Positions 1-42,686 of a stretch of 42,686 bases of DNA are shown piece by piece. The DNA is from Kalymmatonema hyalinum WJT4-NPBG1 (GTDB taxonomy: Bacteria; Cyanobacteriota; Cyanobacteriia; Cyanobacteriales; Nostocaceae). Position numbers and translations under genes: made by a program. Location of the stretch: positions 1 through 42,686 of the forward strand of contig JAHHIB010000079.1 in assembly GCA_019359075.1 (NCBI GenBank), in the 5' to 3' direction. The notes beneath the pieces were generated by a model. The model had not been told where the DNA came from and did not search any database. It saw only the letters and a program-made list of their open reading frames with translations. Position 1 is the first letter of the stretch, and each line of letters starts with the position of its first letter.

Positions 1-122
1 AGTGATGAATATTCCTCTTGTGTGAGGTTAACGATGTATTTTTCTGCCATTTGTGAATACCGAGATTTTCAACTAGTTTCTCAGTAACCTGGACACCTGT
101 CAAAATCTCTGTGGTGAACTAC
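1..122 (-). mobile_element. Left-edge insertion sequence end, probably IS630 family, with transposase 5' end
   Basis: Positions 1-122 are the reverse complement of 42563-42686, with identity continuing to the target TA at 123-124. The element terminus reads GTAGTTCACCACAG next to TA, which fits IS630/Tc1-type insertion at TA. A reading frame begins on the minus strand at 50 and leaves the window. Its first residues, MAEKYIVNLTQEEYSSL, resemble the start of cyanobacterial IS630-type transposases. The family call rests on only these residues and the TA junction, so it is tentative. The start is 73 bases inside the element. Confidence 0.65.
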
Positions 123-238
123 TAGTACTTATCGGCGGAAATAAAGCTACCATTCAAACAGGAGCAACAAGCTTGTGACGTAAGCTTTTTGAATGCGTGA
201 ATTCTGCAAAACGTTACTAGGGTAGGCTCTTTGATGTT

Positions 239-1923
239 CTAATCCACTTGCTTCACCAGTCCTTGCACAAGCTCAACAGCGAAGGTTTTATAGCCTACTT
301 TGTCAAACAAAATCACCACTTTATCGCCTTCGTAGCGCATCACCCGCCCTTTACCAAACTTGGTGTGAATGACACTGCTGTTGATAGGGAAAGGTTGAAA
401 CACAGTTTGCTCAACTGTGACTCCAGCTTGGCAATTATCGCAAAATCCACACTTATTCTGTATTGGTTCACCAAAATAATTGAGCAGATACTGGCGACGA
501 CAATCTCGCAATTCGGCGTAGTTTCGCATCATTTCCAAGCGCGATGTCTGGCGACAAGCCGCTGAGTCCCAAGGGGACACGCTGCGCGAACGCGTCTACG
601 CACAAATTGTTCTCGTCGTTCTCCAGCCAACGCGGCTGCTTTTGCTGCTGATTCTTGGTTCACTTCTGCCTCGCTTTTAATAACCTCGCCAGTCGGCAAA
701 ATTTCTACCGCCTCCACTTCTTCCAAGCGGCTGAGAGCTTTTGTGAGTTTATTTTGAGATAGTTCTGTTTGTTGCTGTAAATCTTCCGGCTCAAGTGGCG
801 CATCAGCCTTTTGTACTGCTTCTGCGACTTGCAAAACTTCCTCAAAATTTACCTTACCGCCACTGGCAAAAAAACGGCGGATGTTCAGGTCATTTGAACG
901 ATAAAACAGAATCGCTTTCGCCTCCTCCCCATCGCGTCCAGCGCGTCCAATTTCCTGATAATATGAGTCAATAGAATCGCTAATGTCGTAGTGAAACACA
1001 AAGCGCACATTCGATTTATCTACCCCCATACCAAAAGCAGTCGTGGCAACAATAACCTCTGCCTCATCAGCCATGAATGCAGCTTGAACTTGCTCGCGTT
1101 CTGATGCTTTCATTCCTGCATGATAATGGACGGCTTTGATTCCTTTTTTACATAAAGCTTCAGCGATTTCCTCAGTGCGCTTCCGAGTCGCAGCGTAAAC
1201 TATACCAGGCATTTCGGCAGCAGCAACACGCTTAACCAAAGCAGTTTGTTTCTCAGCTTCATCATGGAAAGTCTCCACACCCAACCAAATATTCGGACGG
1301 TCAAATCCACGTACGAATATATGCGGCTTGCGCATTCCCAAGCGTTCCACAATCTCATCCCGCACAATCGGTGAAGCGGTAGCAGTTAGGGCAAGTACAG
1401 TGGGATGACCAAGCGTATCAATCACACCACCTAAGCGCAAGTAATCAGGACGGAAATCATGTCCCCACTCGCTGATACAATGAGCTTCATCAACCACAAA
1501 CAACGAAGGTTTTGCATCCGTCAGTCGTGCAAGGACTTCCTCATTATTGAATTGTTCTGGGGCGAGAAACAAAAATTCTAGCTTTTTCTTTTCTAAGTCT
1601 GCAAACGCCTCCTCTCGTTCTGCGTTAGGTATGGCAGAGTTGACAACAGCAGCTTCAGCCACATCCTGCTCCTCAATCGCTTCTACTTGGTCATGCTGAA
1701 GGGCAATTAAAGGGGAAATAACTACAGTTGCACCGGGAAGTAACAAGGCTGCTATTTGGTAGATTGCTGATTTACCAGAACCTGTAGGCATCACAGCTAG
1801 GGTGTCGTGTCCATCAACAACAGCTTCGATGACTTGTTGCTGTCCAGGACGCAAGCTGTCGTAACCAAAAGTTTTTTGTGCAATGTCTTGAATCTGCTTT
1901 TGCTTTGAGCGCTGCCGTGCCAT
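239..1923 (-). pseudogene. recQ: RecQ ATP-dependent DNA helicase, frameshifted by a short repeat insertion
   Basis: The gene encodes a 3'-5' superfamily 2 DNA helicase of recombination repair. The first frame (1923 down to 529) holds the helicase core: Walker A PTGSGKS near residues 46-52, DEAH box in [17 protein letters not shown], and motif VI in [12 protein letters not shown]. It then runs into foreign sequence after REQFV and stops. The second frame (580 down to 239) restores the family sequence from [16 protein letters not shown], with the four-cysteine zinc site of the RQC region (C in DCRR, then CGFCDNC) and a short C-terminal domain. The break coincides with a GC-rich repeat at about 545-597. 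A truncated protein with the helicase core but no zinc domain could still be made. No intact recQ is seen elsewhere in the window. Confidence 0.9.
545..597. repeat. GC-rich palindromic repeat inserted in recQ
   Basis: About 53 bp separates the last and next recognisable RecQ codons, and 53 is not a multiple of three. Its core, GACACGCTGCGCGAACGCG, has the same layout as copies at 33626-33666 (GAGACGCTACGCGAACGCG) and 39662-39695, each preceded by GCTGAGTC. The exact borders are inferred from the expected protein sequence (V-R-S-R-L-E). Confidence 0.75.
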
Positions 1924-2433
1924 ACCTAGTCCTAATTTAAATAAGTCTATGTTGGATTTGGACTCAAAGGACTGCCTTCCTGCTACGGAGTTAAGCTATT
2001 AGGTGTAGCGACAAGCACATAAAAGGCGAGGCTTAGAACTGGCGATCGCCACCGGAATCAAGAGCCTCAGAGATTCTTGAGAATTTTCTAAAGAAAACAT
2101 TAAATCTACTTGGTTTTTTTTGTCAAACAGTTAACAATGTATTTGCGTGTAAATGCTTTAACAATAACACGCTAGTTAAGACGAAATTTAGGATGCACTA
2201 CTAAAAGGTGTCATGGTAACAATGTTGCTGTAAGCCGCCATGTGGTTCTTAAAGCTCTTGCCTTGTAAGACGTCCAGAAAATTTTTTTGTCCAAACCCAG
2301 AATTTTCCGAATTTGGATTTGATTTTTGGAACTCTTGTTTTGTAAGGGCTTCAGTTGTTACATGGCGGCTCGTTGTAGCATCGCTGCTTTTACACCAATT
2401 AGACTATGTTGGTATTTAATCGCCAATTTCTAT
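1924..2433. other. Intergenic region with HIP1 site and an 11-bp inverted pair
   Basis: No gene is supported here. A HIP1 octamer GCGATCGC lies at 2042-2049. AGCCGCCATGT at 2233-2243 is repeated inverted as ACATGGCGGCT at 2360-2370. The right arm lies in an upstream reading-frame extension of the next gene that I do not consider translated. The role is unknown. Confidence 0.5.
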
Positions 2434-2886
2434 ATGAACCAACAATCTCATCAACAAAAGCTTGATACTGATACATCAGATGATCGGTTCTTCAAAGCTA
2501 GAGTGCTTGCTGGTGTTATTGCATTTTCCGATATTTCTGTCCTCAGTGTCGGAGCGGTATGGCCATCCTTTTTATTCTGGTCTTTAGCAAGCACTGGCAT
2601 TATCAGTTTCTTGGGAATATTTACACTCATCAATACTACGTCTCAGGATACTGACTTCAAAAATGGAGAGATGAGGAAAGCTATTACTGGCTCATTTCTA
2701 ATTTTTTACATCTTGGTCTTGGCACTGTTTGTTTCATCAGGATTTGGCTCTACCGAAAGCCAACAGAGCCAGGAAATTATTGAAACTGTAATGTCGCCTT
2801 TATCAACTCTGATGGGTGCCATTACTCTCTTTTACTTTGGCTCAAGATATCTTGACAAAACACAAACCCAAAACGAAGAAGACTAA
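2434..2886 (+). CDS. Small membrane protein of unknown function
   Basis: This 150-residue protein has a polar N-terminus (MNQQSHQQKLDTDTSDD), three or four hydrophobic helices (roughly residues 24-64, 83-102 and 118-138) and an acidic tail NEED. I do not recognise the family. The frame stays open upstream to 2326, but that extension is cysteine-rich, overlaps an inverted repeat and looks noncoding, so the ATG at 2434 is preferred. Neither start has a clear Shine-Dalgarno site. It ends 29 bases before the secreted nuclease gene on the same strand and may be co-transcribed with it. It could be a membrane partner of that nuclease, but only position suggests this. Confidence 0.6.
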   Translation: MNQQSHQQKLDTDTSDDRFFKARVLAGVIAFSDISVLSVGAVWPSFLFWSLASTGIISFLGIFTLINTTSQDTDFKNGEMRKAITGSFLIFYILVLALFVSSGFGSTESQQSQEIIETVMSPLSTLMGAITLFYFGSRYLDKTQTQNEED

Positions 2887-2915
2887 TCTAGAAAATACCT
2901 TCATTGGAGGAATGA

Positions 2916-4742
2916 ATGAAATCTATCAAATTGCTACTACTTAGCATGACTCTCATCTTCTTTGCATGGATGAGTCCACTGCAAGCTAGTCCATTAGCTC
3001 AAGTGCCAATACCTTTAGTTAAAGAACGTGAAATAACATCCTTAAACAGTTCACACGATGTCCTGACCGTTGCAACTTTCAATGTTGAGAATTTAGACCC
3101 TAAGGATAAGGACTCACGGTTTGATAATATTGCCAAAATTATTGTCAATAATTTGAAAGCACCTGATGTCATCAGTTTAGTTGAAGTTCAGGATAACAAC
3201 GGTCCAACCAATGATGAGGTTGTGAATGCAAACCGGACGTACCAAAAACTTATTGCTGCTATCGAAGATATCAGTGGTCCAGCATACGACTTTGTTGATA
3301 TTGTACCCATCGATGATCAAGATGGTGGAGAACCTGGAGGCAATATCCGTGTCGGTTTCTTGTTTCGACCTAGCCGGATAACCCTGGATAAACTGCCTAA
3401 AAGAGGTGGTTCCTTAGATGCTGTGGCTATTCGTGAAGATTCAAATGGTCCTGACCTCTCCCTGAATCCAGGTCGTATTGACCCCACGAATAATGCTTTT
3501 GATGACAGCCGTAAGCCACTTGCAGCAGAATTTTTATTTAACAACCAAAAACTGTTCGTCGTTGCTAACCACTTTGTTTCCAAGAAAGGAGGTCCGCCAG
3601 ACGACGCTAAACGCGAGAATCAAGCCCAAATTGTTAATCAATTTACAGCGCAACTATTACAGGTTGACCCTGATGCCAATGTCATTGTACTTGGTGATTT
3701 GAACGATTTACCAGATTCCCAACCTTTGAAGACTTTGAAGGGAAATATTCTTGAGAATCTGACAGAACGTTTACCTCTTAGCGATCGCTATACTTTCGAT
3801 TTCCAAAGAGATCTTCAATTAATTGATCACTTGTTGGTGAGTAAAAACCTTTCTGTTGTTGCTCAGCCTGAGATTGACATTGTGCATGTCAACGTTGGCT
3901 TTAGCAATTCGGTCAGCGACCATGATCCCGTTCTTGCAGCCTTTACACTGCCTGCTAAAGCATCCACCACTTCCTCAAGGCTTACAGTTATCCAACCTAC
4001 TGCTGCTATTGATTCAGCAATTATATTGCCTCAGTTATCGGAGTCTGCTCTGGTTGATCAACTAGCTCACGAGTACATGCCTAGCAAAGCCTTGAACTAT
4101 GATCGGGCGAGAGACCAAATGTTTGGCATTATTGACAACCAAGCAGGTATTGTTACAGACATTTATGCCAGTTACCCAATTCGTTTAACTGGCAGTGGTG
4201 ATCCTAGTCAAAAAGCTGACGGACTAGGACTGAATACCGAACATGTTTGGCCACAAAGTAAAGGAGCTGACAATGGTAATGCCCGAAGTGACCTTCACCA
4301 TCTGTTTCCTGCCCGAAAAAATATTAATACTGAGCGAGGCAATAAACCCTTCGATGATATAACCGACACGAGTACTGAGAAATGGTATCGAAATGATACT
4401 ATTCTATCTACAATCCCTAGTAGTGCAATTGACGAATTCAGCGAATCAGCATTCTCTAGATTTGAGCCTAGAGAGAAGGTTAAAGGGGATATTGCCAGAG
4501 CAATGTTCTACTTCTACACTATTTACCGTGACCGGGCTGACGCAGTGGACCCAAGTTACTTTAACAAGCAGCGTCAGACTTTGTGTAAATGGAACCAGCA
4601 AGACCCTCCGGACATTACTGAAATTGAGCGCAATCATGCGATCGCCGAATTTCAGGGGAATGACAATCCATTTGTGCTAGATATCACATTAGCAGAACGG
4701 GCATACTGTCGCATTATTAGTAACGCTTTCAGCCTTAACTGA
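2916..4742 (+). CDS. Secreted two-domain nuclease: EEP phosphodiesterase fused to endonuclease I (EndA/NucM type)
   Basis: The 608-residue protein starts with a classical signal peptide (MKSIKLLLLSMTLIFFAWM, likely cleaved near residue 25 after LQA). The first domain is of the endonuclease/exonuclease/phosphatase superfamily: VATFNVENLD at 52-61, catalytic Glu in ISLVEVQD at about 90, NHFVSKKGG, VLGDLNDLPDS, LIDHLL and the terminal SDHDP. The second domain, from about residue 370, carries the EndA/NucM His-Me-finger signature EHVWPQS, then DLHHLFPARKNINTERGN and FEPREKVKGDIARAMFYF. It should degrade DNA outside the plasma membrane, for nutrient recovery or biofilm DNA turnover. GGAGG at 2906-2910 lies five bases before the ATG at 2916. 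Both active sites look intact. The substrate is inferred from the families. Confidence 0.85.
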   Translation: MKSIKLLLLSMTLIFFAWMSPLQASPLAQVPIPLVKEREITSLNSSHDVLTVATFNVENLDPKDKDSRFDNIAKIIVNNLKAPDVISLVEVQDNNGPTNDEVVNANRTYQKLIAAIEDISGPAYDFVDIVPIDDQDGGEPGGNIRVGFLFRPSRITLDKLPKRGGSLDAVAIREDSNGPDLSLNPGRIDPTNNAFDDSRKPLAAEFLFNNQKLFVVANHFVSKKGGPPDDAKRENQAQIVNQFTAQLLQVDPDANVIVLGDLNDLPDSQPLKTLKGNILENLTERLPLSDRYTFDFQRDLQLIDHLLVSKNLSVVAQPEIDIVHVNVGFSNSVSDHDPVLAAFTLPAKASTTSSRLTVIQPTAAIDSAIILPQLSESALVDQLAHEYMPSKALNYDRARDQMFGIIDNQAGIVTDIYASYPIRLTGSGDPSQKADGLGLNTEHVWPQSKGADNGNARSDLHHLFPARKNINTERGNKPFDDITDTSTEKWYRNDTILSTIPSSAIDEFSESAFSRFEPREKVKGDIARAMFYFYTIYRDRADAVDPSYFNKQRQTLCKWNQQDPPDITEIERNHAIAEFQGNDNPFVLDITLAERAYCRIISNAFSLN

Positions 4743-4816
4743 ACCGTATTGCGATCTACCCTGGTTTTTGTCACTCTCGACGATTTGAGTTTACGCAAAG
4801 TTGTCTTCCCACTCGC

Positions 4817-6055
4817 TCACCGCAGTCTCCGCATCAGCAAAGCCAATCTAATCTGCACCGCGTCATCAAAGCGGCGTGGCTCAAGTCCAGTCAGCGAGGT
4901 AATCTTATCTAATCGGTAACTTAGAGTATTGCGGTGAATCGACAACCGACTTGCTGTAGAAGAAGGATAGCAGTTTTCAGAAAAGAAGGTATCTAAGGTT
5001 GTGAGTAATTCCGGTTCGTGGTTGAGAGGACTCAATAGATATGTTGCCAATTCGATTTTTGTCTGCTCATCCGCAACCCCAATAAAAGCTGCAATTCCCA
5101 ATCTATCTAGGCAATGTACTTGATTGCGATCGCGAAAGCGGCACCCCAAAGACAAAGCTGCCCGTGCATCCTGGTATGATTGGGCAAGTCCGCGCATTCC
5201 TGGGTGATAGCGACCAATGCCAATGCTAATCGATGCGTCGGTATCAGCCCGTAACCTTGATAATAAAGCCTCCGCTGCCCGTTTTAGCGCTGTGAGATTT
5301 GCCCAAGAAGAACTGCACTGCTCTGGAACATCGCCACGATTTGCCCAACTCCCCAAGTTTTTCGTATCGCTCGCTTTAAGCACAGCAACCTCGCCATCAC
5401 CAAGATAAGCGCAAATTGTATCGTTAGGCAGATGGAAAAAGCTGACGACACTGCCAATGACTAAAGTAGCCCGTCGCCGTATTTGCGCCTCTGCTAGAGA
5501 GGAGGTGGCGACGCGGGGACGCAGTGACGCTGAAACATTCTCCAAGTCTTCATCGGAAACTCCATTTCCTAAAATGTAATCGGCAGCATCGATTAAAATC
5601 ACTGCACGGGGTGGTGTTAAATCTAACCCTAGAAGTTTACTATGGTGTTGGACAGTTGCCTCGTCATCTATTAAACCGTTAAGTAAGTCGTAAATAAACT
5701 TATTCTTTAATTGATGTTGGTTGGGCAAAGCATCAATGACTGCTGTCTGATTAACTACCAGTTCCACTATGACCTGTGCTAAGCGAGGAGAAATTTCCTC
5801 ACCATTGTGAGGTTTGCCAATAATCACTTCACCTACTTGTGTATCAAAATTAATCGGCACTCGCAGGTAATCAAGACTGAGTTTTCCACAAATATGGTTG
5901 AAGGAAAGCCCAACAAGCTTGCGATCGCTACTGGCAATTGCTATAGAATGCTGGTCAATTACAAAAACTGCCGCGCACAATAGTTGCGCCACCCTTTGCG
6001 CCACTATTTTGGCGACTCGCTCAAATTGTGCAGTGGTAGTTAATAAAGCTGTCAT
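4817..6055 (-). CDS. PucR/CdaR-family transcriptional regulator
   Basis: This is a 412-residue DNA-binding regulator. The C-terminus (about 350-410) is the PucR/CdaR helix-turn-helix, with STASRLSIHRNTLSYRLDKI and then LTGLEPRRFDDAVQI. The N-terminal about 130 residues resemble the sugar-diacid recognition domain of CdaR (AQRVAQLL, VFVIDQHSIAIASSD). The middle region, with SISIGIGRYHPGMRGLAQSYQDA, is the linker domain usual in this family. Known relatives activate genes for sugar diacid, purine or proline use in response to a small ligand; the ligand here cannot be told. The gene is divergent from the SDR gene at 6304, with a perfect dyad between them, so it probably controls that gene and perhaps itself. 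Confidence 0.85.
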   Translation of the reverse strand: MTALLTTTAQFERVAKIVAQRVAQLLCAAVFVIDQHSIAIASSDRKLVGLSFNHICGKLSLDYLRVPINFDTQVGEVIIGKPHNGEEISPRLAQVIVELVVNQTAVIDALPNQHQLKNKFIYDLLNGLIDDEATVQHHSKLLGLDLTPPRAVILIDAADYILGNGVSDEDLENVSASLRPRVATSSLAEAQIRRRATLVIGSVVSFFHLPNDTICAYLGDGEVAVLKASDTKNLGSWANRGDVPEQCSSSWANLTALKRAAEALLSRLRADTDASISIGIGRYHPGMRGLAQSYQDARAALSLGCRFRDRNQVHCLDRLGIAAFIGVADEQTKIELATYLLSPLNHEPELLTTLDTFFSENCYPSSTASRLSIHRNTLSYRLDKITSLTGLEPRRFDDAVQIRLALLMRRLR

Positions 6056-6186
6056 TTATTTCTTATGTCCAAGTGCTTGCAATTGCTGTCATATCGAAAG
6101 CAGTATCGAAGAGACATCACGGTAGCGTCATCACTCTTACGACAGACAAGTTAAAGGGTATTTAAAATTACACAGTATTGCTTGTC

Positions 6187-6218
6187 CTCTGTCTAATGAT
6201 TTATGCAATTAGACAGAG
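6187..6218. promoter_or_regulatory. Perfect 11-bp dyad between divergent regulator and SDR genes
   Basis: CTCTGTCTAAT at 6187-6197 and ATTAGACAGAG at 6208-6218 are exact inverted complements with a 10-base spacer, so arm centres are 21 bp apart (two helical turns). It sits 85 bp before the SDR start and 131 bp before the regulator start. No T-run follows it, so it reads as a dimer-bound operator, not a terminator. That it is the site of the PucR-type regulator is inference. Confidence 0.55.
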
Positions 6219-6303
6219 AAAATCTTTCAGCCAGTAGCGGTATGAATCAAAACTCAAGTTTATGTTAAACAGCTGTTAGTAAAGAAAAATAAAGAATATA
6301 TTT

Positions 6304-7086
6304 ATGCAACTAGCAGGTAAAGTGGCTCTAATAACAGGAGCAGGTTCAGGTATAGCTAAAGCAACAGCAAAATTGTTTGCAAAACAAGGTGCAAAAGTTG
6401 CTGCTTTGGGGCGGACAAAGGAGGAACTAGAAGACACTGTTGCTGAAATTCAGAATGATAATGGTGAAGCAATACCGCTAGTTGCCGATATTTCTCATCC
6501 GGAAGAAATGCAACAAGCAACCCAACAAGTTGTAGATAAGTGGGGACGCTTGGATATTGTGTTTGCTAACGCCGGTATTAATGGCGTATGGGCACCGATA
6601 GAGGAATTGGCACCCGAAGAGTGGGATAAAACAATAAATGTCAATTTAAAAGGAACGTTTCTCACAGTAAAATACGCTGTGCCTTATTTGAAAAAGCAGG
6701 GAGGTTCTGTGATTATCACCTCATCTGTCAACGGTACGCGTATTTTTAGTAACACTGGCGCTACTGCTTATTCTTGCACAAAAGCGGCACAAGTGGCTTT
6801 CACAAAAATGGTGGCTTTGGAGCTAGCTAAACACCGCATTCGTGTTAACGTAATTTGCCCTGGTGCCATTGAAACAAATATTAACGAAAGCACTCAAAGA
6901 CGGGATTTAGAAAGCGTTCAAGAACCTGTTGAGTTTCCTGAGGGGCACATTCCTTTGACTGATGGTAAACCAGGAACATCGGAGCAGGTAGCACAATTAG
7001 TTCTCTTTTTAGCATCAGATGCTTCCAGCCACATTACTGGTACCGAAGTTTGGATTGATGGGGGAGAATCTTTATTGAAAGCTTAG
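6304..7086 (+). CDS. Short-chain dehydrogenase/reductase (classical SDR)
   Basis: The 260-residue protein is the usual length of classical SDR oxidoreductases, which use NAD(P)(H) on alcohols, sugars or ketones. The Rossmann loop TGAGSGIA is at 11-18; its last position is Ala where Gly is usual. NAG is at 89-91, the serine strand IITSSVNG at 137-144, and the catalytic Tyr156 and Lys160 are in YSCTK. The C-terminus ends HITGTEVWIDGGESLL, typical of glucose-dehydrogenase-like or FabG-like SDRs. The substrate is not readable. No Shine-Dalgarno is evident before the ATG. The gene faces away from a PucR/CdaR regulator, which suggests induction by a small acid or sugar-type compound. A strong terminator follows at 7143-7188. 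Confidence 0.88.
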   Translation: MQLAGKVALITGAGSGIAKATAKLFAKQGAKVAALGRTKEELEDTVAEIQNDNGEAIPLVADISHPEEMQQATQQVVDKWGRLDIVFANAGINGVWAPIEELAPEEWDKTINVNLKGTFLTVKYAVPYLKKQGGSVIITSSVNGTRIFSNTGATAYSCTKAAQVAFTKMVALELAKHRIRVNVICPGAIETNINESTQRRDLESVQEPVEFPEGHIPLTDGKPGTSEQVAQLVLFLASDASSHITGTEVWIDGGESLLKA

Positions 7087-7142
7087 AAACAGATAAAGGG
7101 TGTTGCTGATTGACTGTATGAATTGACTTTCAAAGCAAAGTA

Positions 7143-7188
7143 TGCTTCCGCAGACTTATATACAAGCCTGCGGAAGCAGGTTTTGTTT
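7143..7188 (+). terminator. Rho-independent terminator after the SDR gene
   Basis: TGCTTCCGCAG (7143-7153) pairs perfectly with CTGCGGAAGCA (7168-7178) across a 14-base loop, followed by TTTTGTTT. It lies 57 bases beyond the SDR stop codon. Confidence 0.8.
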
Positions 7189-7228
7189 GTGTGCCCGCGT
7201 TGCTTCCAGTCTGAATGCGAATGCGAGT

Positions 7229-7245
7229 GCGTCTCCGACAGGAGA
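7229..7245. repeat. Short GC-rich interspersed repeat GCGTCTCCGACAGGAGA
   Basis: This 17-mer recurs with one change at 37394-37410 (GCGTCTCCGTCAGGAGA). It lies in a wider stretch of GC-rich short repeats at about 7195-7265, within the 380-base intergenic region before the TAXI gene. Confidence 0.55.
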
Positions 7246-7402
7246 GTGCGTGCGCTGTCTTGGCAAGGGGATTTGCGATCGTAGGGATGCTTCCATTAAA
7301 AACATTTTACTGCCTACTTAAATTATTAATTAATGTTGCAGGCTGTTAACCTTTGGCGTAATCTCAATAAATGAAAGTGAAGAAGACTTGAAGAGAATTA
7401 TT

Positions 7403-7430
7403 TTGACAGGCTGGTCTTTATCTATAAAAT
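7403..7430 (+). promoter_or_regulatory. Sigma70-type promoter of the TAXI-protein gene
   Basis: TTGACA at 7403-7408 is followed after 16 bases by TAAAAT at 7425-7430, which ends 39 bases before the ATG at 7470. The -35 box is a perfect consensus match and the -10 box matches five of six bases. Transcription start is inferred near 7437. Confidence 0.5.
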
Positions 7431-7469
7431 TCTCTCAAGACAACAAAGCCCTAGAGGCTACTAAGTGAG

Positions 7470-9095
7470 ATGATACCTGAACTCTCTGGCAGGCGATCCT
7501 GGACAAATCTACCGAAAAATCTAGCATCAAAGTGTGCTCAATTTATCTATCGTCCGAAGGCTGTTTTTCTTCTGCTTAATGGTTTAGCAGGGGGAGCCAT
7601 ACTAACTTTGAGCAGTTGCAGTTCGCAGCCAGGTAGCGTCACTCTCTCTAGTGGCATCAATGGTAGTTACTACAATCGCCTAGGTGAGCAAATTAATAAT
7701 TCTACCAAAGCTACGGTAAAACTCTCTGTTAAAAATATCAAATCGCAAGGCTCTCAGCAAAACTTAAAACGGTTGCTTGATCACCAAGTCGATTTTGCCA
7801 TAGTACAGTTAGATGTTGCCAATGAGGCAATGCGCCAAGAAAAAGTCAAAGCAGTTGCAATTCTGGCAAACGAATACGTCCACATTATTACCCACAAAGA
7901 TTCTGGCTTAAAGACGTTCGCTGACCTTCAGGGGAAGCGAGTTGCTGTTGGTACTCCTGGTAGTGGGATAAGCTTCACGGCTGACCGATTGCTTAAAGCG
8001 GATAATCTAACTGTTCAACCAGATAACTCTAATTTTGATGAAGCATTCAAGAAACTGAAATTTCGACAAGTGGATGCAGTTATGTATGTGGGAAGTCTGG
8101 GGGCTAGTAAAAATCTACGGCAAGAATTTGTAAATAATCCTGACTTCAGGCTGCTTCCTATCGAACCTGCATTAATTAACCAGCGGACTGTTTTCGACCC
8201 CGGTTCCTATCAAAGTGCAGAGCTACCTACCGGAACTTATACATCGCGTCCGCCCATTCCAGACCGAAACTTACTGACCCTCTCAACTCCTACCGTTTTA
8301 GTGACTCGCCCTGACATGAATCGGCAGAAGGTTGCACTGGTTACCTGGTCTATTCTCTCCACTGCCCGTACTTATTCCCCGTTCTATCCTGCATTGCAAA
8401 ACGAAGAACCTAAAATTTTACTGAGAAAAGGACTGTTTTACATACACCCAGCAGCAGAAGAGGTGTTTGAACAAGGTGATCCCCGCATGGCGCTGATGCA
8501 TTATTGGGAAAGTAACAGTGACTTGCAGGCTGGAGTTTTTATTTTGGGCACCAGCAGCATACTAGGATTAGTGTTGCGACAGTGGCACAGACAACGGTCT
8601 AAGAAGATGGTGACTACAACTGCCAACCGGATTAATGAACTCAAGTCACTGTTGCCAGATCACCCGCAACAGGCATTAGACGGTATCGAAGACCTCAGCC
8701 AAGAGCATCGGCTGATGTTTGTTGAGGGTGCGGTGACAACGGAAGTCTACGAGCAACTGCGGCACAAAACACAGACTTTTACAGATCAGTGTCGTAGGCT
8801 CCTAGAGCAGCAGCGCAAAAAATTTGTTATGGAAACTCTCCTGCTACTTGATGAATGGCAGGCAACATTGCAGACTGATCCAGAAGCCGCATTACAAAAG
8901 CTGAGTTATATTAAGCAGCAGTATCGCCATATGCTGCTATCAGACCAGGTAGACATTGACGCATATATGGAACTGATGCAGCTAACGCTGATTTCGTTGA
9001 TGACACTAGTGCCGAAACATTCTCAGAATGGCACAAATTCTTCAAAACATGACCAAACACTCAAAGTTAATTCAAATAATTCGGTCGAACCCTAA
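7470..9095 (+). CDS. TAXI-family solute-binding lipoprotein-like protein with C-terminal membrane anchor
   Basis: The 541-residue protein has a basic N-terminus, a hydrophobic segment and a lipobox-like LSSC ending at Cys50. A TAXI (TRAP-associated extracytoplasmic immunogenic) binding domain follows: SSGINGSYYNRLG, then QQNLKRLLDHQVDFAIVQLD, KTFADLQGKRVAVGTPGSG and KKLKFRQVDAVMYVG. A second membrane segment lies near 352-372 (GVFILGTSSILGLVL). After it come about 170 cytoplasmic-type, helix-rich residues absent from ordinary TAXI proteins of about 330 residues. No TRAP permease gene lies nearby, so the protein may sense or deliver its ligand by another route. The gene ends six bases from the end of the convergent YifB fragment. 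Confidence 0.8.
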   Translation: MIPELSGRRSWTNLPKNLASKCAQFIYRPKAVFLLLNGLAGGAILTLSSCSSQPGSVTLSSGINGSYYNRLGEQINNSTKATVKLSVKNIKSQGSQQNLKRLLDHQVDFAIVQLDVANEAMRQEKVKAVAILANEYVHIITHKDSGLKTFADLQGKRVAVGTPGSGISFTADRLLKADNLTVQPDNSNFDEAFKKLKFRQVDAVMYVGSLGASKNLRQEFVNNPDFRLLPIEPALINQRTVFDPGSYQSAELPTGTYTSRPPIPDRNLLTLSTPTVLVTRPDMNRQKVALVTWSILSTARTYSPFYPALQNEEPKILLRKGLFYIHPAAEEVFEQGDPRMALMHYWESNSDLQAGVFILGTSSILGLVLRQWHRQRSKKMVTTTANRINELKSLLPDHPQQALDGIEDLSQEHRLMFVEGAVTTEVYEQLRHKTQTFTDQCRRLLEQQRKKFVMETLLLLDEWQATLQTDPEAALQKLSYIKQQYRHMLLSDQVDIDAYMELMQLTLISLMTLVPKHSQNGTNSSKHDQTLKVNSNNSVEP

Positions 9096-9101
9096 CATAT
9101 T

Positions 9102-9735
9102 TTATTGCATTCTATCGATTGTGCGATACTGAATTGCTTCAGCAACGTGGTTGGTTTTCAGTTCATCATCCCCTGCTAAATCTGCAATGGTTCGTGCTAC
9201 TTTAAGAATGCGATCGCTTGCCCTTGCCGACAAACCCAATTTTCTAATTGCCCCTTCTAATAGGTTGCGACTGCTATCATCCAGCTTGCACCATTTGTGA
9301 AGATCACGACTCTGCATTTGGGCATTGCAAGATAGATTTACTGCATTGTTAAATCTACTCGATGCGTAGTCTCGTGCCTGTTGTACCCGTTCCCTGACAG
9401 TTGCTGATGATTCTCCTGTAGGTTGTTGGGTAATCTCCTCTGGTTTGAGGCGATTCACTGCAACTTGCAAATCAATTCTATCCATCAAAGGTCCCGAAAG
9501 CTTTGCCCAGTATTGCTCTCTCTGCCTTGGCGAACAAGTACATTGCGCTATCGTATCTCCGTAATAGCCGCAAGCACACGGATTGGTACTCGCAACCAAA
9601 GTGAACTGAGCTGGAAACATAACTGATTGCCTAGCACGGGAAATCGTTACGTAGCCATCTTCCAAAGGCTGACGCAGGAATTCTAAAACATCTCTTTTAA
9701 ATTCTGTTAACTCATCGAGGAATAAGTTGACTATC
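9102..9735 (-). pseudogene. Truncated duplicate of the YifB/ComM-like gene (3' part only)
   Basis: This copy matches 24092 to about 24720 nearly base for base. About 207 residues from LFLDELTEFKRDVLEF to the shared C-terminus RTIDRMQ differ at only about five positions. It keeps the Walker B region and the Mg-chelatase C-terminal domain. It lacks the N-terminal Lon-protease-like fold and the Walker A loop, so it cannot be a working ATPase. The reading frame continues upstream to 9755 into unrelated sequence (MVFSVFEIVN), giving a chance 217-residue ORF. Similarity begins exactly at the stop codon region and stops abruptly at about 9730-9735, as expected of a partial duplication inserted just behind the TAXI gene. 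Confidence 0.9.
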
Positions 9736-9931
9736 TCAAATACAGAAAATACCAAGTGTCGATTAACATCTAAATTTTCTGCTGAAATTATGGGTAGGCA
9801 GTTATGAGAAGTACGCTATGTAGAATAAAGAGTGAGGTAAAATTTCGTATGCCCTCCCTTGTCGTTTTTGTGTTGAATCATTGAAGTGAAAAAATTATGA
9901 TGCACTCTCTGATTTTTTCTTGATTCATGGA

Positions 9932-12076
9932 TTATCTTTTATCCACTTCTTTTAAAGATTTTAGCAGTTTATCTTCGGGAGTCTGATGAACAAAATGTGG
10001 GTAAACTACATCATCAAAAATTTTCTGGAGCTTTGCACTTCCATTTCGGATTAAATGATCGCAATCTAATTCTACAGACTCTTTTCTCCTTTTTTCCCTA
10101 TAAGCCGCTTCTGAATAGTTGCATTTTTTTATATCAGGTAACCAAGTTGAGTGAATCGTAAATCTCAAATGAAGTTCTGGGTGGCTCAGGCGATATATAG
10201 GTTTACCATTAAAATCATCAGCATGAAATATCCAAAACTCACCCTTGGGTTCATCGTCAGACAAAACAACGCAAACAATATATCCATGTGTTGATTTATC
10301 TTTACCTTCTGGAAGAGATTGAGAACTTGGTATGAATTGTGGAGAACAAGCCAAATAACCAGCAGGAAACTGAAATGATTCAACAATCTCCATTGACTCT
10401 GTATTTAAACGCAGCAATGTTGAAGGTTTGTTCTGACCTGGTAACTTTTCATATGATATTGTTCGATAATTACTTTCTTTATAAGCATCGTAAATACGCT
10501 GAGGTATGAGTTCCCAGGAAAAACCCCATGACACCCAGTAAATATTTTTTATTTTTGTTTCTGTTTCATTCTCCCGGTCTCGACAAAGTTCGCGGTGAGT
10601 ATAGACAGATAACGACCATGTACTCTCTGGATCGCTCACAAGTTTTGCATCTAGCAAAGCTCCACTTTTTCCATTAATAACGTAGCGACCTAAGAAACCT
10701 AAATCCATTGGTCCAACTAGCATACCCTCCAAGTCTTGACGCAACTGGTTTTTATCTTTGTCTTGAACCTGTTGATCGAAACGGCTAATCCACTCGGTTA
10801 CATCCCAACCATTTCGATGTCCTACATGAAGTGTAATTTTCCCGTCTTCATTTTGGTAATCAGCGGTAAAATGTGAGACTTCATATGGTACGCTAAATTT
10901 TGTAACTGGTAGATACTTTATTGGTTCATTGCACTGATTACCCGATTTTTTTAGCTGTTCACGATGGACAATATAAAAGCTGGTAAATGACTTTTGTTTA
11001 ATTAATTGAAGGAAAACTGAAGAAAACCACTTTCCTAAATTTCCTATCAATTCATTTTTTCTAATCCAATCAAAGAGAAAAGGCGAAAATATTTGTGAGA
11101 ACTCTACCATGAATGGAACGTCTGGAATGATAATATAATCTTTTGTAATCGCAATTTGATGAACTGCTTGTGAGATGTACAGCGGCTGACCGTTAAGGGT
11201 AAGCCGCCATCGTTCCATTTTTTTAGTAGTAAAATTATACCGAACTAAATCGGTAAAACTCCCAATAAATTCTTCATAAGTTAGCTCACTCTTCTTTAAT
11301 TTTTTCCAAATTTGTCTTAAAGAATTTATCCAGCAAATAATATTCAAACTTCGATTGACTATTTGTTGGTATTTGCCGTTGTAGCCTGTTGAATAGTTTA
11401 CAGTAAATAAGTCTTCAGAATCATTGACATTAGAGACATCTGTTGCTGGATGCGCGGGATTGGAGTAGGCTTGAAAAATCCGAGGAATAATAGGAAATAT
11501 GGGCAACCACTCTTTTGTTGTTCCTACAGGTTCTAGCAACTCCATTGTATCTGGGTCGATTTCATACGGACGCCCAGCATCAAAAGTAACCACAAGACGT
11601 TCTCTCGTTTGAGCAAAGGCAGTATTTAATTGGTTGCGAGAACCTAGTATTATGCTGGTACGGGCAACTCCTCCGTTATGGAACTTATAGAGTAATGAAC
11701 CATTTTTTGTGGCTTGATCGGCATAATAACAGGGCGTTTTCGCAATTCGAGTTTTGATTTTTGCTTTTCCTGCTTCAAATCCCAAACGATAAATCATGCC
11801 ATCGCCGTTATAAACTTGTGTTCCATCACCAGGAGACAATGGCGCACAAATAAAAGTATAACCGTGCAAATCTTCTGGTAACTGCTCTAGATTGGATGAA
11901 TTCCCTTGTCCTTCCTGGCTACTCGGCTTGTAAATCTGGATATCAAGTTCATCAATTTCAATTTCTGATCGACTCGCATTAATTTCCTGTTGATTATCAA
12001 ATATTTTGGGATCAACTATGACTGATTTAGGAATTGCTACGTGCGAACTATGATTCGTAGGTTGAGGCTCTCTCAT
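9932..12076 (-). CDS. Carotenoid oxygenase (RPE65/CCD superfamily), long divergent member
   Basis: Members of this family are non-haem iron enzymes that cleave carotenoids, apocarotenoids or stilbene-like compounds. The N-terminal fold signature is present (EDLHGYTFICAPLSPG, VYNGDGMIYRLGFEAG, FHNGGVARTSIILGSRNQL). The four propeller histidines that bind iron can be assigned: His209 in SNPAHPATD, His306 in AVHQIAITKDYIIIPDVPF, His402 in EVSHFTADYQNEDG and His642 in RFTIHSTWLP. At 714 residues it is much longer than the usual about 480-500, with extra segments around 235-275, 325-375 and 430-450. There is no signal peptide. It stands alone on the minus strand, with 580 bases of noncoding DNA upstream and carotenoid genes not in sight. 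The substrate is unknown, and the extra segments suggest an unusual one. Confidence 0.82.
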   Translation of the reverse strand: MREPQPTNHSSHVAIPKSVIVDPKIFDNQQEINASRSEIEIDELDIQIYKPSSQEGQGNSSNLEQLPEDLHGYTFICAPLSPGDGTQVYNGDGMIYRLGFEAGKAKIKTRIAKTPCYYADQATKNGSLLYKFHNGGVARTSIILGSRNQLNTAFAQTRERLVVTFDAGRPYEIDPDTMELLEPVGTTKEWLPIFPIIPRIFQAYSNPAHPATDVSNVNDSEDLFTVNYSTGYNGKYQQIVNRSLNIICWINSLRQIWKKLKKSELTYEEFIGSFTDLVRYNFTTKKMERWRLTLNGQPLYISQAVHQIAITKDYIIIPDVPFMVEFSQIFSPFLFDWIRKNELIGNLGKWFSSVFLQLIKQKSFTSFYIVHREQLKKSGNQCNEPIKYLPVTKFSVPYEVSHFTADYQNEDGKITLHVGHRNGWDVTEWISRFDQQVQDKDKNQLRQDLEGMLVGPMDLGFLGRYVINGKSGALLDAKLVSDPESTWSLSVYTHRELCRDRENETETKIKNIYWVSWGFSWELIPQRIYDAYKESNYRTISYEKLPGQNKPSTLLRLNTESMEIVESFQFPAGYLACSPQFIPSSQSLPEGKDKSTHGYIVCVVLSDDEPKGEFWIFHADDFNGKPIYRLSHPELHLRFTIHSTWLPDIKKCNYSEAAYREKRRKESVELDCDHLIRNGSAKLQKIFDDVVYPHFVHQTPEDKLLKSLKEVDKR

Positions 12077-12656
12077 AAATAGTTTAATTTAATGATGAAT
12101 TTTATTGATTAATTAGGGTTATTACCGTGCTTAGAGAACACGCTACCTAATTCACCTGCATATGAAACTTATCGAGGGTTGGTGTGGAATTTCCGCAAGT
12201 TCTTAAACACATTTTGACTTTTTTTTACAAAACTTTATTAATGTTGTTGAACCAAATGACGTAAAAATTTTTCTTGCTTTCAGAGAATTTTGATAATAAT
12301 ATTATTCAGTGAAAAAATTTCAATAAGTCTGCGAACAGACATAATGTTACAGCGGTTTTTATATGATTTAAGTCTCAGTGTGCGGGCAGGATGCCCACCT
12401 CCACAAGAGTTTTAGAGATTTAATTATGTACTTCATTTAGCTGCAATGTGCTGTATATCAAGTTCGCTTAATTAATCATCAGAAAAATTTCGCGTCTTTC
12501 TTTGCTACGCCAGTCGCCTGCGGAGGGAAACCCTCCTGCAGCGCTGGCTCGCCTTTGCGTCTTGGCGTGAGCTTTAATGATAATTATTCAACCAGACATG
12601 ATATGACACAATATAAATTGTGTCTGACGGGTAGCAACGCAATTCTTTAGTTTTAT
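12077..12656. other. Intergenic region with interspersed repeat
   Basis: There is no gene in these 580 bases. They are AT-rich apart from a GC-rich repeat at 12511-12534 (CAGTCGCCTGCGGAGGGAAA then CCCT), which is exactly repeated at 37202-37225. No promoter for the carotenoid oxygenase gene could be fixed. Confidence 0.6.
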
Positions 12657-15600
12657 TTAAGATATTTCGACTGCTCCCAATGCTCGTAGTGCGGCTTCTT
12701 GTGCAGTGGTAAAACCTGTAACACCCGTTATGTTCATGCCTTCATAGGGTCTTTTTGCTTGCAGCGTTGCTTTCCATTCTCCTGTTTCCTTATTCACTAG
12801 ATGAATGGCTTCATCTTCGCCAGCACTCGCGATAATATGGTTGTTGGGACTTAATGCAACAGACCATACCCAATTCGTATGTTGCTGCATATTATACAAG
12901 TAATCACCGCTATTGACATCCCAAACCTTGACAGTTTGGTCGGAACTACCGCTAATCAACTGATGACCATCGTGGTTGAAAATGACTGAAAGTACCCAAC
13001 CTGTGTGTCCAACCAAAGTACGCAAGCATTCGCTATTTTGTACATCCCAAATATGAATTGTGTTGTCCAAGCAACCACTAGCAATGCTGTTACCGTCAGG
13101 ACTGAACGCGACCGACCAAACTCGTTGCTGATGCTGTAAAGTTTTAAGACACTCCCCACTACGCACATCCCAAAGTTTTACAGTTTGGTCTTCACTTGCG
13201 CTTGCTATCTGGGAACCAACAGGACTAAATGCCACGCATCCAATGCGATCGCCATGCCCTACTAGGGTATGCAAACAGTTCCCATTACTAACATCCCAAA
13301 TTCGGATTGTTCGGTCTAAACTACAACTGGCAAGGTATTGACCGTTTGGACTAAAAGCTACCGACCATACTGCACCCGTGTGTCCTGTGAGGGTATGTAG
13401 ACAACTGCGATTTGATAAATGCCAGATTTTCACTGTTTGGTCTTCGCTACCACTTGCGAATATTTGGCTATTTGGCGCAAATGCTACGGACAGCACAGAG
13501 TCTTTATGTCTGTTCAAAGTATGCAAACAGTTGCGGCTATTAACATCCCAAATCCTAACACTACAATCTTTATGAGCGCTGACCAGTGTTTGACCGTCCG
13601 TGCTAAATGCCACAGATCTAACCCAGTTGGTGTGTCCGCCCATAAACCCCAAACATTTGCCATTGCGTACATCCCAAAATCGAATTGTTTGGTCATCGGC
13701 TCCACTTGCAAGTTTTGTACCATTAGGATGAAACGCAACTGACCAAATTTGATGTGTATGCCCTGCAATGACGTGGAGGCACTTGCCGCTTTTTGGCGAC
13801 CAAATTCGGATTGTTTGGTCTATCCCAGCACTGGCAATTTGTTGTCCGTCAGGACTCCATGCTACAGACCACACCCACTTGGTATGTCCTTGTAAAATAT
13901 GCAAGCATTCGCCATCCTCAACATTCCAAATCCTTACGGAGGAGTCAAAACTGCCACTGGCAACTTGCCGACCATCTGGGCTAAAACTAACGGGAACTAC
14001 CCAACCTTCATGCCCTGCGATCGCTCTTACACATTTGCCTGAGTGAACATCCCAAATCCTAATCGTTTTGTCGCAGCTACCGCTAGCAAGCAACTTGCCA
14101 TCTGGACTAAAACTTGCAGACAAAGCCCAATGGGTGTGTCCCTCCATGACTTGCAGACAATTGCGATTTTGTACGTCCCAAACCCGAACTTTACAGTCGT
14201 CACCGCTGCTAGCAAGCAACTTGCCATCTGGACTAAAACAGACTGAGTATGAGATGCAAGAATATTCTCGAATAATTTGCAGGCATCTGCCATCTTGTAC
14301 ATCCCAAATTCTAATCGTGCCATCCGTGCTGGTACTTGCTATGCTGTGACCATCGGGGCTAAAGGCGATTCGTCGTACCCAGTTTGTATGCCCGCGCATC
14401 GTTAAAAGACATTGTCCGTCTGCAACTCGCCACAAATTAATTTCACCTTTAGCATCGCTGCTTGCAAGCACCTCACCGTCCCGACTAAATACCAAGCATA
14501 AAACAGCACCAAACGTTTGTTTGAAGACGGATTTAGCAAACTGTGAGTGAGCAAAATTGACGTTATGTAGAGTTGTATCTGCTAAATATGCCTGCCAAAT
14601 AATTAGATACGAACAATCAAGATGGCTCAAGTCCGCGTTAATTTCACACAATATATTAAGAATATTACCTGCTGCATATCCTGGTTTTAAAGGCATTTCT
14701 TGTTGCAGAAGGGCTAACATCTGTTTGAGTTGGCGCTCAATACTGTTGATGCTGCCCAGCATCCCCACTAATCTATTAATGATTGGTCGCACAATCAAAC
14801 GTATTTGCGCTTGTCGAACATATTCTTTACTTTGGGCTTTAGTCAGAGCGTAATCGTTGAGAAATTGCTGGCGTTGGTTCGCAATATCTTCACACACAAG
14901 GGTAATTATTCGATGGGTGACGTATTCCAGTACTACAGGCTGCAATGCCAGTTGTTGCGTCTGCTGTTCGATAAATGCACGACGCCTAAGTGACTGTGCT
15001 GCGTCTAGCAACTGTCCCAGAACAGTTTCAGAGACAAAATCTGCTTCTAACTCCGCTAAAGAGATAGGTTCTCGATTGACTGCTAACCAGTACATGACCT
15101 GCTGTTCTAATGGTGACAGACGGTTAAATTGTTGTCGGAGCAAGTCGTTGATATCTTCAAACTGTAACTTTCCCTGCTGTAGGAAAGGCATCAGCTGTCC
15201 TAAGTCACCTTCGTAGACTTCTTGCACTGCTGACGCAGCGATTTTTAATGCCAATGGATTGCCTGCAAAATGGTCGCATACTTCTTGTAACTCTTGCTCG
15301 CTGATTCCAAAGCAGCCTTTGGCATGAAATATTTCGAGTCCCTCAAGTAATGTCAATCCTTGTAATAGCAGCGATCGCACTCTTAGGGTTGGTCCTTCGA
15401 GTAACGCGACTTCTTTGGGTTTCTCACGACTGGTAAGAATTAAACAACTTTGATGGTTGACTTCTCCTACACACTTAAGTAAGTAACCGTAACCTTCATA
15501 ACCCTGCTCGTATTTTCCGGCACTAGTACCATCTTGCAATACGGTTTCTAAGTTGTCTAGTATTACCAAACAACGTGAAGAGCGAAAGTAATGTAACACG

Positions 15601-16226
15601 CGAGAGACTTGATCGGACAGTTTATCTGGGAGACTAATTTCTTGTTGCTCAGAGAAAAAATGAACGAGATCTGCCAAGATTTCTTCAACTGGGGGTGCAT
15701 TTTGAAGCGTTCGCCAGATGACATACTCAAATTCTTCTTGCAACTGTTCTGCCAGTTTTACTGAGAGTGCAGTCTTTCCCATGCCACCCATACCTACCAG
15801 TGCTACTACACAACAGCGATCGCGCATAATCCATTCGCGTAGGGTTTCTAATTCAGTGGTACGTCCGTAGAAGTGGGAAACATCAATTGCTTCTCCCCAA
15901 TCTGTCTGAGAAGTGGAGATTTGGTCATTTGGAGTCGATGAGGCGGTTGTGTGGTTTTGTTGCTGTGCGTTTCGCTTCAGCACTCCATGCAAATTATTCT
16001 TAGTCACTTTTTCGCCCAAAGCTTTAGAGAGCGATTGCCAAAGTTCAGAGCCAACGTCTTTAATATGACCGGGATCGTATGTGACCTCTTTCGCCATTTC
16101 TAGGTAAGTTTTTCCCTCCCAGGAATAGCGGAACACAATTTCTTGAATTTTTGTTAAGCGTCCCCGTTCCAATAATTGCTCGACTAGCGCGATCGCCTCT
16201 TCTAGCGTCATTGATTTCCGTAGCAA
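12657..16226 (-). CDS. NB-ARC (STAND) ATPase with 14 WD40 repeats
   Basis: The 1189-residue protein is a signal-transduction ATPase with numerous domains. Residues 1-85 form the small helical N-terminal domain common in cyanobacterial STAND proteins (EEAIALVEQLL to LSKALGEKVTKNNL). The NB-ARC domain follows: GRTTELETL at 121-129, Walker A GMGGMGKT at 145-152, Walker B CLVILDN at 219-225 and the GNPLALKIAA motif. A helical region with a short pentapeptide-like stretch (CSYLIIWQAYLADTTLHNVNF) leads to the C-terminal WD40 array from about 577. I count 14 blades ending in forms of IRIWDV, which would make two seven-bladed propellers, then the family tail RPYEGMNITGVTG and ALRALGAVE. In this family the propellers hold back the ATPase until a ligand binds. 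The ligand and output are unknown. Met6 is a possible alternative start. Confidence 0.9.
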   Translation of the reverse strand: MLRKSMTLEEAIALVEQLLERGRLTKIQEIVFRYSWEGKTYLEMAKEVTYDPGHIKDVGSELWQSLSKALGEKVTKNNLHGVLKRNAQQQNHTTASSTPNDQISTSQTDWGEAIDVSHFYGRTTELETLREWIMRDRCCVVALVGMGGMGKTALSVKLAEQLQEEFEYVIWRTLQNAPPVEEILADLVHFFSEQQEISLPDKLSDQVSRVLHYFRSSRCLVILDNLETVLQDGTSAGKYEQGYEGYGYLLKCVGEVNHQSCLILTSREKPKEVALLEGPTLRVRSLLLQGLTLLEGLEIFHAKGCFGISEQELQEVCDHFAGNPLALKIAASAVQEVYEGDLGQLMPFLQQGKLQFEDINDLLRQQFNRLSPLEQQVMYWLAVNREPISLAELEADFVSETVLGQLLDAAQSLRRRAFIEQQTQQLALQPVVLEYVTHRIITLVCEDIANQRQQFLNDYALTKAQSKEYVRQAQIRLIVRPIINRLVGMLGSINSIERQLKQMLALLQQEMPLKPGYAAGNILNILCEINADLSHLDCSYLIIWQAYLADTTLHNVNFAHSQFAKSVFKQTFGAVLCLVFSRDGEVLASSDAKGEINLWRVADGQCLLTMRGHTNWVRRIAFSPDGHSIASTSTDGTIRIWDVQDGRCLQIIREYSCISYSVCFSPDGKLLASSGDDCKVRVWDVQNRNCLQVMEGHTHWALSASFSPDGKLLASGSCDKTIRIWDVHSGKCVRAIAGHEGWVVPVSFSPDGRQVASGSFDSSVRIWNVEDGECLHILQGHTKWVWSVAWSPDGQQIASAGIDQTIRIWSPKSGKCLHVIAGHTHQIWSVAFHPNGTKLASGADDQTIRFWDVRNGKCLGFMGGHTNWVRSVAFSTDGQTLVSAHKDCSVRIWDVNSRNCLHTLNRHKDSVLSVAFAPNSQIFASGSEDQTVKIWHLSNRSCLHTLTGHTGAVWSVAFSPNGQYLASCSLDRTIRIWDVSNGNCLHTLVGHGDRIGCVAFSPVGSQIASASEDQTVKLWDVRSGECLKTLQHQQRVWSVAFSPDGNSIASGCLDNTIHIWDVQNSECLRTLVGHTGWVLSVIFNHDGHQLISGSSDQTVKVWDVNSGDYLYNMQQHTNWVWSVALSPNNHIIASAGEDEAIHLVNKETGEWKATLQAKRPYEGMNITGVTGFTTAQEAALRALGAVEIS

Positions 16227-17473
16227 TACTAGGTTAACTACAGTATCTTCGCACCATCAACTTTATATTTCTTTTGTTTACGTAAATTTACTAACAATCC
16301 GACTTTTTTCCGACCTTTTCCTATTGACAAACTTTATACCAAGAAATTAGAGTATTTATTACTTTCAAAGAGGTGATATTTAATTTTTTGAGATATCTGT
16401 TGAGCTGCATTCGGGGCATCCGCTTCACAATTAAACTCTTAATGCTGTCGCTACTTAAGTATTTGTTCTAACGACAGGATACCGTTACGTGAGCGTTCTT
16501 ACTTCTCAGACATCTTCTAAGCGATGTTCATCCATCGTCCAAACTTAGACGTCCGCATCTGGATGTTCTATTTGTATTCTTTGTGTCTGCGAAGCCAACT
16601 TTTTTTTTCCAAGTTTCTTGTTCCTCCCAAGAAATTTCTTGATGATGTGGATAAGGCACTAGTACCGCTGCGCGGAAGTCAAAAGTCAAAAGTCAAAAGT
16701 CAAAAGGCTGATTCTGTGGGCTTTTCGCTGCTTTTGAATGGTAACTTTATTTCCGCCGTCGTGTACTAGAGGGTGTATTTGTAACCTTTTTAAGTATTTC
16801 CATCTGCGTTAGGGTGATACTTTTTGACTAAGGTATACCGAAAAGCGGGGGGCAACGCTTTAAATTCTCTCCGCAAGCCTTTTTGGCAATTTGTACCCAG
16901 TAAGAGCGATTCAAAAAAACTTTGAAAGTCTCTCTGGGTAAAAGTCAGTTCTTTTTGCTTAGAGGGAAGTTCAGACTAAGAATAGAGAGCGATGCTAAGT
17001 ATTTTCGCCAACACACAGGCGTTTCACCTAAGCAATTTCGCAAAATGTAGAAAATGTTCGATTTAGATTGGCAAGACTGATTAAAGTTGTCTCATTATCT
17101 GAGATCCCCAAGTAACTGCACATCCTCTGTGGAGGCGCAGTTGCCAATTTAATTGTGAAGCGTATCTGACTTTTTCCTGATCGCTATGGTCAATAATTTG
17201 GCAAGTGGTCAATTAATTGGGCATTCAACACATGGCTTTAAATAGTGATGCACTTTCACTCAAATTATCAGGGTGTGAAAGGGGCGATCTTAGAGAAGAA
17301 AGTCTTTTTTAGTGAAGGGTGCGATCGCACTGTGCAGCTTAGAGCAATTTTGCAAGGAAGCTGTAAGGAATACATTATTATTCCTTTTCTAGTAGATACC
17401 CTTTAAATGTGAAAGTCATCTAGCTTTAGATGTAAAACTCGTCCAGATAAGATAATTAGGAGTAAGAGTAAAC
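16227..17473. other. Long intergenic region upstream of the RTX gene
   Basis: No convincing gene lies in these 1247 bases. An 81-codon open frame at 16524 runs through a heptamer repeat and has no family features. Visible structure includes the heptamer array at 16676-16706, CTTTCAC/GTGAAAG arms at 17253-17281, HIP1 at 17322 and a small dyad CATCTA/TAGATG at 17417-17432, about 42 bases before the RTX start. A long leader or a small RNA is possible but not shown. Confidence 0.5.
16676..16706. repeat. Heptamer tandem repeat (AAAAGTC)n
   Basis: Four copies of AAAAGTC or its partial form stand head to tail. Such degenerate heptamer arrays are typical of filamentous cyanobacterial genomes; related arrays lie at 33574-33601 and 42411-42424. 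Confidence 0.85.
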
Positions 17474-20400
17474 ATGGCAAGCAATCAAGCTCAAAATACC
17501 AAAGTTGCAGAAATCAATCAAATACTCAGTAAAACTGAGAAAAATTTAGGAATTAGCGCAACGCAAACGACTGATGCGTCAGGAGTAGTTAGATTTTCTG
17601 TGAGTTTGAACTCAGGTATTCTCTACAATGATTTTCTTAAAAACAGTTTCAAGCCAATTCAGTCAGTGTTTAAGGCTGTAGATCCTGTTGTTCAATTGCT
17701 AACTACCAGGATTCCTTTGCTTTCCGACTTTGATGCGACTAAATCCTTTTTGAATAGAGATGATTCAAGTTCAATCAGCCTTCGCGATGTACTGCAAGTT
17801 GTAGCAGAGGGGAAATATGGAAAGGATGAAGTAGGGAAAGGGAAAAAGTATGACTTCAGTTTAATCGACCAGATTGTTGATTTCCAGAAAGTTGTCAACT
17901 CAATCCCTTCTTCTGGCTCAACTTTTGACTTGGGATATGTTGACATTGATAATACAGGTAATATTATTAATGGCTTGAAAGATACTCCAATTGCTTCTTC
18001 TATTAAACTTCCTGAAGATTTTAAAATTCCTCTACTTCAACAGCCAAAAGAGTTCACTTTTAGTCTTTTATCTGATAAAAATTCCAAAATTTTTTCCTAC
18101 GAATTACCAACTTTAAACCTTCCAAAAATCGAGTTGACTACACCAATCAAAATCCCACTGCCAATTTTACCAGTGGTAGGTATTCAAGTGAATGGATTTT
18201 TGGAAGCATCCGCTCAACTTGGATTTGGATTTGATACAACTGGATTCAAGAGTGGCAACTTCCAGGATGGGTTTTATGTTGATACTAAAGGGGATGAATT
18301 CAATCTGAAGATTGGACCAAAGTTTGGTCCTTATCTCGGTGTGACTGGTCTTGCAGAAGTTAATATTGAAGGCACAATAGGTGGAAACTTTGGATTTAAC
18401 TTAGCAGATGGTGGTGACGGGGAAATTAGATGGAATGAGATAAAAGATATCTTAGACAAGCCACAAGAGCTAATTGGGGACACAAACATAGGTGCAATTT
18501 TGGGGATTGGAGGAGCAGTGAAAATTTTCACTGTTCCTGTGTTTGAACCCACTTCTACTTTCGAGATTAAACTTGGGAAAGTTTCTGCCTCACAGGTACA
18601 AGAGCCATTTGATAAAGCACAAGAACAATTTGACAAGCTTCGCGGGTACCTAGAGCAAATTCAAGATTTAAAAAATGGATTGCCAATATCTAGGCTTGCA
18701 GAGAAGGGAAGGGATTTTGTTGTAGACAAGGCAAATCAAGCTGGCAGATGGACAAGAGAAAAGGCAGATCAATTCGGTAATTTTGTTGAAGAACAGTTTG
18801 AATACGACATACAGAAATTTAGAAGGAAATGGGACAAAGCTGAAAACTTTGTTGAAGAAAAATTCGATGCGGCTGGAAATGTTGCTAAAACAATACTTAA
18901 AGAAGGAGAAAAGCTTACTGAACTCGCAGAGAATGGTGCAAAGAAGGTATGGAATACCCTAGCAGATGGAACTGAAGAGTTCACTGATTTTATTGTTGGG
19001 AAGGGAACAACAACACTCAAGAAAAATGGTGGAAAAATCACTCAGATTGCTGCCGATCATGCAGAAACAGTTTGGGAAGGTACAAAGGTTATTTATAAGA
19101 AAGGGGAGAAAGCCGTTGAATGGGTTGATGGGAAACTCGAAAAAGGGAAGGAGTTCTTGTCAGATTTAGGCGATGATTTTAGTTTTGGACTCACTGACAG
19201 TGGTAGTTCTAATCAAGCACTACCACAGCCAACAATCCCAGGTAAACCTAGCATCCCTGTAAAACCAAGTAGCGGGATTATTTACCGACCTGACGGCAGC
19301 ATCTTTCTCCAAACAGGTATTGGTGCTGATGTACTAGAAGGTACTTCCAAGGGAGATGAACTCAAAGCAGGTGCTGGTAATGATTATGTATCTGGAAACG
19401 AAGGAGATGACAATCTCTTTGGGGAGGCGGGGAATGACATTCTGGATGGTGGAGATGGACGCGATACTATCTTTGGTGGAGGAGACAACGACACCATCAA
19501 AGGTGGAGCAGATATTGATAACCTATATGGTGGTTCCGGTAATGATCTTCTCTTTGGCGGTGAAGGTAATGACAAACTCTTTGGTGAAGACGGGAACGAC
19601 ATTCTCAAAGGTGATGCTGGCGATGATGAGCTAGAAGGTGGTGCTGGCAACGACCAACTCTATGGGGGTATAGACAATGACACTCTTTATGGCGGTGAGG
19701 ACAATGACAAACTCTTCGGTGAAGACGGGAATGACATTCTCAAAGGTGATGCTGGCGATGATGAGCTAGAAGGTGGTGCTGGCAACGACCAACTCTATGG
19801 GGGTATAGACAATGACACTCTTTATGGCGGTGAGGACAATGACAAACTCTTCGGTGAAGACGGGAATGACATTCTCAAAGGTGAGGCTGGCGATGACGAG
19901 TTAGCAGGTGGTGCTGGTATTGACCAACTATACGGAGGTATAGACAATGACACTCTTTATGGCGGTGAGGGCAATGACAAACTCTTTGGTGAAGACGGCA
20001 ATGATATTCTCTATGGTGAGGCTAATAATGACGAGCTAGCAGGTGGCGCTGATGCTGACACTCTATACGGCGGATCTGGCGATGATAAACTATCTGGGGA
20101 TGCTGGCAATGACTTGCTGCTGGGAGAAGCAGGCAATGATCTAATTGACGGTGGTACTGAAGTAGATACTGTTAGCTACGACAATTCACCAAATGGTGTA
20201 GTTGTCAATATTAATGAGGCACAAAACTACGAAAATTCTGGTGGCTCTCTCCACTCAACCATAGTTTTTGCTAACCTCATACCTACCGATACAGAACCAA
20301 ACTTTACCATCAACGCAGGCACAGCTACAGATGGCTTTGGCACTACAGATACCCTACGAAATCTGGAAAATATTACTGGTTCTGGATTTAATGACGTTCT

Positions 20401-23302
20401 AATTGGCAATAGCCAAGATAACCGCATTTTGGGCTTAGCTGGGAATGACCTGTTAGTTGGCAATGCTGGGAATGACTACTTTGACGGAGGTGAAGACAGT
20501 GATACCGTCAGCTACCGTCGCTATCCAAGTGCTGTCAACTTAGAGCAAAACCAAGCTACTGACGGTAGTGACCTAATAGTTTACGGTTACCTTACTGAGG
20601 GAGGCGATCGCCAAAATTCCAATAACTATGGCGCTGAAGACAGTGATACCGTCAGCTACCGTCGCGATCCAGGTAGAGTCAATGTCAACTTAGAGCAAAA
20701 TCAAGCTACTGATGGCTTTGGCGGCAATGACCAGATATATAATGTTGAAAATGTTGTCGGCTCTGCTTTCAATGATGAAATCATCGGCGATGCCAAAGCA
20801 AATGTCATTCACGCTGGTGATGGTGATGACATTGTTAAAGCCAGAAATGGCAATGACATCATTTTTGGCGAAGGGGGCAAAGATACTCTCTTCGGCGAGA
20901 ACGGTGATGATTTCCTAGTTGGGGGTACGGATGCCGATCGCCTCAATGGTGGAGCAGGTAACGACACGGCTTCCTATTTCACTTCAGAAACTGCTGTAGC
21001 TGTCAGCCTCACAACTGGTACAGGCTGGGCTGGGGATGCTGAAGACGATCGCCTCGAAGCTATTGAAAACTTGGAGGGTTCACAATTTGAAGATTTGCTC
21101 ATTGGCGACAGTGGGAATAATATCCTCAGTGGGTTGGGTGGCAATGACCTAATTTACGGTGAAGCTGGCGACGACTGGCTTGATGGCGGAACAGGAAGCG
21201 ATCGCCTCTACGGTGGAGATGGCAACGACAAGTTAGATGGTCAAGCTGGTGAAGACCTCCTTAAAGGTGAAGCTGGCAATGACCTCCTCAATGGTAATGA
21301 TGGCAATGACCAACTCTACGGTCAAGAAGGCAACGACACCTTAAATGGGGATGCTGGCAATGACTATCTCGAAGGTGGAACTGGTGATGACCTGCTCAAT
21401 GGGAATGATGGCAACGACCAACTCTACGGTCAAGAAGGCAAAGACATTTTGAATGGGGGCACAGGCGATGACCTCGTCGATGGCGGATTGGGCAATGACC
21501 TCCTCAATGGCGGTGATGGGGATGACCAACTTTATGGTCAAGTCGGTGAAGATACTCTGGATGGTGGATTGGGCAATGACCTCTTAGATGGGGGAGACGG
21601 TAATGACCAACTCAATGGTGGCGAAGGTAACGATCGCCTCTACGGTCAAGTCGGTGAAGACACTCTGAATGGAGGTACTGGTAATGACCTCTTAGATGGA
21701 GGTGCTGGTAATGACCATCTATTAGGCGGTGATGGCAACGATCAACTTTACGGTCAAGCTGGTGAAGACAAGCTTGAAGGTGGCGTAGGAAATGATGCTC
21801 TCTACGGAGGTACTGAGGCAGATACCCTTTTAGGGCAAGCTGGTGATGACTACCTTGATGGGGGAGCGGACAATGACGTACTTGATGGCGGCGAAGGTAA
21901 CGATCGCCTCTATGGTCAGCAGGGAAATGATAAGCTTGCCGGTAACACTGGGGATGACTACCTTGATGGCGGAGCGGACAATGACAAACTCAATGGCGGC
22001 GAAGGTAACGATCGCCTCTACGGTCAGCAAGGCTACGACATCCTAGATGGCGGTGCAGGCGCTGACTTCCTGGATGGTGGCTCAGACGATGACTATCTCT
22101 ATGGTAGAGATGGAAGCGATCGCCTTTACGGTCAAGCAGGTCAGGACTACCTTGATGGCGGCACTGGCGATGATCGGCTTGAAGGCGGTACTGGTGATGA
22201 CCAACTCTTTGGGCAGCAGGGTCGTGACTACCTCGATGGCGGCACTGGCGATGACTTCTTGTATGGAGGCGATGAGGGCGATCGGCTCCTAGGTCAAGCG
22301 GGTAATGACTACTTAGATGGCGGTACTGGCGATGACCAACTCTCAGGTAACGAGGGCAATGACCAACTCTATGGTCGGGACGGCAATGACACCCTAGATG
22401 GCGGTGCTGGTAATGATTACCTAGAAGGTGGAAACGGCAAAGATCAACTAACTGGGAGCAACGGTAATGATTTCCTCTACGGTCAAGAAGGTAACGATAC
22501 CCTGGATGGCGGTGCTGATAATGACAACGTATATGGTGGCTCTGGTGATGACCAGATCTTAGGTGGCGATGGTAACGATCTACTCTCTGGTCAAGAAGGC
22601 AACGACACGCTTGATGGTGGTGCTGGCGATGACTATCTCGAAGGAGGTTCTGGTAATGACCAACTTACCGCTGGATTAGGCAATGACCAAATCTACGGTC
22701 AGGCAGGCAATGACCTCCTTAAGGGTGATGCTGGTAATGACTACTTGGAAGGCGGATTTGGCGATGACCAACTCATGGGCGGCGACGGTGATGACCAACT
22801 CTTTGGTCAAGAAGGCAACGACACGCTTGATGGAGGGAGTGGTAATAACAATCTTCAGGGTGGCAACAGCGCCGACATCTTAGTAGGGCAAGACGGAGAT
22901 GATTATCTCTTTGGTAATGACGGTGACGACCAGCTCTACGGCGGCGCTGGTAACAACTCCCTAGAGGGTGGTGCTGGCAACGACTATCTCACAGGTGGCG
23001 ATGGTGACAATATCCTCAATGGTGGAACAGGTGAAGATATATTATACGGCGGCAGCGGTCGCGATATGTTTGTACTAGCGGCTGGTGCTGGAAGCGACAC
23101 CATTTTCAACTTTGAAGTCGGTAGCGATTACTTGGGATTAATGAATGGTTTAACCTTTGAAAATCTCACCATTACTCAAGGCATTGGCACTAATACCAGC
23201 GACACACTAATCACTAATCGAGGAAATGGTGAACTCTTAGCCACAGTTAGAGGGGTAGAAGCAAATACCCTTAGTCTGTGGGATTTTACTAACCTGGGGT
23301 AA
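17474..23302 (+). CDS. Giant RTX (hemolysin-type calcium-binding repeat) protein
   Basis: The 1942-residue protein has three parts. Residues 1-370 are a beta-rich N-terminal region with no family I recognise. Residues about 375-600 are charged, amphipathic helices rich in Lys, Glu and Ala (such as VEEKFDAAGNVAKTILKEGE), followed by a Pro-rich linker. From about 615 to 1850 nonapeptides of the form GGxGxDxLx dominate, broken by non-repeat modules with DTVSYRR or TASYFTSETAVAVSL. The C-terminal about 80 residues (GRDMFVLAAGAGSDTIFNFE and onwards) are the terminal domain common in type I secreted cyanobacterial RTX proteins. It should fold on binding calcium outside the cell, as a surface layer, adhesin or motility protein. 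There is no signal peptide, and no type I secretion genes are nearby. AGGAG at 17458-17462 precedes the ATG by 11 bases. Confidence 0.9.
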   Translation: MASNQAQNTKVAEINQILSKTEKNLGISATQTTDASGVVRFSVSLNSGILYNDFLKNSFKPIQSVFKAVDPVVQLLTTRIPLLSDFDATKSFLNRDDSSSISLRDVLQVVAEGKYGKDEVGKGKKYDFSLIDQIVDFQKVVNSIPSSGSTFDLGYVDIDNTGNIINGLKDTPIASSIKLPEDFKIPLLQQPKEFTFSLLSDKNSKIFSYELPTLNLPKIELTTPIKIPLPILPVVGIQVNGFLEASAQLGFGFDTTGFKSGNFQDGFYVDTKGDEFNLKIGPKFGPYLGVTGLAEVNIEGTIGGNFGFNLADGGDGEIRWNEIKDILDKPQELIGDTNIGAILGIGGAVKIFTVPVFEPTSTFEIKLGKVSASQVQEPFDKAQEQFDKLRGYLEQIQDLKNGLPISRLAEKGRDFVVDKANQAGRWTREKADQFGNFVEEQFEYDIQKFRRKWDKAENFVEEKFDAAGNVAKTILKEGEKLTELAENGAKKVWNTLADGTEEFTDFIVGKGTTTLKKNGGKITQIAADHAETVWEGTKVIYKKGEKAVEWVDGKLEKGKEFLSDLGDDFSFGLTDSGSSNQALPQPTIPGKPSIPVKPSSGIIYRPDGSIFLQTGIGADVLEGTSKGDELKAGAGNDYVSGNEGDDNLFGEAGNDILDGGDGRDTIFGGGDNDTIKGGADIDNLYGGSGNDLLFGGEGNDKLFGEDGNDILKGDAGDDELEGGAGNDQLYGGIDNDTLYGGEDNDKLFGEDGNDILKGDAGDDELEGGAGNDQLYGGIDNDTLYGGEDNDKLFGEDGNDILKGEAGDDELAGGAGIDQLYGGIDNDTLYGGEGNDKLFGEDGNDILYGEANNDELAGGADADTLYGGSGDDKLSGDAGNDLLLGEAGNDLIDGGTEVDTVSYDNSPNGVVVNINEAQNYENSGGSLHSTIVFANLIPTDTEPNFTINAGTATDGFGTTDTLRNLENITGSGFNDVLIGNSQDNRILGLAGNDLLVGNAGNDYFDGGEDSDTVSYRRYPSAVNLEQNQATDGSDLIVYGYLTEGGDRQNSNNYGAEDSDTVSYRRDPGRVNVNLEQNQATDGFGGNDQIYNVENVVGSAFNDEIIGDAKANVIHAGDGDDIVKARNGNDIIFGEGGKDTLFGENGDDFLVGGTDADRLNGGAGNDTASYFTSETAVAVSLTTGTGWAGDAEDDRLEAIENLEGSQFEDLLIGDSGNNILSGLGGNDLIYGEAGDDWLDGGTGSDRLYGGDGNDKLDGQAGEDLLKGEAGNDLLNGNDGNDQLYGQEGNDTLNGDAGNDYLEGGTGDDLLNGNDGNDQLYGQEGKDILNGGTGDDLVDGGLGNDLLNGGDGDDQLYGQVGEDTLDGGLGNDLLDGGDGNDQLNGGEGNDRLYGQVGEDTLNGGTGNDLLDGGAGNDHLLGGDGNDQLYGQAGEDKLEGGVGNDALYGGTEADTLLGQAGDDYLDGGADNDVLDGGEGNDRLYGQQGNDKLAGNTGDDYLDGGADNDKLNGGEGNDRLYGQQGYDILDGGAGADFLDGGSDDDYLYGRDGSDRLYGQAGQDYLDGGTGDDRLEGGTGDDQLFGQQGRDYLDGGTGDDFLYGGDEGDRLLGQAGNDYLDGGTGDDQLSGNEGNDQLYGRDGNDTLDGGAGNDYLEGGNGKDQLTGSNGNDFLYGQEGNDTLDGGADNDNVYGGSGDDQILGGDGNDLLSGQEGNDTLDGGAGDDYLEGGSGNDQLTAGLGNDQIYGQAGNDLLKGDAGNDYLEGGFGDDQLMGGDGDDQLFGQEGNDTLDGGSGNNNLQGGNSADILVGQDGDDYLFGNDGDDQLYGGAGNNSLEGGAGNDYLTGGDGDNILNGGTGEDILYGGSGRDMFVLAAGAGSDTIFNFEVGSDYLGLMNGLTFENLTITQGIGTNTSDTLITNRGNGELLATVRGVEANTLSLWDFTNLG
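19571..19975 (+). repeat. Three 135-bp tandem repeats inside the RTX gene
   Basis: Near-identical units begin at GACAAACTCT at 19571, 19706 and 19841, and a fourth diverging unit starts at 19976. The period of 135 bp equals 45 residues, or five RTX nonapeptides. The high DNA identity of the first units, compared with the varied repeats further on, points to recent amplification or slippage. Confidence 0.88.
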
Positions 23303-23330
23303 CGACTACTGTTCGTTCGCTTGTTTGCAA

Positions 23331-23358
23331 GGGGTGGAAGGGAATTATGCCTTCCCCC
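23331..23358 (+). terminator. Hairpin after the RTX gene
   Basis: GGAAGG (23336-23341) pairs with CCTTCC (23350-23355), flanked by further G-C pairs after one mismatch. It lies 29 bases beyond the RTX stop. No T-run follows, so termination is likely but weakly supported. Confidence 0.45.
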
Positions 23359-23513
23359 TCAAGCTAACGCTGTAATTACTCCAAGCAAGTTCTAGAAAAA
23401 ATTATGAAATTCATGCGAACGCAGAGAAACGCTTTTGAAGAATACAACAGCCTATTGTCAACGTTTTTACTTAAGTGGCAAAAAAAGTACTTAATCTTAC
23501 AAGGAGATAACCG

Positions 23514-23729
23514 ATGATCGTTTCTACTTTTGAGCTTTTGGTCAAGCCTCAACTTCCTAAAAATTTACCAGGAGACTTGCCCGATGCTGTCAAGAAAATT
23601 CAGGGTCGTCACCTACGTCCTTTGGGACTACAGTTGGGAAATAAGATTTTTGGAGCCATAGCAGCACCCCCTGAAAACCTTGTACCTACCATTCTAGATC
23701 TCTTAAGCCAACTAAAGGCACGACACTAA
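23514..23729 (+). CDS. Small protein of unknown function
   Basis: The 71-residue protein starts MIVSTFELLVKPQLPKNLP and is moderately hydrophobic, with an amphipathic C-terminal helix (LVPTILDLLSQLKARH). It has no cysteine and no clear membrane segment. A strong Shine-Dalgarno AAGGAG lies about eight bases before the ATG, which is the main reason to accept it. It follows the RTX gene by 211 bases on the same strand with a hairpin between. I do not recognise the family. Confidence 0.6.
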   Translation: MIVSTFELLVKPQLPKNLPGDLPDAVKKIQGRHLRPLGLQLGNKIFGAIAAPPENLVPTILDLLSQLKARH

Positions 23730-24091
23730 TTCATTTTCGAGACATAACTCGCCCTTTGTAACCAGTACAAGAAACCGCGTGTCTAGTATTAGGAATAATA
23801 CGCAATTTTTAGCATCTAAGTGGTGTCCAGAGTCTATGCATTACGGCTTCGCCTAACACACCCTACTGAGGAAGCAACTTAAACGGAGCAAACTAACAAG
23901 TCACGAGAAGTGCGATCGCTACTTTTGCTGCCCTTCTACTTCCCAATCTTCTATTTGCAACCCTTCTACCCGAATAAATTCTCTCACTCATTTAATAAAA
24001 TTATAGCTGAGAGCGTTACTATTCTGATTGCTGGTAACGCTATCTTATCAGTAGCTAAAAACTAGAAGGAGGGCTAAATTATTACATACAA
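23730..24091. other. Intergenic region with a GC-rich interspersed repeat
   Basis: No gene is supported. TGCATTACGGCTTCGCCTAA then CACACCCTAC, around 23836-23867, resembles the common cyanobacterial intergenic repeat built on GTAGGGTGCGTTA; a relative lies at 26068-26102. The gene ends on either side are convergent. Confidence 0.45.
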
Positions 24092-25624
24092 TTATTGCAT
24101 TCTATCGATTGTGCGATACTGAATTGCTTCAGCAACGTGGTTGGTTTTCAGTTCATCATCCCCTGCTAAATCTGCAATAGTTCGCGCTACTTTAAGAATG
24201 CGATCGCTTGCCCTTGCCGACAAACCCAATTTTCTAATTGCCCCTTCTAATAGGTTGCGACTGCTATCATCCAGCTTGCACCATTTGTGAAGATCACGAC
24301 TCTGCATTTGGGCATTGCAAGATAGATTTGCTGCATTTTTAAATCTACTCGATGCGTAGTCTCGTGCCTGTTGCACCCGTTCCCTGACAGTTGCTGATGA
24401 TTCCCCTGTAGGTTGTTGGGTAATCTCCTCTGGTTTGAGGCGATTCACTGCAACTTGCAAATCAATTCTATCCATCAAAGGTCCCGAAAGCTTCGCCCAG
24501 TATTGCTCTCTCTGCCTTGGCGAACAAGTACATTGCTGTATCGTGTCTCCGTAGTAACCGCAAGCACAGGGATTGGTACTGGCAACCAAAGTAAATTGAG
24601 CAGGAAACATCACAGATTGTTTCGTTCTAGAAATCGTCACGTAGCCATCTTCCAAAGGCTGACGCAAAAATTCTAAAACATCTCTTTTAAATTCTGTTAA
24701 CTCATCTAGGAAAAGTATACCTTTATGTGATAAAGAAATTTCTCCTGGACGCGGAAAGCTACCGCCGCCGACAAGAGAAGGACCAGATGCTGAGTGGTGG
24801 GGACTGCGAAAAGGGCGATCGCACACCAATGATCCTCTATTCTTTAATAAACCAGCTACCGAGTGGATGCGAGTCACTTCTAAGGCTTCTGAGAATGACA
24901 ATGCAGGCAAAATACTAGGCAAACGTCGTGCCAGCATAGTTTTGCCACTACCTGGCGGTCCTACGAATATTAAGTTATGTCCACCAGCCGCTGCAATTTC
25001 TAAGGCACGACGAGCATGAGCCTGTCCTTTCACATCCTGCAAATCTGCTGTTTGTAGAGACGCGCCACCTCTCGTCTCTACACCACTGTCCAACTGCACA
25101 GGCTTATAACGCCCTGGATGATTCAAAAAATCAGTCACCTCAGACAGATTTTTGAAACCATAAACTGCCAATCCTTCCACCACAGCAGCTTCTTGTGCAT
25201 TATCAGCAGGAACAACTAAACCGACAATTCCCATCTTTTCCGCAGTAGCAGCGATCGGTAGAACACCTACAACTGGGCGAAGGCTCCCATCAAGAGACAC
25301 CTCACCCAAGAAAAGATAATCTCCCAACAAATGGGCGCTGACTTGTTCAGAAGCCGCCAAAATCCCTACACTAATCGGCAAATCAAAACATGGACCTTCC
25401 TTGCGTAAATCCGCAGGTGTCAAATTTATGACAATCTTTCGCATAGGAAAGGCAAAACCAGCATTCTTCAGGGTTGCCTTAACCCTTTCCCGTGCTTCCT
25501 GAACTGCTGCATCCGGAAGTCCCAAGACGACAATTCCCGGCAAACCTCCCGACACATCTACTTCAACGCCCACTTTTACAGCGTCGATGCCGACAATTGA
25601 CGCACTCCAAACTCTGGCAAGCAT
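24092..25624 (-). CDS. YifB/ComM-type Mg-chelatase-like AAA+ ATPase
   Basis: This full-length protein (510 residues, the usual size) has an N-terminal Lon-protease S5-like fold (GLPGIVVLGLPDAAVQEARERV), a linker, and an AAA+ core with Walker A GPPGSGKT at 222-229 and Walker B GILFLDEL near 300. The arginine-rich and sensor region follows (STNPCACGYYGD, then GPLMDRIDLQV), with the Mg-chelatase C-terminal domain (LGLSARASDRILKVARTIAD). In naturally transformable bacteria ComM is a hexameric helicase that drives branch migration of incoming DNA. That role here is inferred from the family. It is divergent from the HIT gene with 66 bases between. Its 3' part is duplicated at 9102-9735. Confidence 0.9.
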   Translation of the reverse strand: MLARVWSASIVGIDAVKVGVEVDVSGGLPGIVVLGLPDAAVQEARERVKATLKNAGFAFPMRKIVINLTPADLRKEGPCFDLPISVGILAASEQVSAHLLGDYLFLGEVSLDGSLRPVVGVLPIAATAEKMGIVGLVVPADNAQEAAVVEGLAVYGFKNLSEVTDFLNHPGRYKPVQLDSGVETRGGASLQTADLQDVKGQAHARRALEIAAAGGHNLIFVGPPGSGKTMLARRLPSILPALSFSEALEVTRIHSVAGLLKNRGSLVCDRPFRSPHHSASGPSLVGGGSFPRPGEISLSHKGILFLDELTEFKRDVLEFLRQPLEDGYVTISRTKQSVMFPAQFTLVASTNPCACGYYGDTIQQCTCSPRQREQYWAKLSGPLMDRIDLQVAVNRLKPEEITQQPTGESSATVRERVQQARDYASSRFKNAANLSCNAQMQSRDLHKWCKLDDSSRNLLEGAIRKLGLSARASDRILKVARTIADLAGDDELKTNHVAEAIQYRTIDRMQ

Positions 25625-25684
25625 GTGCTAAATATTTCATCAAGAACACTAAACCTATAGAATCTCTAGCAGATGAACAGGTAA

Positions 25685-26041
<357 letters not shown>

Positions 26042-26067
26042 TGGAGAAATAAGCAGCATAAGGCACG

Positions 26068-26102
26068 TAGGGTTGCGTGCGCATCAGCGTAACGCACCCT
26101 AT
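26068..26102. repeat. Imperfect palindromic intergenic repeat upstream of psbA
   Basis: GTAGGGTTGCGTGCGC is followed closely by GCGTAACGCACCCTA, forming an imperfect hairpin of the type often scattered in cyanobacterial genomes. It is a plausible terminator-like separator between the HIT gene and psbA. Confidence 0.5.
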
Positions 26103-26180
26103 CTTCATGTTCTACAAACAACCTGTAGTATTGATAACTAAAGCAAATCACTTAGATAAGAAATGCTTAATTAAAATATC

Positions 26181-26236
26181 TTTACAAATCTCAATAGTGC
26201 CTTTAATGTAATAAAAAGGTAGGCAAAAAGACCTAC
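26181..26236 (+). promoter_or_regulatory. Possible psbA promoter and leader hairpin
   Basis: TTTACA at 26181-26186 and TTTAAT at 26202-26207 could be -35 and -10 boxes, though their 15-base spacing is short. GTAGG (26219-26223) and CCTAC (26232-26236) can form a small leader hairpin. The leader is AT-rich and lacks a Shine-Dalgarno before the ATG at 26270. The promoter call is weak. Confidence 0.35.
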
Positions 26237-26269
26237 ACAAATCATAAAAAACAAAGCACTTATAAAACC

Positions 26270-27352
26270 ATGACCACAACCTTACAGCGTCGCGAAAGCG
26301 CCAACGTATGGGGTCGGTTCTGCGAGTGGATCACCAGCACCGAAAACCGCTTATACATCGGTTGGTTCGGCGTCCTGATGATCCCCACCCTGCTTGCAGC
26401 AACCACCTGCTTCATCATCGCCTTCGTAGCAGCACCTCCCGTTGACATTGATGGTATCCGTGAGCCTGTTGCAGGTTCATTGGTATACGGCAACAACATC
26501 ATCTCTGGTGCAGTTGTTCCTTCCTCGAACGCTATTGGTTTGCACTTCTACCCCATCTGGGAAGCAGCTTCCTTAGATGAGTGGTTGTACAACGGTGGTC
26601 CATACCAGTTGGTAGTATTCCACTTCCTGATTGGCGTATTCTGCTACTTGGGTCGTGAGTGGGAATTGTCCTACCGCTTGGGTATGCGTCCTTGGATCTG
26701 CGTAGCATTCTCTGCACCTGTAGCAGCAGCAACCGCAGTATTCTTGATTTACCCCATCGGTCAAGGTTCCTTCTCTGATGGTATGCCCTTGGGTATCTCT
26801 GGTACATTCAACTTCATGTTGGTGTTCCAAGCAGAGCACAACATCCTAATGCACCCCTTCCACCAACTCGGTGTAGCTGGTGTATTCGGTGGTAGCTTGT
26901 TCAGCGCAATGCACGGTTCTTTGGTAACCTCTTCCTTGGTTCGTGAAACAACCGAAACCGAATCTCAAAACTACGGTTACAAGTTCGGTCAAGAAGAAGA
27001 AACCTACAACATCGTTGCAGCACACGGCTACTTCGGTCGCTTGATCTTCCAATACGCTTCATTCAACAACAGCCGCAGCTTGCACTTCTTCCTCGCTGCA
27101 TGGCCTGTAATTGGAATCTGGTTCACCGCACTGGGCGTAAGCACCATGGCGTTCAACCTCAACGGTTTCAACTTCAACTCCAGTGTGATTGATTCACAAG
27201 GTCGCGTCATCGGCACCTGGGCAGACATCCTCAACCGCGCTAACTTGGGTATGGAAGTAATGCACGAGCGTAACGCTCACAACTTCCCTCTAGACTTAGC
27301 AGCTTTAGAAGTTGCTCCTGTTGCACTCAGCGCTCCTGCAATCAACGGCTAA
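26270..27352 (+). CDS. psbA: Photosystem II reaction-centre protein D1, high-light (Glu130) type
   Basis: D1 is one of the two core subunits of photosystem II in the thylakoid membrane; it carries P680, pheophytin, QB and most ligands of the Mn4CaO5 cluster. The length is exactly 360 residues. Key residues all fall in place: Tyr161 (YZ), Asp170, Glu189, His190, His198, His215, Ser264 (QB pocket), His272, His332, Glu333, His337, Asp342 and Ala344, followed by a 16-residue tail removed by CtpA. Residue 130 is Glu, as in the D1:2 or high-light isoforms, not the Gln of the D1:1 form. Codon use is strongly biased, as expected for a highly expressed gene. It is monocistronic, with a strong terminator 20 bases downstream. 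Cyanobacteria usually have several psbA copies; only one is in this window. Confidence 0.99.
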
Positions 27353-27371
27353 TAACAAAGCTTAGCTAATC

Positions 27372-27406
27372 AAAAACGCCCCCCATAAGGAGGGCGTTTT
27401 TGTTTT
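27372..27406 (+). terminator. Rho-independent terminator of psbA
   Basis: AAAACGCCC and GGGCGTTTT form a GC-rich stem around CCCATAAGGA, followed by a run of T. It starts 20 bases after the psbA stop codon, and its A-rich left flank lets it also serve the opposite strand. Confidence 0.92.
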
Positions 27407-27493
27407 TAACTGTATTGGTAAAAGCGCTTATGCGTTTGCCTTGCCGACCAAGGCTTTCAGGGGCTTTTTACCCCAAAAAGTTCTAAAGTCCCG

Positions 27494-28390
27494 TTAGATG
27501 CCTTCTTGAGACTTCGGTTTTGCATCCAGAATCACTTTGATTGTTTCAATTCTAGAGGGTTCTAGTACTACGCTTGCTGTGCCGAAAGGGGTAGGAATTG
27601 TCACATCTTTCGCCTCTCGAAGAGACACAAAGAGTTCTAAAGGAACCTCGTAACCTAGTTTCTGAAAAAGACGGCGGGTTGCCTCCTCCATTTGAATTAA
27701 ACCCTGATCACGAGTCAGAGTGTTATTCACGTTAAGAACAAGCTTGAGTTGCTCAACACCTCGCTCAACATTACTCTCAACATAGTAAGCCAGATTTGTT
27801 GGTAGACCAACCACATTTCGAGGTGAACCGATAGGGAGATAATCACTGGAAGCCAGCCAACCTAGCTCATCTTTACGCCATGTCCGGGTCGCAAGCCCTA
27901 ACTCAGTTAGCGCAGTGCAAGCGGCAGGTACCACACGAGAAAATGGATCTGTAAAGCTTCCATTTCCCCCTCCTTTATCATATCGACGTGCTCGATGCCT
28001 CTCGATCGCCTTTGCAACCTCCGCCACCCCTTCCTTGAAGTTGCTTCTGATGTCAGCGTACCTCTTATCCCTAAGAAGCCTTGGAATCTCACAGTCCTTA
28101 CCAAGAACAGGGAGTATGAGAGCAGATCTCGACTCTGCTTCATCGACAAGCTTCGATTGCCATTCTTTCTGAACCCATATTGACTGGATGCTGTTGGGAG
28201 TTAGGAGAAGTACAAGAAATTCTGTAGCTTCTAAGCCTTCCTGGATCTTTTCGCTAATCGAGTCGCCAACAACAATTTGCCCAGAGTCCATCCAAACCGC
28301 AATACGACGCCCTTCCAAAGCCTCTACAAACTTTTCCGCCAACTCCTTGTCTTTACTGGAGTATGACAGGAACACATCAGGTCCGCTCAT
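27494..28390 (-). CDS. TIR-domain protein with an unassigned C-terminal domain
   Basis: Residues 1-135 of 298 form a TIR domain (TIR_2-like): [21 protein letters not shown] at its start, [33 protein letters not shown] and [16 protein letters not shown]. Glu76 in the SxxSxWxxKEW context matches the catalytic glutamate of NAD-hydrolysing TIR domains. The C-terminal half (about 150-298, with [18 protein letters not shown] and a closing [19 protein letters not shown]) is not one I recognise and may sense or bind a partner. Bacterial TIR proteins often act in antiphage defence by depleting NAD or making cyclic ADP-ribose signals. This role is inference, as no known defence partner lies nearby. An integrase remnant is 52 bases upstream of its start. 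It is convergent with psbA. Confidence 0.8.
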
Positions 28391-28441
28391 GTCAGCAACT
28401 TTATCTCCTCAAACCAAACGTTCTCTGGGCATCTAACTATT

Positions 28442-28580
28442 TTGCCACGCATTTACTGGAAGTACGATATTCACATGATGCAAGAATTGCTAGGGGACAA
28501 AGATGTAAGAACGACGATGGTTTATAGCCATGTGTTGAATCGTGGCGATCGCACTGTGCAGCCTGCACTTAACCTTTAAC
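28442..28580 (+). pseudogene. C-terminal remnant of an integron-type tyrosine recombinase
   Basis: Two frames joined by a one-base shift read FATHLLE and then [19 protein letters not shown], followed by [19 protein letters not shown] and a stop. The order is the end of integron-type integrases (HSFATHLLE, QELLGHKDVRTTMIYTHVL) with the catalytic tyrosine in VYSHV; the usual LGH is LGD. The catalytic Arg box and N-terminus are absent. It is a relic of a mobile element next to the TIR gene. Confidence 0.8.
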
Positions 28581-28654
28581 TCATTAAAGGATCAATCCAA
28601 AATCCTGTAAGAATGCCATCATAGTTAAGGTACGAACACATTGGAGACAAGACA

Positions 28655-29251
28655 ACGGTTTACGCACGCCCTTTAGCACGGTTAATTGAACAACTGCAAC
28701 GCTTACCTGGAGTTGGTCCAAAAACTGCTCAGCGGCTAGCATTGCATATTTTAAAGCGACCAGAAGCAGAAGTAGAGGCTCTGGCGCAAGCCCTTATTGA
28801 GGCAAAAAAACAGGTAGGTTTGTGTTCTGTCTGCTTTCACTTATCTTCTGAACCAGTTTGTGAACTCTGCCGCAACCCAAATCGGGACAACACCACTATA
28901 TGTGTGGTGGCGGATTCCCGTGATGTGATTGCCTTGGAAAAAACTCGTGAGTTCAAAGGCAAGTATCATGTCTTAGGTGGGGTGATTTCCCCGATAGATG
29001 GTATTGGTCCAGAACAGTTAACAGTTCAGGCTTTGGTGCGGCGGGTGAGTCAGCAAAAGCCTGAAGAAGTGATTATGGCAATTAGTCCAAGTATTGAAGG
29101 TGAGACAACGACACTGTATGTCGGTCAACTACTGAAGCCATTTACCAAGGTGACACGGATTGCTTTTGGTTTACCTGTGGGTGGGGATTTGGAATACGCC
29201 GATGAGGTGACTTTGGCAAGAGCGTTGGAAGGTCGCCGAGAGCTGGATTAG
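28655..29251 (+). CDS. recR: Recombination mediator RecR, apparent ACG start
   Basis: RecR works with RecF and RecO to load RecA on gapped DNA. Read from 28655, the protein has 198 residues, the family length. It shows the helix-hairpin-helix [13 protein letters not shown] at 17-29, the zinc site Cys57/Cys60/Cys69/Cys72 in LCSVC and VCELC, and the Toprim domain from [17 protein letters not shown]. The typical N-terminus [14 protein letters not shown] is preceded by ACG, with no in-frame ATG, GTG or TTG back to the stop at 28622. GGAG at 28643-28646 is eight bases before that ACG, the right spacing. A TTG at 28742 would delete the hairpin-helix motif. Thus ACG initiation, a recently lost ATG, or a sequencing error are the options. 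Confidence 0.88.
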
Positions 29252-29294
29252 TTATTAGTTAAGGACTAAAGACTAATGGCTAAAAATAAATCTC

Positions 29295-29432
29295 AAAATA
29301 AATTATCCATTATGTAGGGGGGCTTCCGGCGCACAACAATTAAGGTTTTACATTCAGGACTAAAGTGCGCCGTAACCCACCATTGTTTTGGAGAGTACTA
29401 CAAATTGGAGATTTTTTTAATTGGAAGTCCCT
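29295..29432. repeat. Dispersed 134-138 bp repeat, copy A
   Basis: It matches 40771-40904 in the same orientation at roughly 80 percent identity, from AAAATAAATTATCCATTATG to AATTGGAAGTCCCT. The middle holds GCGCAC and GTGCGCCGTAACCCACC arms able to fold back. Its end reaches the stop codon of the ADP-ribosylglycohydrolase gene. It encodes nothing obvious and looks like a non-autonomous element. Confidence 0.75.
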
Positions 29433-30352
29433 TAGGCTAAGGAAAAAAGTTGCTCAGCAAAGTATTCAATCAAATCGCGGTACGCTAGCTGGAAGCGCCA
29501 AGATTGGGGTATCGCCTGCTCTCCATAAAAAGCTCCAGCTAACTGTCCGTAAACGGCACCCGTTGTATCGGCATCCGAGCCCAAGTTGACGGCTAAAAGA
29601 CAGCCTTCCTTAAAAGACCGACTGTGATAAAACGCCCACAACGCAGCTTCTAAGGATTCGACCACATAACCCGTTCCTTGAATTTCTGGGGGTTGACGAT
29701 GTTTGAACGACCCCGCCGCAATTGCGTTGATTTCGTCAACTAAGGGGTAATATTTCCAATAGTCGGGAATTGGGGTGTAGTGAGGAGAGAGTAGTTCCTC
29801 TCGAGAGGCTCCATTGACGGCTCCCACGAGTAACGCGCTTAAATATCGGCAAGCATCAACAGCCGTTGCTGCACCGTGGGTCGTGCGAGAACTCTCACCT
29901 GACATTTCAATCGCTTTAGAGGGATTTCGGGCAAAAAACAGAGGTACAGGAGCCAAGCGCATGATAGAACCATTCCCAGCAGTGTGGGGATCTGTGGAGC
30001 CACAGTAAGGATCGCCTGTCCTCTCAAACCGAAGCAGTGCTGAACGAACAGTGTTGCCGATATCAAAGCAGTAAAGCGTACTGCTCAGATGTCCAGACCG
30101 ATACCATTGAAGATATCGTTTAAGTTGATCGGTTGGGTCAAACCCGTTTTGCGAGATCAGACTTTCTGCCAAGCACAGTGCCATCGAAGTGTCGTCCGTC
30201 CACTGTCCTGGTTGCAGTCCAAATGGACCGCCCCCGACCATATCCGTCAGCGGTGTAAACGTGCCTGGTTCCTTGAACTCTAGAGTGGTTCCCACTGCAT
30301 CGCCAGTGGCTAAGCCGAGAAGACATCCACGATAACGGTCGATTGGTTGCAT
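29432..30352 (-). CDS. ADP-ribosylglycohydrolase family protein
   Basis: Family members remove ADP-ribose from proteins or small molecules using a two-magnesium centre (DraG, ARH1 and ARH3 relatives). From Met at 30352 the protein has 306 residues, the usual length. [18 protein letters not shown] opens the fold; the metal motifs are WTDDTSM at 51-57 and GSDADTTGA at 258-266, and [15 protein letters not shown] lies between. An upstream start at 30412 would add 20 residues ([20 protein letters not shown]) with no family match. It is divergent from the oxidase gene by 143 bases. A target cannot be read; no nitrogenase-modifying DraT is near. A TIR protein that may act on NAD lies 1 kb away, beyond recR, which may be coincidence. 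Confidence 0.9.
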
Positions 30353-30495
30353 AGAATTAGCGTCCTCAAGGGAATAATAAATGGTGAGCGTACCTCCATT
30401 GAACAAGTGCATAAAAAGCTCAAGTCCCCCTTATGAAGTAACAGAGGCGGTTGAAACGACTGCCGCCACACAAACGAAAAAGGGAAGCTGGAACA

Positions 30496-32019
30496 ATGGA
30501 CACCAAAATTTTACTTGAACAATTCCAACTGGTAAACTTTCAAAAAGGCAAGCGCATCACAATCCTCGGCGCAGGTATCGCAGGTTTAGTAGCAGCATAT
30601 GAGCTAGAGCGCCTGGGTCATGAAGTCGAAATTATGGAAGGTAGCCCACGCATCGGTGGACGAGTATGGACACACCGCTTCGGTAACGAGCCGGATGCAC
30701 CCTACGCCGAACTCGGAGCAATGCGTATCCCAAGCGACCACGAAATGACACTGCATTATGTACATGAAATGGGACTTTCTGACAAGCTGTGCAAGTTTAT
30801 GACAGTGTTCGAGGAAAGCAACGCAATGATGAACATCAACGGGCAAGTGCTCCAGATGAAAGACGCACCCCGTGTACTGCAACAGACAGAAGGTGGTATC
30901 CTCAGTGACACTCGCTACAGTGATTTAACCCGCCGGTTTGCTGCATGGCTCAAAACTATTATTAATACTATCGCTCCTGGTAATCTCCGTTCTGATTTTG
31001 AACGCGACTTGAACTCTCACTTAATGGATGAGTTAGAGCGCTTAGATTTAAACCCTTACTTCAGCGAAGACGGCGAAACGATTGACTTGCACTCATTCCT
31101 GACACAAAACCCAAGCTTCCGCGCCAAGTGCTCTCAAGGGTTGGATATTTTCCTCGGCGACATCATGACAGAAACCAGCCATGACTTGTTGCAACTCAAA
31201 GGTGGGATGGATCAACTCATCCAACGTTTGGCAGCATCAATCAAAGGTCCTATCAAGTGTAACCAAGAAATCGTCGCCCTGCGTGTGCAAAAAGATTATG
31301 TCCAAATCACCTACAAGGAAAATGGACAGTTGCACACCAAGATATGCGACTACGTACTATGCACCATTCCCTTCAGTGTATTACGCAAATTGGAATTGAG
31401 CGGCTTTGATGATGATAAACTTGATTCGATTCAGAACACTGTTTACTGTCCCGGAACGAAAGTTGCCTTTCACACTCGCTCGTCTTTCTGGGATAAACAA
31501 GGTATCAAAGGTGGTGCTTCCTTCAGTGGTGAAGGTGTGCGTCAAACATACTACCCAAGTGTGAAGTTCAACCCCAATAGCGGTAGCGTGATGTTGGCTA
31601 GCTATACCATCGGTGACGATGCTCAACGTATGGGGATGATGTCTGAGTCTGAACGCTTTGATTACGTCCAAAATAGTGTAAGCAAGATTCATCCTGAACT
31701 GAATGAACCTGGTGTGATAGTGGACAAAGCATCCATTGCCTGGGGCAACTACAAGTGGAGTGCTGGTGGATGCACAATTCACTGGGATTCGGCAGATAAA
31801 TCTCAGAATTACCTAAAAGCGCAAAGAGCCCAAAACAACCTGTTCTTTGCTGGTGAACATTGCTCTCGCTTCCCCGCATGGTTACAAGGTTCTATTGAAT
31901 CGGCACTGGAAGCGGTTTACGATATCCTCAAGCACAAGAGCGTTGCACAATCTACTGCTGTGCCTGTAGCCAACTCCTGGAACAAAAATTCCCAAATGGT
32001 CACAGTTGGAGTTCGGTAA
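30496..32019 (+). CDS. FAD-dependent amine oxidase, likely L-amino-acid oxidase
   Basis: From the ATG at 30496 the protein has 507 residues. The FAD-binding dinucleotide fold is clear: ITILGAGIAGLVAAYELERL at 21-40 with the ribose-binding Glu48, GGRVWT at 54-59 and ELGAMRIP at 72-79. The C-terminal FAD motif is NNLFFAGEHCSRFPAWLQGS followed by IESALEAVYDIL, as in L-amino-acid oxidases and flavin monoamine oxidases. The reaction is oxidative deamination of an amino acid or amine to a keto acid or aldehyde, with ammonia and hydrogen peroxide. There is no signal peptide. An in-frame TTG at 30451 would add 15 residues. It stands alone and ends with a strong terminator at 32127-32150. Confidence 0.85.
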   Translation: MDTKILLEQFQLVNFQKGKRITILGAGIAGLVAAYELERLGHEVEIMEGSPRIGGRVWTHRFGNEPDAPYAELGAMRIPSDHEMTLHYVHEMGLSDKLCKFMTVFEESNAMMNINGQVLQMKDAPRVLQQTEGGILSDTRYSDLTRRFAAWLKTIINTIAPGNLRSDFERDLNSHLMDELERLDLNPYFSEDGETIDLHSFLTQNPSFRAKCSQGLDIFLGDIMTETSHDLLQLKGGMDQLIQRLAASIKGPIKCNQEIVALRVQKDYVQITYKENGQLHTKICDYVLCTIPFSVLRKLELSGFDDDKLDSIQNTVYCPGTKVAFHTRSSFWDKQGIKGGASFSGEGVRQTYYPSVKFNPNSGSVMLASYTIGDDAQRMGMMSESERFDYVQNSVSKIHPELNEPGVIVDKASIAWGNYKWSAGGCTIHWDSADKSQNYLKAQRAQNNLFFAGEHCSRFPAWLQGSIESALEAVYDILKHKSVAQSTAVPVANSWNKNSQMVTVGVR

Positions 32020-32126
32020 TTATAACCAAGTTCATCTTAACTATTACAGTTCGGAGGTAAACATTAAGAAAATTTAACCAGCTAATAGTCCATATTCAAT
32101 TCAGCTAATAAATCCCTTTTTGTTTC

Positions 32127-32150
32127 GCCCGCGATAAGCGGGCTTTTTTT
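32127..32150 (+). terminator. Rho-independent terminator of the amine oxidase gene
   Basis: GCCCGC (32127-32132) pairs with GCGGGC (32138-32143) over the loop GATAA, followed by seven T. Confidence 0.95.
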
Positions 32151-32155
32151 ATGCG

Positions 32156-32430
32156 GTGGAGAATCAGCAATTGCACGAACACATTCGCCTATCCTCACAT
32201 CGTTTTTGCAATTTCCAAGGGTTTCAAAACCACATCATACGTTGGCTTTATTTTCTGATTTCCGTGCAAATTCTGGACGGCATCGCGGGGGAAATTTTTG
32301 GTGTTTTCTCGGTGCTGATGATTGCAGATTTAACCAGGAGAACTGGTCAGTTTAATATTATTCAAGGGATGCTGAACACAGCCATTGGCATTGGAGCAGA
32401 GCTAAGTAATTTCCTTTATGTATTCGTATT
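32156..32430 (+). pseudogene. C-terminal remnant of a major facilitator transporter
   Basis: The segment from ISVQILDGIAGEIFGVFSVL through MIADLTRRTGQFNIIQG and IGIGAELSNFLYVFV matches the last helices of cyanobacterial MFS permeases, which carry QxLDGIGAGIFGV and ADLTRGTGRFN. The N-terminal helices are missing, and the frame then runs into the next fragment. It begins right behind the oxidase terminator, so any start codon there is accidental. Confidence 0.7.
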
Positions 32431-32444
32431 AATAAATATAAAAG

Positions 32445-33056
32445 TTGTATCCAGAGGTGCGAGCAACAAAAGCGTGTCTGTCCGCGCCGCCCAAACGCTA
32501 TCGTCTGTTTAAGCCGCTCCTGACAAAGAGTCTGCTAATTACCGGAGGTTTGCTGGTGGCATTCTTGATTGGCTTTGATCCAGCCGAAGCTACCTTTATC
32601 GCTGCTGGGTTGTTGTTCATCAGCCGCCGCGTCAAAGGGGAGCGCTTTTTGCAAAAGGTGGATTGGGACTTACTGGTAATGTTCTCAGGGCTATTTGTGT
32701 TGACTCAAGGGGTACAAAAGTTGGGTTTGCTAAACTGGTTCTCGAACTTCGTCCACACGCCAATCAGCATTTTAGGGGTGACAACGCTGCTGTCGAACTT
32801 AGTCTCGAATGTCCCCGCAGTGCTGCTGCTGCACCATCTGATTCCCCATCCAGATACACGCACCTGGCTACTGCTAGCGGCAGCATCGACACTAGCAGGA
32901 AACCTGACGCTCTTGGGTTCGGTGGCAAATTTGATTGTAGCCGAAGCCGTGGCAAAGCAAGGGTATCGGTTGACTTTTTGGGAACATTTGCGGTTTGGGT
33001 TGCCGTTAACGCTAATCACTTTAGTCCTTGCTTACTTGTGGATTTGCAGATTTTGA
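32445..33056 (+). pseudogene. C-terminal half of an anion/arsenite-type permease (ArsB/CitM superfamily)
   Basis: About 195 residues from EVRATKACLSAPPKRYRLFK onward match the second half of SLC13-like or ArsB-like anion transporters, with hydrophobic helices (LLITGGLLVAFLIGF, VMFSGLFVLTQGV), the conserved LLSNLVSNVPAVLLL and ASTLAGNLTLLGSVANLIVAE. The N-terminal half is absent, and the fragment is fused to the MFS remnant about 15 bases upstream. The frame is intact to a natural C-terminus (LVLAYLWICRF). The full protein would be about 400 residues, so this is a truncated relic unless a half-size permease is functional. Confidence 0.75.
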
Positions 33057-33316
33057 AGCAGAAACAGCTAATGCAAGAGTTGCTATTACGCGGTGTCAAC
33101 ACAGAGAAAAAAGACAAGGGCGAGTTTTCGAGTTTTTCCAGGTAGTCAATAAAGCGATTGGCTCCGCCACTGCCCGCCTGCGGCGATCGCCTGCCTTTCA
33201 ACTTTCAGATCTTTTGAATGTTGCCGTAAGGGAAATTTTTGACATTAATGTTATAAAAGCAACTTTCATGGGAATCATAAAGGCAGGTAAACTAAGTAAA
33301 TATTACGATAAAAACC

Positions 33317-33502
33317 ATGTTTTTCTTTAAAAAAAGACAAATTAAAACCACGATTCTTCAGGCAGCTATTTGGATTATTATGGCAGGAAGTGTATGGTCA
33401 AGTTGTTCTCGCTCCGCTTCCGAATCTGATACGCACAACCCAGGCTGCCAAATTTTTAAGCATTACCACAACTGGGAAGAATACAACCTAAGATGTTCCT
33501 GA
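33317..33502 (+). CDS. Possible small lipoprotein, unknown
   Basis: The 61-residue frame has a basic start (MFFFKKRQIKTT), a hydrophobic stretch (ILQAAIWIIMAGSVW) and a cysteine at SSC that could be a lipobox, then a polar tail with two more cysteines. No Shine-Dalgarno is visible and no family is known to me. It lies in a decayed region, so it may be chance. The 260 bases before it hold only a HIP1 site inside a GC-rich repeat near 33180. Confidence 0.3.
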   Translation: MFFFKKRQIKTTILQAAIWIIMAGSVWSSCSRSASESDTHNPGCQIFKHYHNWEEYNLRCS

Positions 33503-33573
33503 GGTAGCGATTATGCACATCCAAAGGGGGATGCTTAAGGAGCAGTGCCGGAACCAAAAGGAACTCTAATACC

Positions 33574-33601
33574 ATTTTGGATTTTAGATTTTAGATTTTG
33601 G
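33574..33601. repeat. Heptamer tandem repeat (ATTTTRG)4
   Basis: Four copies of ATTTTGG or ATTTTAG stand head to tail, followed at once by the palindromic repeat at 33626-33666. Confidence 0.85.
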
Positions 33602-33625
33602 ATTGTGTGCCTCCTGCCCAGAAGC

Positions 33626-33666
33626 TGAGTCGCAAAGCGAGACGCTACGCGAACGCGTAGCGTCTC
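33626..33666. repeat. GC-rich palindromic repeat with perfect 13-bp arms
   Basis: GAGACGCTACGCG (33639-33651) and CGCGTAGCGTCTC (33654-33666) are perfect complements with a two-base loop. With the preceding GCTGAGTCGCAAAGC it has the same plan as the repeat that breaks recQ. Confidence 0.88.
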
Positions 33667-33734
33667 GTAAGTCCTGCGGACGTGCCCTCTCGGTCCGCAG
33701 CGTCTATGCGATCAAATCATCGATAGCACTAAAC

Positions 33735-33770
33735 AAAGAAACCTGGTTTCTCGAGCCACCGGGTTTCTTT
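33735..33770. repeat. Interspersed hairpin repeat AAAGAAACCTGG/CCGGGTTTCTTT
   Basis: The two 12-base arms (33735-33746 and 33759-33770) pair with one T-G position. It lies 15 bases past the stop of the secreted protein on the minus strand and may end its transcript. Hairpins of this sequence are common in filamentous cyanobacteria. Confidence 0.6.
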
Positions 33771-33784
33771 CACTGTGTACACAA

Positions 33785-34180
33785 TCAATACCAACCGCAT
33801 TGTGATGTGTTGTATGGCTTATATTCGTTAGGAACAACGTGTTTCTGACCAGAAAATTCCTTCCCGTGATAACCGTCATCAAAACCACGAGCAAACTCAC
33901 CACCAGCAGTACGGGGCTTGTACGTGTTTCCTTTTCTGGCACTGTGTTGCCCTTGCCGATACCCATCAGCGTAGGCTTGAGGATGATACCCTGGGTCTTC
34001 GTCAACAGTCCAGTTCGTCACAGGATAGCAGTAGCTTATTGGACCTCTATAAAACGGATAGTTTCTATATAGAGGATAGGGATAGTAATGTCGAGGGCGA
34101 GCTTGAGCTGGCTGGTTGTTGACTAGAAAACCAGTAGCAGTGGCTAAAGCTACTAAACTAGCAGTAATAATCTTTTTCAT
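33785..34180 (-). CDS. Small secreted tyrosine-rich protein, unknown function
   Basis: The 131-residue protein has a clear signal peptide (MKKIITASLVALATATGFLV, cleavage likely after AQA near residue 27). A short Tyr/Pro/Arg-rich stretch (RPRHYYPYPLYRNYPFYRGP) follows. The rest holds two related motifs, ADGYRQGQHSARKGN and ARGFDDGYHGKEF, spaced about 25 residues apart. Only two cysteines occur in the mature part (SYCYP and the C-terminal QCGWY), so one disulfide is possible. It is probably periplasmic or external. I do not recognise a characterised family. It is a single gene with its own upstream region of 540 bases. Confidence 0.75.
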   Translation of the reverse strand: MKKIITASLVALATATGFLVNNQPAQARPRHYYPYPLYRNYPFYRGPISYCYPVTNWTVDEDPGYHPQAYADGYRQGQHSARKGNTYKPRTAGGEFARGFDDGYHGKEFSGQKHVVPNEYKPYNTSQCGWY

Positions 34181-34724
34181 AATTGCGGTCTCCAGAGTTC
34201 ATTAACTCCTGGTACTTTTAAGATATCGTTTCAAATGTTTAGGCGACATCACCTGAGAGGATGACCGACTAGTCCATTTTTGAAAAATTTTCAGCATGAC
34301 AACAGTTGCCACTAGCACTATCCGTTACTGGTAATACCAAATACATTTAAAAACAATCAGGAATGTTGCAACTTTATTCTTTATTCACCTATATTTTTCA
34401 TCAAGTCGAAGCCAACTGACAGCTTTCAAGAAAGCAGTTGACTAAAATCAATAGGAATAATTTAAAGTAGTTATTGAGTGAATACAGTACTATTATTCCA
34501 AAAATAGCCTAAACACTCAGTAACCTTTTATCTATTGTTTATTTGTGGTTTAATTCTCATCAAATGTAGTCAGGTCAACACTCCTAACCCTTTTGATTTC
34601 CCTGCACCTGCCAAAAGTTAAAGTCTTTCTATAATTGGATTTAAGCCTTGTGATAGTGTATTCCTCATCACAAAGGAGTTTAGGCTGATACTATATTCAC
34701 TTCACCACTTTAGAGGAAATAGCT
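34181..34724. other. AT-rich divergent intergenic region
   Basis: These 544 bases between two divergent small genes hold no gene I can support. They must carry both promoters, but no box pair stands out. Confidence 0.4.
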
Positions 34725-34946
34725 ATGCCAGGTGGTCATGCGAGTCATAAAGGTACTGGTGACAAACCCAACGTCAACGCAAGCGGTCAGATTAATTTGT
34801 CAGCTGCAGACAAATCAGCAGATCCTGAAGATGTTCTGCAGGAAGGCATTTTGACAAATACGACCAGAACTCAAGAATTTGTGGATTTTCCTCCTGCTCT
34901 GGAACGCCCAGGTGAGGAAACACAAACTGGGAACGAAGAGGAATAA
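34725..34946 (+). CDS. Small acidic hydrophilic protein, unknown
   Basis: The 73-residue protein, with MPGGHASHKGTGDKPNVNAS at its start, is polar, acidic (C-terminus TQTGNEEE), and lacks cysteine and hydrophobic segments, suggesting a disordered soluble protein. GAGG about 11 bases before the ATG is an acceptable ribosome site. A perfect hairpin follows at 34997-35019. I do not recognise the family. Confidence 0.6.
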   Translation: MPGGHASHKGTGDKPNVNASGQINLSAADKSADPEDVLQEGILTNTTRTQEFVDFPPALERPGEETQTGNEEE

Positions 34947-34996
34947 GACTTTTGGTACTTCAAAGCCATACTTCAAGTCTTGGCAAATGCTTGCCT

Positions 34997-35019
34997 TACC
35001 CTACTTCACAAGTAGGGTA
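34997..35019 (+). terminator. Perfect 10-bp hairpin after the small acidic gene
   Basis: TACCCTACTT (34997-35006) pairs exactly with AAGTAGGGTA (35010-35019) over a three-base loop. It is 50 bases after the stop at 34946. No T-run follows, so terminator function is probable but not certain. Confidence 0.6.
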
Positions 35020-35158
35020 GCAAATTGTAAATTAAATTATCCGGATTACCAAGTGGAAGGATAGTTTACCCTAGTTAGGAAAGCTGTTTGGACGGGGTCA
35101 ATGTTGATCCAAGCCTCGCAACCAAACACTGCCTCTCTAAGGTACAGGAGATGACACC

Positions 35159-35584
35159 GTGAGTAGTCTGGGCAAGAAAAGATTAGAAGCTGCTTTAGCG
35201 ATCGCCTCTTACGCTGTTGGTAGCGGTGCTGCTTCAGCCGCGCCAACTCCAGGCGTGGAAATTCCCAAGCAGTTGATTTTAACTGCTTCTGATATCCTAA
35301 TGTACACCAATATCTGGAAAATCTATTTTGAGGAAGATTTATCCAGTAAAGGAGTTCTAGAAATGCTGGCAGAGGTGGGTATAGTTGTCGTTGCAGCAAC
35401 GGGGACAGCTTATATTGTTGCCAAAGGAACTACAGCTCTATTAAATGAAATTACAGATTGGTTAGGACCAATGGGATGGGGCGTCTCGGCTGCAATATCA
35501 AGTTCCCTAACAGGTATGTTTGGAAGTATGTGGGCATTATATTGTGATCGCCTTTACTCCCAAAAAGAGTCTCAACCCGCTTAA
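35159..35584 (+). CDS. Small membrane protein, unknown function
   Basis: The 141-residue protein starts at GTG; AGGAG at 35146-35150 is eight bases upstream. An ATG at 35151 is followed by a stop after three codons, so GTG is the start. The N-terminus has a mildly hydrophobic stretch (LEAALAIASYAVGSGAASAA) ending in AxA-type residues, which could be a weak signal peptide. Two hydrophobic helices follow, near 72-95 (EVGIVVVAATGTAYIVAKGT) and 103-128 (GPMGWGVSAAISSSLTGMFG). The loop with DWLGPMGWG recalls DUF697/YcjF-like membrane proteins, but the match is too weak to name. A strong hairpin lies 38 bases downstream. Confidence 0.65.
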   Translation: MSSLGKKRLEAALAIASYAVGSGAASAAPTPGVEIPKQLILTASDILMYTNIWKIYFEEDLSSKGVLEMLAEVGIVVVAATGTAYIVAKGTTALLNEITDWLGPMGWGVSAAISSSLTGMFGSMWALYCDRLYSQKESQPA

Positions 35585-35622
35585 CAGTGCGATAGACTCC
35601 TCCAAGCGTTAACCTATTGAGA

Positions 35623-35647
35623 CTAACTCCGGAGTTTCCGGAGTTAG
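35623..35647 (+). terminator. Perfect 11-bp hairpin after the small membrane protein gene
   Basis: CTAACTCCGGA (35623-35633) is followed after three bases by TCCGGAGTTAG (35637-35647). It lies 38 bases beyond the stop codon. The T-run is lacking. Confidence 0.65.
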
Positions 35648-35775
35648 CCTCAAGTGTGAAATGCTGCCAAGGGCGAAGAAAGCAGCAAGTACAGGTAACA
35701 TTTAACGCTGTACACCACTTATAAAACTATTTCGCGGCTAATGTTGCATGGTGATTTAATGAAATCTTACTTTCC

Positions 35776-36834
35776 ATGCAAGAATTTCTTATGATTAACC
35801 GCCGTAACTTTCTCATAACTTTAGCCGCTACCTCTTCAGTATTAGCCTCTCCCCCAAAATTGGCAAGAGCAGCGCGTAAACCATTATTAAAACCCAAGCG
35901 TTTGCAGCCAGGATCTGTTGTGGGAATTGTCAGTCCTGCTAGTGCAACATTTGTCCGCGAACAACTTAATATTGTTATCGATGCAGTCAAGGCGTTGGGA
36001 CTAGTACCCCGACTCGCACCCCATCTGCTGGAACGCTATGGTTATTTAGGAGGCAAAGATAAAGACCGTGCTGCTGATATTAACCAGTTTTTTAGCGATT
36101 CCTCTGTAGCCGCCATTTTACCAATTCGTGGTGGGTGGGGATGTAGCCGGATTTTGCCTTACCTAGATTATCAGCGCATCCGCCAAAATCCCAAAATTCT
36201 GGTTGGTTTCAGTGATATAACAGCTTTAATTCTCGGATTGAATGCTCAGACGAACCTTGTCACATTTCACGGTCCCAACGGACTAAGTTCTTGGAGAACG
36301 ACCCAAACAGAATATTTTCGCCGCGTTTTGTTTAGTGGCGAAACTGTTACTTTTCAAAACCAAAAAGATGGCGACGATTCTGACCGTTTGATGCAGGTGA
36401 AGTACCGAGTACAAACTATTACTTCTGGTAAAGCAAAAGGCAGGTTGATTGGTGGAAATCTTTCGGTACTGTCAGCTATTGTCGGTTCTCCCTACTTACC
36501 CGATTTCAAAGGCGCAATTCTATTTTTGGAAGATTTGAACGAGAATATTTATCGCATTGACCGTATGATGACTCAGTTGAAAATTGCGGGTATATTTGAC
36601 AAACTCGCTGGCTTTATTTTTGGACAATGTTCCAATTGTTCGCCTGACGCTGACTATGGTTCCCTCACCCTCGAAGAAGTATTATGGGATCACATCAAAC
36701 CGCTGGGCATTCCTGCATGGAACGGTGCGATGATTGGTCATATCGAAAATGTGTTGACATTGCCTATTGGTTTAGAGGTAGAAATAGACGCCAATGCTGG
36801 CACGATTCGGATGTTAGAACCTGCTGTAGAATAG
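35776..36834 (+). CDS. LD-carboxypeptidase (peptidase family S66), Tat-type signal
   Basis: S66 enzymes cut the terminal D-alanine from muropeptide tetrapeptides in peptidoglycan recycling; some relatives act on microcin-like peptides. The 352-residue protein begins with a twin-arginine signal (INRRNFLITLAATSSVLA), so export is expected, unlike the cytoplasmic E. coli LdcA. The catalytic triad can be assigned: Ser146 in GFSDITALILGL, Glu252 in LFLEDLNE and His322 in IGHIENVLTLPIG. RGGWGCSRILPYLD and GGNLSVL are further family motifs. Met6 (35791) is an equally possible start and gives a more compact Tat signal. It is monocistronic. Confidence 0.9.
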   Translation: MQEFLMINRRNFLITLAATSSVLASPPKLARAARKPLLKPKRLQPGSVVGIVSPASATFVREQLNIVIDAVKALGLVPRLAPHLLERYGYLGGKDKDRAADINQFFSDSSVAAILPIRGGWGCSRILPYLDYQRIRQNPKILVGFSDITALILGLNAQTNLVTFHGPNGLSSWRTTQTEYFRRVLFSGETVTFQNQKDGDDSDRLMQVKYRVQTITSGKAKGRLIGGNLSVLSAIVGSPYLPDFKGAILFLEDLNENIYRIDRMMTQLKIAGIFDKLAGFIFGQCSNCSPDADYGSLTLEEVLWDHIKPLGIPAWNGAMIGHIENVLTLPIGLEVEIDANAGTIRMLEPAVE

Positions 36835-37480
36835 TAAATTTATCTTAAAAATCTAATTTCATCCAATGTTTGTGAGCGTAGCTCATAACCATCTCTTGCA
36901 AAAGTCAAGAGTAATCAAAATGAAACCACAGATTAACACAGATGCACACAGATAATTAACTAGTGTTAATCTGTGTCCATCTGTGGTTCTAAATATCCAT
37001 TAATCACACTTTTGTAAGAAGTCTGGTGTATCGGATATACGTCAATTTCATAAAATAACCCTTTCCCGCGACCGGGGAAGGGTTAGGAGGAGGAGTTCTG
37101 CGGGAATTACTAGTAATCATTGAACTCTCCACGCTTTGAAAAACGTGGATTCTAGACTGTTGTTGCTTTGTGGGCTAAAAGCCACACTCCCTTCGGGTTC
37201 GCAGTCGCCTGCGGAGGGAAACCCTACCAAGAGCGCTGTCTCACCGCAACGTTGTCTGATGTTTTTTGTAAAACACGCTGACGAGGGTAAGACAGCCCTA
37301 CCCGCCTCGACCGTTCGACAAGTTTTACAGTGAGCAAAGTCGAACTGCTCAGGGCTGTACGGCACTTTCCTTCCTTCCAACCCTGTTCGCGCAGCGTCTC
37401 CGTCAGGAGAAGATTTTACGCACTCTCCGGCCCCTAAAAAGGACTTCTCAGTACAACCCCATATCTTCACTTGTCATGGT
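36835..37480. other. Intergenic region dense in interspersed repeats
   Basis: No gene is supported. The 20-base arms at 36924-36943 and 36969-36988 (AACCACAGATTAACACAGAT and its near complement, 18 of 20 matching) form a large hairpin. A repeat at 37202-37225 is an exact copy of 12511-12534, and 37394-37410 copies 7229-7245. A 117-codon minus-strand frame crosses these repeats and is not a gene. Confidence 0.65.
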
Positions 37481-38639
37481 TCAGCGTCCCCGACTGACGG
37501 CAATAATCATGGTTTCCAGCCTGTCATCTTCTAGGACGATATCTGCAACCTCACGAGCCACATCGGTTCCCCCTTTGCCCATCGCCACACCAACTTGTGC
37601 AGCCTTGAGAGCAGGAGCATCATTGATGCCATCGCCTGTCATGGCAACAACTTTTCCTGCTGCTTGCAAAGCTTGGACGATTTGCAGTTTATTGCTGGGA
37701 CTGATGCGGGCAAAGACATCCACTTTGTCAGACAGTGCTGTCAATGCTTCTGGAGAGAGATTGTTGAGGTTAGTTGAATCGAGAATTTCTAGTTTCTCAT
37801 CTCTGCTCAACCCTAATTCCTTGGCGATCGCATAAGCAGTTGGGCTTTGATCCCCGGTAATCATCACCGTATCAATGCCAGCTTGATGAAAGCCTGCTAT
37901 CAACTCTTTGGCTCCCTTTCTGATGGGGTCTGCCATCCCAACCAAACCCAGCCATGTCAGGTCTTGTTCGGGATTGTTCCCGTTGCTGGTGTCATTAACG
38001 TGGCGATAAGCGACCCCAAGCACCCGTTTCATTAAAACCGGAAAAACTGCGGTGCCTCATTACTAAGCGCGTTCGTTTAGCGCCAACGATCTGGGCGGAA
38101 AAATCGCCCAAACCTGAGATTTTGGAGGCATGCAGGAGTATTTATACATGGGCGATTTTTCCTCTGGCTCGGCAGATTTTTCAATCGTTGTGACCCAACC
38201 GCAGCGCTTTCCCTGCCATGCGGTCATTTTCAATCTCCATCGCCTCCCTATCTTCTTCTGTCAGAGGCACCACTTCCCCATTTTTCACCCACCATTTGCA
38301 TATCCGCACAACTTCTGCTGGGCTGCCTTTGACAGCAACAAACTTGTGCTGCTCATCAGTCCCATGTACACTACTCATGATGTTACGGTTTTCTGAGCGC
38401 AGGTTGGTTTGCAACAGTGAGTACTTTTGCGTAAGCTCTGTCACATTCACCCCGGCACTGATAGCCATGTAAATCAAGGCATTCTCTGTTGCCGAACCTT
38501 TGGCGGAAAACTCACTATCTTGCTCTTGGTTGACTTGACTTTCGTTGCAGAGAACCAATACATGAATCAGCTTTAACAGTTCATCGTAAGCATAGGGGTT
38601 GATATCCTCATCCCCGTTGATAAACTGACCGCCAGACAC
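37481..38639 (-). pseudogene. Remnant of a P-type cation-transporting ATPase
   Basis: Two frames keep the nucleotide-binding and phosphorylation domains of a calcium-type (P2-like) ATPase. The first (38639-38181) has the N-domain with FSAKGSATENAL and VAVKGSPAEV, ending at MAGKALR. The second (38032-37481) resumes at RVLGVAYRHV and has GMADPIRKGAKELI, MITGDQSPTAYAIAKELGL and MTGDGINDAPALKAAQVG. The DKTGT phosphorylation site, the actuator domain and all membrane helices are missing, and the end stops at IAVSRGR where a membrane segment should follow. The break between the frames is a 172 bp insertion. Confidence 0.88.
38027..38198. mobile_element. Small insertion in the P-type ATPase remnant, possible MITE
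   Basis: Foreign sequence separates the codons for ALR and VLGV. It is bounded on both sides by CCG (38024-38026 and 38199-38201), a possible 3-bp target duplication. Inside, GGAAAAATCGCCC (38097-38109) and GGGCGATTTTTCC (38150-38162) are perfect inverted arms. Clear terminal inverted repeats at the ends were not seen, so the element type is open. Confidence 0.6.
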
Positions 38640-38826
38640 CGTGATGTGTTTACGTCAGATACCACATTCATTAAGTTCTTAGCTACCTCGGATTTGCCAT
38701 TTGTAGAATAGTTTTGGGCACTTTGAGAGCTAAACAAACAAAGCCTGCCGATCCAGGCTCATTCTATGCATTTTTAAAAAGAATTGGTATAAGACAAAGA
38801 ACGCACTGAAGCTCTTTGACTCTTTC

Positions 38827-38854
38827 CCCCACTATTTTATGAAAAATAGTGGGG
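38827..38854. terminator. Perfect 12-bp hairpin
   Basis: CCCCACTATTTT (38827-38838) pairs with AAAATAGTGGGG (38843-38854) over four bases, followed on the plus strand by CTTTTCC. It lies 25 bases past the end of the minus-strand gene 38880-39140 and probably ends its transcript. Confidence 0.65.
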
Positions 38855-38879
38855 CTTTTCCTGTATAGACAATGAATTT

Positions 38880-39140
38880 TCACAGGTGAGCAACCAAAGC
38901 CCTAGCTTCATTCATAGAATAATCTGATTGTGTAAACTTCTTAAGTTGCTCTCTTAATTCAGTCGAGAGGGAACTTAAAGCGCTACCCTGCCATCCGCGT
39001 GTTCCTTGATATTCTAGAAGTCCGCAGTACATATCTCCTTTGTGAATATGCCATCCCCAGCTTGCTGGAATCACTTCATATTCAGTCAGAGTTTGAGTCA
39101 GGTATAGCGTAATTTGCTCAAGGTTTTGTCGAGTTTTCAT
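38880..39140 (-). CDS. Small soluble protein of unknown function
   Basis: The 86-residue protein begins MKTRQNLEQITLYLTQTLTE and continues with a compact Trp- and Gly-rich centre (SWGWHIHKGDMYCGLLEYQG) and a polar helical end (STELREQLKKFTQSDYSMNE). It has no membrane segment. A hairpin terminator follows. I do not recognise a family with a known role. Confidence 0.6.
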   Translation of the reverse strand: MKTRQNLEQITLYLTQTLTEYEVIPASWGWHIHKGDMYCGLLEYQGTRGWQGSALSSLSTELREQLKKFTQSDYSMNEARALVAHL

Positions 39141-39907
39141 AGCTGTTTAGAAATTGAACTTTTTTTGTAGAAACAACACAAATGAAGCAAAATGGCGCAA
39201 AATGAGCTAACCGTTTGCTTGGGAATTTACTAATGACCTTTACACTTTTGGTAACGGCAAACGCAGTTAATACCAAAAAATGCGCTCATTGTCGGCTTTA
39301 GCAGCAGAAGGTCTTTGTTAAACTAGCGTTGGTTTGCATTGCCAACATTTATTTAACAAATCTCTACATCGCTTTAATACTTTGATAGTAGTTACTCTCG
39401 ACACTAAAATTACCTGCCCATAGGTTTAATCTGCACGCAATCTAAAGGACGATTGGTATGCTAAAAAAGCAATTGCATCTCATCCAGATGAGAGGTAACA
39501 CAACCAGAATGTCACCACCCGTTAGTAATAGGTGAATATTGCGATCGCCGAAGGCGGGGCTTTGCCCAATGCCCAAAGGGCACGCTACGCGAACGCGCCT
39601 TGCGCGGCTCCCTTTGGGAGCATCGCCGTATCCCTTACGGGACGCTTTGCGCTCAGGCGGGGCTGAGTCCAGAGGACACGCACTCGCGTTCGCCCGTCGC
39701 TTCCGGTGGAGTCTTTTTCACCCGTCAAGAAGAACCCGAAGAAATGAGTTCACCTTCTTGGCGCACCATAACTACACATTGATTTAACATGAACCACTCC
39801 GCTAGATATATGAGACAAAGTTTCAAACAGAGCTAACGTATGCATTGAGGTAGAAACATTCGCAAGTTAAAACAACAAAAGCGAGTGCATCGTGATCCGG
39901 CGCAGCG
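39141..39907. other. Intergenic region with a repeat cluster
   Basis: No gene is supported in 767 bases. The stretch 39541-39720 is a mosaic of GC-rich repeats: a HIP1 octamer, CCCAAAGGGCACGCTACGCG, GGCTCCCTTTGGGAGC and GCTGAGTCCAGAGGACACGC, the last related to the recQ insertion. Two open frames crossing it are by-products of the repeats. Confidence 0.7.
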
Positions 39908-40732
39908 GTGGCATCTATCCACAATTTACAAAGGCGGCATCTACTTGGCATTTGGATGGCAGGCATCACTGCAGCGATTTCGTCACCAGGATGTGCTATT
40001 AAGCGCAAATTAGGGAGTATATCAATGACAACAGACGAGCAACACATACAGGCAGTCGCTCTTGGACGCTTACTAGCACGACCAACGCCTCAGCCCGTAG
40101 GAGGTGCCGTATCACTCGGTCTGCAACCACTGGGACTAGATGCCAAGCGCGACGCTCTCCTCTACGTGCCTGAAAGCTACCAGGCATCAAAACCTGCACC
40201 GTTGGTGTTGATGCTACATGGCGCTGGCGGCAATGCACAAGGTGGTCTAACTCCATTCCTAAAACTTGCTGATGCAGCTGGAGTTATCCTGCTTGCACCG
40301 TCCTCTAGCCGCCAAACATGGGATGTGCTGTTCGGACAGTACGGTCCTGATGTCACTTTTATCGACTCTGCGCTAGCAGTCACGATGAGCCGCTACGCTA
40401 TAGACCCGACACGCATCGCGGTTGAGGGCTTCTCTGATGGTGCCTCTTACGCACTTAGTATCGGTATCACCAACGGCGACTTGTTCACTCATGTCATAGC
40501 GTTCTCGCCAGGGTTTATGGCACCGGCTTCGCAGCAAGGCAAGCCGCGCATCTTCATTTCACATGGTAAGTCGGACAACGTTCTGCCAATCAACCGATGC
40601 AGCCGCAAGGTTGTGCCGCAGCTACAAAATGCTGGCTACGACGTGTTATATCAGGAGTTCAACGGTTCCCACACAGTCCCCCCAAATATTGCAGACTCTG
40701 CACTGACCTGGTTTCTTGCTATGCAGGATTGA
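39908..40732 (+). CDS. Alpha/beta hydrolase (esterase or PHB-depolymerase-like)
   Basis: The fold and active site are readable: oxyanion loop LMLHGAGGNAQGG, nucleophile Ser176 in GFSDG, Asp223 in HGKSDNVLP and His255 in NGSHTVP. The family covers carboxylesterases, feruloyl esterases and polyhydroxybutyrate-depolymerase-like proteins; the substrate is open. Two starts compete. GTG at 39908 gives 274 residues with a Tat-like leader (QRRHLLGIWMAGITAAISS) but no Shine-Dalgarno. ATG at 40025 has AGGGAG seven bases upstream and gives a cytosolic 235-residue enzyme that keeps the whole catalytic domain. The leader looks too signal-like to dismiss, so I keep the longer form. Confidence 0.8.
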   Translation: MASIHNLQRRHLLGIWMAGITAAISSPGCAIKRKLGSISMTTDEQHIQAVALGRLLARPTPQPVGGAVSLGLQPLGLDAKRDALLYVPESYQASKPAPLVLMLHGAGGNAQGGLTPFLKLADAAGVILLAPSSSRQTWDVLFGQYGPDVTFIDSALAVTMSRYAIDPTRIAVEGFSDGASYALSIGITNGDLFTHVIAFSPGFMAPASQQGKPRIFISHGKSDNVLPINRCSRKVVPQLQNAGYDVLYQEFNGSHTVPPNIADSALTWFLAMQD

Positions 40733-40770
40733 GGCTTCCCCGGCTTTTTGTCCAAATAAGGGAGTACCAA

Positions 40771-40904
40771 AAAATAAATTATCCATTATGTACGGTGGGT
40801 TAGGCGCACGACAGTTAAGGTTTGACATTCAGGACTTGCATTGCGGCGTAACCCACCATTGTTTGGGTCACTACAAATTGAAGATTTTTTAATTGGAAGT
40901 CCCT
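40771..40904. repeat. Dispersed 134-138 bp repeat, copy B
   Basis: This copy of 29295-29432 is in the same orientation. GGTGGGTTAGGCGCACG and GCGGCGTAACCCACC form a long imperfect hairpin. It sits 38 bases after the hydrolase stop. The 300 bases after it, up to the tandem units, hold only AT-rich sequence and a HIP1-bearing GC-rich repeat near 41056. Confidence 0.75.
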
Positions 40905-41204
40905 AAATGCAAGCGTTGTTTGGATAGCTGGGGGATTTTTGGTTTACTGACTCGCCTTAAAACTGTAGGCTTTCGCCAATTGCCCAAGAAGACATTTTTA
41001 TAAAAAAACCAATACTAGCAAGCATCCTAGCAATTTCTTTGAGCAAAATTTAATGAGCGATCGCCGCAGGCGGGCACTCCGTGCCATCGCGCTAAGAAGC
41101 GCATAAGTCAAATTCACCGACATTTACTAAGGATTAGAAGGAGAGCAAAGCAAGCTGAACCTTCAAATCCAACAATTTCTTAATCAACATTTCTGAGCAA
41201 ACAT

Positions 41205-41459
41205 ATGACGACATACGACCCTAATTACTCTCCACAACCTTGCGAATTCACAATTCCTATCAAATTGAATATACCCATCGAAATCGAGCCAAAACTATTG
41301 GTAAAAGCCCCCGGAATTGTTAGACAAAAAGTTCCTGTCTATCTCGAACCCGATATCTACCTCGAACCAGAAGTGCAAGCACTACCACCCGTGTGTACTT
41401 TAAAGAATGGTTACAACAAAGAATACTCACAAGAGCAACTAGTAGCGCAACAATCATAA
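41205..41459 (+). CDS. Tandem 84-residue protein, copy 1, unknown function
   Basis: The protein opens MTTYDPNYSPQPCEFTIPIK and is rich in Pro, Ile, Val and Glu, with alternating beta-type stretches (FTIPIKLNIPIEIEPKLLV, QKVPVYLEPDIYLEPEVQ) and two cysteines (Cys13, Cys64). It has no signal peptide or membrane helix. The second half repeats a YLEP/IYLEPE motif. Conservation of the frame in all three copies supports a real gene. GAAGGAGAGC lies in the leader at about 41138, but it is some 55 bases upstream, too far to serve this ATG. I do not recognise the family. Confidence 0.75.
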   Translation: MTTYDPNYSPQPCEFTIPIKLNIPIEIEPKLLVKAPGIVRQKVPVYLEPDIYLEPEVQALPPVCTLKNGYNKEYSQEQLVAQQS

Positions 41460-41585
41460 GCAAGCTAGGTACTTACTGAGTGCATAAGTCAAATTCACCG
41501 ACATTTACTAAGGATTAGAAGGAGAGCAAAGCAAGCTGAACCTTCAAATCCAACAATTTCTTAATCAACATTTCTGAGCAAACAT

Positions 41586-41840
41586 ATGACGACATACGAC
41601 CCTAATTACTCTCCACAACCTTGCGAATTCACAATTCCTATCAAATTGAATATACCCATCGAAATCGAGCCAAAACTATTGGTAAAAGCCCCCGGAATTG
41701 TTAGACAAAAAGTTCCTGTCTATCTCGAACCCGATATCTACCTCGAACCAGAAGTGCAAGCACTACCACCCGTGTGTACTTTAAAGAATGGTTACAACAA
41801 AGAATACTCACAAGAGCAACTAGTAGCGCAACAATCATAA
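41586..41840 (+). CDS. Tandem 84-residue protein, copy 2
   Basis: The protein and its leader are identical to copy 1, including silent positions, so the duplication is very recent or kept uniform by gene conversion. Each copy brings its own leader and could be expressed independently. Confidence 0.75.
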   Translation: MTTYDPNYSPQPCEFTIPIKLNIPIEIEPKLLVKAPGIVRQKVPVYLEPDIYLEPEVQALPPVCTLKNGYNKEYSQEQLVAQQS

Positions 41841-41966
41841 GCAAGCTAGGTACTTACTGAGTGCATAAGTCAAATTCACCGACATTTACTAAGGATTAGA
41901 AGGAGAGCAAAGCAAGCTGAACCTTCAAATCCAACAATTTCTTAATCAACATTTCTGAGCAAACAT

Positions 41967-42221
41967 ATGACGACATACGACCCTAATTACTCTCCACAAC
42001 CTTGCAAATTCACAATTCCTATCAAATTGAACATACCTATCGAAATCGAGCCAAAACTATTGGTAAGAGCCCCCGGAACTGTTAGACAAAAAGTTCCTGT
42101 CTATCTCGAACCCAATATCTACCTTGAACCAGAAGTGCAAGCACAACCACCTGTGTGTACTTTAAAGAATGGGTACAACAAAGAATACTCGAAAGAGCAA
42201 CCAGTAGTACAACAATCATAA
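41967..42221 (+). CDS. Tandem 84-residue protein, copy 3, diverged
   Basis: It differs from copies 1 and 2 at eight residues: E14K, K34R, I38T, D50N, L60Q, Q76K, L79P and A81V. The frame, length and both cysteines are kept. Several changes replace an acidic or neutral residue by a basic or neutral one, so copy 3 is less acidic. It is probably the older copy, or one outside the conversion tract. Confidence 0.75.
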   Translation: MTTYDPNYSPQPCKFTIPIKLNIPIEIEPKLLVRAPGTVRQKVPVYLEPNIYLEPEVQAQPPVCTLKNGYNKEYSKEQPVVQQS

Positions 42222-42562
42222 GCAAGATAGGCAATTATTGGATGCTATGATTCATCTTAGCTTCTGATTTTTACTCACAATTTGCCAGTTTTAGGAAGCC
42301 TTTAACTACCCTAAATTGCGTGGTGGGCTTCCCATCCTCTTTTTTTTCCAAGTTTTTAAGCTGCTGCGCATTTAATTTGCAGGTTATTTTTTTCTGACAT
42401 TTATTAGTCATTTGTCCTTTGTCCTTTGTTTGTACTAATAAGTATGACCAAGAAAGAACGAAGGTGTCAGTCGTCAGCAGCCAGAATGGCGGCTGTGCGA
42501 CTCGCGGATGAGTAGAGGGTACTCACTGCGCCCACCAAATTGAAGATTTAGTGGTGCTTCTA
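42222..42562. other. Intergenic region between the tandem genes and the right IS end
   Basis: No gene is supported. A heptamer array of TTTGTCC lies at 42411-42424. The TA dinucleotide at 42561-42562 is the likely IS target. Confidence 0.5.
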
Positions 42563-42686
42563 GTAGTTCACCACAGAGATTTTGACAGGTGTCCAGGTTA
42601 CTGAGAAACTAGTTGAAAATCTCGGTATTCACAAATGGCAGAAAAATACATCGTTAACCTCACACAAGAGGAATATTCATCACTAA
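42563..42686 (+). mobile_element. Right-edge insertion sequence end, same element as at position 1
   Basis: The sequence is identical to the left-edge copy, in inverted orientation. The transposase frame starts at 42635 (MAEKYIVNLTQEEYSSL) and leaves the window after 17 codons. GTAGTTCACCACAG next to TA marks the element end. Confidence 0.65.

Follow-up and report, generated by a model that had tools for sequence, protein, structure and literature searches.

In curli, the major subunit CsgA is accompanied by CsgB, a minor subunit that serves as the anchor. The locus described here may be likened to curli in plan, by analogy, in that many copies of a small beta-type subunit would be combined with one related protein as a possible anchor; it differs in that there is no match to a curli family, no apparent export signal and no neighbour family shared by more than 5 of 23 loci, and it is not a member of that system. 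A second point of comparison is the CpcD linker domain of phycobilisome rods (PF01383), which in full length forms the C-terminus of one relative of the genes studied here, downstream of a second small gene; the window's proteins and six companion proteins lack the domain, and the fusion was seen in a single genome. A third is a free-standing helix protein, which shares with the companion described below a C-terminal domain of 33 positions and, where inspected, has neither the beta motif nor the array. Finally, a promoter element common to many genes in filamentous cyanobacteria is found in the hormogonium SigJ regulon, whose J-Box is given in the published motif as GGGAATACT (PMC6495340). The box described here is alike in occurring before many genes, but it reads GTGCATAAGT-nn-ATTT followed by a CTAttnA-type element, and comparison of the leader by eye with the motif as published ruled out its being the J-Box (PMC6495340).

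The window, i.e. the whole stretch of 42,686 nucleotides of Kalymmatonema hyalinum that was analysed, carries three copies of a small gene close to its right end. Judged from sequence, they belong to a module that is formed by several tandem small genes and then, mostly, by one longer gene with the same motif at its start and a different end. The families and the gene plan are undescribed in the sense that no match over the cut-off was found in the curated libraries searched, a statement which concerns families and plan, and not function.

The tandem array and the locus around it

A preliminary description of this DNA had reported a head-to-tail triplication of an 84-residue gene together with its leader, and this is confirmed (Table 1). 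TRF gave a period of 381 with a score of 2150, 97% matches and 0% indels, and each unit consists of a 104-base leader and an intact 84-codon frame. The units had been called exact, which is right for their length and, for units 1 and 2 (0 of 381 bases different), also for their sequence, but not for unit 3, which has 21 of 381 bases different from the other two, 15 of them coding, six in the 3' tail and none in the leader, so that the leader of about 104 bases has indeed been retained with each copy. Likewise, the eight substitutions ascribed to unit 3 are those of its protein (E14K, K34R, I38T, D50N, L60Q, Q76K, L79P and A81V, among 84 residues) and not those of its DNA; length and both cysteines (13 and 64) are kept, as had been stated. 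The perfect 381-bp periodicity extends 143 bases into unit 3 and gives an exact repeat of ~905 bp, for which the copy number in a draft assembly is not certain. The array is not due to chance, since a fourth copy with 92% identity is present on another contig of the genome and the frames appear to be under constraint.

Table 1. Positions of the array, its leader elements and its flanks in the window.
Feature	Position	Strand	Remarks
Esterase-like gene (by eye)	39908..40732	+	Synteny anchor; 90% to L036 10454-11477
Repeat unit 1 (leader, small gene, tail)	41101..41481	+	381 bp, same as unit 2
Promoter-like element, unit 1	41101..41130	+	GCATAAGTCAAATT (GC before, not GT) and TACTAA; not an exact pattern match
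Leader hairpin, units 1, 2 and 3	41131..41170, 41512-41551, 41893-41932	+	GGATT.GAAGG...CCTTC.AATCC; from folding
Small gene copy 1	41205..41459	+	84 aa
Promoter-like element, unit 2	41480..41511	+	GTGCATAAGTCAAATT (one mismatch to pattern) and TACTAA
Repeat unit 2	41482..41862	+	381 bp
Small gene copy 2	41586..41840	+	84 aa, identical to copy 1
Promoter-like element, unit 3	41861..41892	+	As unit 2: GTGCATAAGTCAAATT and TACTAA
Repeat unit 3	41863..42243	+	381 bp by period; TRF end 42231
Small gene copy 3	41967..42221	+	84 aa, 8 residues changed
Insertion sequence, left end	42560..42686	+	Transposase start ~42635; contig ends inside

The fourth copy was found by a search of the window's own genome, on contig C55 at 1322-1573 of the minus strand. 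Window 41861-42332 recurs there in inverted orientation at 89.9%, and the fourth copy is thus an inverted duplicate of unit 3 with ~100 bases beyond it. The insertion sequence in which the window ends, presumably of the IS630 family, is represented in the genome by 14 near-identical ends, counting that of the window, nine of them visibly at contig ends, and C55 begins with the end of a transposase-like frame. A single contig of Tolypothrix campylonemoides (L036) matches both flanks, that of the esterase at 90% over 1,024 bp and that of C55 at 90.6% over 1,638 bp, with a scar between them (9900-10330) in which the start of the fourth copy adjoins an inverted unit 1 leader. Because both flanks lie within one contig of this relative, with the scar of an array between, the two contig ends very probably belong to a single locus. 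Its most likely order is the esterase, the three units, the insertion sequence, the companion, the inverted fourth copy and an FAD-oxidoreductase-like gene, the flanking genes being named by eye. L036 is a relative that lost both array and companion. Elsewhere in the window, a P-type-ATPase-like gene (by eye; 37484-38651, minus strand) has matches in two frames where L036 has an open frame of 1014 residues, and long repeats of 27, 54, 108 and 135 bp occupy 19555-22833, which by eye are glycine-aspartate-rich and RTX-like.

The small gene is uncommon, and where it occurs it is usually repeated. At E 0.001 it is present in 37 of 217 genomes of the window's family, at least two matches being found in 31 of the 37, if one fragment each in G511 and G512 is counted as a second match; in the types of ~58 residues, two matches were counted as one gene. 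At E 0.1, 14 of 60 genomes were matched, the window's own included and some weakly. Across the order, 15 of 388 genomes were matched with the first profile and 18 with the motif profile, three of the latter being weak single matches: G154 is a plausible single-copy relative, and no convincing frame lies behind the match in G024 or G059. Among named genomes, 21 loci represent nine genera (Brasilonema, Scytonema, Calothrix, Tolypothrix, Hassallia, Iningainema, Mastigocoleus, Nostoc and Rivularia) and one uncultured cyanobacterium, and 19 of them hold two to five tandem small genes at a spacing of mostly ~300-330 bp. These named loci overlap with the genome survey (e.g. L046 and G002) and the two sets are not independent; some rows of the profile alignments (A1, A2) also came from loci of the organisms later scored. 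In genomes that have the family, tandem copies are usual. The search for tandem copies elsewhere that the preliminary description had proposed was thus answered in both sets, and its idea of a one-off recent amplification of an orphan gene is not supported, with more than one match in 31 of 37 genomes and a companion usually in the locus. Among BLAST clusters of neighbouring genes, none is common to more than 5 of 23 loci.

The same description had held that the protein matches nothing known, which stands: the small protein has no match over the cut-off in Pfam or NCBIfam (two proteins each), and Pfam returned for the window's proteins a sub-threshold Antimicrobial23 match only, with no CpcD and no curlin. 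Among 20 small proteins there was no curlin repeat, two other families alone being matched, both below threshold, and none of the 20 was matched by PADLOC models at E 0.1. PHROGs gave nothing below E 0.05 for 36 members (one stood at E 0.056), and a sequence search of the PDB gave nothing below E 0.77. The family was not found on plasmids or phages, none of 25 pattern matches in viral contigs was confirmed, and literature searches for the family returned nothing relevant, judged by title and abstract. The best-kept part of the protein is an N-terminal motif, C-x-F-x-[IV]-P-I-x-L-x-[IV]-P-[IV]. Hydrophobic alternation at residues 14-28 is above that of shuffles (median shuffle fraction 0.004, first 33 of 36 rows), and at a second proposed strand (residues 43-57) it is insignificant (0.124); the earlier view of an unrecognised beta-type protein with two cysteines is supported. 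The C-terminal tails vary between positions of the array. Inspection by eye revealed no evident signal peptide, the best 15-residue hydropathy being 0.86-1.31 in three alignment rows, with N-termini such as MTTYDPNYSP. The AlphaFold2 model of the small protein shows no fold (pLDDT 66.4, pTM 0.17); shallow alignments, or folding only upon assembly, may be the reason for the poor models.

All copies compared look to be under constraint. Among 16 pairs, dN/dS ranged from 0 to 0.47, with 0.12-0.18 in six same-position pairs of L043/L048 and L038/L039, 0.47 in L032_4/L033_3, and 0.34-0.43 within the window's genome, where changes are few. For unit 3 against unit 1, omega is 0.34 on 15 changes only, and the suggestion that one copy had been free to diverge is not supported. 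The copies of one genome are near-identical, as had also been noted. As to their homogenisation, the protein tree, built from 52 rows with few columns, is poorly resolved and its bootstrap unsettled. In 7 of 17 multi-copy genomes (the window's, L035, L040, L044, L045, L046 and L047, with L035 and L044 weakly supported) the copies of a genome group together, which bears out the earlier suggestion only in part; on the other side, copies of the Mastigocoleus genomes (L043, L048) pair by position, and those of Brasilonema with Scytonema RU_4_4, of Tolypothrix with Hassallia, and of L041 show no clear grouping or are mixed. Such a pattern fits arrays that turn over or are homogenised in some lineages and remain stable among close relatives.

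The companion gene and its exchangeable ends

In the window's genome the companion (C55 369-968, plus strand) adjoins the fourth copy, and its product has a small-protein-like start and a helix-like end (SLNDGLAFTVNTVGTIMFMGKLANYSWE). The start is a looser form of the small-protein beta motif; in a profile comparison the first 42 columns align (E 6.7e-5, probability 63.6), which suggests a modest N-terminal link between the two proteins. In 25 of the 31 multi-match genomes the last small gene is followed on its own strand, at a distance of less than 1 kb, by a match to the helix domain, a count that rests mostly on the coordinates of the helix match, the full companion having been inspected in some, and that includes G446, whose companion frame ends before the last residues. 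Outside the 25 are G000, with the companion on another contig, G020, where it is split over contig ends, G023, whose companion lacks the helix, G423 (also named L040), whose array has no companion, and G511 and G512, which are rearranged. Of the 21 named loci, at least two small genes are present in 19, a companion match in 19 (in two frames in L034, cut by the contig end in L051), and both in 18.

Over 217 genomes, the helix domain and the small gene are associated in their presence: 31 genomes have both, 6 the small gene only, 58 the helix domain only and 122 neither (Fisher p 6.7e-9, which is indicative only, as related genomes are not independent, and for the same reason linkage counts overstate the number of events). 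The helix domain is thus present in 89 of 217 genomes, and the 58 without a small-gene match mostly have short single-copy frames, G421 and G444 having long companion-type frames. Free-standing helix proteins of ~53-108 residues (...NYSW[DE]) carry the same 33-position domain as the companion C-terminus; the genes inspected have no N-terminal beta motif, no array and differing surroundings, and five of the proteins had no Pfam or NCBIfam match. Such proteins (...KICNYSWD...) were seen in L229, L230, L231, L233, L236 and others, mostly one per genome, and a helix-domain match was also seen at 5001-5084 of L265, an IMG/VR contig with a viral label.

Six companions gave sub-threshold or one-member matches only in Pfam and NCBIfam, the best being NNH5 (E 0.0075, one of the six), and none has a CpcD domain. 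The AlphaFold2 model of the companion (pLDDT 51.9) predicts two low-confidence strands at the N-terminus and a C-terminal helix at 163-199, whose block means do not reach 80-90 before residue 171. Of 14 companions, 13 have their hydropathy peak at this C-terminus (1.22-1.76 over 19 residues), which comes close to the level required of a membrane helix; the exception is the companion of the window's own genome, whose peak (1.48) lies at the N-terminal motif and not at the helix. In G466 (L244:4427-4906), one continuous frame combines a small-gene start with the second half of a companion, apparently by recombination within the module.

The same plan is found with other C-termini. In all four genomes seen of genus g84 (G077, G118, G191 and G215), short genes of ~57 residues are followed by a gene of ~245 residues with the same motif at its start, the remaining ~200 residues having no Pfam or NCBIfam match; one stretch of G118 (L164) has ten motif-bearing frames, one of them 177 residues long. 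In G295, a genome 67% complete, the gene downstream of a 74-residue small-gene frame (the second small gene, at 941-1162, minus strand) encodes 150 residues and joins the motif to a full-length CpcD linker domain (L061/L159:407-856, minus strand; PF01383, E 4.4e-20). The motif occurs in 7 of 20 genomes of the family of G295, among which a second CpcD fusion was not noticed. To judge from these genes, the N-terminal motif is a module that can be joined to different C-termini.

The leader and its promoter-like box

Each unit of the window begins with a promoter-like element. Its exact pattern, GTGCATAAGTNNATTT, was matched 86 times over 40 genomes, 13 of which have it; the window's genome accounts for 15 of the matches and no genome for more than 19, and the reversed pattern has 0 in the same 40. 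The copy on C55 is an exact match, but the window's three units are not (units 2 and 3 are off by one base). The consensus of 33 sites of G000 and G002 (loci L120-L152) is AAGTGCATAAGTTgATTTcaCTtaCAcCTAtt.Aa. Within the 150 bases searched before each gene, the strict form TGCATAAG stands in other arrays before the first unit only. A loose box is found 93-143 bases before the first gene in 8 of the 21 named loci (L039, L041, L042, L045, L047, L049, L050 and L051), a box is also present in L038 (by eye), before the L036 remnant and before the C55 copy, and loose matches precede later units, without the strict form, in L032, L039 and L046. A box and leader on every unit are particular to the window's array. 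In L041 and L045 the first unit is preceded by two boxes in tandem. The module can do without the box, since G005 and G010 have the module and no exact match.

Among the products of other genes preceded by the box are a UDP-glycosyltransferase, a PAP2/chloroperoxidase-like protein, a subtilase, a TPR-CHAT protein, a GDSL lipase and a TPS-secreted protein. It also precedes the small genes L128:585-872 and L147:3519-3833, the former with a product that has a cysteine-rich tail and no Pfam match. By eye, the similarity between about 6 of the 33 sites extends further into their flanks, and these may all derive from a single repeated stretch. Box strings in the literature gave, among the matches listed, only papers unrelated by title, and Rfam gave no match up to E 5 for 40733-42686. 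The leader hairpin is weak, as z is below -2 at 8 of the 33 sites only (mean z -1.1) and two-sided change is seen in 1 of 5 predicted pairs, and on these figures it was rejected as a general feature of box genes.

Possible function and competing explanations

A tandem array next to a motif-sharing longer gene with exchangeable ends leads to the reading that the locus encodes a subunit-plus-adaptor module, in which repeated small subunits and one adaptor form an intracellular assembly, a proposal made tentatively and at somewhat less than even odds. From the observed linkage, order, shared motif and differing ends we infer an assembly, its docking and its stoichiometry. The small proteins would be cytoplasmic subunits that assemble via the amphipathic strand of the N-terminal motif, and the longer protein would enter the same assembly through its own copy of the motif. 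Its C-terminus would then tie the assembly to a partner, by the helix in the window's family, by CpcD in one genome and by the ~200-residue domain in g84. Tandem copies would provide an excess of subunit over adaptor, and recombination between copies may keep them alike, at least in the window's genome. As every unit of the window carries a promoter-like element, each gene there may perhaps be transcribed separately. The AlphaFold2 models lend this proposal no support, the small protein being predicted without a fold and the companion with confidence only from ~171. A fuller version, which we regard as improbable, is that this would be a new intracellular assembly whose beta-motif subunits polymerise, with an exchangeable adaptor that, depending on the lineage, docks the polymer on a membrane-like surface, on a phycobilisome rod or on some other partner, and with a subunit-to-adaptor ratio set by array length.

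The strongest rival, itself rather unlikely, is plain dosage: a soluble factor would be needed in bulk, copies and per-unit promoters would raise its output, and the companion would merely be a co-transcribed relative. The box and leader on every unit of the window, the identity of units 1 and 2 and the variation of copy number between loci are all in keeping with it; a bystander is less easily reconciled with a companion that is found 3' of the array in most multi-match genomes (25 of 31) and has the N-terminal motif in common, or with its replacement elsewhere by longer downstream genes with other C-termini.

Two further explanations are given a low probability each. The small genes might be precursors that are processed or modified, the companion aiding maturation or export, which would suit genes that are small, multi-copy, tandem and cysteine-bearing, with C-terminal tails that vary by position and with a box also found before the small cysteine-rich peptide gene of L128. 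Against precursors are the conservation, which is best in the N-terminal motif, the absence, among BLAST clusters of neighbours, of a modifying-enzyme or transporter family recurring in more than 5 of the 23 loci and the absence of a family match over the cut-off. Alternatively, in a conflict or addiction system, the hydrophobic C-terminus of the companion would be toxic and the small proteins would neutralise it. The C-terminal hydropathy peak of 13 of 14 companions, the patchy distribution, the position of some loci beside WD40-, CHAT- or caspase-like genes (by eye) and, among the matches listed, one caspase match ~1 kb from the G023 array point that way. Of the 89 genomes with the helix domain, however, 58 have no small-gene match (mostly with short single-copy frames, G421 and G444 again having the long ones), PADLOC matched none of the 20 small proteins, and caspase neighbours could not be shown to be in excess: there are 4-26 caspase matches per genome in 32 genomes (E 1e-10) and the neighbour cluster is mixed, and no association is put forward.

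An assembly artefact, the true genome having fewer or more copies, is very improbable: a perfect repeat of ~905 bp in a draft of 174 contigs and a contig that terminates inside a multi-copy insertion sequence would invite one, but unit 3 and the fourth copy are distinct from units 1 and 2, five-copy arrays occur in L045 and L046, whose records are titled nearly complete genome, and such an artefact could alter the copy number, not the tandem nature.

Even without the mechanism, proteins that were orphans are brought together into one system of array, companion, free-standing helix protein and promoter-like element, and the last of these, of which a genome may have as many as 19 exact sites, comes to light. 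If the subunit-plus-adaptor proposal is true, filamentous cyanobacteria would have a new modular way of building scaffolds with interchangeable docking ends, one of which would point to the light-harvesting antenna.
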